DNA of 64,000 bases from Flavobacterium resistens (GTDB lineage: Bacteria; Bacteroidota; Bacteroidia; Flavobacteriales; Flavobacteriaceae): positions 310,001 through 374,000 of the forward strand of contig NZ_FXTA01000005.1 of assembly GCF_900182645.1 (NCBI RefSeq), read 5' to 3'. Each line of letters opens with the position of its first letter. Position 1 is the first letter of the stretch. A model generated the notes under the pieces. That model saw only the letters and a program-made list of their open reading frames with translations, ran no database searches and was not told where the DNA came from. Position numbers and translations under genes: made by a program. Below are positions 1-64,000 of the stretch, one piece after another.

Positions 1-59
1 TCATTTGTAATTTTTTGGTCAGGAAAAACATATTCAATATTTCTAATAATTGCTCCCAT
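1..59 (-). CDS. 3-oxoacyl-ACP synthase III-like protein (N-terminal fragment, cut by window edge)
   Basis: An ATG at 57-59 on the minus strand opens a frame that runs off the left edge. The 19 readable residues are MGAIIRNIEYVFPDQKITN. This resembles the N-terminus of KAS III (FabH-like) enzymes found in surface-polysaccharide loci, which start with a short beta strand, a Y-x-x-P turn and a T-N pair. It begins 27 nt after the stop of the acyltransferase gene, so it probably belongs to the same operon. Such genes often sit beside acyl carrier proteins and supply an acyl group for sugar decoration. The family call rests on only 19 residues. Confidence 0.45.
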   Translation of the reverse strand, partial: MGAIIRNIEYVFPDQKITN

Positions 60-86
60 TTATTTTTCTTTAATAGAATGATCAGA

Positions 87-956
87 TTAATTTAAAGGAA
101 TAAATCTCGCCTTATTATTGTATAAAAACTTATATACCATCCTTTCTGTTAGAATATTAGTTTTATTAAAAGTCTTATCAAACAGATAAAAAACACTTAT
201 AGAAATGTCATCTATTTTATTTTCTGATTTTGTAAAAATTACTTTTTCGTTATTAACAGAATTCAAAAGAATCAAATCATTATCTGTAGAATCTAAAAGA
301 AAATTAGTAGAGTTCGTTGAAATAAATTCCTTTAACCAATTTTCAAGCATTTCAAATTTTTCATCAATTGTTTTAGGCAAATAAAAATTTAGCTTTTCCA
401 TTAATTTAGCGGGACTTCCGGAATATGCACTATTCGGCAGTGTATCTTTGGTAATAACCGAATTAATTAATGCCGTACTTCTTTTACCCAAAGTAATACC
501 AGAACCAACTACACAACTTCCAACCAACCAGACATCATCCAATATATTTGTTTTCCTTTTTGCAAATAATATACATCCTTCTATTTGTTCACCACTCGCA
601 ACGTGTGTCCATATCTGAGAATACATGCCAACTCTTACGCCGTTACCTATTTCTAGTCCTCCGGCACCATCCAAAATAGTATTTTGACCAAACCAGCAGT
701 TATGACCAATTATGATATGATCTTCTGCCATGATAAGCATATCATTATGAAAAACATTCCAATCACCTACTTTAAATTTTCCATGAATGAAAATACGTGT
801 GTTATCGTTAATTATATTATTATCTCCAATTAAAACTTCAATGTTTGGATCATCTCCAATTACTTCGATAACAACATTTTTTCCTATCCTATTATGTTCA
901 CCCAAAACAACTTTAGGATGAATTTTTGCCGAAATATCTATCTGATTTGTAACCAT
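87..956 (-). CDS. Left-handed beta-helix (hexapeptide) acyltransferase with an extra C-terminal region
   Basis: About 289 aa. The first ~190 residues carry repeated [IV]-G-x hexapeptide turns of the LbetaH acyltransferase fold, with a WTH segment (candidate catalytic His) and an SGSPAK end typical of sugar O- or N-acyltransferases. The last ~95 residues are Asn/Lys-rich, match no domain I recognise and lie outside the helix. A start at 956 (MVTNQ) is preferred, because the longer frame from 989 would overlap the upstream stop at 968-970. The gene lies between a DegT-family gene and a KAS III-like gene, which suggests it transfers an acyl group to an amino sugar made next door. Donor and acceptor are unknown. 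Confidence 0.75.
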   Translation of the reverse strand: MVTNQIDISAKIHPKVVLGEHNRIGKNVVIEVIGDDPNIEVLIGDNNIINDNTRIFIHGKFKVGDWNVFHNDMLIMAEDHIIIGHNCWFGQNTILDGAGGLEIGNGVRVGMYSQIWTHVASGEQIEGCILFAKRKTNILDDVWLVGSCVVGSGITLGKRSTALINSVITKDTLPNSAYSGSPAKLMEKLNFYLPKTIDEKFEMLENWLKEFISTNSTNFLLDSTDNDLILLNSVNNEKVIFTKSENKIDDISISVFYLFDKTFNKTNILTERMVYKFLYNNKARFIPLN

Positions 957-967
957 ATCGTTTTTTT

Positions 968-2026
968 TTATTGCACCCACCAGCCACATGGCAATGCTAA
1001 GAATTGATTCATAAATTTTGAAACCCCAATTAATTTTTCACTATTTTTAAAAACTGAATAAATATTGTTATTTATATGAACTCCTGTTGCATACCAACCT
1101 TTCTTCCTAAATTCTTCTAATGCCAGTTTTTTATCTTCGCATAAAACACCATAAACCCAAAAATTAGGATTTGTTTCTTTATTTAAATTCAAGGGAACAA
1201 TTTGTTTACTTTCGGCTATTCTTTCATTCCAGACTATGGCATTTTGCCTTTGCTTTTTTAAAAGATCGTCAATATCATTCATTTGCTTTATCCCAATTAG
1301 CGAATTTATCTCACTCATAAGTGCACCATAACCCTCCACCTCAATATCGCATTCTGCACTTATTTCTCCATTAACATCTCTAAATTTACTTCTATCGATC
1401 CCATAATCTCTAATCATCTTCGCTTTTTCATAAAGATTTTGATTCTTAAAAGATATTGCAGCTCCATCTATTGTATTTGGTAATCTAACTGTTTGAAAAG
1501 AAAATACTGCAATGTCAGATTCATTACTACCCATTTTCTTGCCATTAAATTCTGAACCAAACGCTTCAATACAATCATCAACTACAATTAAATTATGTTC
1601 AATTCCAATTTTTCTAATTTCATCTATTTGCCCTAAGTAACCGCAAAAATGATTATGAAATATTGCCTTAGTTTTTGAAGTAATTCTTTTTTTTACATCT
1701 TCAGGACACATGCTTCCTGTTTCAGGATTAACATCAGCCCAGACTATTTTTAAATTTTTCACTACAAAAGGCTGATTGGATGCTAAGCAACTAACAGGTG
1801 AAGCTATTATCTCATCTCCTTGTTGTAATCCTAACGTAGATAAAACAATTTGCATTGCGTGGTTATAAGAACTAACAGTTAAAATATTTAAATTACCTGT
1901 ATAATCAGCTAAAGCTTGCTCAAATAACTTTCCATATTTTCCATAAGCCAAATTCCCTGAATATAGAATTTTTTCTATATCTGGTAGTAAATTATCTGGC
2001 ATATAAGGTTTGTAGATTGGAATCAT
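968..2026 (-). CDS. DegT/DnrJ/EryC1/StrS-family protein lacking the PLP-binding lysine
   Basis: About 352 aa with the overall fold signature of sugar aminotransferases: an N-terminal PIYKPYMP segment, a VVDD motif whose second Asp (about residue 151) should contact the PLP ring nitrogen, and an FSFQTVRLPNTIDGAA segment. In the neighbouring paralog the same segment reads YSFQAIKHLTTIDGGA, and its Lys forms the internal aldimine. Here that position is Arg (codon AGA, 1484-1486). The usual SGTAAL phosphate-binding loop is also altered, to SSYNHAM. Transamination is therefore unlikely by the standard route. It may be a partner subunit, a lyase-like derivative (ColD uses His here) or an inactive copy. 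The ATG at 2026 overlaps the upstream TAA (TAATG), so this start is preferred to the GTG at 2032. Confidence 0.8.
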   Translation of the reverse strand: MIPIYKPYMPDNLLPDIEKILYSGNLAYGKYGKLFEQALADYTGNLNILTVSSYNHAMQIVLSTLGLQQGDEIIASPVSCLASNQPFVVKNLKIVWADVNPETGSMCPEDVKKRITSKTKAIFHNHFCGYLGQIDEIRKIGIEHNLIVVDDCIEAFGSEFNGKKMGSNESDIAVFSFQTVRLPNTIDGAAISFKNQNLYEKAKMIRDYGIDRSKFRDVNGEISAECDIEVEGYGALMSEINSLIGIKQMNDIDDLLKKQRQNAIVWNERIAESKQIVPLNLNKETNPNFWVYGVLCEDKKLALEEFRKKGWYATGVHINNNIYSVFKNSEKLIGVSKFMNQFLALPCGWWVQ

Positions 2027-3114
2027 TACCACCCTTTTTTCATTAATTCAATCATCTTGTCACAATCCTCTTTTGTAACCCACCAACCACAAGGAATGTG
2101 CACCATATTTTGATAAAAATTATCCAAATTTGGCAAGTCAGCTGGAAAATCATTTAAATAGGTATGTAAATCATTTCTTTTATGAAGTTCAGAAGCCATA
2201 ATTCCGTTTTCAGCCATCATTTTTACAAATGCATCTCTATTTTTTACTTTTAAGGTATATAACCAATAAGATGGTTCTGTGTCTGGGTAGTATTCAATAA
2301 GCTCAACTCCATCTATACCTTTCAAATTTTCATCAAGATATTTTCCATTTTCAATATATTTTTGAACTATCGATTCGATATTTTCAAGTTGAACAATTCC
2401 AATAGCGGCATTTACATTATTCATATGATATTTATATCCTTGAATTTGAATATCATTTTCTAGTCTTGATATATTTTTATCTAATCCAAACCATCTAATA
2501 ATTTTACCTTTATTATACAAATTATTATCAAGAATTTGTAAAGCGCCCCCATCTATAGTTGTTAAGTGTTTTATAGCTTGAAAAGAATAAATAGTAAAAG
2601 GAAAATGGTTTCCTGTTCTCTTTCCTCTAAATTTAGCACCTAAAGCATGGGCTGCATCTTCGATTACCGGAATGTTATATTTTTTAGAAATTTCTTGAAT
2701 TTTACTTACATTCACAGGAATCCCAGCATAATCAACTACAATAATTGCTTTAGTATTAGAATTTATAGCCTTTTCAATAGATTCAGGTGAAATATTGCCT
2801 GTAGATAAATCAACATCAGCCCATCTTACTTTTGCTCCAACCATTTTTATTGCCACATTAGTTGGCTCTGCAGTCAAAGCTGTGCTAATAACTTCGTCTC
2901 CTTGTTTGACACCGGCTAAAATTAATGCAATATGAAGAGCAGCTGTTCCAGAATTTAAAGAAAGTGTATTTCCCCCACCTATATAATTTTCAAATTTTCT
3001 TTCAAACTCTTCTACAACATCACCTTGAGCCACATAACCACTATAAAGCACTTCTTCAAGTTTTGGCATCAATTGTGACTTAGCTGGTATATTCGTTTTT
3101 ATTAGTGGTAACAT
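2026..3114 (-). CDS. DegT/DnrJ/EryC1/StrS-family sugar aminotransferase
   Basis: 362 aa, normal length for PLP-dependent nucleotide-sugar aminotransferases. The phosphate-binding LNSGTAAL is near residues 53-60, VIEDAAHALGA carries the PLP-contacting Asp near 153, and YSFQAIKHLTTIDGGA carries the Schiff-base Lys at about 182. The expected activity is transfer of an amino group (usually from Glu) to a keto sugar bound to a nucleotide, in the cytoplasm. The adjacent CapE-like dehydratase, 3 nt upstream, could supply the keto sugar. Its stop overlaps the start of the lysine-less paralog by one base, so the two are translationally coupled and may form a heteromer. The exact substrate cannot be read from sequence. 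Confidence 0.88.
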   Translation of the reverse strand: MLPLIKTNIPAKSQLMPKLEEVLYSGYVAQGDVVEEFERKFENYIGGGNTLSLNSGTAALHIALILAGVKQGDEVISTALTAEPTNVAIKMVGAKVRWADVDLSTGNISPESIEKAINSNTKAIIVVDYAGIPVNVSKIQEISKKYNIPVIEDAAHALGAKFRGKRTGNHFPFTIYSFQAIKHLTTIDGGALQILDNNLYNKGKIIRWFGLDKNISRLENDIQIQGYKYHMNNVNAAIGIVQLENIESIVQKYIENGKYLDENLKGIDGVELIEYYPDTEPSYWLYTLKVKNRDAFVKMMAENGIMASELHKRNDLHTYLNDFPADLPNLDNFYQNMVHIPCGWWVTKEDCDKMIELMKKGW

Positions 3115-3117
3115 ATA

Positions 3118-4140
3118 TTATTTTTTAAATGAAGCTAATTCGTCTCTCACATAATCTAGAGTAAGTAATAATTTTTTCAGATTCTCTACATTTAATCTTT
3201 CTGTATTATCTGAATTATATTCCTCATCAAGCAATTTAGGTCCATCTTCTTTTACATATTTTGTATAATTAAGATCTCTAAAATCGGCAGGAATTCTGTA
3301 GAATCTACCGATATCTTCAGCTTTAGACATTTCTTCTTTTGAACAAAGTGTTTCATACATTTTCTCTGAATGTCTTTCTCCAATTATATTAATTTCATTA
3401 TTTACGTTAAAAATTTCTTTTAAAGCTATTGCTAAAGTTTCAATAGTAGCTCCTGGTGATTTTTGCACAAAAATATCTCCCGGATTACCATTTGTGAATG
3501 CAAACATCACTAATTCTACAGAATCATCCAAAGACATCATAAATCGAGTCATTTTTGGATTCGTTACTGTTAATGGTAAACCTTCTTTTATTTGTTTAAT
3601 AAATAAAGGAATAATAGAACCTCTAGAGCACATAACATTTCCATATCTAGTTGCTGTATATATGGCTTCAATCCTTTTAACTCTAGAATCTCTTGCCTTA
3701 GAAACAGCTAATTTTTCCATAAATGCTTTTGAAATCCCCATTGCATTTATAGGATAAACTGCTTTATCTGTACTTAAAACAACTACTCGCTCTACATTAT
3801 TCTGAGCAGCTGCTTCTAACACATTTTCTGCACCTAAAATATTAGTCTGCACAGCTTGCATAGGATAAAACTCACAAGAAGGAACTTGTTTCAAAGCTGC
3901 TGCATGAAAAACAAAGTTAACACCATCCATTGCTGCGTTTATACTCTTAAAATCTCTTATATCACCTATAACAAAATTTAGCTTATCATTTTTGTATTCG
4001 ATTCGCATATCTTCTTGCTTTTTCTCGTCTCTTGAGAAAATTCTAATTTCTTTCAAATCAGAATTTAAAAAACCTTTAAGCATCGCATTACCAAATGAAC
4101 CTGTGCCTCCAGTTATTAATAAAACTTTATCTTTAAACAT
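3118..4140 (-). CDS. capE: CapE-like UDP-GlcNAc 4,6-dehydratase/5-epimerase
   Basis: 340 aa extended SDR protein (Polysacc_synt_2 type). The NAD(P)-binding GGTGSFG lies at about residues 11-17, followed by FSRDEKKQ, then FHAAALKQVPSCEF and STDKAVYPINAMGISK. The usual YxxxK catalytic pair appears as MGISK, with Met in place of Tyr, as recalled for Staphylococcus aureus CapE. CapE converts UDP-GlcNAc to a UDP-2-acetamido-2,6-dideoxy-4-keto hexose with 5-epimerisation, on the route to FucNAc-type sugars. FlaA1/PseB-type enzymes are relatives, but the Met variant favours CapE. It lies directly upstream of the aminotransferase pair, which may use its 4-keto product. Confidence 0.82.
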   Translation of the reverse strand: MFKDKVLLITGGTGSFGNAMLKGFLNSDLKEIRIFSRDEKKQEDMRIEYKNDKLNFVIGDIRDFKSINAAMDGVNFVFHAAALKQVPSCEFYPMQAVQTNILGAENVLEAAAQNNVERVVVLSTDKAVYPINAMGISKAFMEKLAVSKARDSRVKRIEAIYTATRYGNVMCSRGSIIPLFIKQIKEGLPLTVTNPKMTRFMMSLDDSVELVMFAFTNGNPGDIFVQKSPGATIETLAIALKEIFNVNNEINIIGERHSEKMYETLCSKEEMSKAEDIGRFYRIPADFRDLNYTKYVKEDGPKLLDEEYNSDNTERLNVENLKKLLLTLDYVRDELASFKK

Positions 4141-4200
4141 CCTATGTTTTTTAATTATGTTAATTTATAATATGCTTTTTATCATTAAATATTAAAAGAA

Positions 4201-5271
4201 TCACATTAATAATGCAATCAATCTTTTAAAGACTAAAAATATAGTACCTAGAAAAAAACCCAAAAAACAACCAATTACAATTCCTTTTGCTTTCCCAAAA
4301 CTTTGTTTTAATAAAGGCAAAATAGGTCTATCAATAATTTGTATTAAAGGTGTTTCTTTTCTCAAAGTAACTTTTGCTAATTCAGATTGTTTTACTAATT
4401 CCGTAAGTATGGCTGTATTAGCCTGAACATCGACTTGTCTTCGAGCTGAAGGTGCACGACGTACGTTAAGTGCAGGATTAAGATTAAAAGTATTATCGTT
4501 AGCTACAGCTACTCCAGTAATAGCTCCATTGAGTTCACTTCTTATAGAATCAACCTGATGTTCCAAAATTTCCATATTCATGCGAGCTTTTTTACTTTTC
4601 GTCTCTACATAAAATTTACCTACTTGTTTTGCAAGAGCCTCGCAAAAATAAAAAGAAAACAATTCGTTATTTGATGATACATCCATCGATATGATCGCAA
4701 TTTTCTTATCTTTTTGTGCTACAGATAAAGAACTCTTAGACAAATTTTGATATATTATTCCTAAAATACTATCATGTGCCCGGGTAAAATACTTGCGATT
4801 ACTTTCAGGTAAAAATTGCAAATTTTTAAATTTTGGATTATTACTCCATTTGTCCCTCCATTCATTATTTTGAATATACATCTCTGCCAATGAGATTACT
4901 TTTCCATTTACCGTTACTGGAGTCATCAAAGTCTTCTCTACCATTGTTCGGGATTTAAACAACTCTGTCAAATTAGAGCCTGTAAATATTCCTCCACCAC
5001 TTCCACCTAAATCCAGCCCAAATGAACTCGCCAGACCTAAAGCTCCTCCCAAACCGCCACTTGCAGACTTATCATCCTCTAAGGCAAAAGACAATGTGGC
5101 AGTGTACACGGGCTTTTTTAAAATTGCATACGTTAAACCTATTCCCGCACCAATTATTCCGGCACATAATATAATTTTCCATTGAGAAAGCAAATAAGCA
5201 ATCCACTCTTGCGCTTTCGATAGTAAATCTTTTAAAGAAATTTCATCACTAGGTATATTTTTATTATCCAT
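4201..5271 (-). CDS. Wzz-type chain-length determinant / polysaccharide copolymerase without kinase domain
   Basis: About 356 aa. There is a membrane helix near residues 35-55 (WKIILCAGIIGAGIGLTYAI), a long periplasmic part with coiled-coil tendency, a proline-containing ILPLLKQSFGK segment and a second membrane helix near the C-terminus (GIVIGCFLGFFLG). This is the Wzz/PCP layout. A Gly/Leu-rich insertion (GGLGGALGLASSFGLDLGG) follows the first helix. No Walker motifs follow, unlike the kinase-bearing paralog at 14397-16847. The ATG at 5271 lies 8 nt after the SLBB-gene stop; the frame can be extended to 5298, but that would overlap the upstream gene. It probably works with the SLBB protein as a chain-length and export pair. 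Confidence 0.8.
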   Translation of the reverse strand: MDNKNIPSDEISLKDLLSKAQEWIAYLLSQWKIILCAGIIGAGIGLTYAILKKPVYTATLSFALEDDKSASGGLGGALGLASSFGLDLGGSGGGIFTGSNLTELFKSRTMVEKTLMTPVTVNGKVISLAEMYIQNNEWRDKWSNNPKFKNLQFLPESNRKYFTRAHDSILGIIYQNLSKSSLSVAQKDKKIAIISMDVSSNNELFSFYFCEALAKQVGKFYVETKSKKARMNMEILEHQVDSIRSELNGAITGVAVANDNTFNLNPALNVRRAPSARRQVDVQANTAILTELVKQSELAKVTLRKETPLIQIIDRPILPLLKQSFGKAKGIVIGCFLGFFLGTIFLVFKRLIALLM

Positions 5272-5278
5272 CAAAAAT

Positions 5279-7723
5279 TTATTTAAATGCTGTAACAATT
5301 AATAATGCTAAACTAGTCAAAACACTACCAATACTAACCCATTCACCAGTACTCATCTTTTTAGTTTCAGGCTTTTCTGGAACTACAATTTGCGAATCTG
5401 GCTCAACTTTTGGATATGATCTAAAAAACAGGAATGATTGTGTAACTGATGCTTTACCGTTTGGATAGATTATGTAAGCTTTTTTCTTCCATCCTTTATT
5501 ATCTACACCACCAACGGCATTTATATAATATCTAAAGCTTTTTCCATTTCTATATGGAATTTCAGAAGTTAACAGTACATTACCTGTAACTTTAACACCT
5601 TCATTATAAACAGCAACTTCAATTTCATCTCCAGGAAACAAAGTTACATTGGAATAGTGATTTTTATCTTTAACTATTTTCTCCCAATTAACTGGAATAG
5701 TAGCATACTTTAAATCTTCTTTTAATTTTTTAGAGAGTTTTTCCTTAAGAGTATCATTTTTAGCCAAATTCAAATCAACACTTTCGATTTTTTCAATTTG
5801 CTCTTGTTTAATTGGTCTCTTAATTTTCATACCATCCAAATTTGCTATGGATGTCAATCCACCCGCACGCATAACTACATTATAAACAGTTTCTTTTTTA
5901 TTAGCCAAAACATATTTCCCTGGATAACCAACTGCCCCACTTACTGTTACCATTTGAGGTTTTTCATAAACTGCCATTTTACGAATATTAATAACATCAA
6001 AAGGTTTTAGCACAAAGTTTTTAATCTGTTCATTATTATCTGCAGTAATTTCGAGTTCAACTAATTCTATACGTTTCGGATCAGCATCATCAATTACATC
6101 TGATTTTACCATTCTTGCAATTTCCACTCTTTTAGAAGCTGAACCGGTCAGTCCACCTACCTGAACAACTAAATCATTTAAAGTCAAATTTTCAAAATAT
6201 TCATATTCTCCAGGGTTTTTAACTTCTCCATCGATAGTAACTTTATACTCCTCTCTAAAATCCAAAATTGAATACACCGTTACAATATCTTCTCTCTTTA
6301 ATTCAATATCAGCATTTAAATCTCCTGATAACGCACTTGCTAAATCGACATTTACAATTTCTGTAGTTAAATCAGTCTTTAAGCGAATAATTCTTGCTCT
6401 CTTTGTGTATGCATCTTCTTTTAATCCTTCTGCTCTAGTTATAAGATCAGAAATTCGCATTCCTTCATTATAAGAATAATAATCTGGTCTAAAGACAGCT
6501 CCTTCAATTTTGATACGATTCTCAAAACGATTTAAAATCTTAGTTACTTTAAAAACATCCCCTGATTGTGGTATATAGGTACTATATTCACTTTCATTGA
6601 TATCTTGAACTTTAAATTCTTTTCCTGTTTTTTGCAAAACATTTACAGATGCAGTATAAGCAAACTCATTAAATCCTGAAGCAAAATTTAATAAATCGGA
6701 AAATTTTTCTCCTTTCTTCATTTCGAAAATACCAGGACGCTTTACTTCTCCCTCTACTACAACTCTATTGGTATAAGAAGGAATTCTAATAACATCATTA
6801 TCTTTTAATGTAATATTATCCGATTGATCTCCTTTAACCAAAAATTTATAAATATCAATATTTCTATAAACTTTATTATTTCGTAGTAATTCAATATTTC
6901 GATAACTTCCGTTTTTTCCTGGACCTCCAGCTAAATGTAATGCATTATACACTGTAGCTAATGATGAAATCGAATAATTACCTGGCTGCTTTCCACCAAC
7001 AATTGTAATTTTAATCGTTCTTATTCCACTCAAACTGACACTAACTTGAGATTGACCAGATCTTACCGTGCTGTAAACACGAGAGATAGCGGCTTTTATT
7101 TTTTGAGTTGCTGCTTCAATTGACATACCTGAAACTGCAATTTGCCCCACATAATCAATAGTAACTTTTCCTTCAACACTAACTGGAATACTTGCATTAT
7201 ACTCCTGAACTCCAAAGACACTAACTTGTAATTCATCCCCAGGTCCTAAAACATAATTAATTGGAGTTGCTAATTTCAAATCTGGTTCAAAATTTAATGT
7301 TGGATTATCAAATAATTCAGAACCAAAAATTAATGCATTCAGTGAATCTTTTACTTTATCATTTTTGATTTTTTCTTGTTTCCTACCAAACTCTGAATCT
7401 TTGTCATTTTTCTTTAATTTATTTTCGTTGTCAGTACCTTTTTTAGAATCTTTAGCATTCTTCTTTTCGTATTCTGTTAACTTGATCCTTAATTTATTAA
7501 ACTCTGTTTGAGTCATTCCTTTAGACAAAACCGCTGGTTCAATCTGATCAAGAGTGGCATTATTACTTTTTAATTGAGCACTAATTTTTGCCAAATCATC
7601 ATCTGACAAATAATCAACTTTTATGGTACTTAAATCTTTAGACTTAAGCAAATCCTGAGCATGTCCATTGAAAGACATTAATAAAATAAAAAATAATGTA
7701 AGAACGTAAGTTATCTTTTTCAT
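5279..7723 (-). CDS. Long multi-SLBB polysaccharide export protein (Wza-related)
   Basis: 814 aa, about twice the length of Wza. It has a signal peptide (residues ~1-22, ending NGHAQ), a charged Lys/Asp/Glu-rich linker (~85-130), a Poly_export domain with YVLGPGDELQVSVFG near 157-171, then about six SLBB-like repeats recognisable by V-x-G-x-V-x-x-P-G (for example VEGEVKRPGIFEM, IDGEVKNPGEYEY, VSGAVGYPGKYVL). A hydrophobic helix (VSIGSVLTSLALLIVTAF) lies at the C-terminus. There is no lipobox. It is predicted to form or line the periplasmic/outer-membrane export channel for the polysaccharide. The next gene encodes the matching Wzz-like protein. Confidence 0.86.
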   Translation of the reverse strand: MKKITYVLTLFFILLMSFNGHAQDLLKSKDLSTIKVDYLSDDDLAKISAQLKSNNATLDQIEPAVLSKGMTQTEFNKLRIKLTEYEKKNAKDSKKGTDNENKLKKNDKDSEFGRKQEKIKNDKVKDSLNALIFGSELFDNPTLNFEPDLKLATPINYVLGPGDELQVSVFGVQEYNASIPVSVEGKVTIDYVGQIAVSGMSIEAATQKIKAAISRVYSTVRSGQSQVSVSLSGIRTIKITIVGGKQPGNYSISSLATVYNALHLAGGPGKNGSYRNIELLRNNKVYRNIDIYKFLVKGDQSDNITLKDNDVIRIPSYTNRVVVEGEVKRPGIFEMKKGEKFSDLLNFASGFNEFAYTASVNVLQKTGKEFKVQDINESEYSTYIPQSGDVFKVTKILNRFENRIKIEGAVFRPDYYSYNEGMRISDLITRAEGLKEDAYTKRARIIRLKTDLTTEIVNVDLASALSGDLNADIELKREDIVTVYSILDFREEYKVTIDGEVKNPGEYEYFENLTLNDLVVQVGGLTGSASKRVEIARMVKSDVIDDADPKRIELVELEITADNNEQIKNFVLKPFDVINIRKMAVYEKPQMVTVSGAVGYPGKYVLANKKETVYNVVMRAGGLTSIANLDGMKIKRPIKQEQIEKIESVDLNLAKNDTLKEKLSKKLKEDLKYATIPVNWEKIVKDKNHYSNVTLFPGDEIEVAVYNEGVKVTGNVLLTSEIPYRNGKSFRYYINAVGGVDNKGWKKKAYIIYPNGKASVTQSFLFFRSYPKVEPDSQIVVPEKPETKKMSTGEWVSIGSVLTSLALLIVTAFK

Positions 7724-7769
7724 TCGGCTATAGTTTTAACTTTATATATCGTTAAAATAAATTTTTAGA

Positions 7770-8816
7770 TTATGAATATTGTTTTTTATAATAATCTTTA
7801 TAAGATCCTGATGTGACATTTTTCAGCCACTCCTCATTATTTAAATACCAATTAATAGTCTTTTCTAAACCTTCCTCAAAAGTAACGGATGGTTTCCAAC
7901 CTAGTTCTTTATTGATTTTTGATGCATCAATCGCATAACGTAAATCATGACCCGGCCTGTCTTTTACATAAGTAATTAGCTTTTCAGAAGTTCCTTTTTC
8001 TCTTTCAAGTTTGCCATCCATAATCTGGCATAATAATTTAACCAAATCAATGTTTTTCCATTCGTTAAATCCTCCAATGTTATAAGTTTCATGATTTTTA
8101 CCCTCATGAAAAACTAAATCTATTGCAATAGCATGATCTTCCACAAAAAGCCAATCACGCGTATAATTACCATCTCCATAAACTGGTAGAGACTTATTGT
8201 TTATGATATTATTTATAAAAAGCGGAATTAATTTTTCAGGAAAGTGGTATGATCCATAATTATTTGAACAATTTGTTAAAACATAAGGTAATCCATAAGT
8301 TTCGCCATATGCTCTCACGAAATGATCTGAACTTGCTTTTGACGCAGAATATGGAGAATTTGGATCATAGGGCGTTGTTTCTGTAAATAATCCCTCAGCG
8401 CCAAGAGAACCATATACTTCATCTGTACTAATATGATAAAACCTTTTTCCTTCAAAATTACCTTTCCATTGATTTTTTGCTGCATTTAGCAAATTCATTG
8501 TTCCAATTACATTTGTTTTAACAAATGCAAGTGGATCTTCAATCGAACGATCAACATGAGATTCTGCAGCTAAATGCAAAACACCATCAAATTTATGTTG
8601 AGAAAAAAGTTCATCTATAAAATTGGCATCAACTATATCTCCTTTTAGAAAATTATAATTAGGCTGATTTTCGATATCTTTAATATTCTCAAGATTTCCA
8701 GCATAAGTTAATGCATCTAAATTAAAAATTTGATATTCTGGATATTTATTCACAAAACGTCTAACTACATGTGACCCAATAAAACCAGCACCGCCAGTGA
8801 TAAGAATTTTTTTCAT
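7770..8816 (-). CDS. rfbB: dTDP-glucose 4,6-dehydratase
   Basis: 348 aa, standard RmlB length. NAD-binding GGAGFIGSH is at residues 8-16, HLAAESHVDRSI near 81-92, the catalytic STDEVYG at 130-136 and YSASK at 156-160 (YxxxK). It dehydrates dTDP-glucose to dTDP-4-keto-6-deoxyglucose, the entry to dTDP-rhamnose and many amino-deoxy sugars. No rfbA, rfbC or rfbD is in this window; they must lie elsewhere, or the keto sugar feeds another branch such as the DegT enzymes. It is in line with the surrounding capsule genes. Confidence 0.93.
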   Translation of the reverse strand: MKKILITGGAGFIGSHVVRRFVNKYPEYQIFNLDALTYAGNLENIKDIENQPNYNFLKGDIVDANFIDELFSQHKFDGVLHLAAESHVDRSIEDPLAFVKTNVIGTMNLLNAAKNQWKGNFEGKRFYHISTDEVYGSLGAEGLFTETTPYDPNSPYSASKASSDHFVRAYGETYGLPYVLTNCSNNYGSYHFPEKLIPLFINNIINNKSLPVYGDGNYTRDWLFVEDHAIAIDLVFHEGKNHETYNIGGFNEWKNIDLVKLLCQIMDGKLEREKGTSEKLITYVKDRPGHDLRYAIDASKINKELGWKPSVTFEEGLEKTINWYLNNEEWLKNVTSGSYKDYYKKQYS

Positions 8817-8823
8817 TTTAATT

Positions 8824-9831
8824 TTAATTTAGTAATTCAGAATTTTGTTTTTCTAATTCGCTGTAAATATCTTTTACATCTTGTGAGTTTTCTTTCTGCA
8901 AAATCAAATTAGCAGAATCTGTATGTACGAAAATCGTATTTTTTAATCCAAGGAAAGTTGTGTGCTTATCACATCCAATTACCATGTTTCCATTTTTATC
9001 TGTTGGATGTCCTTTGGAAATCAAATAATCATAAACAGATTCAAACGATCCTAAATCCGACCAAGCAAATGAAGCAGGAACAACCTTAATTTTTCTGCTT
9101 CGTTCCATTACAGCGTAGTCAATACTAATAGAAGGAATTTCCATGGATAAATTTAAATCTAAAACCCCATCTTTATTTGCTTCCCAAACCACTTTAGATT
9201 TTTCATAAACATCTGGTTGAAATTGCTTTAATTCTTCCAAAAGAACACTTGCCTTAAAACAAAACATACCACTATTCCACAGGAAATTACCTTTTGCTAT
9301 AAATTCTTTTGCTGTTGTTTCATTCGGTTTTTCACGAAAAGAAATTACCTTATCTCCTTTGGCTTCTATGTAACCATATCCCGTTTCAGGTTTGGTTGGA
9401 ATAACTCCGAAAGTCACAATAAAACCTTCATTGGCTTTTGAAACTGCTTCATTTATAGCTTCATTATAATTTTCCATTTGGCCAATAATATGATCTGATG
9501 GAGTAATAACTAAAATATCATCTGGTTCCGATGCGAATGCTGCAAAAGCAATTGCAGCTGCAGTATTTCTAGGAGTTGCTTCGACAATATTTAAATACGA
9601 TGTATTAGTTTTGTCCATTACTTTCCCACTTAAATGATGATTGTCAACATTTCCAACAACCATAACTTTATTTACCAAATGACTATTTCGATTTACAGTC
9701 ATTTCAAAAAGTGATTTTCCTTCAAATATTTCCAAGTATTGTTTTGGCTGACTTTTACGTGAAAGTGGCCATAATCTTGATCCTACTCCTCCAGTTAAAA
9801 TTACATGTGTAATTGATTTTTTTGTACTCAT
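8824..9831 (-). CDS. manC: Mannose-1-phosphate guanylyltransferase
   Basis: 335 aa nucleotidyltransferase. The N-terminal pyrophosphorylase signature GGVGSRLWPLSRKSQPKQ spans about residues 14-31, with TPSDH near 110, a FREKP sugar-binding segment near 165 and SIDYAVME near 240. It makes GDP-mannose from mannose-1-phosphate and GTP in the cytoplasm. It lacks the C-terminal phosphomannose isomerase domain of the ~470-aa bifunctional enzymes, so this is the short form common in Bacteroidota. It lies 7 nt upstream of rfbB. Confidence 0.9.
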   Translation of the reverse strand: MSTKKSITHVILTGGVGSRLWPLSRKSQPKQYLEIFEGKSLFEMTVNRNSHLVNKVMVVGNVDNHHLSGKVMDKTNTSYLNIVEATPRNTAAAIAFAAFASEPDDILVITPSDHIIGQMENYNEAINEAVSKANEGFIVTFGVIPTKPETGYGYIEAKGDKVISFREKPNETTAKEFIAKGNFLWNSGMFCFKASVLLEELKQFQPDVYEKSKVVWEANKDGVLDLNLSMEIPSISIDYAVMERSRKIKVVPASFAWSDLGSFESVYDYLISKGHPTDKNGNMVIGCDKHTTFLGLKNTIFVHTDSANLILQKENSQDVKDIYSELEKQNSELLN

Positions 9832-9863
9832 TATCTATAAATAAAAAAAAAGAATCTCAAAAA

Positions 9864-11147
9864 CTATAATCTGTTGTCAGCTATAGCTCCTAAAACTCCT
9901 TTTACATCGTATAATAAACTATTTTCTTTTTGCAATTCTGAAAAATTTAATCCTAAAAATTCAGTGTGCGCAACGCCTAAGACTATTGCATCAAATTTTT
10001 CTTTTGGAATTGAATTTACAGTTTGTAATTCATATTCTTCATGTACCTCTTTAATATTAGCTAAAGGGTCAAATACTGTTACTGATATTCCATATTCTGT
10101 CAATGATTTTATAACATCAACAATTTTAGTATTTCTGACATCTGGACAATTTTCTTTAAAGGTTATGCCCAACATTAAAAGATTAGCTCCATTAACAGAA
10201 ATACCTTTTTTTATCATCAGTTTTACTACTTGCGAAGCAATATATTCCCCCATACTATCATTTAAACGTCTTCCCGCCAAAATTATTTCAGGGTGATATC
10301 CAAATTCTTGGGCTCTTTGAGCTAAATAATAGGGATCTACGCCAATACAATGTCCTCCGACTAAGCCTGGTTTAAAAGGCAAGAAATTCCATTTCGTGGC
10401 TGCCGCCGCTAATACTTCCTGAGTATCAATATTCATTAAATTGAATATTTTAGCCAACTCATTTACAAAAGCAATATTAATATCTCTTTGAGAGTTTTCA
10501 ATAACTTTCGCTGCTTCTGCTACTTTTATTGTTGGAGCTAAATGCGTACCTGCAGTAATTACAGATTTATAAAGAGCATCTACTTTCAAACCAATTTCCG
10601 GCGTTGAACCAGAAGTTACTTTTAAAATTTTTTCGACAGTGTGCTCCTTGTCTCCGGGGTTAATTCTCTCAGGGGAATATCCCGCATAAAAATCAATATT
10701 TAATTTAAGTCCTGAAACGTTTTCTAAAACTGGCACACATTGCTCTTCAGTAACACCTGGATAAACAGTTGATTCATAAATAACAATATCACCTTTTTTT
10801 AATATTTTTCCAACTGTTTCACTTGATTTGTATAACGGAGTTAAATCAGGGCGGTTGTTTCTATCAACAGGAGTTGGAACTGTAATTATAAAATAATTAC
10901 AATCAGCAATATCTGTTGAAGAACTTGTACAATACAGTCCAATTTGTGAATTAGGTTTATCAACTAATACTTTTTGTAAATCATATTGATCAACCTCCAG
11001 AGTAGAATCTATTCCAGATTTTAAGTTCTCTACCCTCGCTTTATTAATATCAAAACCTACAACTGGATATTTTGTAGCAAATAATCTTGCCAAAGGGAGA
11101 CCAACATAACCTAAACCTATAACAGCTATTTTTATGTCTTCGTTCAT
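9864..11147 (-). CDS. UDP-N-acetylhexosamine 6-dehydrogenase (TviB/WbpO type)
   Basis: 427 aa of the UDP-glucose/GDP-mannose dehydrogenase family. It has NAD-binding GLGYVGLP at residues 11-18, VPTPVD near 90, YSPERINPGD near 157-166 and the catalytic segment GGHCIGVDPYYLA (264-276, Cys267). The GGHCIGVDPYYL form is typical of UDP-HexNAc dehydrogenases such as TviB/WbpO and differs from UDP-glucose dehydrogenases. It oxidises UDP-GlcNAc (or GalNAc) to the uronic acid. Together with the WbpP/TviC-like epimerase at 13402 it could give UDP-GalNAcA. It is the first gene after the internal promoter at 11241-11271. Confidence 0.87.
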   Translation of the reverse strand: MNEDIKIAVIGLGYVGLPLARLFATKYPVVGFDINKARVENLKSGIDSTLEVDQYDLQKVLVDKPNSQIGLYCTSSSTDIADCNYFIITVPTPVDRNNRPDLTPLYKSSETVGKILKKGDIVIYESTVYPGVTEEQCVPVLENVSGLKLNIDFYAGYSPERINPGDKEHTVEKILKVTSGSTPEIGLKVDALYKSVITAGTHLAPTIKVAEAAKVIENSQRDINIAFVNELAKIFNLMNIDTQEVLAAAATKWNFLPFKPGLVGGHCIGVDPYYLAQRAQEFGYHPEIILAGRRLNDSMGEYIASQVVKLMIKKGISVNGANLLMLGITFKENCPDVRNTKIVDVIKSLTEYGISVTVFDPLANIKEVHEEYELQTVNSIPKEKFDAIVLGVAHTEFLGLNFSELQKENSLLYDVKGVLGAIADNRL

Positions 11148-11179
11148 TTAAAAAATATTAGCTTTAATCATTACAGCAC

Positions 11180-11192
11180 ATGGCTTCGCCAT
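11180..11192 (-). promoter_or_regulatory. Short hairpin in the leader of the distal capsule operon
   Basis: The sequence ATGGCTTCGCCAT is a 5-bp stem with a 3-nt loop. It lies about 45-60 nt downstream of the predicted start site of the 11241-11271 promoter and 33 nt before the first gene. Specialised NusG paralogs (RfaH, LoaP) act at short hairpins in leaders, so this is a candidate target for the UpxY-like protein encoded just upstream. Function is inferred from position only. Confidence 0.35.
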
Positions 11193-11240
11193 TCCAAGTC
11201 CCATTAATATGCTTGGTTTACTAAAAAAGTATAATCTGGG

Positions 11241-11271
11241 CAAATATAGCACATTCAATCAATTTATTCAA
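11241..11271 (-). promoter_or_regulatory. Predicted promoter of the distal capsule genes
   Basis: On the minus strand the -7 box is TATATTTG (11241-11248) and a TTG -33 element lies at 11269-11271, with a 20-bp spacer. This matches the Bacteroidota consensus TAnnTTTG. It is placed between the terminator after the NusG-like gene and the dehydrogenase gene, leaving a leader of roughly 85-90 nt. Confidence 0.6.
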
Positions 11272-11361
11272 TACGGTTTCCCGTAATACGAATAAAACAA
11301 AAAATAAGAAAAATTCTAAAATTGTCAACTCGTTATCTATCAGCCTGTAAAAAAATACATT

Positions 11362-11420
11362 ATAAAAAAAACAGAAAATAAAACCTCAAATCTGAGCTTT
11401 TTTATCTTCTGTTTTTATTT
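11362..11420 (-). terminator. Likely terminator after the NusG-like gene
   Basis: An imperfect AT-rich hairpin (arms around AACAGAAAATAAAA and TTTTTTATCTTCTGTT, inner stem CTCA/TGAG) is followed on the minus strand by a T-run (complement of the A-run at 11362-11371). It ends the promoter-proximal capsule transcript just before the internal promoter. Confidence 0.5.
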
Positions 11421-11433
11421 TTTTTAACTAAAA

Positions 11434-11898
11434 TCACTTATATTTTATCTTGAGAACACAACCCAAAGACTCTAATACCAAAATATAATGTGTTTTTGAA
11501 ACTTCCTGAACAATTGCATCTTGATTAGTAAAAGCTCCTGAATCTAATTTTATCCTGTCTCCTACTTGAATTGAAGATACCGAAATATCACTGACGTTTG
11601 TAGCTTTTAGACTTGATTTTATTATATTTATTTCTTCATCACGAACAACCGCAGGTTTTCCAAGCCAAAACAAATATCTTACAACACCGGGAATATTAAA
11701 AACCGAATTTCGATCTATTTCGGAAAGCTGTACAAATACATATGAATTAAAAAGTGGTACTTCGACTTTTTTCTTTCGATCAGACCATTGCTTGATTTGC
11801 GTAATCAAAGGACAATAACATTCCACACCAATCTGTGTAAGTCTTTCAGCAACTTTTTTTTCCCATTTGGGTTTCGTATAAAGTACGTACCAATTCAT
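11434..11898 (-). CDS. NusG-family transcription antiterminator (UpxY/RfaH-like)
   Basis: 154 aa NusG paralog. The N-terminal NGN domain (residues ~1-105) begins MNWYVLYTKPKWEKK and contains PLFNSYVFVQL and a VVRYLFWLGKPA stretch. A KOW-type C-terminal domain (~108-154) follows (VGDRIKLDSGAF). In Bacteroides, UpxY proteins are locus-specific antiterminators encoded in each capsule operon; RfaH and LoaP are analogues elsewhere. Here the gene is the last of the promoter-proximal unit, not the first. It is followed by a terminator, a promoter and a leader hairpin, which suggests control of the distal half. It is far shorter than general NusG and lies away from secE/rplK, so it is a specialised paralog. 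Confidence 0.88.
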   Translation of the reverse strand: MNWYVLYTKPKWEKKVAERLTQIGVECYCPLITQIKQWSDRKKKVEVPLFNSYVFVQLSEIDRNSVFNIPGVVRYLFWLGKPAVVRDEEINIIKSSLKATNVSDISVSSIQVGDRIKLDSGAFTNQDAIVQEVSKTHYILVLESLGCVLKIKYK

Positions 11899-11982
11899 AA
11901 TTCTAATTTATTGAAATAAAACCTACAACATTTATCTCCTCATTAACTTTATATTAAATTTTACTTCAATATCAATTCTCAA

Positions 11983-13374
11983 TTAAGAACCAATTCCTTT
12001 ATAAACAAACCCAATACTTTCAAGTTCTTTTGCATTTAGTATATTTCTTCCATCAAATAAAAATGCAGGCTTATGCATAGAATCATATATTTTCTGCCAA
12101 TCATAACTAATAAACTCATCCCATTCGGTCAAGATTGAAATCGCATGTGCACCTTTACAAGCCTCATAAGGATCATCAAATACAGTTAACGCTTTATTAT
12201 TTTCTTCACTTGATCTTGTTTGTAAATAATCCAAATCATTCAACATTTTGCTTTCTGATACTTTAGGATCATATACCGAGATACAAGCTTGCTCATTAAT
12301 TAAATCATCAGCAACGTAAATTGCAGCTGATTCACGGGTATCATTTGTATCTTTTTTGAAAGCCCAACCTAAAAATGTTATTTTCTTATCAGCAACAGTG
12401 TTATATAAAGTCTGAACTATTTTACTAGAAAATCTTCTTTTCTGATGATCATTCATAATGATTACTTGTTCCCAATAATCAGCCACTTCATTTAATCCAT
12501 ATGATTTCGCAATATAAACTAAATTTAAAATGTCTTTTTGAAAACAAGAACCTCCAAATCCAACTGAAGCTTTTAAAAACTTTGGCCCAATTCGACTGTC
12601 CATTCCAATCGCTTTTGCAACTTCATTTACATCAGCTCCAGTCTTTTCGCATAATTCAGACATTGCATTTATTGAAGAAATTCTTTGTGCTAAAAATGCA
12701 TTTGCCGTAAGCTTCGATAATTCTGAAGACCAAACATTTGTTGTTAAAATTTTACTTTTATCGACCCAGTTCGCATAAACATCAACTAAAGCATTTATTG
12801 CCGATTCACCCTCTGGAGTTGTATCTCCACCTATTAAAATCCTGTCTGGATTTAACAAATCTGTTACGGCAGTTCCTTCTGCTAAAAACTCTGGGTTAGA
12901 CAAAATCTGAAATTGCACACCATTTCCTGTATTATCTAAAATACTTTTTATAGCTTCGGCTGTTCTTACAGGTAAAGTAGATTTTTCTACAACTATCTTA
13001 TTTTCCTTAGCTACTTTTGCAATTTGTCTGGCACATAATTCAATGTATTTTAAATCAGCTGCCATACCTTTGCCTTTTCCGTAAGTTTTCGTTGGAGTAT
13101 TAACTGAAATAAAAATTACTTGTGCTTCATCAATTGCTTTTTCAACATCTGTCGAAAAGAAAAGATTTCTTCCTCTAGCTTCGGCTACAATTTCTGACAA
13201 ACCTGGCTCATAAATCGGAATATTATTAGTATCTGGATCATTCCAGTCTTTAATTCTTTGTTCGTTCAAATCGACAACTGTCACTTGAATATGCGGACAC
13301 TTTTGAGCAATCACTGCCATAGTTGGACCTCCAACATAACCAGCACCTATGCAACAAATTTTTGTAACTTTCAT
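11983..13374 (-). CDS. ugd: UDP-glucose 6-dehydrogenase
   Basis: 463 aa. NAD-binding GAGYVGGPT is at residues 10-18, VVDLNEQRI near 33-41, PIYEPGL near 53-59, VNTPTK near 91-96, and the catalytic Cys277 lies in [12 protein letters not shown]. It oxidises UDP-glucose twice to UDP-glucuronate. The GAGYVGGP start, the IYEPGL and [10 protein letters not shown] segments and the length recall the longer animal-type UGDH more than the ~390-aa E. coli form; this is my reading of motifs, without an alignment. It lies between the NusG-like gene and the epimerase gene. Confidence 0.92.
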
Positions 13375-13401
13375 TTATTATACTATTAACTTAGTCTATT
13401 T

Positions 13402-14385
13402 TTATTTTAAATTATTCCAATACCAGTTTACCGCTTCCTTCAAACCATCTTGTAAAGAATATTTTGGATCATAACCTAGCATACTTTTGGCCTTATCGAT
13501 ACTTGCCAACGAATGTGGAATATCTCCTGTTCTGTTTTCTCCGTAAATAATTTTAACATCAGCAATTTTTGAATCATATTCTGAAAGGTATTCTTTTAAA
13601 CATTCTACCAAATCATTCAATGTATTACGTTCTCCAAATGCTGTATTGTAAACTGTATTAGTAGCCTCTGTATTTTGGATTTTAATCGCCAAGTCATTCA
13701 TCTGAATTACATTTTCGATATAGGTAAAATCCCTCGAATAATTTCCATCACCATTTATAATGGGGCTTTCATATTTCATCAACTGTTTTACAAACTTTGG
13801 AATTACTGCTGCATAAGCTCCTTCCGGGTCTTGCCTCTGACCAAAAACATTGAAATATCGTAAGCCAATAGTTTCTAAACCGTATGTTTTACTAAAAATT
13901 TCAGCATACAATTCATTCACATATTTAGTTATGGCGTATGGTGATAATGGTTTTCCTATAACATCTTCAACTTTAGGCAATTCCTTAGAATCTCCATATG
14001 TTGACGAACTTGCAGCGTAGATAAAACGTTTAACTTTTTCGTCTCTGGATGCTACCAGCATATTTAAAAAACCCGAAACATTTACATCATTTGTGGTTAT
14101 TGGATCATTTATTGAACGGGGAACAGAACCTAATGCCGCTTGGTGCAAAACATAATCGACCCCTTTCACGGCTAAAATACAATCTCTTAAATTGCGAATA
14201 TCACCTTCAATTAATTCAAAATTTGAATCTTCAATGAAACTATCCAAATTATGACGATGTCCAGTTGAAAAATTATCTAGACAAACTACTTTATCTCCAA
14301 GTTTCAGAAAATATTCACACAAATTTGAGCCAATAAATCCCGCGCCTCCTGTAATTAAAATAGTTCTTTGAATTGATGTTTCCAT
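13402..14385 (-). CDS. WbpP/TviC-like UDP-N-acetylhexosamine 4-epimerase
   Basis: About 327 aa extended SDR. It shows GGAGFIGSN near residues 12-20, HQAALGSVPRSINDP near 82-96, the catalytic AASSSTYGDS and YAITK (YxxxK), and GLRYFNVFGQRQDP, which is characteristic of WbpP-type epimerases that accept N-acetylated sugars. It interconverts UDP-GlcNAc and UDP-GalNAc or, as TviC does, their uronic acids. The ATG at 14385 is preferred; a TTG at 14394 would extend it by three codons. It starts close behind the Wzc-like gene. Confidence 0.87.
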   Translation of the reverse strand: METSIQRTILITGGAGFIGSNLCEYFLKLGDKVVCLDNFSTGHRHNLDSFIEDSNFELIEGDIRNLRDCILAVKGVDYVLHQAALGSVPRSINDPITTNDVNVSGFLNMLVASRDEKVKRFIYAASSSTYGDSKELPKVEDVIGKPLSPYAITKYVNELYAEIFSKTYGLETIGLRYFNVFGQRQDPEGAYAAVIPKFVKQLMKYESPIINGDGNYSRDFTYIENVIQMNDLAIKIQNTEATNTVYNTAFGERNTLNDLVECLKEYLSEYDSKIADVKIIYGENRTGDIPHSLASIDKAKSMLGYDPKYSLQDGLKEAVNWYWNNLK

Positions 14386-14396
14386 TTGAATCAAAT

Positions 14397-16847
14397 TTAT
14401 TTCTTCAATTTATTTAGAAAAGTTTTTATTGACTTCTTCTTTTTCTCCTCATCCAGATATCCGCTAGAATAATCTCCATAACCATAGCCATATCCATAAC
14501 CATAAGCCGAACCATACTTTGCTTTGTTTTCATATCCATTGAAAACAATACTTGCATTGCTTAGTTCACCTCTCTTAACTCTGGTATTCAACAATGTTAT
14601 CATATCTTTTTTAGTATAATTCTGTCTCACGATATACAAAGTTACGTCTGAGTACTGAGATAATTCTAATGCATCAGAAACTAAGCCTACAGGAGGTGTA
14701 TCCAAAATGATATAATCGTATTTATTTTTTAATTCTTCAATTAATTCTTTCATCGCCTCGCTCAAAATTAATTCTGATGGATTTGGGGGAATTGGTCCAG
14801 AAAGAATAACATCAAGATTAGGAACCTCTGTAGAATTCGTAATTTCGCTCAAACTATTTTGTCTAATTAAATAATTGACAACTCCTGTCTGAGTAGTTAA
14901 ATTAAACTCATCAGCTAATCTTGGTTTTCTTAAATCTAAACCTACAATAACCGTTTTCTTTTCACTCAATGCAAAAACTGTTGCAATATTTATAGAACAG
15001 AATGTTTTTCCTTCACCACTTATTGATGAAGTTATCATTAAAGTCTTTGAACCGCTTACCTGCTGTTTTTTATACAAAAATTGCAATGAAGATCGAATTG
15101 CCCTAAAAGCTTCAGAAAGTGCCGATTTAGGTTTGTCGAAAACAGCAAGATTTACTCCCTCTTTATTTACACCGATTACACCAATTATTGGTATTTGGCT
15201 CAACTTTGTAAGCTCCTCAGTATTTTGAATAGAATTATTAATAAACAAAATTGTTAAAACAACTAATAATGGAATCAATATTCCTAAAAACAGCGCTAAT
15301 ATATAATTAACAGAAGTTTTGGGTCCTACCAATACGCCACTTATTTCCTTAGCCGGATCAATAAAATGAATATCAGATAGATTAGAAGCTTTTACAATTT
15401 CTGCTTCGTTTCGTTTTTGAAGAAATGTTGTATAAATATTGTCATTTAAATCATATTTTCTTTTTATCTTCAATAATTCCTGTTGCTCTTCTGGCAACCT
15501 TTTAACTGTACTTTCTGCTTCGCCTATTTTAGCATTTACTAAAGATAAATCATAAACTAGAGCTGCTTTTGCAGAAACAATATTTTCAAGCAAAACGCTT
15601 TTAAGTGCCTCCATTTGATTATCAAAGTCCTTAAAAATCTTATCGCTTTTAACGGCATATGCCATTTCTGACCTTTGAGTTGAAAGTGCAATTAGCCTTG
15701 AAATATTTGTCGCAATATTCGGATCCTCAATTCCTGCAACTGATGGAGCAGGTAATCTCGAATAATCTACACTATTATTTAAATATGATTTTAGTGAATT
15801 GTAATACGTAATTTTTCTGGCGATCTGATCTTTTTCAACATCAAAATTCATTATTTTGTCAGTAACCTTCGCCCCTCCATCTTCTATTTCATATATATTT
15901 TTATCTTTTCTAAACGATTTTAATTCATTCCCTGTTTGTTTTAATTGCAACTCCATAGCAACAAGAGTACTATCAATAAATTTAATGGTATTGTTTGCAA
16001 ATTGATTTTTACCATCCAATTGATATTTCATCAACATTTTTACTGTTGAATTAAGGTATTCAACAAGTCTCGCTTTGTTTGTTCCTTGCATTGCCAAGGT
16101 CAAAATTGACCCTCCTTTATCATCAGAACCCACACTTATGCCTTTGTAACGGGAAACTGTTCCATCAAAATCATTGAATTTAACAAAATACTCGTTTCCA
16201 GTATACAAACCTGGATTATCATTAATTTGTAATTCCCAATTTAAAAAAGGCAAAGAAACACGTTCACCAACTTTGTATCTTTTTACAAATTCTACAGGCT
16301 GAACGGCTGTTTTAGAATATGAATTTTCAGCATAATTAATCAATGAAACTGAATTATTCTCAAAAGGAATATGTATCTCATATACATTTGCACTGATAAA
16401 TTTAATTTTTATCAAGGTATTTGCAAGCTGCCCTCTAGATTTATCGATATCAACATAGAATGGCACACTACCATAAGAATCAATTAAACTGTATTCCCCC
16501 ATAGTTAAGTAATCAATATAATACTGAAGCTTATTAACTACTAATTCATTATGAGATCTCGACTGTAATATTGTTGTTATTCCATTTACCTGATCTGAAA
16601 TTCCTCCCCAATTAAAAACTAAGCTTGTATTTGAGGTGAAAAAAGGATTACTTTCTTCTTTAATTGAAATTAAAGTCTGCATTCCATAAATTTTTTCTTT
16701 ACGAATATTTACCTGATATGCAATAGTAAAAGCAATAATTAAACTCACTAAAAACCATTTCCAATAGCTAATAATTTTCAGCAACAAACCTTTAAAATCA
16801 AAACTTGAATGGTTTTCAAAAATCGATAAATCTTTTATATCTAACAT
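14397..16847 (-). CDS. wzc: Wzc-like polysaccharide copolymerase with tyrosine autokinase domain
   Basis: 816 aa inner-membrane protein. It has an N-terminal Wzz domain with a membrane helix near residues 32-46, a long periplasmic coiled-coil region, a second helix near 515-535, then a cytoplasmic BY-kinase. Walker A SISGEGKT is at about 608-615, Walker A' VGLDLRKP at 635-642 and Walker B IILDTPP at 713-719. The C-terminal tyrosine cluster has eight Tyr between 778 and 797, arranged as a GY repeat, followed by a Lys-rich tail. It controls chain length and export through cycles of autophosphorylation. No Wzb-type phosphatase gene is visible in the window. The partner is the Wza-like lipoprotein upstream. 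Confidence 0.92.
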   Translation of the reverse strand: MLDIKDLSIFENHSSFDFKGLLLKIISYWKWFLVSLIIAFTIAYQVNIRKEKIYGMQTLISIKEESNPFFTSNTSLVFNWGGISDQVNGITTILQSRSHNELVVNKLQYYIDYLTMGEYSLIDSYGSVPFYVDIDKSRGQLANTLIKIKFISANVYEIHIPFENNSVSLINYAENSYSKTAVQPVEFVKRYKVGERVSLPFLNWELQINDNPGLYTGNEYFVKFNDFDGTVSRYKGISVGSDDKGGSILTLAMQGTNKARLVEYLNSTVKMLMKYQLDGKNQFANNTIKFIDSTLVAMELQLKQTGNELKSFRKDKNIYEIEDGGAKVTDKIMNFDVEKDQIARKITYYNSLKSYLNNSVDYSRLPAPSVAGIEDPNIATNISRLIALSTQRSEMAYAVKSDKIFKDFDNQMEALKSVLLENIVSAKAALVYDLSLVNAKIGEAESTVKRLPEEQQELLKIKRKYDLNDNIYTTFLQKRNEAEIVKASNLSDIHFIDPAKEISGVLVGPKTSVNYILALFLGILIPLLVVLTILFINNSIQNTEELTKLSQIPIIGVIGVNKEGVNLAVFDKPKSALSEAFRAIRSSLQFLYKKQQVSGSKTLMITSSISGEGKTFCSINIATVFALSEKKTVIVGLDLRKPRLADEFNLTTQTGVVNYLIRQNSLSEITNSTEVPNLDVILSGPIPPNPSELILSEAMKELIEELKNKYDYIILDTPPVGLVSDALELSQYSDVTLYIVRQNYTKKDMITLLNTRVKRGELSNASIVFNGYENKAKYGSAYGYGYGYGYGDYSSGYLDEEKKKKSIKTFLNKLKK

Positions 16848-16876
16848 TTCCTGAGTCTAGTTTTTAGTTTTGATCG

Positions 16877-17668
16877 TTATTTTATAATTAAATACACTGT
16901 TGTTGCCAATGATAACAAGGTAATAATTGTACCTATTGACTGTATTCCTGTTTGCCCAGTTCCCCATGTTTTTTGTCTCAATGGCTTAACATAAATATAA
17001 TCATTGGGCTGTAAGTAATAATATGGAGATTTCATGACATTCACATCAGTAAGATCAATATCATTCATTTGCACTCCCGTAGGGCTTTGACGTATTATTG
17101 TAACTGATTTTCTATCTCCAACGGTAGTAATATCCCCTGCATTTGCAACAGCCTCCATGATATTTACATGCTCTTGAAACAGTGTTTTTGTACCTGTACT
17201 TCCAACCTCTCCATTTATTGTATATCTAAAACCAGCTAATTTTACCGTTACAAATATATTGGCATCTGCTTTAAAATATTCCTCAAGCAATTTTTTCTCA
17301 ATTTTCACTCGAACCTCTTCCAGAGTATAACCAATAACATTTATCTCACCTAAAATTGGAATTCGAATATTCCCATGATCATCAACTGTAAATCCATCAA
17401 AATACAAGCCGGCTTCAGACTTTCCGCCTGTTAAAGATCCGCCTTCTGTTTTATTAAAAATTGCAATTAATTTAGGGTCTATAGCTTTTAAATTAATACT
17501 TAAAACATCATTAACCTGAAGTCTGTAAGGCTTAGTTTCAACTGCTACAACAGTATTTGATTCTTCAGAAGGATTTTTATCCTGCAGATATACTAAATCT
17601 TTTATAGGAATACATGAAGTAAAAAGCATACTAATCAGCAACAGGATATAAAAACTATTTTTTGTCAT
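16877..17668 (-). CDS. Wza-like polysaccharide export lipoprotein
   Basis: 263 aa. A lipoprotein signal peptide ends in a lipobox-like LFTSC (Cys near residue 19). A Poly_export domain follows (YRLQVNDVLSINLKAID near 48-64, then IPILGEINVIGYTLEEV) and one SLBB domain (INGEVGSTGTKTL). A hydrophobic C-terminal helix lies at ~243-262. It forms the outer-membrane export channel together with the Wzc-like copolymerase encoded 29 nt downstream. It is the first gene of the capsule locus, with a TATATTTG box just upstream. Confidence 0.88.
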   Translation of the reverse strand: MTKNSFYILLLISMLFTSCIPIKDLVYLQDKNPSEESNTVVAVETKPYRLQVNDVLSINLKAIDPKLIAIFNKTEGGSLTGGKSEAGLYFDGFTVDDHGNIRIPILGEINVIGYTLEEVRVKIEKKLLEEYFKADANIFVTVKLAGFRYTINGEVGSTGTKTLFQEHVNIMEAVANAGDITTVGDRKSVTIIRQSPTGVQMNDIDLTDVNVMKSPYYYLQPNDYIYVKPLRQKTWGTGQTGIQSIGTIITLLSLATTVYLIIK

Positions 17669-17684
17669 TGTTAAAATTTTATCG

Positions 17685-17692
17685 CAAATATA
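17685..17692 (-). promoter_or_regulatory. Predicted -7 box of the capsule locus promoter
   Basis: TATATTTG on the minus strand, 17 nt upstream of the ATG of the Wza-like gene. I see no clear TTTG at -33, only a TTTC at a suitable distance. Confidence 0.45.
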
Positions 17693-17741
17693 GCTTTTCC
17701 AATTAATCTTCGGGAAATCTATATTTCATTTGGGGTTTTAT

Positions 17742-18362
17742 TTAATTGTTTTTGAATGTTTTTTCAAATGGAACACGATGTAAAATACTTCTACCAAGAG
17801 TAACTTCATCAGCATATTCCAATTCGTCTCCTACTGATATTCCTCTTGCAATCGTAGAAATTATAATTTGAAATTCTGCAATTTGTTTATAGATATAAAA
17901 ATTGGTCGTATCACCTTCCATGGTTGAACTTAATGCAAAAATGATTTCGACAACTTTTCCGGATTTGACTTTTTCGACCAAAGTTGAAATATTCAACTGA
18001 CTTGGGCCAACTCCTTCTATTGGAGAAATTTTTCCTCCCAACACATGATAAATCCCTTTGTACTGACCTGTATTTTCAATAGCCATAACATCACGAATAT
18101 CCTCAACAACACAAATAGTCTGATGGTTTCTAGATGAATTGGCGCATATTTCACACACTTTTGTATCTGAAATGTTATGGCAATTTTCGCAAAATTTAAT
18201 ATCCTCACGCATATTTAAAAGTGCCTGAGACAAAAAGCCTGTTTGCTCCTTTGGCTGTTTAAGCAAATGAAGAACTAATCGCAGAGCTGTACGTTTACCA
18301 ATACCAGGCAATTGCGACATTTCATTAACCGCTTTCTCTATTAATTTTGATGAAAATTCCAT
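17742..18362 (-). CDS. recR: Recombination protein RecR
   Basis: 206 aa, the usual RecR length. It has a helix-hairpin-helix with [11 protein letters not shown] near residues 18-28, a four-Cys zinc finger (CENC...CEIC) near 60-75, then a Toprim domain beginning [12 protein letters not shown] and including [15 protein letters not shown]. RecR works with RecF/RecO in loading RecA at gaps. The frame is open upstream to 18479, but that extension covers two hairpin terminators of the preceding gene, so the ATG at 18362 ([12 protein letters not shown]) is chosen. Confidence 0.95.
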
Positions 18363-18422
18363 GACGACAAAAGTAACATTTTTAACGGTATCAACATCTT
18401 TCAAACAATTAAATTCAATTCT

Positions 18423-18451
18423 GAAAAAAACAAGGATTTGCCTTGTTTCTA
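18423..18451 (-). terminator. Intrinsic terminator (second of two) after the CoA-binding gene
   Basis: Arms AAACAAGG and CCTTGTTT form an 8-bp hairpin with a 5-nt loop, followed on the minus strand by seven T. It lies between the CoA-binding protein gene and recR. Confidence 0.6.
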
Positions 18452-18460
18452 TCTGCCAAT

Positions 18461-18497
18461 AAAAAACAAAACTTCCCAATACAATTGGAAAGTTTTA
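18461..18497 (-). terminator. Intrinsic terminator (first of two) after the CoA-binding gene
   Basis: Arms AAAACTTCCCAAT (18468-18480) and ATTGGAAAGTTTT (18484-18496) form a 13-bp stem with one mismatch and a 3-nt loop. On the minus strand it is followed by a T-rich run. It lies 17 nt after the stop of the CoA-binding protein gene. Confidence 0.65.
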
Positions 18498-18514
18498 AAA
18501 ACGCTTTTTTTCAA

Positions 18515-18880
18515 TTAATATTGGTTTGTAGCCAATAAAACTAGCGTACAAGCAACTTCGACCTCAATATTATTTAATTCCAATAATTGATATAATTCAG
18601 GGTTTTCTGTTCCGGGATTAAAAATTACTCTTTTAGGCTGTGCTTCAATAATGTAATTATAATAATCACGCTGGCGTGCCGGATTTAGATATAAAGTTAC
18701 TGTATCAATATTTTTGACAGGAATAGCTTTTGTATGAATTTTTACACCAGCCACCTCTCCAGTATTTTGACCTATTGCCAATACTGTGTGCCCTTTTTGG
18801 GTAAGCATATTTATAGCTCTAAATGCATAACGATCAGATTTTGTTGTAGCACCTAGAAGCAAGGTTTTTTTGTTTTTCAT
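18515..18880 (-). CDS. CoA-binding domain protein (CoA_binding_2, YccU-like)
   Basis: 121 aa single-domain Rossmann-like protein. It starts KKTLLLGATTKSDRYAFRA, has a GHTVLAIGQNTGEVAG segment and ends in the IFNPGTENPEL and EVACTLVLL segments typical of the small CoA-binding proteins related to the succinyl-CoA ligase alpha N-domain. No catalytic function is established for these. It is monocistronic, with its own terminators downstream and a TACTTTTG box upstream. Confidence 0.85.
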   Translation of the reverse strand: MKNKKTLLLGATTKSDRYAFRAINMLTQKGHTVLAIGQNTGEVAGVKIHTKAIPVKNIDTVTLYLNPARQRDYYNYIIEAQPKRVIFNPGTENPELYQLLELNNIEVEVACTLVLLATNQY

Positions 18881-18897
18881 CTTTTTAATTTAAAGTG

Positions 18898-18905
18898 CAA
18901 AAGTA
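18898..18905 (-). promoter_or_regulatory. Predicted -7 box upstream of the CoA-binding gene
   Basis: TACTTTTG on the minus strand (+ strand CAAAAGTA), 18 nt before the ATG. No convincing -33 element is visible. Confidence 0.45.
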
Positions 18906-18982
18906 GTTAAAAAGTATGAGCTTAGCTTGTGTTATCAATTCAGAATATTGACTCTAAAAAACAATAACATAACGCAATTTTA

Positions 18983-19012
18983 TTTGTCGATATAAAAAAA
19001 TAACTACTTTTA
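18983..19012 (+). promoter_or_regulatory. Predicted promoter of the marC-family gene
   Basis: TTTG (18983-18986), an 18-bp spacer and TACTTTTA (19005-19012). The last base of the -7 box departs from the TAnnTTTG consensus. The gene starts 20 nt downstream. Confidence 0.5.
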
Positions 19013-19031
19013 CTTCACTAACCAAAACTTT

Positions 19032-19658
19032 ATGGATTTATTCATTTACTTATTCGCTGCACTTTTTTCCGTTTTAAACCCAATTGGCACGGTGCCGATT
19101 TTCGTTGGATTAACACAACACGATTCGCAAAAAGAACGTTCCAGAATTTCTCTATGGACCGCAATAAATGTTTTTATTATTTTATTGGTATCTTTTTTTA
19201 TCGGTCAATATGTTTTGACGTTTTTTGGGATTAGCATTGATGCTCTTCGAATTGCAGGCGGAATTGTAATTGTGAATTCTGGCTTTTCATTGCTTTCGGG
19301 AAAATTTAATAAAAAACGAGGAATCAATAAAAAAATTGAAACCGATGCACAGCAAAGAAATGACATTGCATTAACCCCATTAGCAATACCTATGCTAGCT
19401 GGACCAGGATCAATTTCATTACTAATTGCTTTTTATCAGGAACATCATGAAATGAATGAAATCATTGTTTCATGTCTTGCTATTTTAGCAATTGGAGTCA
19501 GCATTTTTGCCATTCTAAAAAGCGCACATTACCTTGCCCGCATATTAGGTGCATCTGGAATTGTTGCAATTTCCCGAATAGTTGGATTCATTGTAATTTC
19601 TATCGGAATTCAATATATCGTAAGTTCTATTGTAAATATTATTAAAGGAAACTTTTAA
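19032..19658 (+). CDS. MarC-family integral membrane protein
   Basis: 208 aa with about six hydrophobic helices. The family signatures are the N-terminal FSVLNPIGTVPIFVGLT (residues ~12-28) and the half-repeat ALTPLAIPMLAGPGSISLLI (~113-132). MarC/UPF0056 proteins are inner-membrane proteins of unsettled function; an early link to multiple antibiotic resistance was not upheld. The gene is single, divergent from the CoA-binding gene, and ends at a strong bidirectional terminator. Confidence 0.88.
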   Translation: MDLFIYLFAALFSVLNPIGTVPIFVGLTQHDSQKERSRISLWTAINVFIILLVSFFIGQYVLTFFGISIDALRIAGGIVIVNSGFSLLSGKFNKKRGINKKIETDAQQRNDIALTPLAIPMLAGPGSISLLIAFYQEHHEMNEIIVSCLAILAIGVSIFAILKSAHYLARILGASGIVAISRIVGFIVISIGIQYIVSSIVNIIKGNF

Positions 19659-19680
19659 TCTGAAAACTCTTTTAAATAAA

Positions 19681-19721
19681 AAAAAATGGGATAAAAAACT
19701 TTAAGCTTTATCCCATTTTTT
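19681..19721. terminator. Bidirectional intrinsic terminator between convergent genes
   Basis: A 15-bp perfect stem: arms AAAAAATGGGATAAA (19681-19695) and TTTATCCCATTTTTT (19707-19721) with an 11-nt loop. A- and T-runs on both sides serve the marC-family gene (+) and the CtlX-like gene (-). Confidence 0.85.
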
Positions 19722-19739
19722 TTATTTAAAAACCTGTTT

Positions 19740-20675
19740 TTAATTCCTTGGCAAGAAAACTTCAGCCATCATGCAACGTGCACTTCCACCGCCACAAGCT
19801 TCAATTGTATCCAAGCTCGAACTTAAAATTTCGGCGTGATTTTCTAATTGTGCAATTTGCTTTGCAGTTAAACTTTGATGAGCCGATGCACTCATAACAA
19901 TATACTTTTTATCGTTTGTTCCTCTAACTTCCAGCATATTTCCAGCAAAATTATTTACCTGATCTTCTGTAATTAAAATGATTTCTTTTTTATCATCTTT
20001 CAAATTATCCAGAACCATTTTGCGCTCTTTTTTATCATCGATGCAATCTGCACAAATAACTGCAAAAGTTTCGCCCAAACACATCATCACATTTGTATGA
20101 TAAATGAGTTTTCGTTCTCCGTCAACAGTCTGAAAAGCTTCAAAAATTACAGGAGCATAATCAAAATCTTCACAGAATTCAATAAATAATTCTTCATCAG
20201 CACGAGGCGACAAAGCGCAATACGCTTTTGCATTAGCACGATCTAAAAGCAGACTTCCTGTTCCTTCTAAAAAATAACCATCATCTTCAGCAGAAGTATA
20301 ATCCATTATATTTGATATTTCGAAACCTTTTTCTTCCAAAGTATCCAAAATATCCTCGCGACGCTCCTTACGTCTATTTTCAGCAAACATTGGATAAAGT
20401 GCTACATCTCCATTTTCATGAAATGAAACCCAGTTATTTGGAAAAATACTATCAGGAGTATCTGTTTCCAAAGTGTCTTCGATAACAGTAACATCTACTC
20501 CAACCGCTCTAAGTTTTTCAACAAAAGCATCAAATTCCTGCTGTGCTTTGGCATTTACGGTACTTGGTAAAAGTCCGTCTAATACTTTTTGGTAATAATT
20601 ATTTACGGCAGTCTGTTCATTCATTCTGAATGCAACAGGCCGAATCATCACGATTGCATTTGTTGTCTGTCTCAT
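19740..20675 (-). CDS. ctlX: CtlX-like citrulline hydrolase (amidinotransferase fold)
   Basis: 311 aa guanidino-modifying enzyme. It contains DSIFPNNWVSFHENGDVALYP split over residues ~72-92, FLEGTGSLLLDR near 130-141, YHTNVMMCLGETFAV near 194-208 (His) and a C-terminal GGGSARCMMAEVF with the nucleophilic Cys. This motif set fits the family that includes Francisella citrulline ureidase (CtlX), which hydrolyses citrulline to ornithine. A related arginine/dimethylarginine hydrolase activity cannot be excluded. A second amidinotransferase-fold gene lies 70 nt upstream, separated by a long hairpin. Confidence 0.8.
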   Translation of the reverse strand: MRQTTNAIVMIRPVAFRMNEQTAVNNYYQKVLDGLLPSTVNAKAQQEFDAFVEKLRAVGVDVTVIEDTLETDTPDSIFPNNWVSFHENGDVALYPMFAENRRKERREDILDTLEEKGFEISNIMDYTSAEDDGYFLEGTGSLLLDRANAKAYCALSPRADEELFIEFCEDFDYAPVIFEAFQTVDGERKLIYHTNVMMCLGETFAVICADCIDDKKERKMVLDNLKDDKKEIILITEDQVNNFAGNMLEVRGTNDKKYIVMSASAHQSLTAKQIAQLENHAEILSSSLDTIEACGGGSARCMMAEVFLPRN

Positions 20676-20690
20676 CTTTTATGTTTTTTT

Positions 20691-20740
20691 TGTTTCAGGT
20701 TTCAAGTTTCACGTTCTGTAAAAACTTGAAACCTGAAACA
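20691..20740. repeat. Long inverted repeat (hairpin) between the two hydrolase genes
   Basis: Arms TGTTTCAGGTTTCAAGTTT (20691-20709) and its exact complement (ending 20740) can form a 19-bp stem with a loop of about 12 nt. The arms contain an internal near-repeat of GTTTCA. The T-run on the coding side is weak, so it looks more like a dispersed intergenic element than a simple terminator. No second copy is in this window. Confidence 0.75.
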
Positions 20741-20745
20741 ATTAT

Positions 20746-21660
20746 TTAGTCTCTAATTAAAGGAAGTGTTGAACATCTTAATAATCCCTCTTGTTTTGCA
20801 ATTTCGGCATACGGAATTTCTTCGACTGTAAAACCATTAGCACGAAGCCAGTTATTTAAGCGTGTGAAATTTTTCTCCGAAACCACAACATTTTTATCAA
20901 TTGAAAACACATTTGAAAACATATTGTACATTTCATTTCTTTCGATATGAAACAAATTTTCTTTTCCAAAAAGATTCACTAAATATAAATAATCCGCTTC
21001 TTCACGGAAACCTCTTTTGTAGATAATTCCTTTATTTTCGCCTACTGGCTGAAAACAACAGTCTAAATGCAATGCATTATCTCTGGCTTCTAACTTAGAT
21101 TTAACCAGATCAAATTCTTTTACAATTTTATTTGGAAATAGCTCTTTAATATAATTAACCCCATGCATGTTAGTTCTTGCGGTTATATAATCTTTATAAT
21201 CACTTCCTTTGTAAGTCCCTATAAAAATGTGATCATTCCAAAGCATAACATCGCCTCCTTCAATATGAACTTCTTCAGGTGGGCGAACAACTTTTAGAGG
21301 TTCGATTTGATCTATTACATATTGAATTGCGTCTAGCTCACGTTCACGGTCAGGCAGTATATTCGATTTTACAAAAACATCATCAATTACAAATCCAATA
21401 TCTCGAGCAAAAATCTGATTGTAGTTCTCAATCATTTCCGGACGATAGACTTTAACGTCATACTTTTGAAAAACAGAATTAAAAGCTTCCATTTCAACAA
21501 CCATGTCTTTTTCGATCGGATAGGTTCCTGCTTTAATATGTTCCAATGACTTAGGGTCATAAGCTTCCTCTAAGGTTGGAGTTGGCCCATTATGAACGGC
21601 TGAACCCAAAACTACGGCCCGCAGTCTTGACGTTTCGTTCTTTACATTTAATTGCAACAT
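20746..21660 (-). CDS. Amidinotransferase-fold hydrolase (dimethylarginine dimethylaminohydrolase-like)
   Basis: 304 aa. It has the pentein-fold landmarks: IFARDIGFVIDD near residues 86-97, HIEGGDVMLW near 131-140 (Glu/Asp-Gly pair), LHLDCCFQPVG near 198-208 (His) and LRCSTLPL at the C-terminus with the nucleophilic Cys. Family members act on arginine, methylated arginine or glycine amidino transfer; the substrate here is not determined. It lies upstream of the CtlX-like gene on the same strand, so the two could form a short arginine/citrulline pathway. A TATCTTTG promoter box lies 19 nt upstream. Confidence 0.8.
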   Translation of the reverse strand: MLQLNVKNETSRLRAVVLGSAVHNGPTPTLEEAYDPKSLEHIKAGTYPIEKDMVVEMEAFNSVFQKYDVKVYRPEMIENYNQIFARDIGFVIDDVFVKSNILPDRERELDAIQYVIDQIEPLKVVRPPEEVHIEGGDVMLWNDHIFIGTYKGSDYKDYITARTNMHGVNYIKELFPNKIVKEFDLVKSKLEARDNALHLDCCFQPVGENKGIIYKRGFREEADYLYLVNLFGKENLFHIERNEMYNMFSNVFSIDKNVVVSEKNFTRLNNWLRANGFTVEEIPYAEIAKQEGLLRCSTLPLIRD

Positions 21661-21679
21661 AACTTTATTATATTTTGAG

Positions 21680-21687
21680 CAAAGATA
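21680..21687 (-). promoter_or_regulatory. Predicted -7 box of the amidinotransferase-fold gene
   Basis: TATCTTTG on the minus strand, fitting TAnnTTTG, 19 nt before the ATG. The -33 region falls inside the gltA terminator hairpin. Confidence 0.45.
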
Positions 21688-21716
21688 AAAAAAGCTTCAC
21701 ATGTAAGTGAAGCTTT
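21687..21716 (-). terminator. Intrinsic terminator of gltA
   Basis: Arms AAAGCTTCAC (21691-21700) and GTGAAGCTTT (21707-21716) with a 6-nt loop. On the minus strand it is followed by a T-run. It lies directly after the gltA stop. Confidence 0.75.
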
Positions 21717-21723
21717 CTATTTT

Positions 21724-23001
21724 TTATTTGTTAGGCTTAAATTCTCTTAATGGATGCCCTGTGTAAATTTGTCTTGGTCTTCCAATTGGCTCTTTGTTTT
21801 CACGCATTTCTTTCCATTGTGCGATCCATCCTGGCAATCTTCCGATAGCAAACATTACTGTAAACATATCTGTTGGAATTCCTAACGCTCTATAAATAAT
21901 TCCTGAGTAGAAATCAACGTTTGGATATAAGTTTCTAGATTTGAAGTATTCATCTTCAAGAGCTGCTGTTTCTAATTTTCTAGCAATATCTAAAATTGGA
22001 TCTTCAACACCTAACGTTTCTAAAACTTCTTTAGCTGCTTTTTTGATGATTTTTGCTCTTGGATCAAAGTTTTTATAAACTCTGTGTCCGAATCCCATTA
22101 AACGGAATGGATCATTTTTATCTTTTGCTTTCGCCAAGAATTTATCAGTATCTCCACCGTCTTTGTTGATTTCTTCCAACATTTCAAGTACAGCCTGGTT
22201 TGCTCCTCCGTGAAGAGGTCCCCAAAGAGCAGAAACTCCAGAAGAGATTGAAGCAAATAAACCAGCGTGAGATGAACCAACCATTCTTACTGTTGAAGTT
22301 GAACAGTTTTGTTCGTGATCTGCGTGAAGAATAAATAATTTATCCAATGCATCGACAACAACAGGATTTGCACTGTATGGTCCCGTAGGCAATTGAAACA
22401 TCAATTGCATAAAGTTCTCAACATATCCTTTTGTGTTGTCATAATAATTCAACGGATACCCCATTGATTTTCTGTACGTCCAAGTTGCAATAACTAAAAA
22501 CTTAGCCATTGTTTTGCAAATTGCCTCATACATTTCTTTTTCGTTATCCACATTTACTGCTTTTGGGTTGAAAGCAGTTAAAGCGCTTGTCAAAGCTGAC
22601 AAAACACCCATTGGATGTGCTGTTTTTGGGAAACCATCAATGATATTTTTCATTTCTTCGTTAACTAACGAATGTTTTTTAATACCATTTTCAAAGTTTT
22701 CTAATTCTGCAGCTGTTGGCAGTTCTCCAAAAATCAAAAGATAAGACACCTCTAAAAAACTAGCCTTTTCAGCTAAATCTTCAATTGAATATCCTCTGTA
22801 ACGTAAGATTCCTAATTCTCCGTCTAAGAAAGTAATTTCACTTGTACAAGATCCAGAGTTTTTATAACCTGGGTCGATTGTAATAATACCTGTTAAATCA
22901 CGTAATTTGTTAATATCGATAGCTGATTCATTTTCACTCCCTGTGATAACCGGAAGTTCAATTTTTTTACCATCTACTTCTAATGTAGCTATTTTTGACA
23001 T
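21724..23001 (-). CDS. gltA: Citrate synthase (type II)
   Basis: 425 aa, hexameric-type length. It contains GILRYRGYSIEDLA near residues 88-101, the catalytic ADHEQNCSTSTVRMVGSSHA (His) near 230-249, GPLHGGANQAVLEML near 263-277, MGFGHRVYKNFDPRA near 305-319 (His) and DFYSGIIYRALGIP near 366-379. It condenses oxaloacetate and acetyl-CoA to citrate at the start of the TCA cycle. It lies downstream of eno, with a terminator between them. Confidence 0.96.
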   Translation of the reverse strand: MSKIATLEVDGKKIELPVITGSENESAIDINKLRDLTGIITIDPGYKNSGSCTSEITFLDGELGILRYRGYSIEDLAEKASFLEVSYLLIFGELPTAAELENFENGIKKHSLVNEEMKNIIDGFPKTAHPMGVLSALTSALTAFNPKAVNVDNEKEMYEAICKTMAKFLVIATWTYRKSMGYPLNYYDNTKGYVENFMQLMFQLPTGPYSANPVVVDALDKLFILHADHEQNCSTSTVRMVGSSHAGLFASISSGVSALWGPLHGGANQAVLEMLEEINKDGGDTDKFLAKAKDKNDPFRLMGFGHRVYKNFDPRAKIIKKAAKEVLETLGVEDPILDIARKLETAALEDEYFKSRNLYPNVDFYSGIIYRALGIPTDMFTVMFAIGRLPGWIAQWKEMRENKEPIGRPRQIYTGHPLREFKPNK

Positions 23002-23101
23002 AATATAATCGGGAATAATTCTATAAAATAATAATTTATCAAATCTAAGGAATTTAAGACTAACTAAAAAAAGAATCCTGCTATGAATTTGTTAAAACTC
23101 C

Positions 23102-23133
23102 AAAAAAAAACCATTCGTTAACACGAATGGTTT
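23102..23133 (-). terminator. Intrinsic terminator of eno
   Basis: A perfect 11-bp stem: AAACCATTCGT (23108-23118) and ACGAATGGTTT (23123-23133), loop TAAC, followed on the minus strand by nine T. It lies 25 nt after the eno stop. Confidence 0.85.
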
Positions 23134-23157
23134 CTTTTCAATATATAACTCTTACAA

Positions 23158-24462
<1,305 letters not shown>

Positions 24463-24551
24463 TTATTAATAAATTATATTTTTTTTTCGAAATTATAAAA
24501 ATATTTAATACTAAAAACGCAATCTAGACATTAAACACCTTTATTTATTAA

Positions 24552-25670
24552 CTACATCGTTTTAGAGGTAGCCAGTTTTATATTCTCAACAAATTGATCA
24601 AATAAATAAGATGAATCATGTGGTCCCGGGCTAGCCTCTGGGTGATATTGCACTGAAAAACAATTCTTATTTTTCATTCTCATTCCGGCAACAGTACCAT
24701 CATTTAAATGCACATGGGTAATCTCCAATTCTGGGTGATTTTCCAATTGTTCTTTCTTAACCGCAAATCCATGATTCTGAGAAGTAATCTCTCCCTTACC
24801 TGTTAAAATATTTTTAACTGGGTGATTAATTCCTCTGTGTCCGTTAAACATTTTATAAGTTTCAATACCATTGGCTAGACCGATTACTTGATGCCCTAAA
24901 CAAATTCCGAATAAAGGTCTATCCTCAGCAAGAATTTTCTTTGCCACTTCAATTGCTCCAAATAAAGGATCCGGATCTCCAGGTCCGTTTGACAAGAAAA
25001 ATCCATCTGGATTAAACGAATTTAAATCCTCGTAAGTTGAGTTGTATGGAAAAACTTTAATATAGCAATCTCTCTTGGCAAGATTTCTTAAAATATTCTT
25101 TTTAATTCCAAGGTCAAGTGCAGAAATTTTATAAGTTGCATTTTCATCTCCAACAAAATATGGTTGAGTTGTAGACACCTTAGACGCAAGTTCTAAACCT
25201 TCCATATTTGGAACATCTGCTAATTCCTTTTTCAAATCTTCAATTGAAGTACCATCTGTACAAATCACAGCATTCATTGCTCCATTGTCACGAATATAAC
25301 TTACAAGAGCTCTTGTATCAACATCAGAAATACAAATTAGGTTTTGCTTAGTGAAGTAATCTTCTAAACTTCCAGAAGCACCTTCTCTTGAATAATTAAA
25401 GCTAAAGTTTTTACAAACCAGACCTGCAATTTTAATGCTGTCTGATTCTACTTCTAAATCATTAACACCATAATTACCAATATGCGGATTAGTCGCAACC
25501 ATAATTTGACCAAAATAAGAAGGATCCGTAAAAATCTCCTGATATCCGGTCATTCCAGTATTAAAACAAACCTCACCAAAAGTTTTACCGCTAATACCGA
25601 TAGACTTTCCGTGAAAAATAGTTCCATCACTTAGTAATAAAATGGCGCTTTGTCGTGTTGTGTATTTCAT
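24552..25670 (-). CDS. carA: Carbamoyl-phosphate synthase small subunit
   Basis: 372 aa. The N-terminal CPSase_sm_chain domain (residues ~10-140) contains TGMTGYQEIFTDPSY and GASGSLEDYF. The class I glutamine amidotransferase domain (~185-365) contains LSNGPGDPDP, the nucleophile in FGICLGHQVIGLA (Cys) and FSVQYHPEASPGPHDS (His/Glu). It releases ammonia from glutamine for carbamoyl phosphate, which feeds pyrimidine and arginine synthesis. carB is not in the window. It follows the ribosomal cluster after a terminator and has its own promoter. Confidence 0.96.
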   Translation of the reverse strand: MKYTTRQSAILLLSDGTIFHGKSIGISGKTFGEVCFNTGMTGYQEIFTDPSYFGQIMVATNPHIGNYGVNDLEVESDSIKIAGLVCKNFSFNYSREGASGSLEDYFTKQNLICISDVDTRALVSYIRDNGAMNAVICTDGTSIEDLKKELADVPNMEGLELASKVSTTQPYFVGDENATYKISALDLGIKKNILRNLAKRDCYIKVFPYNSTYEDLNSFNPDGFFLSNGPGDPDPLFGAIEVAKKILAEDRPLFGICLGHQVIGLANGIETYKMFNGHRGINHPVKNILTGKGEITSQNHGFAVKKEQLENHPELEITHVHLNDGTVAGMRMKNKNCFSVQYHPEASPGPHDSSYLFDQFVENIKLATSKTM

Positions 25671-25739
25671 TCTTTAATTTGTATTGTTTTTTAATTGTGT
25701 ATGAAACTTAAAAAGCTTCATTTGTAATTAGATATTTTG

Positions 25740-25770
25740 CAAATTTACTTCTTTAAAAGAGCGCTTCCAA
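25740..25770 (-). promoter_or_regulatory. Predicted promoter of carA
   Basis: On the minus strand the -7 box is TAAATTTG (25740-25747) and a TTG lies at 25768-25770 with a 20-bp spacer. The leader is about 60 nt. Confidence 0.55.
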
Positions 25771-25849
25771 GATTTTTTAAAACTTTCATTCGTAAAAATA
25801 AAACCTAACATTTTAAATAAGTTACATTTTTATAGGTTTCAAAAAAATC

Positions 25850-25885
25850 AAAAAAAAAGGATAAACTAACAATTAGTTTATCCTT
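25850..25885 (-). terminator. Intrinsic terminator of the ribosomal/rpoA operon
   Basis: Perfect 13-bp stem AAGGATAAACTAA (25857-25869) and TTAGTTTATCCTT (25873-25885) with a 3-nt loop, followed on the minus strand by a T-run. It ends the long operon 28 nt after the rplQ stop. Confidence 0.85.
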
Positions 25886-25913
25886 GATTTTTATAGAATC
25901 ATTACTTTCATAA

Positions 25914-26405
25914 TTATTCAGAAGCTTCTGTAGTCGTTTCTGATTCAGCAGCCGGAGCTTCAGGAGCAGTTCCTTCAGCTTTTTTTGCTTTACCACCACG
26001 ACGGCTTTTAGCTTTTTTAACTTCTTTTTTACCTCCGTTGTAAAGTTCATTGAAGTCAACAAGTTCGATCATCGCCATATCAGCGTTATCTCCCAAACGA
26101 TTTCCAACTTTAATGATACGAGTGTATCCACCTGGACGGTCACCAACTTTAGCAGCTACATCTCTGAACAAGTCAGTTACAGCATATTTGCTACGTAAGT
26201 AAGCAAAAACAATACGACGGTTGTGAGTCGTATCTTCTTTTGATTTAGTGATTAAAGGCTCAACGAATTGTTTAAGCGCTTTAGCTTTAGCAACAGTAGT
26301 GTTAATACGTTTGTGCTCAATAAGAGAACAAGCCATATTAGCCAACATAGCTTTTCTATGTCCAGTCTGTCTGCTTAAGTGGTTGAATTTTTTTCCGTGT
26401 CTCAT
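25914..26405 (-). CDS. rplQ: 50S ribosomal protein L17
   Basis: 163 aa. The first ~118 residues match L17 ([19 protein letters not shown] at the N-terminus, [19 protein letters not shown] near 89-107). A C-terminal extension of about 45 residues follows: first Lys/Arg-rich, then Ala/Glu/Pro/Thr-rich and acidic, with no known domain. The gene is last in the rpsD-rpoA-rplQ group and stands before the operon terminator. Confidence 0.97.
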
Positions 26406-26467
26406 GACGTGTTTTTTTTATCTTCATCTTGCTACAATCCACTATGGAGAGCAAAATATGAAGTAAA

Positions 26468-27460
26468 TTATTCTTTATCTAATTTGTATTTAGCTAAATC
26501 CATTCCGAAAGTTAAATTCTTCACTGCAACAAGTTCATCAAGTTCAGTTAAAGATTTTTTACCAAAATTACGGAATTTCATTAGGTCATTTTTATTGAAC
26601 GATACTAAATCACCAAGTGTATCAACTTCAGCCGCTTTCAAGCAATTTAATGCTCTTACAGATAAATCCATATCAACAAGCTTAGTTTTAAGCAATTGTC
26701 TCATATGCAATGACTCTTCATCATACGATTCTGTTTGTGCAATTTCGTCAGCCTCAAGTGTAATTCTTTCATCAGAAAACAACATGAAATGGTGAATTAA
26801 AACTTTAGCAGCTTCAGTAAGAGCATCTTTAGGATTAATAGATCCATCAGTTTTGATTTCAAAAACTAATTTTTCGTAATCTGTTTTTTGCTCTACACGG
26901 AAATTTTCGATTGCATATTTTACATTTTTTACCGGAGTAAAAATAGAATCTGTAAAAATCGTTCCAATTGCAGCATTCTGTTTTTTATTCTCTTCAGCAG
27001 GCACGTATCCTCTACCTTTTTCGATAGTTAAATCGAAGTTCAATTTGATTTTTGAATCTAAATTACAAATAACAAGGTCTGGGTTCAGAACTTGGAAACC
27101 TGAAATAAATTTTTGAAAATCACCTGCTGTTAATTGATCTTTACCAGAAACAGAAATTGTAACTGCTTCATTATCGATATCTTCAATCTGACGTTTGAAA
27201 CGTACTTGTTTTAGATTAAGGATAATTTCGGTAACATCTTCAACAACACCTGAAATAGTAGAAAACTCATGATCTACACCTTCGATACGAACAGATGTAA
27301 TTGCATAACCTTCTAACGCTGAAAGCAAAACTCTTCTAAGTGCATTACCAACTGTCAATCCGTAACCAGGTTCCAAAGGTCTAAATTCAAATTTACCTTC
27401 AAAATCGGTTGAATCGATCATGATAACTTTATCGGGCTTTTGAAAATTAAATATTGCCAT
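26468..27460 (-). CDS. rpoA: DNA-directed RNA polymerase subunit alpha
   Basis: 330 aa. The N-terminal dimerisation domain (residues ~1-230) includes [20 protein letters not shown] near 33-52. The C-terminal domain (~255-320) has the helix-hairpin-helix ARALNCL-type segment ([20 protein letters not shown]) that contacts UP elements and regulators. It nucleates RNA polymerase assembly. It lies between rpsD and rplQ as in most bacteria. Confidence 0.98.
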
Positions 27461-27481
27461 AAATTTCGACTAAGTCAATTA

Positions 27482-28087
27482 TTATTTGTTGTACAACTCT
27501 ACGATTAATTGTTCTTTAATGTTTTCTGGAATTTGAAGTCTTGCAGGTACAGAAACGAAAGTTCCTTCTTTAAGATCATTGTTCCAAGTAATCCATTCAT
27601 AAACATGACTTGAATTTGATAAAGAACGTTCGATAGCTTCTAAAGATTTAGATTTTTCACGAACTGCAACTTTATCACCAGGTTTAAGGTGGTAAGAAGG
27701 AATATTTACAACTTCACCATTTACAGTAACGTGTCTGTGAGATACAATTTGACGTGCACCTCTTCTAGAAGGAGCGATACCCATTCTAAAAACTACGTTA
27801 TCCAATCTTGCTTCGCATAATTGTAATAAAACTTCACCAGTAACTCCTTTAGTAGCTGATGCTTTTTCGAATAAATTTCTGAATTGTTTTTCTAAAATTC
27901 CGTAAGAATATTTAGCTTTTTGCTTTTCCATTAACTGAACAGCATATTCAGATTTTTTTCCTCTTTTTTTAGCCATCCCGTGTTGTCCAGGTGGGTAATT
28001 TCTTTTTTCGAAAGATTTATCATCTCCGAAAATTGCTTCGCCAAATTTACGGGCGATTCTTGTGCTAGGACCAGTATATCTTGCCAT
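27482..28087 (-). CDS. rpsD: 30S ribosomal protein S4
   Basis: 201 aa with the S4 N-terminal domain and the S4 RNA-binding domain ([20 protein letters not shown] near residues 91-110). The N-terminal region lacks the Cys zinc knuckle of some S4 forms. S4 starts 16S folding and in several phyla represses its own operon. The 91-nt gap upstream holds a large hairpin (28101-28152), a possible autoregulatory target. Confidence 0.98.
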
Positions 28088-28100
28088 TTTAAATTGTTTA

Positions 28101-28152
28101 AGATAGAGATTATGAATTCAGGTCATATCCTTCGATAATCTATATTCTATCT
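28101..28152 (-). promoter_or_regulatory. Candidate structured leader of rpsD
   Basis: In the rpsK-rpsD gap the minus-strand RNA can fold a 13-bp stem. The 3' arm is ATAATCTCTATCT (28101-28113); the 5' arm AGATAG plus AGATTAT (28135-28152) is interrupted by a 5-nt bulge. The apical part has a small AGG/CCT stem. There is no U-run, so it is not a plain terminator. Position before rpsD suggests S4 feedback, by analogy with S4-binding leaders in other bacteria. Confidence 0.45.
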
Positions 28153-28178
28153 AGGTTATACTATAATAATTTTGAGTA

Positions 28179-28562
28179 TTAAACTCTACGTCTTTTAGGA
28201 GGACGACATCCGTTGTGAGGCATTGGAGTAACATCGATAATCTCAGTAACTTCAATTCCACCGTTATGAATAGAACGGATAGCAGACTCACGTCCGTTTC
28301 CTGGTCCTTTTACATAAACTTTTACTTTTTTAAGTCCTGCTTCAAGAGCTACTTTACTACAATCTTCTGCTGCCATTTGAGCTGCATAGGGAGTGTTCTT
28401 TTTAGAACCCCTGAAACCCATTTTACCAGCTGAAGACCAAGAAATAACTTCACCTTTCTTATTAGTCAAAGAAATGATAATATTGTTGAAAGTCGCAGAA
28501 ATATGAGCTTCACCCGTTGATTCAACGATAACTTTACGTTTTTTTGCAGTTGCTTTAGCCAT
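28179..28562 (-). CDS. rpsK: 30S ribosomal protein S11
   Basis: 127 aa. It contains [18 protein letters not shown] near residues 17-34, [19 protein letters not shown] near 44-62 and the C-terminal [18 protein letters not shown]. It is a platform protein of the 30S subunit. It follows rpsM by 8 nt. Confidence 0.98.
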
Positions 28563-28570
28563 ATTACTTA

Positions 28571-28945
28571 TTATTTAGTTGCTTTTTTCTTGTTAGCAAC
28601 AGTTTTTCTTTTACCTTTTCTTGTTCTAGAGTTGTTTTTAGTTCTTTGTCCTCTTAATGGAAGACCAGATCTATGACGGATACCTCTGTAACAACCAATA
28701 TCCATTAAACGCTTGATGTTCAAAGAAACTTCAGAACGTAATTCTCCTTCAATTTTGTAAAATGAAACTGCATCACGAATTGCTCCGATCTCATCATCAT
28801 TCCAATCTTGAACTTTTTTATCTTGGCTTACTTGAGCTTTTTCTAAAATCTCAATAGCTCTACTTTTTCCTAATCCAAAGATGTAGGTAAGTGCGATAAC
28901 ACCTCTTTTGTTTTTTGGGATATCTACCCCTGCTATTCTTGCCAT
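28571..28945 (-). CDS. rpsM: 30S ribosomal protein S13
   Basis: 124 aa. It starts [20 protein letters not shown] and has the [20 protein letters not shown] signature near residues 86-105, followed by a basic tail. It forms inter-subunit bridges and contacts P-site tRNA. It is separated from rpmJ by only 2 nt. Confidence 0.98.
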
Positions 28946-28947
28946 AA

Positions 28948-29064
28948 TTATCCTTGTCTTTGTTTAAATCTAGGATTCTTTTTGTTTATTACGTACAGTC
29001 TCCCTTTTCTACGCACGATAATGCACTCGGCACTTCTCTTTTTTACTGATGCTCTAACTTTCAT
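28948..29064 (-). CDS. rpmJ: 50S ribosomal protein L36, zinc-free form
   Basis: 38 aa, start ATG at 29062-29064 and stop TAA at 28948-28950. The protein begins [20 protein letters not shown] and ends NPRFKQRQG. Zinc-ribbon L36 has three Cys and a His; here only one Cys remains, so this is the C-minus form. It sits between infA and rpsM, the standard place. Confidence 0.95.
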
Positions 29065-29076
29065 AGTAATTATCCT

Positions 29077-29292
29077 TTAATATCGATAAGTAATTCTTGC
29101 TTTTGACAAATCATAAGGACTCATTTCTAGTTTCACTTTATCACCAGGTAATAATTTGATGTAATGCATACGCATCTTACCAGAAATATGAGCAATTACA
29201 ATATGTCCATTTTCTAACTCTACACGGAACATCGCATTTGACAATGCTTCAATGATTGATCCGTCTTGTTCTATTGCTGATTGTTTTGCCAT
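29077..29292 (-). CDS. infA: Translation initiation factor IF-1
   Basis: 71 aa S1/OB-fold protein. It contains [19 protein letters not shown] near residues 11-29 and [18 protein letters not shown] near 50-67. It binds the 30S A site during initiation. It is the usual neighbour of secY and rpmJ. Confidence 0.97.
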
Positions 29293-29299
29293 AAATATA

Positions 29300-30646
29300 T
29301 TAAGCTACTGCTTTTCTATTTTTACCAGTCTTCATTAAACCATCATAATGTTTGTTTAACAAATATGAATTGATTTGCTGAATGGTATCTATTGCAACTC
29401 CAACCATAATTATTAATGAGGTACCTCCAAAAAACATTGCCCAAGCATCTGTTACACCAATAACACTAACTACAATAGCTGGGAACACAGCAATCAAAGC
29501 AAGGAATAAAGAACCTGGAAAAGTTATTAAAGACATCACTTTATCAAGGAAGTCTGAAGTTTCAGCACCAGGACGAACCCCAGGAATAAAACCACCACTT
29601 CTTTTCAAGTCATCAGCCATTTTGTTAGTCGGTACAGTGATCGCAGTATAAAAGAATGTAAACACAATAATTAAAGTTGCGAATAATAAATTATACCAAA
29701 AACCAAACATATCTTTAAATACTACAAGAATGGATTGTGATGTTTCTGATTGAGACAACCCAGCTACAGCTGCAGGTATAAACATAATTGCCTGAGCAAA
29801 AATAATTGGCATAACCCCAGCAGCATTTAGCTTCAAAGGAATCCATTGTCTATTACCACCTGCTAAATCTTGCTCATAATCACCAGTAGTCGTACGACGA
29901 GCATACTGAACTGGAATTCTACGTACTGCCATTGTAAGCAATACACAAGAAATAATCACTAATAACCACAAAATAATTTCAATAACTAACAACATTGGCC
30001 CTCCATTGTTATTGGTAACTCTCGTAGTAAACTCTTGAATAAAAGCTTGCGGTAAACGAGCTAAGATACCAACCATAATTAATAATGAAATTCCATTTCC
30101 AATACCTTTATCAGTAATTTTTTCACCAAGCCACATAGCAAAAATTGTACCAGTAACTAAAATGATTACAGAAGAGAATAAAAACTCAGGCGAGTTAAAG
30201 CCTAGTAGAAAAGCACTACCAGGCAATGTTCTGTATAGATTGTAGATATAGGTTGGACCTTGAACCAATGTAATAGCAATAGTTAACCAACGTGTAATTT
30301 GATTAATCTTTTTTCTACCACTCTCTCCATCATTTTGAAGTTTTTGCAAATAAGGAATAGCAATTCCCATTAACTGAACAACAATAGATGCAGAAATATA
30401 AGGCATAATACCTAAAGCAAAAACTGAAGCTTTAGAGAAAGCACCTCCTGTAAACATGTCTAGGACAGAACCTAAACCTTGTTTAGTTTGCCCTGCTAAA
30501 CCTGTTAATTGAGTTGCATCAACTCCAGGAAGGGTAACGTGTGCTCCAAAACGATATACTAAAAGTAATCCTAAAGTAATTAGAATTCTATTCTTTAGTT
30601 CTTCGATTTTCCAAACATTGCTAATTGATTCAATAAATTTCTTCAT
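29300..30646 (-). CDS. secY: Preprotein translocase subunit SecY
   Basis: 448 aa with ten predicted membrane helices. It has the N-terminal [12 protein letters not shown] signature near residues 32-43, the plug region [32 protein letters not shown] (a longer conserved block near 57-88), a [10 protein letters not shown] segment near 180-189 and a [10 protein letters not shown] segment near 350. It forms the SecYEG channel. It is embedded between rplO and infA, as in the spc operon of most bacteria. Confidence 0.98.
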
Positions 30647-30658
30647 ACAATAGAAAAA

Positions 30659-31111
30659 TTATATTGTTACAGCTTCTCCACCAGCAGCTTCAATAGCAGC
30701 TTTTGCAGTAGCAGTAAATTTGTGAGCAGTTACTTTTAATTTTGCTTTCAACTCTCCTCTACCTAAAATCTTAACGATTTCATTTTTGGTAGCTAGACGG
30801 TTTGCAACAAATTCTGTCATAGAAACAGAATCAGTAATTAAACCATTGTCTACTAATAATTGAAGCGTATCTAAATTAACACCTTCGTATTCTTTACGGT
30901 TGATGTTTGTGAAACCAAACTTAGGTACACGTCTTTGAAGTGGCATTTGTCCACCCTCAAAACCAATCTTTTTAGAATAACCAGAACGAGATTTTGCTCC
31001 TTTGTGACCTCTTGCAGCAGTGCCACCTTTTCCAGAACCTTCTCCTCTACCTAATCTTTTATTTTGATTGTGCGTTGATCCTTCAGCTGGTTGTAAGTTA
31101 CTTAAATTCAT
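30659..31111 (-). CDS. rplO: 50S ribosomal protein L15
   Basis: 150 aa. The Gly/Arg-rich N-terminal extension contains NKRLGRGEGSGKGGTAARGH near residues 18-37 and GFEGGQMPLQRRVPKFGF near 49-66. The globular end has GELKAKLKVTAHKFT. It lies 12 nt downstream of rpmD. Confidence 0.97.
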   Translation of the reverse strand: MNLSNLQPAEGSTHNQNKRLGRGEGSGKGGTAARGHKGAKSRSGYSKKIGFEGGQMPLQRRVPKFGFTNINRKEYEGVNLDTLQLLVDNGLITDSVSMTEFVANRLATKNEIVKILGRGELKAKLKVTAHKFTATAKAAIEAAGGEAVTI

Positions 31112-31122
31112 AACAGTATTTG

Positions 31123-31305
31123 TTATTTAGCTTCTTCAACAGAAACTAAGTGTTTAACTTTGTTTATCATACCAAGGATAGCAGGATTTGAATCATGCTC
31201 TACAACTTGTCCCATTTTACGTAGACCTAAAGCTTCCAAACCTCTTTTTTGAGAAAGAGGACAGTTGATTTTGCTTCTTACTTGTTTTACTAATAATTTA
31301 GCCAT
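31123..31305 (-). CDS. rpmD: 50S ribosomal protein L30
   Basis: 60 aa. It shows [20 protein letters not shown] and [13 protein letters not shown], the L30 core. It lies between rpsE and rplO. Confidence 0.96.
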
Positions 31306-31317
31306 AATTTCCTTGAA

Positions 31318-31839
31318 TTAACCTTTAAAAACTTTTTCTAAAGAAACACCTCTTTGTTTTGCAACAGTATGAGCGCTTCTCATTTGTAATAAAGCATCAA
31401 AAGTTGCTTTCACTACGTTATGAGGATTTGATGATCCTTGAGATTTAGATAATACGTCGTGAATACCTACTGATTCAAGAACTGAACGAACAGCTCCACC
31501 AGCAATAACTCCTGTACCATGAGACGCAGGAATTAAGAATACACGTGCACCACCAAATTTACCTTTTTGTTCGTGAGGAACTGATTGACCATTCAAAGGA
31601 ATTTTTACTAAATTTTTCTTTGCATCTTCTACTGCTTTCGCAATTGCTTCAGAAACGTCTTTAGATTTTCCTAATCCATGACCAACTACTCCATTTTCAT
31701 CACCTACAACTACAATAGCAGAAAAACCGAAAGCTCTACCACCTTTTGTAACTTTAGTAACACGATTAACACTAACTAGACGATCTTTAAGTTCAAGACC
31801 ACTAGGTTTTACCAATTCTACATTTTTGTATTTAGACAT
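31318..31839 (-). CDS. rpsE: 30S ribosomal protein S5
   Basis: 173 aa. The N-terminal dsRBD-like domain has [20 protein letters not shown] near residues 28-47 and [10 protein letters not shown] near 53-62. The C-terminal domain has [18 protein letters not shown]. It lies 6 nt downstream of rplR. Confidence 0.97.
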
Positions 31840-31845
31840 AATATA

Positions 31846-32196
31846 TTAGAATTTAAGTCCAGCGGCTCTTGCGCCTTCTGCTAATGATTTAATACGACCG
31901 TGATATAAATATCCACCTCTATCAAAAGTGATGGTATCAATCCCAGCTTTTAACGCTTTTTCTGCAACTAGTTTTCCAACAGCAGCAGCTACTTCAACGT
32001 TAGTACCTTTTCCTATTTCTTTTTCTCTAGAAGATGCAGCTAATATAGTAACTCCATTTACATCATCAATGATTTGAGCGTAAATTTCTTTATTACTTCT
32101 AAAAACAGAAAGTCTTGGTCTTGCAGCAGAACCACTAACCGATTTTCTAATTCTGAATTTAATTCTCTGTCTTCTTTCAGATTTTGTTAATGACAT
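31846..32196 (-). CDS. rplR: 50S ribosomal protein L18
   Basis: 116 aa. It contains [20 protein letters not shown] near residues 26-45 and the C-terminal [20 protein letters not shown]. It binds 5S rRNA. It lies 11 nt downstream of rplF. Confidence 0.97.
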
Positions 32197-32207
32197 AATC
32201 TTATTTT

Positions 32208-32750
32208 TTAAGCTGATTTACCTGCTTTTCTTCTTAATACTTCACCCACAAATTTAACACCTTTTCCTTTATATGGCTCTGGCTTACGGAAACCTCTGAT
32301 TTTCGCAGCAACTTGACCTAAAAGTTGTTTATCAAATGATGTTAATTTTACGATAGGGTTCTTACCTTTTTCAGATATTGTTTCTAAAGCTACTTCTGGA
32401 GCAATTTCTAAAACAATATTGTGAGAATATCCAAGAGCTAAATCTAATTTTTGACCTTGGTTTGAAGCTCTATAACCAACTCCAACTAATTCTAGTTCTT
32501 TTGTGAAACCTTCAGACACACCAACAACCATATTACTGATCAAAGATCTGAATAATCCGTGTTTTGCTCTATGGTCTTTATGATCAGACGATCTTTCTAC
32601 TAAAACTTGATCGCCTTCAACAGTTACATTTACGTCCGAAAACTCCTGAACTAGTTGACCTTTTTTTCCTTTTACTGTAATAATACCGTCTTTAACTTCA
32701 ACAGTTACACCAGCAGGGATTACAATTGGGCTTTTACCTATTCTTGACAT
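32208..32750 (-). CDS. rplF: 50S ribosomal protein L6
   Basis: 180 aa, two copies of the L6 fold. It starts [16 protein letters not shown], has [17 protein letters not shown] near residues 86-102 and ends with the signature [20 protein letters not shown]. It lies 18 nt downstream of rpsH. Confidence 0.97.
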
Positions 32751-32768
32751 CTTATCTAGTGTTTAAAA

Positions 32769-33167
32769 TTAGTATACGTAACAAATTACTTCACCACCTA
32801 CATTTAATTGCTTAGCTTGTTTTCCTGTCATCAAACCTTTTGATGTAGAAACAATAGCAATTCCTAATCCATTAAGGATTCTAGGTAATTTGGCAGCACC
32901 TGCGTACTTACGTAAACCAGGTTTACTAATTCTTTGGATATCTTTGATTACAGGCTCTTTAGTATCTTTATCATACTTCAAAGCAATTTTGATAGAACCT
33001 TGTACAGTGTTCTGTTCAAATTTGTAACTTAAGATATAACCTTGATCAAATAAGATCTTAGTTATTTCTTTTTTAAGATTAGAAGCTGGAATTTCAACAA
33101 CTTTGTGGTTTGCAGCCACAGCGTTACGAACTCTAGTCAAATAATCTGCAATAGGATCTGTATACAT
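32769..33167 (-). CDS. rpsH: 30S ribosomal protein S8
   Basis: 132 aa starting MYTDPIADYLTRVRNA, with the C-terminal signature GLGIAIVSTSKGLMTGKQA. The frame is open to 33203, but the extra residues are not S8-like, so the ATG at 33165-33167 is chosen. S8 is the translational repressor of the spc operon in E. coli. Here the gene is preceded by an unusually long 105-nt gap with its own predicted promoter and a strong hairpin. Confidence 0.97.
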   Translation of the reverse strand: MYTDPIADYLTRVRNAVAANHKVVEIPASNLKKEITKILFDQGYILSYKFEQNTVQGSIKIALKYDKDTKEPVIKDIQRISKPGLRKYAGAAKLPRILNGLGIAIVSTSKGLMTGKQAKQLNVGGEVICYVY

Positions 33168-33187
33168 ATGTATTTGATTGCGATTAT

Positions 33188-33217
33188 GGTTTTCGGGAGA
33201 CACTCGTCCCCCGAACC
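33188..33217 (-). promoter_or_regulatory. Strong hairpin in the rpsH leader
   Basis: The minus-strand RNA folds as GGUU-CGGG-G-GAC, loop GAGU, GUC-U-CCCG-AA-AACC: a 12-bp GC-rich stem with one G-U pair and an AA bulge. It ends 20 nt before the rpsH ATG. No U-run follows. It may be a feedback site for S8 or an mRNA-stability or processing element. Confidence 0.55.
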
Positions 33218-33248
33218 TTTAATCAATTAAAAATTATTTTTTGGTTTG

Positions 33249-33279
33249 CAAAAGTAATAACTTATTGCGAGATTACCAA
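33249..33279 (-). promoter_or_regulatory. Predicted internal promoter upstream of rpsH
   Basis: On the minus strand the -7 box is TACTTTTG (33249-33256) and a TTG lies at 33277-33279, with a 20-bp spacer. It overlaps the end of rpsN. A leader of about 75 nt containing the hairpin at 33188-33217 would result. Confidence 0.5.
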
Positions 33280-33542
33280 GACGCTTTTTTAACTCCTGGA
33301 ATTAATCCATTATTAGCCATTTCACGGAAAGTTACACGTGAAATACCAAATTGACGAATATAACCTCTAGGTCTACCTGTTAATTTACAACGATTGTGTA
33401 AACGAACTGGTGAAGCATTTTTAGGTAATTTTTGTAAGCCTTCATAATCTCCAGCTTCTAATAAAGCTTTTCTTTTTTCAGCATACTTAGCTACCGTTTT
33501 CTCTCTTTTCACCTCACGGGCTTTCATTGATTCTTTAGCCAT
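33273..33542 (-). CDS. rpsN: 30S ribosomal protein S14, zinc-free form
   Basis: 89 aa, the long C-minus type. It has a [13 protein letters not shown] segment and the signature [20 protein letters not shown] near residues 48-67, with no CxxC pairs. It lies 3 nt downstream of rplE. Confidence 0.97.
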
Positions 33543-33545
33543 GTC

Positions 33546-34097
33546 TTAATTCTTTTTAAAAGGTAATCCTAATTCAGCCAATAATGACTTTGCTTCCTTG
33601 TCTGTTTTTGCAGTAGTAACAAATGTAATATCCATTCCTGAAATTTTGTTTACTTTGTCAATATCAATTTCTGGGAAAATGATTTGCTCCAAAACTCCAA
33701 GATTGTAGTTACCTCTTCCGTCGAAACCAGTAGCTTTAATACCACCAAAATCTCTAACGCGTGGCAAAGCAGAAGTAATAAGTCTATCTAAAAACTCATA
33801 CATTCTTTCACCACGTAAAGTTACTTTTGCTCCAATAGGCATCCCTTTTCTTAATTTGAAAGACGCAACGTCTTTCTTAGAAATTGTAGATACTGCTTTT
33901 TGTCCAGTGATCTTTGTTAACTCATCAACAGCATAGTCAATAAGTTTTTTATCAGATACAGCTGCACCAACTCCACGGCTCAAAACGATTTTTTCAAGTT
34001 TAGGAACTTGCATTACGTTTGTATATCCGAACTCTTCTTTAAGAGCAGAGATTACTCTACTCTTATATTCTTCTTTTAGTCTAGGTGTATATGCCAT
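33546..34097 (-). CDS. rplE: 50S ribosomal protein L5
   Basis: 183 aa. It contains [14 protein letters not shown] near residues 31-44, [20 protein letters not shown] near 91-110 and the C-terminal [20 protein letters not shown]. It binds 5S rRNA together with L18. It lies 2 nt downstream of rplX. Confidence 0.97.
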
Positions 34098-34099
34098 TA

Positions 34100-34414
34100 C
34101 TATAGTACTTGATTAGATTTTTTTGAAAATCTTACTTTCTTATCTCCTTCTACTCTAATACCTACTCTAGTTGTCTCCTTAGTTTTAGGATCAATTAGAG
34201 AAATGTTAGAAATTTGAATAGAAGCTTCTTTCTTAACGATACCACCTTGAGGGTTTTTAGCACTTGGTTTTGTATGTTTCGAAACCATGTTTACACCTTC
34301 AACTATCGCTTTATTTTTCTCACGGTAAACACGTAGAACTTTACCTTCAGCACCTTTATGGTCTCCAGCAATAACTCTTACGATATCTCCTGATTTTATT
34401 TTTAGCTTTATCAT
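34100..34414 (-). CDS. rplX: 50S ribosomal protein L24
   Basis: 104 aa KOW-domain protein. [20 protein letters not shown] near residues 5-24 and [14 protein letters not shown] near 38-51 are the family signatures. It helps initiate 50S assembly. It lies 11 nt downstream of rplN. Confidence 0.97.
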
Positions 34415-34425
34415 CTTAAAACGAA

Positions 34426-34794
34426 TTAAAGCACTTCTGGTGCTAATGATACAATTTTCATGAATTGTTTTTCACGAAGTTCTCTTGCTACCGGACCAAA
34501 AACACGTGTTCCTCTCATTTCCCCTGCAGCATTCAAAAGAACACATGCATTGTCATCGAAACGGATATAAGAACCATCAGCTCTTCTCACTTCTTTTTTG
34601 GTACGTACAACAACTGCAGTTGAAACAGCTCCTTTTTTAACGTTTCCGTTTGGAGTTGCATCTTTAATAGATACTACAATCTTGTCACCAACAGAGGCAT
34701 ACCTTCTTTTGGTACCTCCTAAAACACGGATAGTTAAAACTTCCTTAGCTCCCGTGTTATCTGCTACTTTTAGTCTTGATTCCTGTTGTACCAT
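34426..34794 (-). CDS. rplN: 50S ribosomal protein L14
   Basis: 122 aa. It starts [19 protein letters not shown] and has the signature near residues 60-85 ([20 protein letters not shown]) plus [20 protein letters not shown] at the end. It lies 2 nt downstream of rpsQ. Confidence 0.98.
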
Positions 34795-34796
34795 AA

Positions 34797-35057
34797 TTAT
34801 TTAGCTCTTTCTAAGATTTCAACTAATCTCCAACATTTTGTTTTACTTAAAGGACGCGTTTCGCTAATTCTTACAGTATCTCCAATGTTACAGTCGTTTG
34901 TTTCGTCGTGTGCAACATATTTCTTTGTTTTCAACACGAACTTACCGTATAATGGGTGTTTTACTTTTCTTACTTCAGCAATAACAATAGACTTATCCAT
35001 TTTATTTGAAGTAACAACACCTATTCTTTCTTTTCTTAAATTTCTTTTTTCTTCCAT
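34797..35057 (-). CDS. rpsQ: 30S ribosomal protein S17
   Basis: 86 aa OB-fold protein. It contains [20 protein letters not shown] near residues 11-30 and the signature [20 protein letters not shown]. It lies 17 nt downstream of rpmC. Confidence 0.97.
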
Positions 35058-35074
35058 CTTTCAGCAGAATACAA

Positions 35075-35266
35075 TTATTGTAACTCTCTTTTAGTTAACT
35101 CTGTAGCCAATCTTGCAACTGTTCTTCTAACGCTTCTAATTTGAAGTGGGTTAGCAATTGGAGAAATAGCATGAGCCATTTTTAGGTCAGCATATACTTT
35201 CTTAGTTTGACTAAGCTTTTCTTGCAACTCCGCTGCAGAAAGATCTTTTATTTCTGATTGTTTCAT
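35075..35266 (-). CDS. rpmC: 50S ribosomal protein L29
   Basis: 63 aa two-helix protein. It starts MKQSEIKDLSAAELQEKL and ends with SVRRTVARLATELTKREL. It surrounds the exit tunnel with L23. It lies 12 nt downstream of rplP. Confidence 0.97.
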   Translation of the reverse strand: MKQSEIKDLSAAELQEKLSQTKKVYADLKMAHAISPIANPLQIRSVRRTVARLATELTKRELQ

Positions 35267-35278
35267 AATAAATATAAA

Positions 35279-35704
35279 TTATGCTTCGAAATCTCTAGCA
35301 ACGACGAATTTAGTTTTTACTGGAAGTTTCTGAGCTGCAAGACGTAAAGCCTCTTTTGCAACTGACAATGGAACTCCTCCAACTTCAAACATAATTCTTC
35401 CTGGTTTAACAACAGCAGCCCAATACTCAACTGCTCCTTTACCTTTACCCATACGTACTTCAAGAGGCTTCTTAGTGATAGGTTTGTCTGGAAATATTTT
35501 AATCCATAATTGTCCCTCTCTCTTCATGTAACGAGTTGCAGCGATACGCGCAGCTTCGATTTGACGAGAAGTTAAGAACATTCCATCTTCATGTACAGAT
35601 TTAATACCAAACATTCCATTAGAAAGTTCATGCCCTCTTTGAGAGTTACCTTTCATCTTACCTTTTTGTACCTTACGGTATTTTGTTCTTTTAGGCTGTA
35701 ACAT
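35279..35704 (-). CDS. rplP: 50S ribosomal protein L16
   Basis: 141 aa. It shows [19 protein letters not shown] near the N-terminus, the [20 protein letters not shown] signature near residues 83-102 and [19 protein letters not shown] near the end. It lies 19 nt downstream of rpsC. Confidence 0.98.
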
Positions 35705-35723
35705 TTTTCTTTAGTTTAAAAAT

Positions 35724-36485
35724 TTACTTTCTTTTACGAGCATCTGGTTTACCACCTTTGTTAAAAGGTTTTCTATCTCCTCTTGGAGAATCTCCACCTT
35801 TACCACCACCAGTTCCAGATTGTTTTTTATCCATTCCTGCAAGTGGAGAAAGATCTCTCTTTCCGTAAACCTCACCTTTCATGATCCATACTTTGATACC
35901 CATTCTACCGTAAGTAGTGTGAGCTTCAGCCAAAGCATAATCAATATCAGCTCTGAAAGTTGATAGAGGAATTCTACCTTCTTTGAAACCTTCTGAACGC
36001 GCCATCTCAGCACCATTCAAACGACCAGAAATCAAAACTTTGATACCTTCAGCGTTCATACGCATAGAAGCAGCAATAGCCATTTTGATTGCACGTCTGT
36101 AAGAAATACGGCTTTCGATTTGACGAGCGATGCTTGTCGCCACAAGATAAGCATCTAACTCAGGTCTTTTGATTTCAAAGATGTTGATTTGAACCTCTTT
36201 GTCAGTAACTTTCTTAAGTTCTTCTTTTAACTTGTCTACCTCTTGTCCACCTTTTCCGATAATGATACCAGGTCTAGCAGTAGTGATAGTAACGGTTACA
36301 AGTTTCAAAGTTCTCTCGATGATTACTTTTGATACACTAGCTTTTGATAAACGAGCATGGATATACTTTCTGATTTTGTGATCTTCGGCTAATTTATCAC
36401 CGTAATCATTTCCACCATACCAGTTTGAGTCCCATCCTCTGATGATACCAAGTCTATTTCCAATTGGATTTGTCTTTTGTCCCAT
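35724..36485 (-). CDS. rpsC: 30S ribosomal protein S3
   Basis: 253 aa. It starts [20 protein letters not shown] and has a KH domain ([20 protein letters not shown] near residues 70-89) and the C-terminal S3 signature [21 protein letters not shown] basic, Gly-rich tail of about 35 residues follows. It takes part in mRNA entry and helicase activity. It lies 5 nt downstream of rplV. Confidence 0.98.
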
Positions 36486-36490
36486 GCTGC

Positions 36491-36904
36491 TTAAGAATTG
36501 CTTTGTGTGTTATTGATAGCTCCAAGCACGATTGTTACGTGATTAGAACGTTTTCTGATCCTGTGTGCACGACCTTGTGGAGCTGGACGAAGTCTTTTTA
36601 ACATCATTCCACCATCTACTCTGATCTCTTTAACAAATAATCCAGCTTCTTCTAAATTACCTTCACTATTTTTTTGCTCCCAGTTGTTGATTGCAGATAA
36701 TAATAGTTTTTCTAATTTTCTTGAAGCTTCTTTAGAACTGAATCTTAAAATGTTAAGTGCTCTTTCTACCTTCTGACCTCTTACCAAGTCCGCTACTAAG
36801 CGCATTTTTCTAGGTGAAGTAGGGCAGTTATTCAATTTTGCGAAAGCAATAGACTTATTAGCCTCTTTTCTCGCATCTGCTGTTTCTCTTTTACGAACTC
36901 CCAT
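36491..36904 (-). CDS. rplV: 50S ribosomal protein L22
   Basis: 137 aa. The core has [20 protein letters not shown] near residues 24-43 and the beta-hairpin end [20 protein letters not shown]. It lines the exit tunnel near L4. It lies 6 nt downstream of rpsS. Confidence 0.97.
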
Positions 36905-36910
36905 TGCTTC

Positions 36911-37189
36911 TTATTTTTTACCTTTATTTTTTGCTCCAGCATGACCTCTAAAAGATCTAGTTGGTGAAAACTCTCCTAATTTGTGACCTACCATGTTTTC
37001 TGTTACGTAAACTGGTACAAATTGACGACCGTTATGAACTGCGATAGTTTGTCCAACGAAATCTGGAGTAATCATTGAAGCTCTAGACCAAGTCTTAACA
37101 ACTGCATTTTTACCACTTTCTACGTTTTCCTGAACTTTCTTGTCTAATTTATAATGAACGAAAGGTCCTTTTTTTAATGAACGTGCCAT
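36911..37189 (-). CDS. rpsS: 30S ribosomal protein S19
   Basis: 92 aa. It starts [19 protein letters not shown] and has the signature [20 protein letters not shown] near residues 53-72. It lies 6 nt downstream of rplB. Confidence 0.98.
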
Positions 37190-37195
37190 ATCTTA

Positions 37196-38020
37196 TTATT
37201 TCTTTCTACGTTCTACGATATACTTGTTACTCGGGTTTTTCTTAGAACGAGTTCTGTAACCTTTAGCTGGCAATCCGTTTCTTGAACGTGGGTGCCCTCC
37301 AGAAGAACGTCCTTCACCACCTCCCATAGGGTGATCAACTGGGTTCATCGCTACTGGTCTAGTTCTAGGTCTTCTTCCTAACCATCTTGTTCTACCTGCT
37401 TTACCAGACACAACTAATTGGTGGTCAGAGTTAGAAACAGCTCCAATTGTAGCCGAACAAGTTAACAAGATCAATCTTGTTTCACCAGATGGCATTTTAA
37501 TTGTTGCGTATTTCCCGTCTCTTGCCATTAACTGAGCAAAAGTTCCAGCTGAACGAGCAATAACAGCTCCTTGTCCTGGACGTAACTCAATACAAGATAT
37601 AACAGTTCCAAGAGGAATTCTGCTTAAAGGTAATGTATTACCAATTTCAGGTTGAGATTCTGGACCAGAAACTAATTTCTGACCAACTTTCAATCCGTTT
37701 TGAGCAATTACATAAGTTTTCTCTCCATCAGCATAAGCTAATAAAGCGATAAATGCAGTACGATTTGGATCGTATTCGATTGATTTCACTGTAGCCGGAA
37801 TTCCGTCTTTAGTTCTTTTGAAATCAATAATACGATATCTCTGCTTGTGACCACCACCCGTATAACGCATGGTCATCTTTCCTTGACTATTTCTACCTCC
37901 AGAGTTTTTTATCGGCGCTATCAAAGAGCGTTCCGGCTTATCAGTTGTAATGGCGTCATAACCATTCACAACTCTAAATCGCTGACCTGGGGTAATAGGT
38001 TTTAATTTTCTTACTGACAT
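37196..38020 (-). CDS. rplB: 50S ribosomal protein L2
   Basis: 274 aa. It starts [20 protein letters not shown], has [19 protein letters not shown] in the middle and the signature [20 protein letters not shown] near residues 223-242 (essential His). It is a core protein of the peptidyl-transferase region. It lies 9 nt downstream of rplW. Confidence 0.98.
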
Positions 38021-38029
38021 TTTTCTATC

Positions 38030-38320
38030 TTAGATATTGTTGTAAAAATCAATTGTTTCTCCTTCTTGTACTTGAACAATCGCTTTTTTAATTGCATTTG
38101 TCTTTCCACTGATTAAACCACTTTTAGTGTATTTAGTAGATCTATCTGGTCTCACATTCATAGTGTTAACAGAAACGATAGTTACTCCATAAGCAGCTTC
38201 AACAGCTTTCTTAATCTGAACTTTGTTCGCTTTTTTGTCAACAACGAATCCAAAACGGTTTAGAACTTCACTTTCTTTGGTTACTTTTTCCGTTACTATA
38301 GGTCTGATAATGATGCTCAT
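38030..38320 (-). CDS. rplW: 50S ribosomal protein L23
   Basis: 96 aa. It starts SIIIRPIVTEKVTKESEV and has FVVDKKANKVQIKKAVEAAY near residues 26-45, followed by the VNTMNVRPD segment. It is the docking site for SRP and trigger factor at the exit tunnel. It lies 7 nt downstream of rplD. Confidence 0.97.
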   Translation of the reverse strand: MSIIIRPIVTEKVTKESEVLNRFGFVVDKKANKVQIKKAVEAAYGVTIVSVNTMNVRPDRSTKYTKSGLISGKTNAIKKAIVQVQEGETIDFYNNI

Positions 38321-38327
38321 ATTCCTA

Positions 38328-38957
38328 TTATTTACTTAAATTTTCTTCAATTAACTCTAAAGAACCTTCCAAAAGCACTAAATTATTAGCGTTTAATATC
38401 GCGTAAGTGCTTAATTCCGAGCTAGTTACGACGTTTGAAGCCTTTAAATTACGTGACGACAAATATACGTTTTTATTTGACTCACCCAATACAAATAGAG
38501 ATTTTTTATTTTCTAACCCTAAAGCTTTCAAAACGTTAATGAAATTTTTAGTGTTTGGCGCTTCAAAATTAAAGTCTTCAAGAACAACAATATTTGCTTC
38601 TTTTGCTTTAATTGAGAAAGCTGATTTTCTAGCCAATCTTTTTAAGCTTTTATTCAATTTGAATGAATAACTTCTTGGTCTTGGTCCGAAAACTGTTCCA
38701 CCACCTTTAAACAAAGGATTCTTAACACTTCCTGCACGAGCAGTACCAGTTCCTTTTTGTTTTTTAATCTTACGCGTACTTCCAGTTACTTCAGCTCTTT
38801 CTTTAGCCTTGTGAGTACCTTGTCTTTGATTAGCAAGATATTGCTTAACATCAAGATATACTGCGTGATTGTTTGGTTCAATTGCGAATACTGAATCAGA
38901 AAGTTGAACTTTTCTTCCAGTATCTTTTCCGTTGAAATCTAATACTTTTACTTCCAT
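38328..38957 (-). CDS. rplD: 50S ribosomal protein L4
   Basis: 209 aa starting [19 protein letters not shown]. The extended loop that reaches into the exit tunnel is visible ([20 protein letters not shown] near residues 62-81). The ATG at 38957 overlaps the rplC stop (TAATG), so translation is coupled; the open frame to 39002 would run into rplC. L4 represses the S10 operon in E. coli. Confidence 0.97.
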
Positions 38958-39574
38958 TACTTCTGAATGATTACGTAAGAGTTTTTGTGTCCAGGAATAC
39001 ACCCTTTAACAACAAGTAGATTCTTTTCAGCCACTACTTTTAAAACTCTAAGGTTTTGAACTTTTACATTTTCTCCTCCCATTCTTCCAGCCATACGCAT
39101 TCCTTTGAATACTCTAGATGGATAAGAAGAAGCTCCTACAGAACCTGGCGCTCTTAAACGGTTGTGCTGACCATGAGTAGCTTGTCCAACCCCACCAAAA
39201 CCGTGACGTTTAACAACACCCTGGAAACCTTTACCTTTAGATACACCTTGTACATCTACAAATTCTCCTTCTTCAAAAATAGAAACATCAATAAGATCTC
39301 CTAATTTTTGTTCAGTTGCGAAATCTTGGAATTCAACGACTTTTTTCTTAGCAACAGTTCCAGCTTTTTTAAAGTGCCCTAAAGCAGCTTTAGTAGAATG
39401 TTTCTCGTTTTTGTCATCGAAACCAAGTTGCAACGCTTCGTACCCGTCAACACCTTTGGTTCTGACTTGGGTAACAACGCATGGACCAGCTTCGATTACT
39501 GTACAAGGAATGTTTTTCCCGTTTTCATCGAAAATACTTGTCATGCCGATTTTCTTACCAATTAACCCAGACAT
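38957..39574 (-). CDS. rplC: 50S ribosomal protein L3
   Basis: 205 aa. It starts [20 protein letters not shown] and has the signature [19 protein letters not shown] near residues 108-126 followed by the [13 protein letters not shown] loop with the methylated Gln region. It is the first gene after the promoter at 39644-39675 and heads the long operon down to rplQ. Confidence 0.98.
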
Positions 39575-39643
39575 AAATATTAATTATTAATTACTAAAAT
39601 TCCCTTCAATTTGAAAATAACAGAAATTTCCAAACAGGGAGTG

Positions 39644-39675
39644 CAAAAGTAGATATTAAAATTGAATATACCAAA
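39644..39675 (-). promoter_or_regulatory. Predicted promoter of the rplC-rplQ operon
   Basis: On the minus strand TTTG (39672-39675), a 20-bp spacer and TACTTTTG (39644-39651). This is close to the Bacteroidota consensus. It lies about 70 nt upstream of the rplC ATG. Confidence 0.65.
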
Positions 39676-39926
39676 CAGTTACAAAAATTAAATCGCTCAT
39701 AATCAAAATCCAAGCTCCAAAATGGTAGTAAAAACAACTTTACATATCTCAAAATTTAAAACATTTTTTTTAATCTTAAGACAATTCAGACTTAACAATT
39801 ACTTAATAAAATTGAAACAAAAAACTTTCGCACCGCCTTAAAACAAAGGCGTTTACACAAAACCAAAAGACTACCAAAATCGTAAAACACTCAAAAAATA
39901 AGCAAATCAAAATCATCTTTCAAAAA

Positions 39927-39958
39927 CAAAAAAAGCGAGACAGGAATGTCTCGCTTTT
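39927..39958 (-). terminator. Intrinsic terminator after rpsJ
   Basis: Perfect 12-bp stem AAAAGCGAGACA (39931-39942) and TGTCTCGCTTTT (39947-39958) with a 4-nt loop and a T-rich run on the minus strand. It separates the rpsL-rpsG-fusA-rpsJ transcript from rplC. Confidence 0.85.
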
Positions 39959-39980
39959 TATATAAAAAAATATAAAAAAA

Positions 39981-40286
39981 TTATACTTTTATCTCTACTT
40001 CTACTCCACTTGGCAATTCAAGCTTCATTAAAGCATCAATAGTTTTAGATGAAGATGAATAAATATCAATCAATCTCTTGTATGACATTACTTCAAATTG
40101 CTCTCTCGCTTTTTTATTAACGTGCGGAGAACGCAATACAGTGAAAAGTTTTTTGTGAGTTGGCAACGGAATTGGACCTGTTACAACTGCTCCAGTAGTT
40201 TTTACTGTTTTCACGATCTTTTCAGCAGATTTATCTACCAACATGTGATCGTAAGATTTTAGTTTTATTCTGATTTTTTGACTCAT
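39981..40286 (-). CDS. rpsJ: 30S ribosomal protein S10
   Basis: 101 aa. It starts [20 protein letters not shown] and has the [20 protein letters not shown] signature near residues 38-57. S10 is also a NusB/NusG partner in antitermination. Here it is the last gene of the str-type operon, directly after fusA, and is cut off from rplC by a terminator. Confidence 0.98.
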
Positions 40287-40297
40287 TTTCTTAAGAA

Positions 40298-42454
40298 TTA
40301 AGCGTTACCTTTTGCTTTTTTAATTACCGCTTCCGAAATATTAGAAGGCGTCTCTGCATAGTGAGAAAACTCCATTGTTGAAGTTGCTCTACCAGAAGAT
40401 AATGTTCTTAATGTTGTTACATAACCAAACATTTCTGATAAAGGCACATCAGCCTTGATAGTTTTAGCTCCATTTCTATCACCCATATCATTAACCTGAC
40501 CTCTACGACGGTTCAAGTCACCTACGATATCACCCATATTTTCTTCTGGAGTAATAACTTCGATTTTCATGATTGGCTCAAGAATAACAGCTCCAGCAGC
40601 ACGTCCAGATTCTTTATAACCCATTCTTGCAGCTAACTCAAAAGATAATGCATCAGAATCCACAGGGTGGAAAGATCCATCAGTTAAAGTTACTTTCAAA
40701 CTATCCACAGCATATCCTGCTAATGGACCAGTTTTCATAGCCTCTCTAAATCCTTTTTCAACAGCAGGGATATATTCTTTAGGAACGTTACCACCTTTTA
40801 CAGCATTGATAAATTGTAATCCAACTGGAACTTTACCATCAACTTCATCAGCAGGCTCAATTGTAAATACGATATCACCGAATTTACCACGACCTCCAGA
40901 TTGTTTCTTGTAAGTCTCTCTATGTGTTGCAGATCTTGTAAACGCTTCTTTGTATTCAACTTGAGGTTCACCTTGGTTTACTTCAACTTTAAACTCACGT
41001 TTCATACGATCTACTAAGATATCTAAGTGAAGCTCACCCATACCTGAAATAATAGTTTGACCAGAAGCCTCATCAGTTCTAACTGTAAATGTTGGATCCT
41101 CTTCAGCTAATTTAGCTAAAGCCATACCCATTTTATCAACGTCAGCTTTTGTTTTTGGCTCAATAGCAATACCAATTACAGGATCTGGGAATTTCATAGA
41201 TTCCAAGATAATTGGATTCTTTTCATCACAAAGAGTATCTCCAGTTTTGATATCTTTAAACCCTACAGCAGCTCCAATATCTCCAGCCTCAATAAATTCG
41301 ATTGGATTTTGTTTGTTAGCGTGCATTTGGTAGATACGAGAAATTCTTTCTTTGTTACCAGAACGAGTATTTAAAACGTAAGAACCAGCATCTAAACGTC
41401 CAGAGTAAGCACGGAAGAAAGCTAAACGACCAACGAATGGATCAGTAGCAATTTTAAATGCTAAAGCCGCGAATGGCTCCTTAACATCTGGCTTACGCAA
41501 GATTTTAGTTTGATCTTCTTCTAATAAATCAGCATCATCAGGGTGAATTCCTTCGATACCTTCTTTATCTAACGGAGATGGCAAATACTTACAAACTGCA
41601 TCCAACATAAATTGAACACCTTTGTTTTTGAAAGACGAACCAGCAAGCATTGGGATAATTGCCATATCAATAGTAGCAGCTCTTAATGCATTGTTGATTT
41701 CTTCCTCTGTGATAGAGTTTTCATCTTCCATGTATTTATCCAAAAGATTCTCGTCGTAAGTAGCAATCTCTTCGATAAGAATAGAACGATATTGTCTAAC
41801 TTCGTCTACCATATCAGCAGGAATATCAACAATATCAAAAGTAGCTCCTTGAGTTTCATCATGCCATACAATAGCTTGATTTTTAACTAAGTCAACAATA
41901 CCTTTAAAATCTGCTTCATCACCAATAGGCAAAGTAATTGCAACTGCATTCGATTTCAACATATCTTTAACCTGTCCGCATACTCCTAAAAAGTTAGCAC
42001 CTTGACGGTCCATTTTGTTTACGAATCCCATACGAGGAACTCTATATTGATCAGCAAGTCTCCAGTTAGTTTCTGATTGTGGCTCAACACCATCAACAGC
42101 ACTAAACAAGAAAACCAAACCATCAAGTACACGTAAAGAACGGTTTACCTCTACAGTAAAGTCAACGTGCCCAGGAGTATCAATAATATTAAAGTGATAA
42201 GGTAATGATTCCGGAAGAGTCTTACCTTGCTCAGTTGGAAAATTCCAAGTACAAGTTGTAGCAGCAGAAGTAATTGTAATACCTCTTTCTTGCTCTTGCG
42301 CCATCCAGTCCATTGTTGCAGCACCATCGTGCACCTCACCAATTTTGTGTGACTTTCCAGTATAAAAAAGAATACGCTCAGTTGTTGTTGTTTTACCAGC
42401 ATCAATATGAGCAGCAATCCCGATATTTCTTGTATATTTTAAATCTCTAGCCAT
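40298..42454 (-). CDS. fusA: Elongation factor G
   Basis: 718 aa, five-domain translocation GTPase. G1 [13 protein letters not shown] near residues 15-27, switch [14 protein letters not shown] near 92-103, G4 [10 protein letters not shown] near 146-155. Domains III to V end with [20 protein letters not shown]. It drives tRNA-mRNA translocation. It lies between rpsG and rpsJ with 10- and 11-nt gaps. Confidence 0.98.
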
Positions 42455-42464
42455 TTCTTACGAA

Positions 42465-42941
42465 TTAAAATCTAAAGTGAGAGAATGCTTTGTTAGCTTC
42501 TGCCATTTTGTGAGTATCCATTCTTTTCTTAACTGCAGCACCTTCTTCTTTAGCAGCAGCTAAACATTCTGACGCTAAACGTTGTGCCATAGATTTTTCA
42601 TTTCTCCTTCTAGAATAAAGTATCAACCACTTCATTGCCATAGAAATTTTTCTGTCTGGACGAATCTGCATTGGAATTTGGAATGTAGCTCCACCAACTC
42701 TACGGCTACGTACTTCTACGTGAGGCATAACGTTTGTTAAAGCATCTTTCCAGATCTCTAATGAAGTCTTCTCATCATTTTGCTTTTTAGTTTCAATGAT
42801 ATCAATTGCATCATAAAATACTTTAAAAGCTGTAGATTTCTTACCATCCCACATTAAGTTATTCACAAAACGCGTTACTAATTGGTCGTTAAACCTTGGA
42901 TCCGGTAAAAGTGGTCTTTTCTTTGCCGCTCTTTTTCTCAT
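42465..42941 (-). CDS. rpsG: 30S ribosomal protein S7
   Basis: 158 aa. It starts [20 protein letters not shown], slightly shifted from the classic S7 signature, and has [20 protein letters not shown] near residues 71-90. It nucleates the 30S head and represses the str operon in E. coli. It lies 23 nt downstream of rpsL. Confidence 0.98.
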
Positions 42942-42964
42942 GTCTTTTTCTTAAAAGTTTTAAA

Positions 42965-43348
42965 TTACTTTTTTGCTTCTTTTGGGCGTTTAGCACCGTA
43001 CTTAGATCTTCTTTGCGTTCTTCCTGCAACTCCTGACGTGTCAAGCGCTCCACGAACGATATGATATCTAACACCTGGTAAATCTTTTACCCTTCCACCT
43101 CGCACTAATACTATCGAGTGCTCTTGTAGATTATGTCCTTCTCCAGGGATGTAAGCATTCACTTCATTACCATTTGTCAAACGCACACGCGCAACTTTAC
43201 GCATTGCAGAGTTTGGTTTTTTTGGTGTAGTAGTGTAAACACGCGTACAAACCCCTCTTCTTTGAGGACAAGAATCTAAAGCAACCGATTTACTCTTCTT
43301 AGTGATCTGAGTTCTTCCTGTTCTTACTAATTGTTGAATTGTTGGCAT
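42965..43348 (-). CDS. rpsL: 30S ribosomal protein S12
   Basis: 127 aa. It starts [20 protein letters not shown], has [19 protein letters not shown] near residues 39-57 and [17 protein letters not shown] near 85-101. Both lysines at which streptomycin-resistance changes are known (in PKKPNSA and RVKDLPG) are wild type. It is the first gene of the operon. Confidence 0.98.
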
Positions 43349-43401
43349 AATTAATACTAAAAATTATTATGTTTATTAAATTCCCGCTTTTTACGGGGTT
43401 G

Positions 43402-43432
43402 CAAATGTATAAAATATTTTTCACTATACAAA
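43402..43432 (-). promoter_or_regulatory. Predicted promoter of the rpsL-rpsG-fusA-rpsJ operon
   Basis: On the minus strand TTTG (43429-43432), a 19-bp spacer and TACATTTG (43402-43409). This is an exact match to the Bacteroidota consensus, about 54 nt upstream of rpsL. Confidence 0.7.
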
Positions 43433-43515
43433 CGTTAAATCATTAATTTTCAAGAACATTATTTAACCTTATGTTTTTACAAACAAACAATAGATATTTG
43501 CAATACTATTAACAA

Positions 43516-45234
43516 ATGAAAAAACAGCTTTTGAAACTCTTATTAAAAATATTCCTTCTTTACCTAATAAGCTTTTCAAGCTATGCCCAAAATTTCCATC
43601 TAACAATAAAGGGAGCAAACAAAACTGAAACTCAAATCATTGACTCTTTAAACTACAAAAAAGATCACCTAAATATAAAATCGCTATCTGAAGAAGCAAA
43701 AAGCACATCCGAAAAGCTATCTAAAATTGGTTATTTAGAAAACAATATTCAAAGCACAACCCAAATAAATGACAGCACTTACAAAACAGAAATTGATTTA
43801 AAAGACCAGACAAAATATATACATATATATATAGGTAGAAATAATTCTTTTTTTTATTCGGAAGAAACAAAAAATGATACCATAATTCTTCCTTACACTA
43901 AAGTTGAAAATTATTTAAACCAAAAAATTATCGATGCTGAAAAACAAGGCTACGCACTTAGCAAAATCAAACTTGAAAATATTCAAAAAAAGAAATCTAT
44001 AATTTATGCGGACTTAAATTTCAAATCAGAAAAAAAAAGAACCATAAATTCAATTATACTTAATTATGTAAATTCAAAAGGAAAAGATTTTTTCCCACAA
44101 GGACATTTAAAACAACTCAATAAAAAATACCTAAACAAAACATTCAATCAAGAAACAACTCAACAACTCTACGAAGACATAAACAGTTATGAATTTATTT
44201 CACAAACAAAATATCCCGAAATACTATTCACAACCGATTCAACCAAAATTTATACCTATATAGAAAAAAGAAAAGCAAACACTTTTGATGGTTACATTGG
44301 ATTCTCGAACGACGACGAGAACAAAATGAATATAAATGGATATATAGATATTACATTATTAAACACACTTCATGCCGGCGAACAATTTTCTTTGTACTGG
44401 AAGAGCGATGGAAATCAGCAAAAAACGTTCAATTCAAAATTAGAGATTCCGTACATTTTCAAATCTCCGCTAGGAATAAAAGCTCAATTGAACATATTCA
44501 AACAAGACAGTACATTTCAAAATACAAAAACTGCTATTGACTTAGGATATTACTTAAATTACAATTCCAAAATTTACGCCGGATATCAATCAACCGAATC
44601 TAGCGATATCCAAAACATAAACAATTCACAAATCAGCGATTTTAAAAATGCATTTTTCACATCAAGCTTCGACTATAAACAAATTGACTACAAGAATAAT
44701 CTTCTTCCTCGAAAAGCACTTGTAAACTGGATAATTGGTTACGGAAAAAGAAACACCAACAACGATCCCGAAACAGCCGGATCGAGTACACAATTTTATA
44801 CAAATTTAAATGCATCGTACAATTTCGAGATTAACTCCAAGAATTTCATTAACATAAATTCACAAAATTTCTATCTACAAAGCAAGAATTATATTTCCAA
44901 TGAATTGTTCCGATTTGGCGGCATGAATTCCATTAGAGGCTTTTTAGAAAACAGTTTACAATCTAACTTTAATTTTTTAATTCTTACAGAATACAGATAT
45001 AAATTTACACCAACCATCTACATACATACAATAGCAGATTATGGTATATATCAAGACTTAACATCTATAATTGACCCAAACAAAACAAAGAAATTAATAG
45101 GACTAGGAATTGGGGCAGTTTTACAGACTCCAAACGGATTGTTAAAGATAAACCTCACGAATGGCAGTCAAAATATCGAAGAGTTACAATTATATAACAC
45201 TATCGTAAACATATGTTATAATGTTAAATTTTAG
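43516..45234 (+). CDS. Omp85-type (BamA/TamA-like) outer-membrane protein
   Basis: 572 aa. It has a signal peptide (residues ~1-25, ending SSYAQ), an N-terminal region of about 230 residues compatible with two or three POTRA-like domains, then a C-terminal surface-antigen barrel ending in Phe. The barrel has the conserved FGGMNSIRGFLEN segment (IRGF is the Omp85 L6 motif) near residue 475. It is shorter than BamA (~800 aa) and unusually rich in Lys, Asn and Ile. It probably inserts or secretes a protein at the outer membrane. It lies 85 nt upstream of susC on the same strand. The specific client is unknown. Confidence 0.82.
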   Translation: MKKQLLKLLLKIFLLYLISFSSYAQNFHLTIKGANKTETQIIDSLNYKKDHLNIKSLSEEAKSTSEKLSKIGYLENNIQSTTQINDSTYKTEIDLKDQTKYIHIYIGRNNSFFYSEETKNDTIILPYTKVENYLNQKIIDAEKQGYALSKIKLENIQKKKSIIYADLNFKSEKKRTINSIILNYVNSKGKDFFPQGHLKQLNKKYLNKTFNQETTQQLYEDINSYEFISQTKYPEILFTTDSTKIYTYIEKRKANTFDGYIGFSNDDENKMNINGYIDITLLNTLHAGEQFSLYWKSDGNQQKTFNSKLEIPYIFKSPLGIKAQLNIFKQDSTFQNTKTAIDLGYYLNYNSKIYAGYQSTESSDIQNINNSQISDFKNAFFTSSFDYKQIDYKNNLLPRKALVNWIIGYGKRNTNNDPETAGSSTQFYTNLNASYNFEINSKNFININSQNFYLQSKNYISNELFRFGGMNSIRGFLENSLQSNFNFLILTEYRYKFTPTIYIHTIADYGIYQDLTSIIDPNKTKKLIGLGIGAVLQTPNGLLKINLTNGSQNIEELQLYNTIVNICYNVKF

Positions 45235-45319
45235 CAGGAACTGAAAAAAGTTTAAACTAATATTAGGATAGTTAACAAATTATTAAGAGTTTTGCGATAC
45301 TAATTCAAAATATTTAAAA

Positions 45320-48300
45320 ATGAAACTAAAGTTCAATGGATTCTTAGTGCTTTTATTAGTACTAGTAGCGCAACTTACTTTTGCGCAAGAAAGAGCCGTT
45401 TCAGGGACAGTTTCTGACAATGCCGGAATGCCTTTGCCAGGTGTGAGTGTATTAGTTAAGGGAACAAAAGCTGGAACGCAAACTGATTTTGATGGTAAAT
45501 TCACTATCAAAGCATCATCAAGCCAAATTTTGGTATTTAGCTACATTGGAATGAAAACCCAAGAAGTAGCTGCAAGTTCTACTTCATTAAACGTAAAATT
45601 AGCAGCAGCCGCTCAAGAACTTGAAGGAGTTGTAGTAACGACTGCTTTAGGTATTAAAAGAGAGAAAAAATCTCTTGGTTATTCTGCTCAAACAGTATCA
45701 GCTGAGCAAGTTGGAACTGTACCAACAGGAAACTTCACGAATAACTTATCTGGAAAAGTTGCTGGTCTTAGTGTAACTCAAGGTACTAACTTTGGAGGAT
45801 CTACTAACGTAGTTCTTAGAGGTTACAAATCTCTTTTGGGTGACAACCAGGCTTTATTCGTAGTTGATGGTGTGCCAATTTTGAACAACAACGTAAACAG
45901 TCTTGATCAAAAAAGTGGTAGAGGTGGATACGATTACGGTAACGCTGCATCAGATATCAACCCAAACAACATTGCTGAGATCAACGTTTTAAAAGGTGCT
46001 GCTGCAACAGCTCTTTACGGATCTAGAGCACAAAATGGTGCGATCATCATTACAACTAAAAAAGGAAAATCTAGAACTGATTTATCAGTTGAGTTTTCTT
46101 CTTCTTACACAATGTCTACTGTAGACAAAACAACTTTCCCAAAATACCAACAGGAGTATGGAGAAGGTTATTTTGGACAAAGATTCTCTACTTATAACGG
46201 ACAACCAAGAACTAGATCAGGAGATGATGCTTCTTACGGACCAAAATATGATGGTTCTTTAGTTTGGCAATATGATGCTTTTACTCCAGGTTCTCCTAAT
46301 TATGGAAAACAAACTCCTTGGAAAGTTGCTAGCAATGGTCCAATCGAATTTTTTGACACAGGGACATCTACAATCAACAACATCTCGTTAAATGGAGGTA
46401 CTGAAAAAGCTACTTACAGATTAACTTACGCAAACACAGACAGCAGAGACATTTTGCCAAATTCATTATTAAGCAAAAACAACTTCAACTTTGCCGGTAC
46501 TTACAAATTCAACGACAAATTAAGCTCTACTTTCAATGCTACTTATGTTTCTCAAAACACAAGAAACAGAAACTCAACTGGATATGGAGGAAACCAATTA
46601 GCTGGTTTCAGACAATGGTGGGCTACAAACGTTGACCTTAACGAGCAAAGAGATCTTTATTTCCAAAGCCGTCAAAACTACACTTGGAACATTAAAAGTG
46701 CTGCAGACATTACTCCAGCATACTGGGATAACCCTTATTTCCAAAGATACGAGAACTACAACAACGATAGCAGACAAAGAGTTGCTGCTAACGCAAGTAT
46801 TACTTACGACGTAAATAAAAACTTAAGCTTTACAGGTAGAGTTGGTACTGACGGTTTCAACTTAAAAACAGAAGATAGAATTGCTCCTGGTTCAACTCCT
46901 GCAACTCTAGGTTCTAACGCAAACCTTCAAAACCTTCCAGCGCAACCATCTGGTTATGCATTAGATCTTTATAACTATAGCGAGCAAAACTATGATTTCC
47001 TTGCAACTTATAAAAAAGACTTAACTGAAGATTTAAATCTTAATGTGCTTCTTGGTACAAACTACAACGTACAAAGCAAATTCAGTAATCAACAAATGAC
47101 TTCAGGAGGATTATACATTCCTGGACTTTACACTATCTCTAACTCAGTTTCTGCACCTGCTCTTCCTAGAATCGTAGATACTAGAAAAGAAGTATTAGGT
47201 TTATTTGCACAAGCTACATTAGGATACAAAGGAACTTACTACTTAGAAGGTTCTGTTAGAAGAGATCAATCTTCTGCTCTACCTAAAGACAACAACGCAT
47301 ACTGGTATTCTGCAATTTCAGGAAGTGTTGTTTTCTCAAACTGGTTAAAAGATGTTGAGTTCATCAACTTTGGTAAATTCAGAGTTGCTTACGCTCAAGT
47401 AGGTTCTGATACAGATCCAAACCAATTATTAGACAACTATACTGCTAGAACTCCATTCGGAACTCCAGTATATTCATTCAATACTACTGCTAAAAATCCA
47501 AACTTAAAACCACAACAGTTAGACAACGTAGAGGTTGGTTTGAATATGCAGTTTGCACAAAACAGACTTGGATTTGATGTTGCTTGGTTCCAAAACAAAG
47601 CTTTCGATCAAATTTTACCATTGCCAGTATCAACTTCTACTGGATCAAACTTCAACACTGTTAATGCTGGAACATTAACTACAAAAGGTTTTGAGGTTAC
47701 TCTTACAGGAACTCCTGTTAAAACTGACAACTTCTCTTGGGATATTAGCGTTAACTGGTCTAATCCAAACACTAAAGTTACAGAATTGGCTCCAGGTATT
47801 GAGAACATCAACATCAACTCTCTTCAAGGAGGTATCAGTATCAATGCTCCATTAAACCAAGACTATGGTCAAATTTGGGGAACAACTTACGTATTAGATG
47901 ATGCTGGAAACAGAATTATCGGTGCTAACGGCGCATACGAAGTTTCTACAACTACTGATAACAAATTAGGAACTTACCAAGCTGATTGGATTGGTGGTAT
48001 TAACAACAAATTCAACTACAAAAACCTTTCTTTCAGCTTCTTAATTGATATGAAAAAAGGAGGAAGTGTTTTCTCACTTGACCAATATTATGGATACGGA
48101 ACAGGTATCTATGCTAACTCAGTTGGAAACAACGACTTAGGAAACCCTATCAGAAATACATTAGCAAACGGTGGTGGTGAAGTTTTACAAGGTGTAATGT
48201 TAAACCCTGCATACACACCTGGAGGAACTCAACCACAATATGTTACAAACACAACAAGATTAGACAGATCTCAGTCTAGCCAGGTTTTAGGTACTGACCC

Positions 48301-48565
48301 ACCTGCTGCTGCATTTGTTTACGATGCTGGATTTGTAAAATTAAGAGAGGTTGTATTGACTTATAATCTTCCTTCAAGCATTTTAGGAAGTGCAATTAAA
48401 GGAGCTTCTTTTAGTGTAATAGGTAACAATCTTTGGATCATTGACAAAAGCTTGCCTTATTCTGATCCAGAAGCAGGATTGTCTTCAGGTAACACACAAG
48501 GTTACCAATCAGGACCTATGCCGACAACAAGAAATATTTCTTTTAATGTCAAAGTTAATTTTTAA
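45320..48565 (+). CDS. SusC/RagA-family TonB-linked outer-membrane protein
   Basis: 1081 aa. It has a signal peptide (~1-22, ending TFAQ), a carboxypeptidase-D-like beta-sandwich domain (VSGTVSDNAGMPLPGVSVLV near 28-47), a TonB-box-like segment (EGVVVTTALGI), a plug (NNLSGKVAGLSVTQG, VVDGVPI, ALYGSRAQNGAIIITTKKG) and a 22-strand barrel ending NISFNVKVNF. It imports a ligand captured by the SusD partner, driven by TonB. There is no adjacent sensor, sigma factor or hydrolase, so the substrate is not implied. Codons such as AAC, TTC and TAC are favoured compared with the preceding gene, a sign of high expression. Confidence 0.93.
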   Translation: MKLKFNGFLVLLLVLVAQLTFAQERAVSGTVSDNAGMPLPGVSVLVKGTKAGTQTDFDGKFTIKASSSQILVFSYIGMKTQEVAASSTSLNVKLAAAAQELEGVVVTTALGIKREKKSLGYSAQTVSAEQVGTVPTGNFTNNLSGKVAGLSVTQGTNFGGSTNVVLRGYKSLLGDNQALFVVDGVPILNNNVNSLDQKSGRGGYDYGNAASDINPNNIAEINVLKGAAATALYGSRAQNGAIIITTKKGKSRTDLSVEFSSSYTMSTVDKTTFPKYQQEYGEGYFGQRFSTYNGQPRTRSGDDASYGPKYDGSLVWQYDAFTPGSPNYGKQTPWKVASNGPIEFFDTGTSTINNISLNGGTEKATYRLTYANTDSRDILPNSLLSKNNFNFAGTYKFNDKLSSTFNATYVSQNTRNRNSTGYGGNQLAGFRQWWATNVDLNEQRDLYFQSRQNYTWNIKSAADITPAYWDNPYFQRYENYNNDSRQRVAANASITYDVNKNLSFTGRVGTDGFNLKTEDRIAPGSTPATLGSNANLQNLPAQPSGYALDLYNYSEQNYDFLATYKKDLTEDLNLNVLLGTNYNVQSKFSNQQMTSGGLYIPGLYTISNSVSAPALPRIVDTRKEVLGLFAQATLGYKGTYYLEGSVRRDQSSALPKDNNAYWYSAISGSVVFSNWLKDVEFINFGKFRVAYAQVGSDTDPNQLLDNYTARTPFGTPVYSFNTTAKNPNLKPQQLDNVEVGLNMQFAQNRLGFDVAWFQNKAFDQILPLPVSTSTGSNFNTVNAGTLTTKGFEVTLTGTPVKTDNFSWDISVNWSNPNTKVTELAPGIENININSLQGGISINAPLNQDYGQIWGTTYVLDDAGNRIIGANGAYEVSTTTDNKLGTYQADWIGGINNKFNYKNLSFSFLIDMKKGGSVFSLDQYYGYGTGIYANSVGNNDLGNPIRNTLANGGGEVLQGVMLNPAYTPGGTQPQYVTNTTRLDRSQSSQVLGTDPPAAAFVYDAGFVKLREVVLTYNLPSSILGSAIKGASFSVIGNNLWIIDKSLPYSDPEAGLSSGNTQGYQSGPMPTTRNISFNVKVNF

Positions 48566-48570
48566 AAAAA

Positions 48571-50022
48571 ATGAAGATGAAAAAAATCATAGCAATATTA
48601 GCAATAGGTCTGTCGATGACAGCTTGTGTTAATGAAGATGCAAACACCGATCCAAATAGTGCCTATAGCACTGTACCAGGATCATTGATTACTTACGCCC
48701 AAAAAGAATTAAGCGACTATGTTAATACTCCAAGCGTAAACGAGAACAACTTTAGATTGACAATGCAATACTGGCAAGAAACAACTTACGTAAACGAAAG
48801 TAACTACGACTTTACAAACCGTAACGTTTCTAACCAAATTTACTCAGATAACTACGTAAACGTATTGAACAATCTTGGTAAAGCTAAAACGATTATTAAT
48901 GCTTATGCACCAACTGCAGATGAACTAGCAGCTTGGCCAGCAAACAAAAAGACTCAATTAGCTATTATTGATATCATGCAAGTTTACACATATCAGCTTT
49001 TAGTAGATACGTTTGGTAATATTCCTTACACTCAAGCTGCAAACCTTGCTCAATATCCATTACCTGCTTATGATGATGGAGCGACTATTTATGCTGATTT
49101 AATTACAAGAATCAATGCTGACATTACTGCCTTAAGCAGTGGTACAGCTAATAGCTTCCCAACTTTCTCTAGTGGAGATAAGATTTATGGAGGTGATCCT
49201 GTAGCTTGGCGTACTTTTGCAAACTCTTTAAAATTAAAACTTGCAATCGGAATCGCAGATTCAAATCCAACTTTAGCACAAACTAATGCACTTGCTGCTA
49301 TTGCTGCTGGAGTAATAACATCTCCTGCTGGAAATGGACATTTCCCATACCAAGAGGCTTCACCAAACTACAATCCTTTGTATGAAAACTTAGAAGCTAG
49401 TGGTAGAGAAGATTTCGTTGGTGGAAAAACTTTAGTTGATTACATGAATGCATCTAACGACCCAAGAAGACCTGGTTACTTCACAACAAAAGGCGGTCAA
49501 TATATTGGTCTTCCAATTGGTGAAGGTGGTGAATTTGCAGATTATTCTCATGCTGGAGACTATGCATACACTCCAGATACTCCTGGAAACATCTTGACTT
49601 CTACAGAAGTTGCTTTTTATGTTGCTGAAGCAAATGCACGTTGGAATACAGCTGCAGCACCAGCAGCTTATACTGCAGCGGTTACTGCTTCAATCTTAGA
49701 ATGGGGTGGTTCAGCAGCAGATGCTACAGCTTACCTTGCAACAAAACCATACGATGCTGTTAATTGGAAAAAATCAATTGGAGAGCAAGCTTGGGTAGCG
49801 ATGTATAATCAAGCTTTAACTGGTTGGAATTTCTGGAGAAGATTAGATTTCCCTGTATTATTAGCTCCTCCTACAGCGATCAACAATGCTGGTGGAAAAG
49901 TTCCTGTAAGAATGGCTTACCCAGTTCTTGAGCAACAAACAAATAGCACAAACTGGAAAGCTGCTTCTACAGCAATCGGTGGAGATTTGTTAACTACAAA
50001 ACTTTTCTGGGATAAATTCTAA
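48571..50022 (+). CDS. SusD/RagB-family surface lipoprotein (SusD-like_2)
   Basis: 483 aa. A lipoprotein signal peptide has its lipobox near MTAC (Cys about residue 19), followed by VNEDANTDPNSA, which resembles the D-P-N start of SusD-like_2 proteins. TPR-like helices follow (IMQVYTYQLLVDTFGNIPYT near 133-152; AWRTFANSLKLKLA near 212-225). It is shorter than classical SusD. It caps the SusC barrel encoded 5 nt upstream. The pair ends at a strong terminator. Confidence 0.92.
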   Translation: MKMKKIIAILAIGLSMTACVNEDANTDPNSAYSTVPGSLITYAQKELSDYVNTPSVNENNFRLTMQYWQETTYVNESNYDFTNRNVSNQIYSDNYVNVLNNLGKAKTIINAYAPTADELAAWPANKKTQLAIIDIMQVYTYQLLVDTFGNIPYTQAANLAQYPLPAYDDGATIYADLITRINADITALSSGTANSFPTFSSGDKIYGGDPVAWRTFANSLKLKLAIGIADSNPTLAQTNALAAIAAGVITSPAGNGHFPYQEASPNYNPLYENLEASGREDFVGGKTLVDYMNASNDPRRPGYFTTKGGQYIGLPIGEGGEFADYSHAGDYAYTPDTPGNILTSTEVAFYVAEANARWNTAAAPAAYTAAVTASILEWGGSAADATAYLATKPYDAVNWKKSIGEQAWVAMYNQALTGWNFWRRLDFPVLLAPPTAINNAGGKVPVRMAYPVLEQQTNSTNWKAASTAIGGDLLTTKLFWDKF

Positions 50023-50045
50023 TTTTAGACCGAAAACATAATACT

Positions 50046-50080
50046 AAAACCACTCTGTTCATTCAGAGTGGTTTTTTTTT
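50046..50080 (+). terminator. Intrinsic terminator of the susCD pair
   Basis: Perfect 12-bp stem AAAACCACTCTG (50046-50057) and CAGAGTGGTTTT (50064-50075), 6-nt loop, followed by a T-run on the plus strand. Confidence 0.88.
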
Positions 50081-50096
50081 ATATAAACAATATAAC

Positions 50097-50104
50097 TATA
50101 TTTG
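50097..50104 (+). promoter_or_regulatory. Predicted -7 box of rlmB
   Basis: TATATTTG only 4 nt before the rlmB ATG, so the transcript would have a very short or no leader. The -33 region overlaps the T-run of the susCD terminator. Confidence 0.45.
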
Positions 50105-50108
50105 CATC

Positions 50109-50843
50109 ATGGAAAAAGAACATCAAATATTTGGAATTAGAGCCATTATAGAAGCAATTCAGGCAGGAAAAGAAGTTGACAAAGTATTTATACAAAAAGA
50201 AATTTCTGGAGAATTAATGAAAGATTTAATGAAAGTGATGAAACGCGCTAACATTAATTTCTCTTATGTGCCGGTTGAAAAATTAAATCGTCTTACTCCA
50301 AATAACCACCAAGGTGCTGTTGCAACAATATCACCTATTGGATTTATTGAATTAGAGCATTTAGTTGAATCAACTATTGAATCTGGTTCAAAACCATTAT
50401 TTTTAATTCTAGATCAAATTTCTGATGCAAGAAATTTTGGTGCAATTATCAGAACTGCAGAATGTACCGGAGTAAATGGTATCATTATTCAAAAAGCTGG
50501 TTCAGCACCTGTAAATGGAGATACAGTGAAAACTTCTGCTGGAGCTGTTTTTAATGTTCCAATCTGTAAAGTTGAACATATTAAAGATGCCATTTTTTAT
50601 TTACAAGGATCAGGAATCAAAACTGTTGCTGCAACTGAAAAAACAGATCAAAACATTTACGATGTAACGCTAAACGAGCCCGTAGCAATTATTATGGGTT
50701 CTGAAGACAGAGGAATCAATCCTTCGGTGCTTAAAATTGTAGATGAAAAAGCTAAACTACCAATGTTTGGTTCTATAGGGTCACTTAATGTTTCTGTGGC
50801 TTGTGGTGCGTTTTTATACGAAGCTGTTCGCCAAAGAAGCTAA
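50109..50843 (+). CDS. rlmB: 23S rRNA (guanosine-2'-O-)-methyltransferase RlmB (SpoU family)
   Basis: 244 aa. It has an N-terminal substrate-binding domain (HQIFGIRAIIEAIQAGKEVD near residues 5-24) and a SPOUT knot domain with LDQISDARNFGAIIRTAECT near 99-118, IMGSEDRGINPSVL near 196-209 and GSLNVSVACGAFLYE near 224-238. RlmB methylates G2251 of 23S rRNA in E. coli. A related TrmH-family target is possible. Confidence 0.88.
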   Translation: MEKEHQIFGIRAIIEAIQAGKEVDKVFIQKEISGELMKDLMKVMKRANINFSYVPVEKLNRLTPNNHQGAVATISPIGFIELEHLVESTIESGSKPLFLILDQISDARNFGAIIRTAECTGVNGIIIQKAGSAPVNGDTVKTSAGAVFNVPICKVEHIKDAIFYLQGSGIKTVAATEKTDQNIYDVTLNEPVAIIMGSEDRGINPSVLKIVDEKAKLPMFGSIGSLNVSVACGAFLYEAVRQRS

Positions 50844-50887
50844 AGAGCAATATTGAGGATTAAGTGGACTCATAAATTACCTAATGA

Positions 50888-51688
50888 ATGTCTTCAAAAA
50901 ATACTCATAACATATTTAAAAAAATCAGTTTAATACTTGTAATTTTTTCAATTACAAGTATTATTCATGGACAGACTACCACATACAATCAATTCTGGAA
51001 CGAGATTCAGCTTAATAGAACCATAAATAAAAAATGGTCTGCAGAATTAGATATTGCCGCAACTTACAGCAGTACAGAATCTTCCTCAAATATATTTGAG
51101 CAAAATATTCAGAGATCGCTTCGCGGTTGGGGGCACTATTATTTAACTCCAAGATGGAAACTATCTGCATTTCTTGCGTATTACAACAACAAAGATATTC
51201 CCGAAATTGGGCAGTTTGAATCGCCTGAATGGAGATATGCATTACAGGGGATTTATTATTTTCATAAAACCGGCTATACTTTAAGTACTCGAATGAGACT
51301 AGAACTTAGACATATGAAAAACCAAGAAGACGATTACGAGAATGTACTTCGGTATCGTCAACAAATTAAATATATAAAACCTATCAATAGCAAAGTTCTT
51401 AGAGAAGGAGTCGTTTATGCAATCGCCTCAGACGAAATCTATTTTAAATCAGGAACAAAAGTAACCGGAGAAAGTTTTTTTGATCGAAATAGACTAAATA
51501 TTGGAGCTGGTTATTTATTTACAGATGACATACAAGTCGAATTAACATATGCTAATGAATATCTTCCTAGAAACAGCGGTAATCAAATTGTAAACGCCGC
51601 CTCATTGACCATGACATTCAACAATCTTTTTGAAAATTTAAATAAAAAGTTGTTGCATAAAAATAATCCCCAGACAAGCGACGAATAA
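50888..51688 (+). CDS. DUF2490 outer-membrane protein
   Basis: 266 aa. It has an N-terminal signal sequence (hydrophobic ~13-28, ending IHGQ), then a Tyr/Arg-rich beta-strand pattern with WNEIQLNRTINKKWSAELD, RSLRGWGHYYLTPRWKLSAF and LRLRQQIKY-like strands typical of DUF2490 barrel proteins. Its function is not known. It lies 44 nt after rlmB on the same strand and converges with the next gene. Confidence 0.75.
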   Translation: MSSKNTHNIFKKISLILVIFSITSIIHGQTTTYNQFWNEIQLNRTINKKWSAELDIAATYSSTESSSNIFEQNIQRSLRGWGHYYLTPRWKLSAFLAYYNNKDIPEIGQFESPEWRYALQGIYYFHKTGYTLSTRMRLELRHMKNQEDDYENVLRYRQQIKYIKPINSKVLREGVVYAIASDEIYFKSGTKVTGESFFDRNRLNIGAGYLFTDDIQVELTYANEYLPRNSGNQIVNAASLTMTFNNLFENLNKKLLHKNNPQTSDE

Positions 51689-51691
51689 ACC

Positions 51692-52198
51692 TCACTTTTC
51701 TTCTTCTTTCAAAAAACAAGCAAGTTGTCTTATGATAGCACGTTTATGCAACTTAAAATTATAGTCTCTTACAAATTCAGTCCCTTCCATTTTAATTTCA
51801 GCAACTAAAGCTTCAAATTTAGAAAACGAGTCGAGATCTTTATCGTCAATTAAATACAAAACCTGCATTATTGAATCATTTTTAATATACTGTGTATCAT
51901 AATGTGCCAACTTATATGTTTTGTTATCTGCCAAGTGCATAATTAAATCATCTTTAATTTTCTTACCTTCTTTTTTTGGAGGAAACGGAGTTGGCTGTAG
52001 TGCTATAAAATAATGTTCTTTATCGGTTACGATATTAATTTTTAGCGATTTTGATGTGGTCGTGTAAAAAACTTCGGGGTCAAAATAATAGACCATTGAT
52101 CCATCAGCCAATATTCTATTTTTAATATCGCATTGTGCGGTTGCCTTATTATTTACTAAAAAGAACAAAACAAAAAATACAAATCCTATCTTCTTCAT
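51692..52198 (-). CDS. Uncharacterised secreted protein
   Basis: 168 aa. The signal peptide (residues ~1-21) ends KATAQ. The mature part has no domain I recognise; it shows DGSMVYYFDPEVFYTT and a Pro/Lys stretch TPFPPKKEGKKIKDD, and is otherwise mixed alpha/beta. It is probably periplasmic or surface-located. It converges with the DUF2490 gene with 3 nt between stops and lies 67 nt downstream of the rhomboid gene. Confidence 0.7.
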   Translation of the reverse strand: MKKIGFVFFVLFFLVNNKATAQCDIKNRILADGSMVYYFDPEVFYTTTSKSLKINIVTDKEHYFIALQPTPFPPKKEGKKIKDDLIMHLADNKTYKLAHYDTQYIKNDSIMQVLYLIDDKDLDSFSKFEALVAEIKMEGTEFVRDYNFKLHKRAIIRQLACFLKEEEK

Positions 52199-52265
52199 AA
52201 CAAGTAAAATAAATTAGAATATCTCACACAAAAATAACCTTTTTAAGTCAGAATAGAATTGGTTA

Positions 52266-53030
52266 TTATTCTTTATTCTCTGATTCAGACTTTGTTACAA
52301 CATAATATACCGGAAAACTTGAAGTGAAATAGTTATTTTCTAAATCAGATTCTTCCTCGGGAATTTCAGTATTTACAAAATTTCCATTTTCATCGAAATG
52401 CTTCATAAAAGGATCATTCTCCGGATTAAAATCAGGACGTTGCCAATCGTAGACAATTGGTTTTGCATATTCTGGAGTTTTGTAAAATAACGACAAAACA
52501 CAACCTGTAATGAAACCGGCCAAATGTCCTTCCCAGGAAATGGTTTTATCTACGTCTGGAAAAACATACCAAATCATTCCGCCGTATAATAAAATTACTG
52601 AAAGTGAAAGTGCAACTAAACGATAATAACCAGTTTGAATACCTTTAAAGAAAATAAAACTCACCAAAACATAAATCAGTCCACTTGCGCCAATATGATA
52701 ATTTTCCCGACCAATAACCCATGTAATTAGACCTGAAAACAAAATTCCATAAGCAATAACCGGAATAGTTTGCTTTGGATAAAAAAATTGCAACGCAGCC
52801 AGCAAAACAAGCAACGGAATCGAATTATTATACAGATGTTCTAAATTTTCATGAATAAAAGGACTAAATAAAACACCTTGCAAACCCGAAAAATCCCTTG
52901 GATAAATTCCGTTTTGATAAAAATCAAAATCGAAACGAATCTGAAACCAATAAACTATCCATAAAAAAAGGACAAAAAATAAAGGAAGCCCAATTACAGC
53001 TGTTGAAAATTTAAAATCTTTATCATTCAT
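52266..53030 (-). CDS. Rhomboid-family intramembrane serine protease
   Basis: 254 aa with about six membrane helices in the first ~190 residues. The catalytic motifs are visible: HENLEHLYNNS near 60-70 (rhomboid HxxxxxxN), the nucleophile in HIGASGLIYVL near 112-122 (GxSG) and the catalytic His in WEGHLAGFITG near 167-177. A hydrophilic, acidic C-terminal tail of about 60 residues follows. It cleaves membrane proteins within the bilayer; the substrate is unknown. Confidence 0.87.
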   Translation of the reverse strand: MNDKDFKFSTAVIGLPLFFVLFLWIVYWFQIRFDFDFYQNGIYPRDFSGLQGVLFSPFIHENLEHLYNNSIPLLVLLAALQFFYPKQTIPVIAYGILFSGLITWVIGRENYHIGASGLIYVLVSFIFFKGIQTGYYRLVALSLSVILLYGGMIWYVFPDVDKTISWEGHLAGFITGCVLSLFYKTPEYAKPIVYDWQRPDFNPENDPFMKHFDENGNFVNTEIPEEESDLENNYFTSSFPVYYVVTKSESENKE

Positions 53031-53188
53031 ATTTTAAGAAATCAATTCAGTTATTGGCATCAAAAAACTGTCCAAATCTAATTTACTGATAATTTGTCAT
53101 ATTATAAAACATGTCTCAGATTGTAACAATCCTTTTCTGAATCATTTGTTTTAACTTTTAAGAGACAAAATCTAAAATTAAAAAATAG

Positions 53189-53196
53189 TAATTTTG
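53189..53196 (+). promoter_or_regulatory. Predicted -7 box of rarA
   Basis: TAATTTTG 4 nt before the rarA ATG, fitting TAnnTTTG and implying a nearly leaderless message. No clear -33 element is visible. Confidence 0.4.
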
Positions 53197-53200
53197 TAAA

Positions 53201-54478
53201 ATGGAAGCACCGTTAGCCGAGCGTATTCGCCCACAGAAATTAGAAGATTATGTAAGTCAAAGTCATTTGGTTGGCCCGAATGGATCTTTGACACAACAGA
53301 TTTCAAAAGGAATTATTCCGTCTTTAATTTTTTGGGGACCTCCTGGCACAGGAAAAACTACTTTGGCACAAATTATTGCACAAGAATCAAAACGTCCATT
53401 TTATATATTAAGCGCTATCAATTCGGGTGTAAAAGATATTCGGGATGTTATTGATAAAGCAAAACAAAGCGGTGGTTTATTTACTGCCAAAAATCCCATT
53501 TTATTTATTGATGAGATTCATCGTTTCAGCAAATCTCAACAAGATTCACTTTTGGCTGCAGTTGAAAAAGGATGGATTACACTAGTTGGTGCAACAACAG
53601 AAAACCCAAGTTTTGAAGTTATTCCGGCATTATTGTCGCGTTGTCAGGTTTATGTATTGAATGCCTTTACAAAAGAGGATCTAGAAGCCCTATTGCATCG
53701 TGCAATGAAAGTGGACAGTTATCTTGCTTCCAAAAAAATTATTTTAAAGGAAACAGAAGCTTTACTACGACTTTCTGGCGGTGATGGCAGAAAGTTGCTC
53801 AATATTTTTGAATTAGTTGTAAATGCTTCAGCAGGCGATGAAATCACAATAACAAATGACCGTGTTTTTGAACTCGTACAGCAAAATACTGTTTTATATG
53901 ACAAAACGGGCGAGCAGCATTATGATATTATTTCAGCATTTATAAAATCGATTCGCGGAAGTGATCCTAACGGAGCTGTATATTGGCTTGCCAGAATGAT
54001 TGAAGGCGGTGAAGATGTAAAATTCATTGCCCGAAGAATGCTTATTTTATCTAGCGAAGACATTGGAAATGCAAACCCAACGGCCTTTATTATGGCAAAT
54101 AATACTTTTCAGGCAGTAACAACTATTGGTTATCCTGAAAGTCGTATTATATTGAGCCAATGCGCCATCTATCTTGCAACTTCTCCAAAAAGCAACGCTT
54201 CATACATGGCAATTGGAAACGCGCAGCAATTAGTAAAACAAACCGGCGACTTACCAGTTCCTATTCACTTAAGAAATGCTCCAACAAAATTGATGAAAGA
54301 ATTAGGGTATGGCGATGATTACAAATATTCGCATGATTATGCCAATAATTTTGCAGAACAAGAATTCCTGCCTGATGCCGTAAAAGAAACGGTTCTTTAC
54401 AATCCTGGGAACAATTCTCGAGAGAATAGTAACCGCGAATTTTTAAAGAACCGTTGGAAAGATAAATATGGTTATTAA
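53201..54478 (+). CDS. rarA: Replication-associated recombination protein A (AAA+ ATPase)
   Basis: 425 aa. It starts PLAERIRPQKLEDYVSQSHL and has Walker A WGPPGTGKTTLAQ near residues 45-57, Walker B LFIDEIHRFSKSQQD near 100-114, sensor 1 GATTENPSFEV near 127-137, a SRCQVYVL segment and the MgsA C-terminal domain (GSDPNGAVYWLARMIEGGED near 257-276). RarA/MgsA acts at stalled replication forks. It is a single-gene unit. Confidence 0.95.
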   Translation: MEAPLAERIRPQKLEDYVSQSHLVGPNGSLTQQISKGIIPSLIFWGPPGTGKTTLAQIIAQESKRPFYILSAINSGVKDIRDVIDKAKQSGGLFTAKNPILFIDEIHRFSKSQQDSLLAAVEKGWITLVGATTENPSFEVIPALLSRCQVYVLNAFTKEDLEALLHRAMKVDSYLASKKIILKETEALLRLSGGDGRKLLNIFELVVNASAGDEITITNDRVFELVQQNTVLYDKTGEQHYDIISAFIKSIRGSDPNGAVYWLARMIEGGEDVKFIARRMLILSSEDIGNANPTAFIMANNTFQAVTTIGYPESRIILSQCAIYLATSPKSNASYMAIGNAQQLVKQTGDLPVPIHLRNAPTKLMKELGYGDDYKYSHDYANNFAEQEFLPDAVKETVLYNPGNNSRENSNREFLKNRWKDKYGY

Positions 54479-54493
54479 AACCCTATTTTATAT

Positions 54494-55252
54494 TTAGAAT
54501 TTCACTGAAACTTTTTCAGAAACTAATTTATCATTTTGATAATATTCAAAAAACCATTGATTGTCTTTTGCATTCAAAGTTCCCTGAACTCCATCTTTAA
54601 TAGCAATGAATGAATCTGGACGTGAAGTTTTCAATAATTTCATTACCACTTTTGGCGTTTTGTCGATCAACTGAAATCCATTTTCAGTTGGCTGTGCATA
54701 AAGTAAATTTGGATCTGCAACATCGGCAACTGGAGTTGAAATTGGCTGAGATGGTGTTACCGAAGCTGCAACCGCAACTGGAGCCGCAGTAATCATACCC
54801 GCTTTTCTACTAGGCGCAACAGTATTACCGCTATATTTATAATGAAGACCATTAATTGAAATAAAAGCCATATTTAAACTCTCTCTATACGCCGCTTCAT
54901 AATCTTTTTCTTTGCTTTTTCCAATTTCTGAAGTATAAACCACTGTACCATAGCAATCTTTCAGCTCAACAAAAAGTTTCGTAACCAAAAAGCCGTTATC
55001 TTTTTTTACATCCATGTATAAAAGCTGACAGCGATCATTAAGTTCTACTGGGAGTTCTTCATTTGCATAAAAAGCCTGAAAACCAGCTTTAGTTAAATTT
55101 CCTTTGCTTATTGTTGCCATTCTGTATTGATTCTCTGATTTCATAAAATCATATTTCAACGGCACAATAACCGCTTTGTAGTCATTTACAGATTGTGCAA
55201 ATCCGATAACTGAAATGAAAAATACAGCCAGCAAAAATTTAATTCTCATCAT
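54494..55252 (-). CDS. Uncharacterised secreted protein with Ala/Pro/Val-rich linker
   Basis: 252 aa. The signal peptide (residues ~1-20) ends GFAQ. An N-terminal alpha/beta part (~20-140) contains LVTKLFVELKDCYGTVVYTS. A low-complexity Ala/Val/Pro/Thr linker (~150-185) and a C-terminal part with ENGFQLIDKTPKVVMKLLKT and QWFFEYYQNDKLVSEKVSVKF-like strands follow. I recognise no domain. The ATG overlaps the yjjG stop (TAATG), so it is coupled to yjjG. It is probably periplasmic. Confidence 0.7.
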   Translation of the reverse strand: MMRIKFLLAVFFISVIGFAQSVNDYKAVIVPLKYDFMKSENQYRMATISKGNLTKAGFQAFYANEELPVELNDRCQLLYMDVKKDNGFLVTKLFVELKDCYGTVVYTSEIGKSKEKDYEAAYRESLNMAFISINGLHYKYSGNTVAPSRKAGMITAAPVAVAASVTPSQPISTPVADVADPNLLYAQPTENGFQLIDKTPKVVMKLLKTSRPDSFIAIKDGVQGTLNAKDNQWFFEYYQNDKLVSEKVSVKF

Positions 55253-55938
55253 TATAAATATTTTTTAAGTTCTAATAAATGGTTTACTTGTTTTATATTT
55301 TGTGCAACATCAATTTTTTTCTCATTAAAGAAAATCGCATCCAGACCAGCATTTAAAGCTCCGTTTACATCGGCATCTAAACAATCCCCAATCATAATAC
55401 TATTTTCTTTTGAAGCCTGAGCTAAATTAACAGCATAATCAAAGATAATACTATTTGGTTTTTTTACACCAGCTAATTCTGAATTTGTAATAGTATCAAA
55501 ATATCCTGAAAGTGATGCGTTATTGATTTTTTTGTCCTGAACTTTTGCAAAACCATTTGTTATAATGTGTAGTCTATATTTTGGTTTTAGGTATTCCAGT
55601 ACCTCAACAGCTCCATCAAAAAGATGATTATTATCGGTCAAAAATTCGATATAATCAGTAGCAATCTCATTTATATTTTCATCTGAAATTTCATAATTCA
55701 AAGCATCAAACGAAAACTTTAATCTGTTGTAACGCAATTCAACGTGTGTTATTTCATCATTTTGATATAACTTCCAGCAAGCCTGATTAATTGGAATATA
55801 TTTTTCAATAAAATCCTCAGTTTTGATTTCTGGAAATTTGCTTTTGAAAATACGATCAAAAGCCATTTCTGAATTTTTGTCAAAATCCCAAAGCGTGTGA
55901 TCTAAATCAAAAAAAACATCTGTAATATTGGTGTTCAT
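55252..55938 (-). CDS. yjjG: YjjG-family noncanonical pyrimidine nucleotidase (HAD superfamily)
   Basis: 228 aa. The HAD motifs are FFDLDHTLWDF near residues 9-19 (motif I with both Asp), ITNG near 126-129 (motif II), Lys in GVKKPNSIIF near 154-163 (motif III) and MIGDCLDADVNGA near 178-190 (motif IV). The YjjG subgroup dephosphorylates nucleoside 5'-monophosphates, including damaged pyrimidines. The gene lies 3 nt after radC and is coupled to the next secreted-protein gene. Confidence 0.87.
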   Translation of the reverse strand: MNTNITDVFFDLDHTLWDFDKNSEMAFDRIFKSKFPEIKTEDFIEKYIPINQACWKLYQNDEITHVELRYNRLKFSFDALNYEISDENINEIATDYIEFLTDNNHLFDGAVEVLEYLKPKYRLHIITNGFAKVQDKKINNASLSGYFDTITNSELAGVKKPNSIIFDYAVNLAQASKENSIMIGDCLDADVNGALNAGLDAIFFNEKKIDVAQNIKQVNHLLELKKYL

Positions 55939-55941
55939 AAT

Positions 55942-56631
55942 CTAAAAAATTCCTTCGTCTACAAAACTATAATATTTTGTTTCAGTAATAATCAAATGGT
56001 CCAAAACTTTAACATCTAAGCTTTCGCCCGCCAATTTAATCCGATTCGTAATGAGTTTGTCAGCCTCACTTGGCTGCGTATTTCCAGATGGATGATTATG
56101 ACACAAAATCAAGCTAGTAGCTCCATTTTCCAGCGCTAGTTTAAAAACCAGCCGAACATCTACAATAGTTCCTGTGATACCACCTTTACTCAGCTGCGAT
56201 TTCGAAATTACTTTATTAGAATTATTCAGAAAAAGTACCCAAAATTCTTCATGAGCCAATTCTCCTATAATGGGAAGCATTAATTCAAAAACCAATTTGC
56301 TTGAAGTAATTTTTATTAATTCTACTGCATCTTCAGCGCGTCGGCGGCGTCCAAGCTCCAATGCAGCAATAATCGCAATAGCTTTGGCCTCGCCTATTCC
56401 TTTAAAATTCATCAATTGAGAAATCGACATTTTTCCCAATGTATTTAGATTATCGGCACTAGCCAAAATCCTTTTGCTCAACTCCACTGCCGATTCATTT
56501 CGGCTGCCTGAACCTATCAAAATTGCAATTAATTCAGCATCGCTCAAAGCATTTTTTCCTTTCAGCATTAATTTCTCCCGAGGCCTGTCATCCTCTGACC
56601 AATTGGTAATTGGGAAATGAGATTTTTCCAT
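55942..56631 (-). CDS. radC: RadC-family protein (JAB/MPN domain)
   Basis: 229 aa. The N-terminal helix-hairpin-helix region has SISQLMNFKGIGEAKAIAII near residues 63-82. The JAB1/MPN domain has the metal motif LCHNHPSGNTQPSEAD near 176-191 and a conserved Glu further upstream. The historical link to DNA repair is weak; the biochemical role is unsettled. It starts MEKSHFPITNWSEDDRPREK, the typical RadC N-terminus. Confidence 0.9.
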   Translation of the reverse strand: MEKSHFPITNWSEDDRPREKLMLKGKNALSDAELIAILIGSGSRNESAVELSKRILASADNLNTLGKMSISQLMNFKGIGEAKAIAIIAALELGRRRRAEDAVELIKITSSKLVFELMLPIIGELAHEEFWVLFLNNSNKVISKSQLSKGGITGTIVDVRLVFKLALENGATSLILCHNHPSGNTQPSEADKLITNRIKLAGESLDVKVLDHLIITETKYYSFVDEGIF

Positions 56632-56700
56632 ATTAAAACAAATTTTTAAAAGCGAAGATATTTAAAAAGAAAGAAATATCTTTCATTTTTTACTTCAATC

Positions 56701-56732
56701 AAAAAAAAGTGCCAACTGAAAACAATTGGCAC
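56701..56732 (-). terminator. Intrinsic terminator of mpl
   Basis: Arms GTGCCAA (56709-56715) and TTGGCAC (56726-56732) with a 10-nt loop, followed on the minus strand by eight T. Confidence 0.7.
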
Positions 56733-56757
56733 ATTATCTAATTTTCTAATTGATTAA

Positions 56758-58113
56758 TTACTCTATCAACCCTTTTACTTCGTCAAAATTTAATCCTCCA
56801 TAATTTCCGGAACTCATTAATAAAAGTGCCGAATTGTCTAAATTCAAATTGAATAAATATTCTTTGAATTCAGCAGGATTAGTATAAATAACAAGATCTT
56901 CACGGTTAAATGCTTTTGCAATTTGCTCGTAAGTTACTTCTTCTAACTGCTTAATTTTTACAGCATCTGGCGAATAAAACACTACTGCAACATCAGCATA
57001 TTCAAGCGCCCCTTCATATTCTTTTAAGAATTCGGCATTTAAACTACTGTAAGTATGAAGTTCTAGACAAGCCACCAAAGTTCTGTTTGGGTATTGTTCT
57101 TTTACCGCTTTTGTAGTTGCAGCAACTTTACTTGGTGAATGCGCAAAATCTTTATAGGCAACTTTTCCTTTGCCTTCAGCTATTTTTTCTAAACGTTTTG
57201 AAGCCCCTTTGAAACTTGCAATTGCTTCATAAAAATCAGCTTCGTCGACACCCATATTTTGACAGATCCATTTGGCTCCGGCTAAATTGTTTAGGTTATG
57301 AGCACCAAAAACTTCAATTGGCATATCGCCTTCAGGAGTTTCTAATAAAGTTACACCGTCACTTACTGTATAATTTGGAGTTGAATAGGCCAGCTTTCGA
57401 ATTGGATTTGTAGCTGCTTCAGCAACGCGTTTAACTTCTGGATCATTTTCATTGTAAACCAAAATACCTCCATTTGTAATTTTTCCGATAAAAATTTCAA
57501 ACTGCTCAACGTAATTTTCATACGTTGGAAACACATTAATATGATCCCACGCAATTCCGGAAATCAAAGCGATATTTGGCTGATACAAATGAAATTTTGG
57601 ACGTCTGTCAATTGGTGATGATAAATATTCATCGCCTTCCAAAACCATAAAATCATTTTCTTCGGTTAAGTGAACCATTGTATCAAAACCTTCTAACTGC
57701 GCGCCAACCATATAATCAACCGCAATATTATGGTAATGCATTACGTGCAAAATCATCGAAGTAATTGTCGTTTTTCCGTGAGAACCGCCAATTACAACTC
57801 GCGTTTTATTTTTTGATTGCTCATATAAAAACTCTGGATACGAGTAAATTTTCAAACCCAATTCCTGTGCTTTCAACAATTCAGGATTATCTGCTTTTGC
57901 ATGCATTCCTAAAATGATTGCATCAATATCAGCAGTTATTTTTTCTGGAAACCAGCCTAATTCGGCAGGCAAAATCCCTTTTTTTTCTAATCTTGATTTT
58001 GATGGTTCAAAAATAGCATCGTCGCTTCCTGTAACCTGATATCCTTTGTTATGTAATGCTAATGCTAAATTGTGCATGGCACTTCCGCCTATCGCGATGA
58101 AATGTGTTTTCAT
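56758..58113 (-). CDS. mpl: Mpl-type peptidoglycan-recycling Mur ligase
   Basis: 451 aa Mur ligase fold. It starts HFIAIGGSAMHNLALALHNK and has the ATP loop GGSHGKTTITSM near residues 109-120, VLEGDEYLSSPIDRRPKF near 157-174 and DFAHSPSKVAATTKAV near 322-337. The DEYLSS and DFAHSP forms fit UDP-N-acetylmuramate:tripeptide ligase (Mpl), which re-attaches recovered L-Ala-gamma-D-Glu-mDAP. MurC is the alternative, but its motifs and length differ. It is the last gene before the terminator at 56701. Confidence 0.88.
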   Translation of the reverse strand: MKTHFIAIGGSAMHNLALALHNKGYQVTGSDDAIFEPSKSRLEKKGILPAELGWFPEKITADIDAIILGMHAKADNPELLKAQELGLKIYSYPEFLYEQSKNKTRVVIGGSHGKTTITSMILHVMHYHNIAVDYMVGAQLEGFDTMVHLTEENDFMVLEGDEYLSSPIDRRPKFHLYQPNIALISGIAWDHINVFPTYENYVEQFEIFIGKITNGGILVYNENDPEVKRVAEAATNPIRKLAYSTPNYTVSDGVTLLETPEGDMPIEVFGAHNLNNLAGAKWICQNMGVDEADFYEAIASFKGASKRLEKIAEGKGKVAYKDFAHSPSKVAATTKAVKEQYPNRTLVACLELHTYSSLNAEFLKEYEGALEYADVAVVFYSPDAVKIKQLEEVTYEQIAKAFNREDLVIYTNPAEFKEYLFNLNLDNSALLLMSSGNYGGLNFDEVKGLIE

Positions 58114-58183
58114 TTAAAATTCCAATTTATTTAAATACTAAATCCTAATTTATTTTTCAGAATTCAGTTTTGAGATTTGATTA

Positions 58184-58870
58184 TTATGCGTCAAATTTTC
58201 GTTTCAGTTCCTGTGCTTTTTTAGGATCTTTTAATTTGTTCAAATATAAATTATATAATTTTTGAAACGTGACTTTTGAATTGCCAATTTCATGTGCTTT
58301 TTTATAATTTTTTTCGGCTGCATCATAACGCTTAAAATATTCGTCGATTCTTCCTTTTGATAAATAACCATCAATTGGTGAAAACTGTGCTAATTCGTTA
58401 GAATATGAAATTGCTTTCGATTCGCTTCCTCCTAAAATCCCTGGTAATTGCAGATATATTTCAATTAAAGCCCATCTTGCCTGAACATGCTTTGGGTTGA
58501 GTTCGATTGCTTTTTCAAAAGCTTCTTTCATATCGCCAACCATTGAAAATGCTTTAATTTTATTTACTTCGACAGCATGCATCGCTAGACAACCTCCGTA
58601 TTTAAAAAAATAGTCAGCAACTGTAGGTTTCAATTCTTTTAGTTTTTTGAAATATTCGGCGCCTTTTACCCAAGATTTTTGATGTGCCGCGATTTCACCC
58701 AAATACTCCAACGTTCTTAAATCTGATGGATTGTTTTTTAATATTCCCTCAAAAAGTAATTGGGCTTCATTGTATTTTTTAGACTGAAATAATTTTTCCG
58801 CTTTTTCAAAATTAGATTGCGACCAACAATACATCGGAACAATTAAAAATAATATCAGCAGCTTTTTCAT
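58184..58870 (-). CDS. Secreted tetratricopeptide-repeat protein
   Basis: 228 aa. The signal peptide (residues ~1-18) ends CWSQ. Several TPR-like 34-residue units follow (FEKAEKLFQSKKYNEAQLLF near 21-40, YFKKLKELKP near 73-82, AFEKAIELNPKHVQARWALI near 117-136, AEKNYKKAHEIG). It is expected to mediate protein contacts in the periplasm; the partner is unknown. It lies 70 nt upstream of mpl on the same strand. Confidence 0.8.
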   Translation of the reverse strand: MKKLLILFLIVPMYCWSQSNFEKAEKLFQSKKYNEAQLLFEGILKNNPSDLRTLEYLGEIAAHQKSWVKGAEYFKKLKELKPTVADYFFKYGGCLAMHAVEVNKIKAFSMVGDMKEAFEKAIELNPKHVQARWALIEIYLQLPGILGGSESKAISYSNELAQFSPIDGYLSKGRIDEYFKRYDAAEKNYKKAHEIGNSKVTFQKLYNLYLNKLKDPKKAQELKRKFDA

Positions 58871-58901
58871 ATATCAAAAATAAGGAAATATATAAAACAA
58901 A

Positions 58902-58933
58902 AAACCCGACAAGTTTCAGAAACTGTCGGGTTT
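58902..58933 (-). terminator. Intrinsic terminator of the S46 peptidase gene
   Basis: Outer arms AAACCCGACA (58902-58911) and TGTCGGGTTT (58924-58933) with an inner AGTTT/AAAC extension. It is followed on the minus strand by a T-rich run. Confidence 0.8.
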
Positions 58934-58954
58934 AATTTTATAAAGAAATTGAGA

Positions 58955-61099
58955 TTATTTTGCAATCGTCAATTCATCAATAATGTTTTTAGCTCCAGCG
59001 TACTTATCGATAATCCAAAGTACGTAACGAATGTCAACATTAATCGTTCTTTGCAATTTTGGATCAAAAATAACATCTCCTGCCATTGCTTCGATATTTC
59101 CGTCAAATGCAATTCCGATTAATTCTCCTTTTCCGTTAAGAACTGGCGAACCAGAATTTCCTCCTGTAATATCATTATCAGTCAAAAAGTTGATTGGCAT
59201 ATATCCTGCTTTATCAGCATATTGTCCGTAATCTTTTTTGCTATTTAATTCCAATAAACGAGCTGGTAAATCAAATTCCTGATCTCCGGCTTTGTATTTT
59301 TTCACCATACTTTCCATTGTTGTATAGTTGTTGATTTTAGCATCGTTACGAGGATCAGCAGGTAAAGCGCGAACTTTTCCGTAAGTCAATCTCAAAGTTG
59401 AGTTAGCATCCGGATATTTTATTGCGTTTAATTTTGACTCTCTTAAACCTTCAACTAATTTGCGGTAAGCAATTGCAAAACCATCATCAGCTTTTGCCTG
59501 ATCATCCGTTTTAGCACGGAATTTAGTCATAAGATCATTAGAAATAATATACAATGGATCGTGTACAATTGCCAATGGTTTTGGATCAGCTAAAAATGCC
59601 AATACTTTTTCTTTATTTGTAAAATAACTAATTTCAGTTGCTTTTGCTACATCTGCAGTAAAATCACCATTATTAGCAGCTTTCATTTTTGCCACCTCTG
59701 GAGCAAGTCCATATTCAGAAGCTTTTGCAGCGTATAAATTTAACTGAGCAGTTAAAACATCTTTTTCTAACGGCGCGTAAAAATCTCCATAAATACTTTC
59801 TACCAATGCATTGATTTTAGGCAACAGTTCTGCTTTTTTAGCATCGTTTTCTTTGTAGTAAGCAATTAATGCATTTCCAAGATTTGCAGGACCAGTTGCA
59901 TAAGCTGATGTACGCAAAACTTGTGACAAATAATTATCGTGACGCGCTTTTAAATTCGTTTCTCTATAATAATCATTAATCGTCGGAATTACATTTTCGT
60001 ATTTATCTTTATTTGCCGGCTTGCTTGCCCACTCATAGAATTTATCTTCTTGTTCTGCTTTTGTATCTGCCGTTCCAGCTTTTGTTAAAGCATCAATCAT
60101 ACCTTGGCGGTTTTTCCAGTAATTTGCTGTTGAAGCATATTTAGAGGCGTACTTTAAACGAACCGTCGCATCTTTATCCATATACTTTTTCATTTGGTCC
60201 ATGCTAGTTTTAGCACCTTCAACCCATGCAGGATAAGCAAATTTTACATTTTGCTCAATTCCTCCAGCTGGCATCCAACGGTTTGTTCTTCCAGGATAAC
60301 CTAAAATCATTGCAAAATCATTTTCTTTTACACCTTTAATACTTACAGGCAAATAATGTTTTGGTTGCAATGGCACATTATCTTTTGAATATGTTGCAGG
60401 ATTTCCGTCTTTATCTGCATAGACTCTGAACATTGAGAAATCTCCCGTTTGACGTGGCCATTCCCAGTTATCTGTATCTCCACCAAATTTACCAACACTT
60501 TCCGGAGGCGTTCCAACTAAACGAACGTCTGTGTAATCTTGGTAAACAAAATAGTAATATTCATTTCCTTGGAAGAAAGGACGTACAGAAACAGTATATT
60601 TTCCGTTTTCGCTGTTTTCTTTTTCAATTAAACTGATTTCTTGCTGAATGATTTTGTTTCTTTCAGTTTCTGTCATTTGATCATTTACTTTTGACAAAAT
60701 TCTTTTTGAAACATCGTCCATACGAACGAAGAAACGAACATATAAAGATTTAGGTTTCAATTCTTCTGAACGATTTTTTGCCCAAAAACCATCTTTCAAA
60801 TGATTTTGTTCCGCAGTTGAAAGTTCTGCAATTGCACTATATCCGCAATGGTGATTAGTCAATACCAAACCGCTGTTTGAAACAATCTCAGCTGTACAAC
60901 CTCCATTGAACTGTACAATAGCATCTTTTAAACTATGATGATTAATACTGTAGATTTCTTCAGCTGTTAACTGAAGTCCCATTTTCTCCATATCTCTATG
61001 GTTCAATCTCTCGATAAACATCAAAAACCACATTCCTTCATCGGCTCTTACAGGAAAAGCCATCAAGCACATGGTTAAGAATAAAACTATTTTTTTCAT
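58955..61099 (-). CDS. S46-family dipeptidyl-peptidase (DPP7-like)
   Basis: 714 aa with a signal peptide (~1-19). It is a chymotrypsin-fold serine exopeptidase: the catalytic His lies in VLTNHHCGYSAI (His83/84), the Asp probably in GGDTDNWEWPRQTGDF, and the Ser in GGNSGSPVLNGKGEL (Ser649). The S1 specificity position in IAFDGNIEAM is Gly (about 667), as in DPP7; DPP11 has Arg there. DPP7 prefers hydrophobic residues at P1. It releases dipeptides in the periplasm for peptide-based nutrition. The family is typical of Bacteroidota. Confidence 0.92.
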   Translation of the reverse strand: MKKIVLFLTMCLMAFPVRADEGMWFLMFIERLNHRDMEKMGLQLTAEEIYSINHHSLKDAIVQFNGGCTAEIVSNSGLVLTNHHCGYSAIAELSTAEQNHLKDGFWAKNRSEELKPKSLYVRFFVRMDDVSKRILSKVNDQMTETERNKIIQQEISLIEKENSENGKYTVSVRPFFQGNEYYYFVYQDYTDVRLVGTPPESVGKFGGDTDNWEWPRQTGDFSMFRVYADKDGNPATYSKDNVPLQPKHYLPVSIKGVKENDFAMILGYPGRTNRWMPAGGIEQNVKFAYPAWVEGAKTSMDQMKKYMDKDATVRLKYASKYASTANYWKNRQGMIDALTKAGTADTKAEQEDKFYEWASKPANKDKYENVIPTINDYYRETNLKARHDNYLSQVLRTSAYATGPANLGNALIAYYKENDAKKAELLPKINALVESIYGDFYAPLEKDVLTAQLNLYAAKASEYGLAPEVAKMKAANNGDFTADVAKATEISYFTNKEKVLAFLADPKPLAIVHDPLYIISNDLMTKFRAKTDDQAKADDGFAIAYRKLVEGLRESKLNAIKYPDANSTLRLTYGKVRALPADPRNDAKINNYTTMESMVKKYKAGDQEFDLPARLLELNSKKDYGQYADKAGYMPINFLTDNDITGGNSGSPVLNGKGELIGIAFDGNIEAMAGDVIFDPKLQRTINVDIRYVLWIIDKYAGAKNIIDELTIAK

Positions 61100-61411
61100 G
61101 TTATTTTATTTAAGTGATGCGAATATAGCGCATTTTCGCAAAAAAAGTAAGCATTCAACACAAAATCAAAACATAATAAATTGAATAAGGCATGATTTTG
61201 CGAAATCTTCAATTTTAGCAAGACAAGAATAAGTCATAAATTATTAAAATTTAATTCTTAAAAAGAATTAAAAACCTTCATTAAAATTATTTTAAACTTT
61301 AAAGCACAAGATTATTTGTAAAAATAAACTCCCTAAAAAATATTTAACAGATAATATATTTCCTACAAAATGATTTCGTTTAAATTTGCAGTCAAATAAA
61401 TGAAATTAAAA
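61100..61411. other. Intergenic region between divergent S46 peptidase and outer-membrane protein genes
   Basis: About 310 nt of AT-rich DNA without a credible coding frame. Both flanking genes read outwards, so it must hold both promoters. Only one TAnnTTTG box (61381-61388, plus strand) is evident; the peptidase promoter is not clear to me. Confidence 0.6.
61381..61388 (+). promoter_or_regulatory. Predicted -7 box of the beta-barrel protein gene
   Basis: TAAATTTG on the plus strand, matching TAnnTTTG, 12-24 nt before the two possible start codons. The -33 element is weak. Confidence 0.45.
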
Positions 61412-61942
61412 ATGAAAAAATTATTAGTAGCTGTTGTAATATTATTTACAACTATGGCAAGTGCACAAAAAAATTCAATCTTATTGGGTGGAAACATTGG
61501 ATTCTCTTCAGAAAAGATTGGAGACTCTAAACTTGAAAACTTTGAATTTTCTCCAAAAGTTGGGTATCAATTTGCTGACCGATGGACTGCTGGAGTTGAA
61601 GGTTCAATAACGAATGTAAAAGTCATAGGTACTGAAAGAATTGAGAAATATAAAATAGGAAGTTTTGTACGTTATTCAGTTCCATTATCAAATATGTTCT
61701 CATTCTACACAGATTTAGGAGCAGGATATCAATCGACTAATGTCAGTGATGGGAAAGGAATGTATGCAAGTCTTACTCCAGCTTTGTTTATTAATATGAA
61801 GCAAGGATTTGGTTTAAATTTCTCTATTGGAGGAATCAACTACTCCAATCTTGATGGAAACGGTGATCCAAGACAGGAACGCTTCGGATTTAACTTTGGA
61901 AAAACTTTAAACATTGGAATTTCTAAAAACTTCGGATTATAA
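61412..61942 (+). CDS. Small outer-membrane beta-barrel protein
   Basis: About 176 aa. The signal peptide (MKKLLVAVVILF, cleaved after ASAQ) is followed by alternating strands with Gly and aromatic residues (GGNIGFSSEKIG, FEFSPKVGYQFADRWTAGVE, FSFYTDLGAGYQ) and the C-terminal FNFGKTLNIGISKNFGL ends in the usual aromatic strand pattern. This fits the 8-stranded OMP_b-brl/PF13568-like group. The frame extends four codons to an ATG at 61400; the ATG at 61412 is preferred because it follows an A-rich stretch and gives a standard signal peptide. The role is probably structural. Confidence 0.8.
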   Translation: MKKLLVAVVILFTTMASAQKNSILLGGNIGFSSEKIGDSKLENFEFSPKVGYQFADRWTAGVEGSITNVKVIGTERIEKYKIGSFVRYSVPLSNMFSFYTDLGAGYQSTNVSDGKGMYASLTPALFINMKQGFGLNFSIGGINYSNLDGNGDPRQERFGFNFGKTLNIGISKNFGL

Positions 61943-62010
61943 TTTTGGACATATTTTAAGGTTAAATAGTTAAAACATTGTATATGCTTTCTATTTTTTG
62001 TCCAAAAGAA

Positions 62011-62038
62011 AAACCCGACAATGAAAATTGTCGGGTTT
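62011..62038. terminator. Bidirectional intrinsic terminator between the barrel gene and obg
   Basis: Perfect 12-bp stem AAACCCGACAAT (62011-62022) and ATTGTCGGGTTT (62027-62038) with a GAAA loop. A-rich and T-rich flanks serve both convergent genes. Confidence 0.85.
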
Positions 62039-62060
62039 TGTATTTTATATAAAATGCTTT

Positions 62061-63062
62061 TTACTCGTTAAGCATTTTCCAAAGTTTATCTTTTAAATCT
62101 GTCAAACCTTGTTGTGCAACAGATGAAATAAACATATACGGAACATCTTTAAAAGAAACATCAAGTTCGGCTTTTAATTCGGCTTTTAATTCATCATCCA
62201 GCATATCGCATTTTGAGATCACTAAAAGACGTTCTTTATCCAGCATTTCAGGATTGTATTTTGTTAATTCATTAACTAAAATATCATATTCTGCTTTAAT
62301 ATCCGGAGTATCAACAGGAACTAAAAACAATAAAGTTGAGTTACGTTCTATATGACGTAAGAAATAATGTCCCAAACCTTTTCCTTCAGCAGCACCTTCA
62401 ATAATTCCAGGAATATCAGCAATTACAAAAGATTGAAAATCTCTATACGCAACAATTCCTAAGTTTGGTTTTAAAGTCGTAAACGGATAATCAGCAATTT
62501 TTGGTTTTGCCGAAGTCAATACAGACAATAAAGTAGATTTTCCTGCATTTGGGAAACCAACTAAGCCAACATCTGCCAAAACTTTAAGTTCCAAAATGAC
62601 ATCCATTTCTACACCAAGCAAACCTGGTTGTGCATAGCGAGGCGTTTGGTTAGTCGAACTTCTAAAATGCCAGTTTCCTAAACCTCCCTTTCCTCCTCTT
62701 GCAAGAATCTGTTTTTCTCCGTGTTCTGTAATCTCAAAAAGTGTCTCTCCGGTTTCTTTGTCTTTTACAACAGTTCCTAGTGGCACTTCAATAATTTTAT
62801 CATCTCCATCTGCTCCGGTGCTTCGATCTCCACCTCCATCTCCACCATGTCCGGCTTTAATGTGGCGCGCAAACTTTAAATGAAATAATGTCCAGAGTCC
62901 TTTATTTCCCACTAAATACACATGTCCTCCGCGACCTCCGTCACCTCCGTCAGGACCTCCTTTTTCAATAAATTTCTCTCTATGTAAATGCGTAGATCCT
63001 TTTCCTCCTTTTCCGGAAGAAACATATATCTTAACGTAATCTACAAAATTTCCTTCTGTCAT
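62061..63062 (-). CDS. obg: GTPase Obg
   Basis: 333 aa. The Gly-rich Obg domain (residues ~5-160) includes [14 protein letters not shown] near 37-50 and [18 protein letters not shown]. The G domain has P-loop [14 protein letters not shown] near 168-181, the G3 [16 protein letters not shown] near 212-227 and the SKCD motif (G4) near 285. It lacks the C-terminal OCT domain of longer Obg proteins. It is an essential ribosome-assembly and stress GTPase. Confidence 0.96.
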
Positions 63063-63080
63063 TTTTTTTGTTTATGTGTA

Positions 63081-63112
63081 GTTTCAGTCCCGATAGCTAT
63101 CGGGACTGAAAC
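63081..63112. repeat. 32-bp perfect palindrome
   Basis: GTTTCAGTCCCGATAG is followed directly by its exact reverse complement, with the core CCCGATAGCTATCGGG. It lies in the 62-nt gap between the HlyC/CorC-like gene and obg. Similar CCCGATAG/CTATCGGG palindromes are, from memory, dispersed in Flavobacterium genomes. There is only one copy in this window. Confidence 0.85.
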
Positions 63113-63124
63113 AAAATTTTATCT

Positions 63125-64000
63125 CTACTCTTTTAAAGCTTTTACCAAAACTTTGTCAATCTTAACACCATCCATATCGATGACTTCTAAAACGAATTTT
63201 TGCCAAACCAATTTTTCACCTTCTTTTGGAATATGCGACAACTCGGTCATAATCATACCACTAACGGTATTTACTTCGTAATCATTTGTCAATTCGTCTA
63301 ACTCAAAATAAGTTAAGAAATCATGCAATGAATAATGTCCGTCAACCAACCATGAACCATCTTCTCTTTCGATCAATTGAAATTCATCTTTGTAAAATTC
63401 GGATGCATCACCAACTAAAGCTTCCAAAATATCATTCAAAGTAATCATACCCTGAAAAACTCCATATTCATCTGAAACTAAAGCATAATGAACACCTGTT
63501 TTTTTGAAATTTTCCAATGCTTTATAAGCCGTTGTCTGTTCCATTAAATAAGGCGCATCAGACATAATTGCAGCCAAATCAAAATTATCATTTTCGATGT
63601 GGGCAAAAATATTTTTCAAAGTTACGACACCAACAATATCATCATAATTATCATTGTAAACTGGATAAACTGCGTGTAAATCCTGAACAACCAATTCTTT
63701 GATTTTCGCTTTATCTTCTTTTAGCGGAAGCATATCAACAGATTTTCTATGCGTCATCAACGAACTTACTTTTCTGTCACCTATATGAAAAACACGTTCC
63801 ACAATATCTTGTTCAATTTCCTGAACTTCACCAACTTCAGTTCCTTCTTTAATGATCGCTTTGATTTCTTCTTCTGTAACTTTTCCGTCAGCGGTTGGTT
63901 TTATCTGAAGAATATTCAACAAAAAATCGGTCGAAGATGTCAAGAGCCAAATAAAAGGCGCCGTAATAATCGAAATTACTTTCATTGGCATTGCAAACAT
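63125..64000 (-). CDS. HlyC/CorC-family CBS-domain membrane protein (N-terminus cut by window edge)
   Basis: The 291 readable residues start in the last part of a CNNM/DUF21 membrane domain (ITAPFIWLLTSSTDFLLNIL). Then come two CBS domains (~residues 80-200, with MTHRKSVDMLPL and YALVSDEYGVFQGMITLNDI) and a CorC_HlyC C-terminal domain (WLVDGHYSLHDFLTYFELDE). The ATG at 63998-64000 is internal; the family protein is about 430 aa, so roughly 140 residues lie beyond the edge. Members are linked to magnesium/cobalt efflux; gldE-type paralogs occur in gliding Bacteroidota, and I cannot separate them here. Confidence 0.87.
   Translation of the reverse strand: MFAMPMKVISIITAPFIWLLTSSTDFLLNILQIKPTADGKVTEEEIKAIIKEGTEVGEVQEIEQDIVERVFHIGDRKVSSLMTHRKSVDMLPLKEDKAKIKELVVQDLHAVYPVYNDNYDDIVGVVTLKNIFAHIENDNFDLAAIMSDAPYLMEQTTAYKALENFKKTGVHYALVSDEYGVFQGMITLNDILEALVGDASEFYKDEFQLIEREDGSWLVDGHYSLHDFLTYFELDELTNDYEVNTVSGMIMTELSHIPKEGEKLVWQKFVLEVIDMDGVKIDKVLVKALKE

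Follow-up and report, generated by a model that had tools for sequence, protein, structure and literature searches.

A predicted lysine-less sister of a DegT-family sugar aminotransferase, carrying arginine at the PLP-lysine position, accompanies an active-type twin in bacterial sugar-nucleotide cassettes

The window, a stretch of 64,000 nucleotides of the Flavobacterium resistens genome (contig NZ_FXTA01000005.1, positions 310,001 to 374,000), carries a minus-strand cassette in which two adjacent genes encode DegT-fold proteins. These two, here termed LYS and ARG, lie between a dehydratase gene (FNL) and an acyltransferase gene:

87–989, minus strand: left-handed beta-helix (hexapeptide) acyltransferase; the new amino group is its presumed target
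968–2026, minus strand: ARG, DegT-fold protein of 352 aa with Arg (R181) replacing the PLP lysine; ATG start at 2024–2026, TAA stop at 968–970
1484–1486, minus strand: AGA codon of R181 at the Schiff-base lysine position, aligning to LYS K182 and to AtmS13
2024–2028, minus strand: one-base overlap of the LYS stop and the ARG start (TAATG)
2026–3114, minus strand: LYS, active-type DegT aminotransferase of 362 aa, with K182, SGT cup, D153, S177 and K228
3118–4140, minus strand: FNL, FnlA/PseB-like UDP-GlcNAc 4,6-dehydratase, of inverting type by homology, with NCBIfam scores below the cut-offs

The original prediction, that Arg has taken the place of the internal-aldimine Lys in an intact gene coupled to a normal paralog, was confirmed. 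The AGA codon at 1484–1486 aligned without gaps both to the Lys of the solved AtmS13 and to the Lys of the neighbour (AAA, window 2569–2571), which stands in the same motif as R181. The 352-aa frame is open throughout 968–2026, and the neighbour with which it shares one base has its Lys. The predicted change of the SGTAAL loop to SSYNHAM and the retention of the ring-nitrogen Asp (D151) were also found. The next four paralogs found in the same genome (L003–L006), read by eye, all have Lys.

Both proteins belong to the DegT/DnrJ/EryC1/StrS family by profile PF01041 (ARG 207.9 bits, LYS 288 bits; gathering cut-off 19.8). Neither reached the cut-off of any listed NCBIfam family; the best match for both was PseC, whose equivalog model TIGR03588 gave 155 bits for the window ARG and 227 for LYS against a cut-off of 423.5. 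This model matched 40 of the 40 members of ARG set A3, with a best E of 1e-51. AlphaFold2 models had pLDDT values of 93 (ARG) and 94.3 (LYS), and the predicted ARG superposed on CalS13 (4zas_A) with Z 43.9 and rmsd 1.7 over 343 residues, giving it a sugar-aminotransferase fold. Because the alignments and this superposition agree, R181 is placed at the canonical Schiff-base position of the predicted DegT fold. The window ARG model lacks the last helix of LYS, and protein lengths suggest the same for most other ARGs.

The threshold for calling a homolog ARG was a score >300 bits against the window protein. A scan of genome contigs, seeded by two ARG peptides that exclude R181 and hence biased toward ARG-like sequences but not toward Arg itself, yielded 36 loci, 34 of them at no less than 51% identity; family and phylum searches added more. 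Pooled ARG homologs had Arg in 46/46 cases, and their same-locus LYS partners had Lys in 45/45. Two weaker loci below the threshold (L055 and L056) had Lys. Dropping six duplicate sequences left 40 distinct ARGs, from Flavobacterium (including F. psychrophilum DSM 3660 and F. columnare), Chryseobacterium, Pedobacter, Tenacibaculum and other Bacteroidota, with three from Acinetobacter and two from Bacillota MAGs. One ARG-bearing contig is labelled as a Rhizobium MAG (L035); its ARG groups among Flavobacterium-genus sequences in the tree, and the contig is probably mis-binned.

Two divergent pairs were added, one from the alphaproteobacterial Sphingomonadaceae plasmid CP099620.1 and one from genome G966 of the Acinetobacter phylum set. 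Each consists of one Arg member and one Lys member. The Lys members are 44% and 47% identical to LYS, and the divergent ARGs share 25–33% identity with the other 40 and 39% with one another. Arg is thus fixed in all 42 distinct ARG homologs, down to 25% identity, where the PLP-dependent DegT aminotransferase class has its Schiff-base lysine. R181 is among 27 invariant gap-free columns of the alignment. When 100 genomes of the Acinetobacter phylum (G926 included) were searched, 24 matched and 26 loci were fetched; the Arg form was limited to G926 and G966 (two loci each), with Lys at the remaining 22 loci. Genome frequencies outside Bacteroidota are rough.

Mobile and viral records were also searched. 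There were 28 plasmid records matching at E≤1e-30, and the one inspected holds a Lys/Arg pair; the plasmid ARG, used as a query, found its own record only. Eleven phage records matched at E≤1e-20, of which the two inspected both have Lys, as do all four loci on viral contigs. Among these are LYS-like DegT genes, 38–41% identical to LYS with Lys kept, in Flavobacterium phage immuto 3-5A (L082), a 595-kb uncultured phage (L083) and viral contigs L110 and L112. The immuto 3-5A gene is surrounded by glycosyltransferase genes, and another gene annotated as a transaminase is close by.

ARG is under purifying selection. The ten ARG pairs of lowest dS had dN/dS values (NG86) of 0.08–0.16, with 0.06–0.12 for LYS in the same loci; medians for unsaturated pairs (NG86) were 0.22 for ARG (375 pairs) and 0.20 for LYS (347 pairs). 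ARG evolves somewhat faster (mean identity 0.58 vs 0.65), and its branches are longer than those of LYS. In a first tree of 89 rows, ARG (40) and LYS (38) each formed one side of a branch with 100/100 support. A second tree of 66 rows, midpoint-rooted and including the divergent pairs, gave 100/98 for both ARG (28 rows) and LYS (27 rows); the L085 ARG was flagged as long-branched, and the two L081 proteins as unusual in composition. The tree that the original prediction had called for thus places ARG in a well-supported clade of its own, sister to LYS, although the joining of the two apart from phage single genes had a support of 92/52 only. The Pseudomonadota pairs are the first branches in both clades of the second tree, which suggests that the two genes have moved as a pair. 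A simple reading would be one duplication and one Lys-to-Arg change, with joint inheritance or transfer since. The sequences show that ARG lacks the PLP lysine kept by its sister, an active-type DegT sugar aminotransferase, and that it is a fixed part of the cassette.

Occurrence of the twins was matched at every taxonomic level, the window's own genome being counted within each set. ARG was present in 6 of 150 genomes of the genus set, 3 of 397 of the family set and 5 of 395 of the phylum set; LYS profile searches found the same six, the same three, and the same five at E≤2e-155. Two phylum genomes (G601 and G722) gave weaker LYS-profile matches (E 1e-84 to 1e-89), from solitary Lys genes that fall outside the LYS clade. 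LYS immediately precedes ARG in 37 of the 40 distinct loci and is linked to it in the other three, with one gene between them in L016 and L054 and, in L035, a distance of ∼6 kb on the same contig, Lys intact. The one-base overlap (gap −1) was computed in 19/40 distinct loci, with the start unresolved by pattern in seven more. Among 46 loci we found no ARG gene fusion, and ARG frames are 348–375 aa long. A lysine-less paralog accompanied by an active-type one is the arrangement that marks LCB1/LCB2-type pairs. ARG, strictly kept with LYS in the cases examined, very likely has a job of its own.

Thr60, Asp156, Ser180, Lys185 and Asn239 are the strictly conserved ligand-contacting residues of three DegT enzymes in the accessible text of PMC8040287. 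At these places LYS has T57 (39/41, with Ser in 2/41), D153, S177, K182 and K228 (41/41 each), the Asn239 place being matched to K228 by motif. K228 aligns with ArnB Lys241, which is located at the amino donor according to the accessible part of PMC5936713. ARG has N55 (38/42, with Ser in two and Thr in two), D151, S176 and R181 (42/42 each), and at 234 Gly (28), Ala (7) or Ser (7), in place of the Asn or Lys of the GYNY/GYKY motif. The S-G-T signature of the phosphate cup is gone from ARG: Gly is replaced by Tyr or Phe in 40/42 and by Met in the two divergent sequences, Thr is Asn or Ser in 40/42, and the Ser beside the cup Gly position is Asp in the two divergent ARGs. By this alignment LYS has all five cofactor residues or their usual substitutes, and ARG has two, the ring-nitrogen Asp and the phosphate Ser. 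ARG retains two of five cofactor residues, and side chains occupy the place of the PLP phosphate, so that both PLP binding and PLP catalysis by ARG are unlikely.

The rest of the pocket is conserved. Residues C80, S83, D151, S176, R181, F215, R216, E221, H317, N320 and Y323 are invariant in 42/42 ARGs, and H126 is present in 38/42. H317 and N320 align with H311 and N314 of LYS and match, by motif, the sugar-lining loop of Spr1654 as described in the accessible part of PMC5936713. Since these pocket and sugar-loop residues are invariant, ARG likely still binds a nucleotide sugar.

The cassette comprises an FnlA-like dehydratase, LYS, ARG and a variable N-acyl/formyltransferase. FNL scored 513.5 bits to the NCBIfam FnlA model (cut-off 730) and 300.6 to PseB (cut-off 407.75), below both cut-offs. 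A homolog of FNL is in the locus for 29 of the 40 distinct ARGs and was found by genome search for the other 11 (47–82% identical). An FnlA-like dehydratase (about 60%) also lies near both divergent pairs, in each of which a GNAT-annotated or similar gene precedes LYS.

Acyltransferase types were defined by one representative each, and the other genes were typed by BLAST to the representatives. The first gene after ARG is of GNAT type in 22/40 loci and of left-handed beta-helix type in 12/40 (34/40 together); the type of the window's own acyltransferase lies directly downstream of ARG in 11/40 loci, window included. The 165-aa GNAT type scored 25.0 against a cut-off of 25, and the 310-aa type scored 23.1, below cut-off. 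A 223-aa type directly follows ARG in 4/40 loci (L015 at 2568–3236, L009, L031 and L040); its representative, from L015, matches no Pfam or NCBIfam model, resembles formyltransferases by eye, and is followed in that locus by a formyltransferase. Inspection by eye showed a frame resembling formyltransferases in L037 and, in L046, a GNAT-like ORF upstream of LYS. Loci L027, L042 and L051 continue with a ketoacyl synthase and an SDR, and L001 and L022 with weaker matches of this kind.

Three loci (L009, L010 and L030) have ARGs that are 87–90% identical beside three different acyltransferase types. ARG therefore probably serves the common part of the pathway, before acylation; a role tied to one acyl group is unsupported. 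The gene families suggest a route that leads from UDP-GlcNAc through a 4-keto-6-deoxy sugar to a 4-amino sugar, which then receives one of several acyl groups.

Several further features of these loci were noted. Past the acyltransferase, L013 (18034–19999) and the window (1–59) carry an SDR and a ketoacyl-synthase-III-like gene (33% to its Tenacibaculum counterpart), and such genes downstream of the acyltransferase perhaps make the acyl group. Within 3260–8773, the same polysaccharide cluster of L013 contains a 671-aa FlaA1/PglF-like dehydratase (by eye) and, ∼12 kb from ARG, a second, Lys-type DegT gene. Elsewhere in the window, two different nucleotide-sugar dehydrogenase-like genes (9864–11147 and 11983–13374, by eye) lie in one cluster. 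L021 (3883–7927), from F. psychrophilum DSM 3660, which we take to be the type strain NCIMB 1947, carries FNL, LYS, ARG and a left-handed beta-helix gene. In the accessible parts of PMC6519341 and PMC5601056, F. psychrophilum strains with solved O-polysaccharides have FucNAc genes and pglE/pglF in their loci, and NCIMB 1947 has a different, variable 'Type-0' polysaccharide locus. Presence of the cassette may account for part of this difference.

What the original prediction offered for ARG, a new enzyme or a pseudo-enzyme subunit, fits the Arg fixed in 42/42, the purifying selection and the presence of a LYS partner for each ARG; the part that invoked ColD did not fit (below). ARG is probably a PLP-less, sugar-nucleotide-binding partner at the keto-to-amino stage, whether as a subunit beside LYS or as an enzyme in its own right. 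By analogy we tentatively favor, at somewhat less than even odds, a non-catalytic partner subunit of LYS that has given up PLP and works at that stage, before acylation. LYS would perform PLP transamination of the 4-keto sugar. In ARG, R181 may pair with the kept D151 and so fill the cofactor cavity, and the sugar-site residues H317, N320 and Y323 and the loop F215/R216/E221 would still hold the labile 4-keto sugar or hand it over, much as LCB1 stands beside LCB2. The cassette product would be a UDP-2-acetamido-4-(acylamino)-2,4,6-trideoxyhexose for surface polysaccharide. We favor a subunit because the twin is paralogous, lysine-less, mostly adjacent and never separated, as is LCB1 with LCB2; LCB1, without a PLP lysine, still forms an active heterodimer in the accessible text of PMC3794620. 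The subunit step is the least secure part of this partner model.

Two indirect results argue against a tight ARG–LYS heterodimer. One is that LYS holds its own complete set of cofactor residues, K228 included. The Lys of the GYKY motif, K228 in LYS, is donated across the dimer interface, and a LYS site completed by ARG would miss it because ARG has Gly, Ala or Ser there. The other is that a co-evolution signal specific to ARG and LYS was absent from a mirror-tree comparison of identities (26 loci, 325 pairs, with rates differing between genes). The correlation was 0.61 for ARG with FNL and 0.43 for ARG with LYS; the partial correlation was 0.04 for ARG–LYS given FNL (bootstrap 5–95%: −0.14 to 0.20) and 0.48 for ARG–FNL given LYS. 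ARG–FNL exceeded ARG–LYS in 98% of bootstraps, a margin that shrinks without the divergent clades. The intervening genes of L016, L054 and L035 and the lack of fusions among 46 loci also count against the partner model. Recombination seems to have joined LYS lineages to different ARG lineages: L011 and L012 have LYS 94% and ARG 67% identical, and L030 and L031 have ARG 74% and LYS 56% identical. Swapping of this kind, a similar ARG with a divergent LYS or the reverse, was seen in these two pairs of loci and in L020/L049, and suggests recombination inside the cassette.

The same results bear on another possible, though less probable, explanation, that ARG is a separate PLP-free enzyme with R181, D151, C80, H126 and H317 in the former cofactor pocket. 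Its step might be, for example, an epimerisation at C3 or C5 of the 4-keto sugar that FNL makes, or of the product of LYS, with LYS using the resulting stereoisomer. The invariance of R181, D151, S176, C80, S83, H317, N320 and Y323, with H126 nearly so, exceeds what a dead site needs; the closer tracking of FNL than of LYS by ARG distances and the tolerance of partner swaps also favor it, and strict co-occurrence would fit if ARG acts upstream of LYS. Against it, FnlA-like enzymes, by their family name, already epimerise, the proposed chemistry is a guess, and the mirror-tree rests on 26 loci with unequal gene rates and a margin that is smaller without the divergent clades. We know of no PLP-fold sugar epimerase. 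The fuller form of this idea, a cofactor-free aminotransferase fold in which the invariant Arg works with Asp151, Cys80 and His317 to change the stereochemistry of the 4-keto sugar before amination by LYS, we consider rather unlikely. If true, it would make ARG a lineage of the PLP-enzyme fold working without PLP across at least three bacterial phyla.

A ColD/E1-like PMP-dependent deoxygenase, with Arg in the role of the ColD His, is improbable. ColD and E1 have His at the Lys position and bind PMP, and the PDB entry 3bb8 is titled 'E1 Dehydrase H220K Mutant'. The fold is the same (ColD and E1 chains at Z 39–40) and the ring-nitrogen Asp and phosphate Ser are invariant in ARG. However, Arg and not His is fixed in 42/42, the GYKY Lys or Asn is lost in all 42, and the phosphate cup has been lost through the replacements of its Gly (Tyr, Phe or Met), its Thr and, in two sequences, the neighbouring Ser. 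The ColD analogy of the original prediction is disfavoured on these grounds, Schiff-base Lys, cup and GYKY lysine all being absent.

Still less credible is an aminotransferase that holds PLP by another lysine. The original prediction had named a Lys elsewhere in the active site as grounds for abandoning it, and no new conserved Lys was seen in the ARG alignment, where only K6, K120, K201 and K299 are Lys in at least 32/40 sequences. K6, the candidate surrogate, is conserved in the 40 close homologs (40/42 overall), and in a related enzyme the N-terminal strand runs near the active-site Lys (Trp9 near Lys185, in the accessible text of PMC8040287). But AtmS13 and 36/41 LYS have K6 alongside the normal Lys, the two divergent ARGs have Asp and Gln there, and the phosphate cup is lost. 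Finally, a neutral or decaying duplicate, at which the somewhat faster evolution of ARG and the helix missing from the window protein might hint, can for practical purposes be dismissed, since the random degradation that the original prediction had set as its other refutation was not seen: frames are open in 40/40 distinct loci, dN/dS is low in the ten closest pairs, and Arg is invariant to 25% identity.

The fold and the family are already known, and lysine-less DegT proteins such as ColD exist. We found no description of a clade in which Arg is fixed and an active twin is always present; a search of the accessible literature turned up no DegT pseudoenzyme or Lys-to-Arg DegT variant, which does not prove that none has been published. 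The defining residue of PLP enzymes is lysine, and an Arg-fixed clade accompanied by an active twin wherever it was seen offers a natural test of a cofactor-less aminotransferase fold. The single annotated record that was examined names each twin simply as a DegT-family aminotransferase, so inferred sugar pathways may miss a step or a subunit; the pathways affected are those of polysaccharide clusters in Flavobacterium, Acinetobacter and others. The pair is small and its predicted substrate route begins at UDP-GlcNAc, which makes the question amenable to direct testing.

Among known systems, AtmS13 and CalS13 (PDB 4ZWV, 4XAU and 4ZAS) are the best matches in sequence and fold (ARG E 3e-39 and Z 42.8–43.9; LYS profile E 3e-100). 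They have the Schiff-base Lys where ARG has Arg, work as homodimers and are not known to have a twin that lacks the lysine. ColD, E1 and related PMP-dependent sugar dehydratases share with ARG the DegT fold and the loss of Lys, whereas ARG has also lost most of the phosphate cup. Pairs of homologous subunits, one without the PLP lysine, occur in other subfamilies of fold type I, to which both GcvPA/GcvPB, an established heteromer, and serine palmitoyltransferase belong. In the latter, LCB1 and LCB2 resemble ARG and LYS in this respect, in the accessible text of PMC3794620. The LCB1/LCB2 heteromer is established, that of ARG and LYS a tentative proposal. PseB, PseC (the UDP-4-amino-4,6-dideoxy-beta-L-AltNAc transaminase) and PseH have, to our knowledge, no Arg twin. 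Their logic of dehydratase, DegT aminotransferase and N-acyltransferase is like that of the cassette, in which the acyltransferases are of several types.
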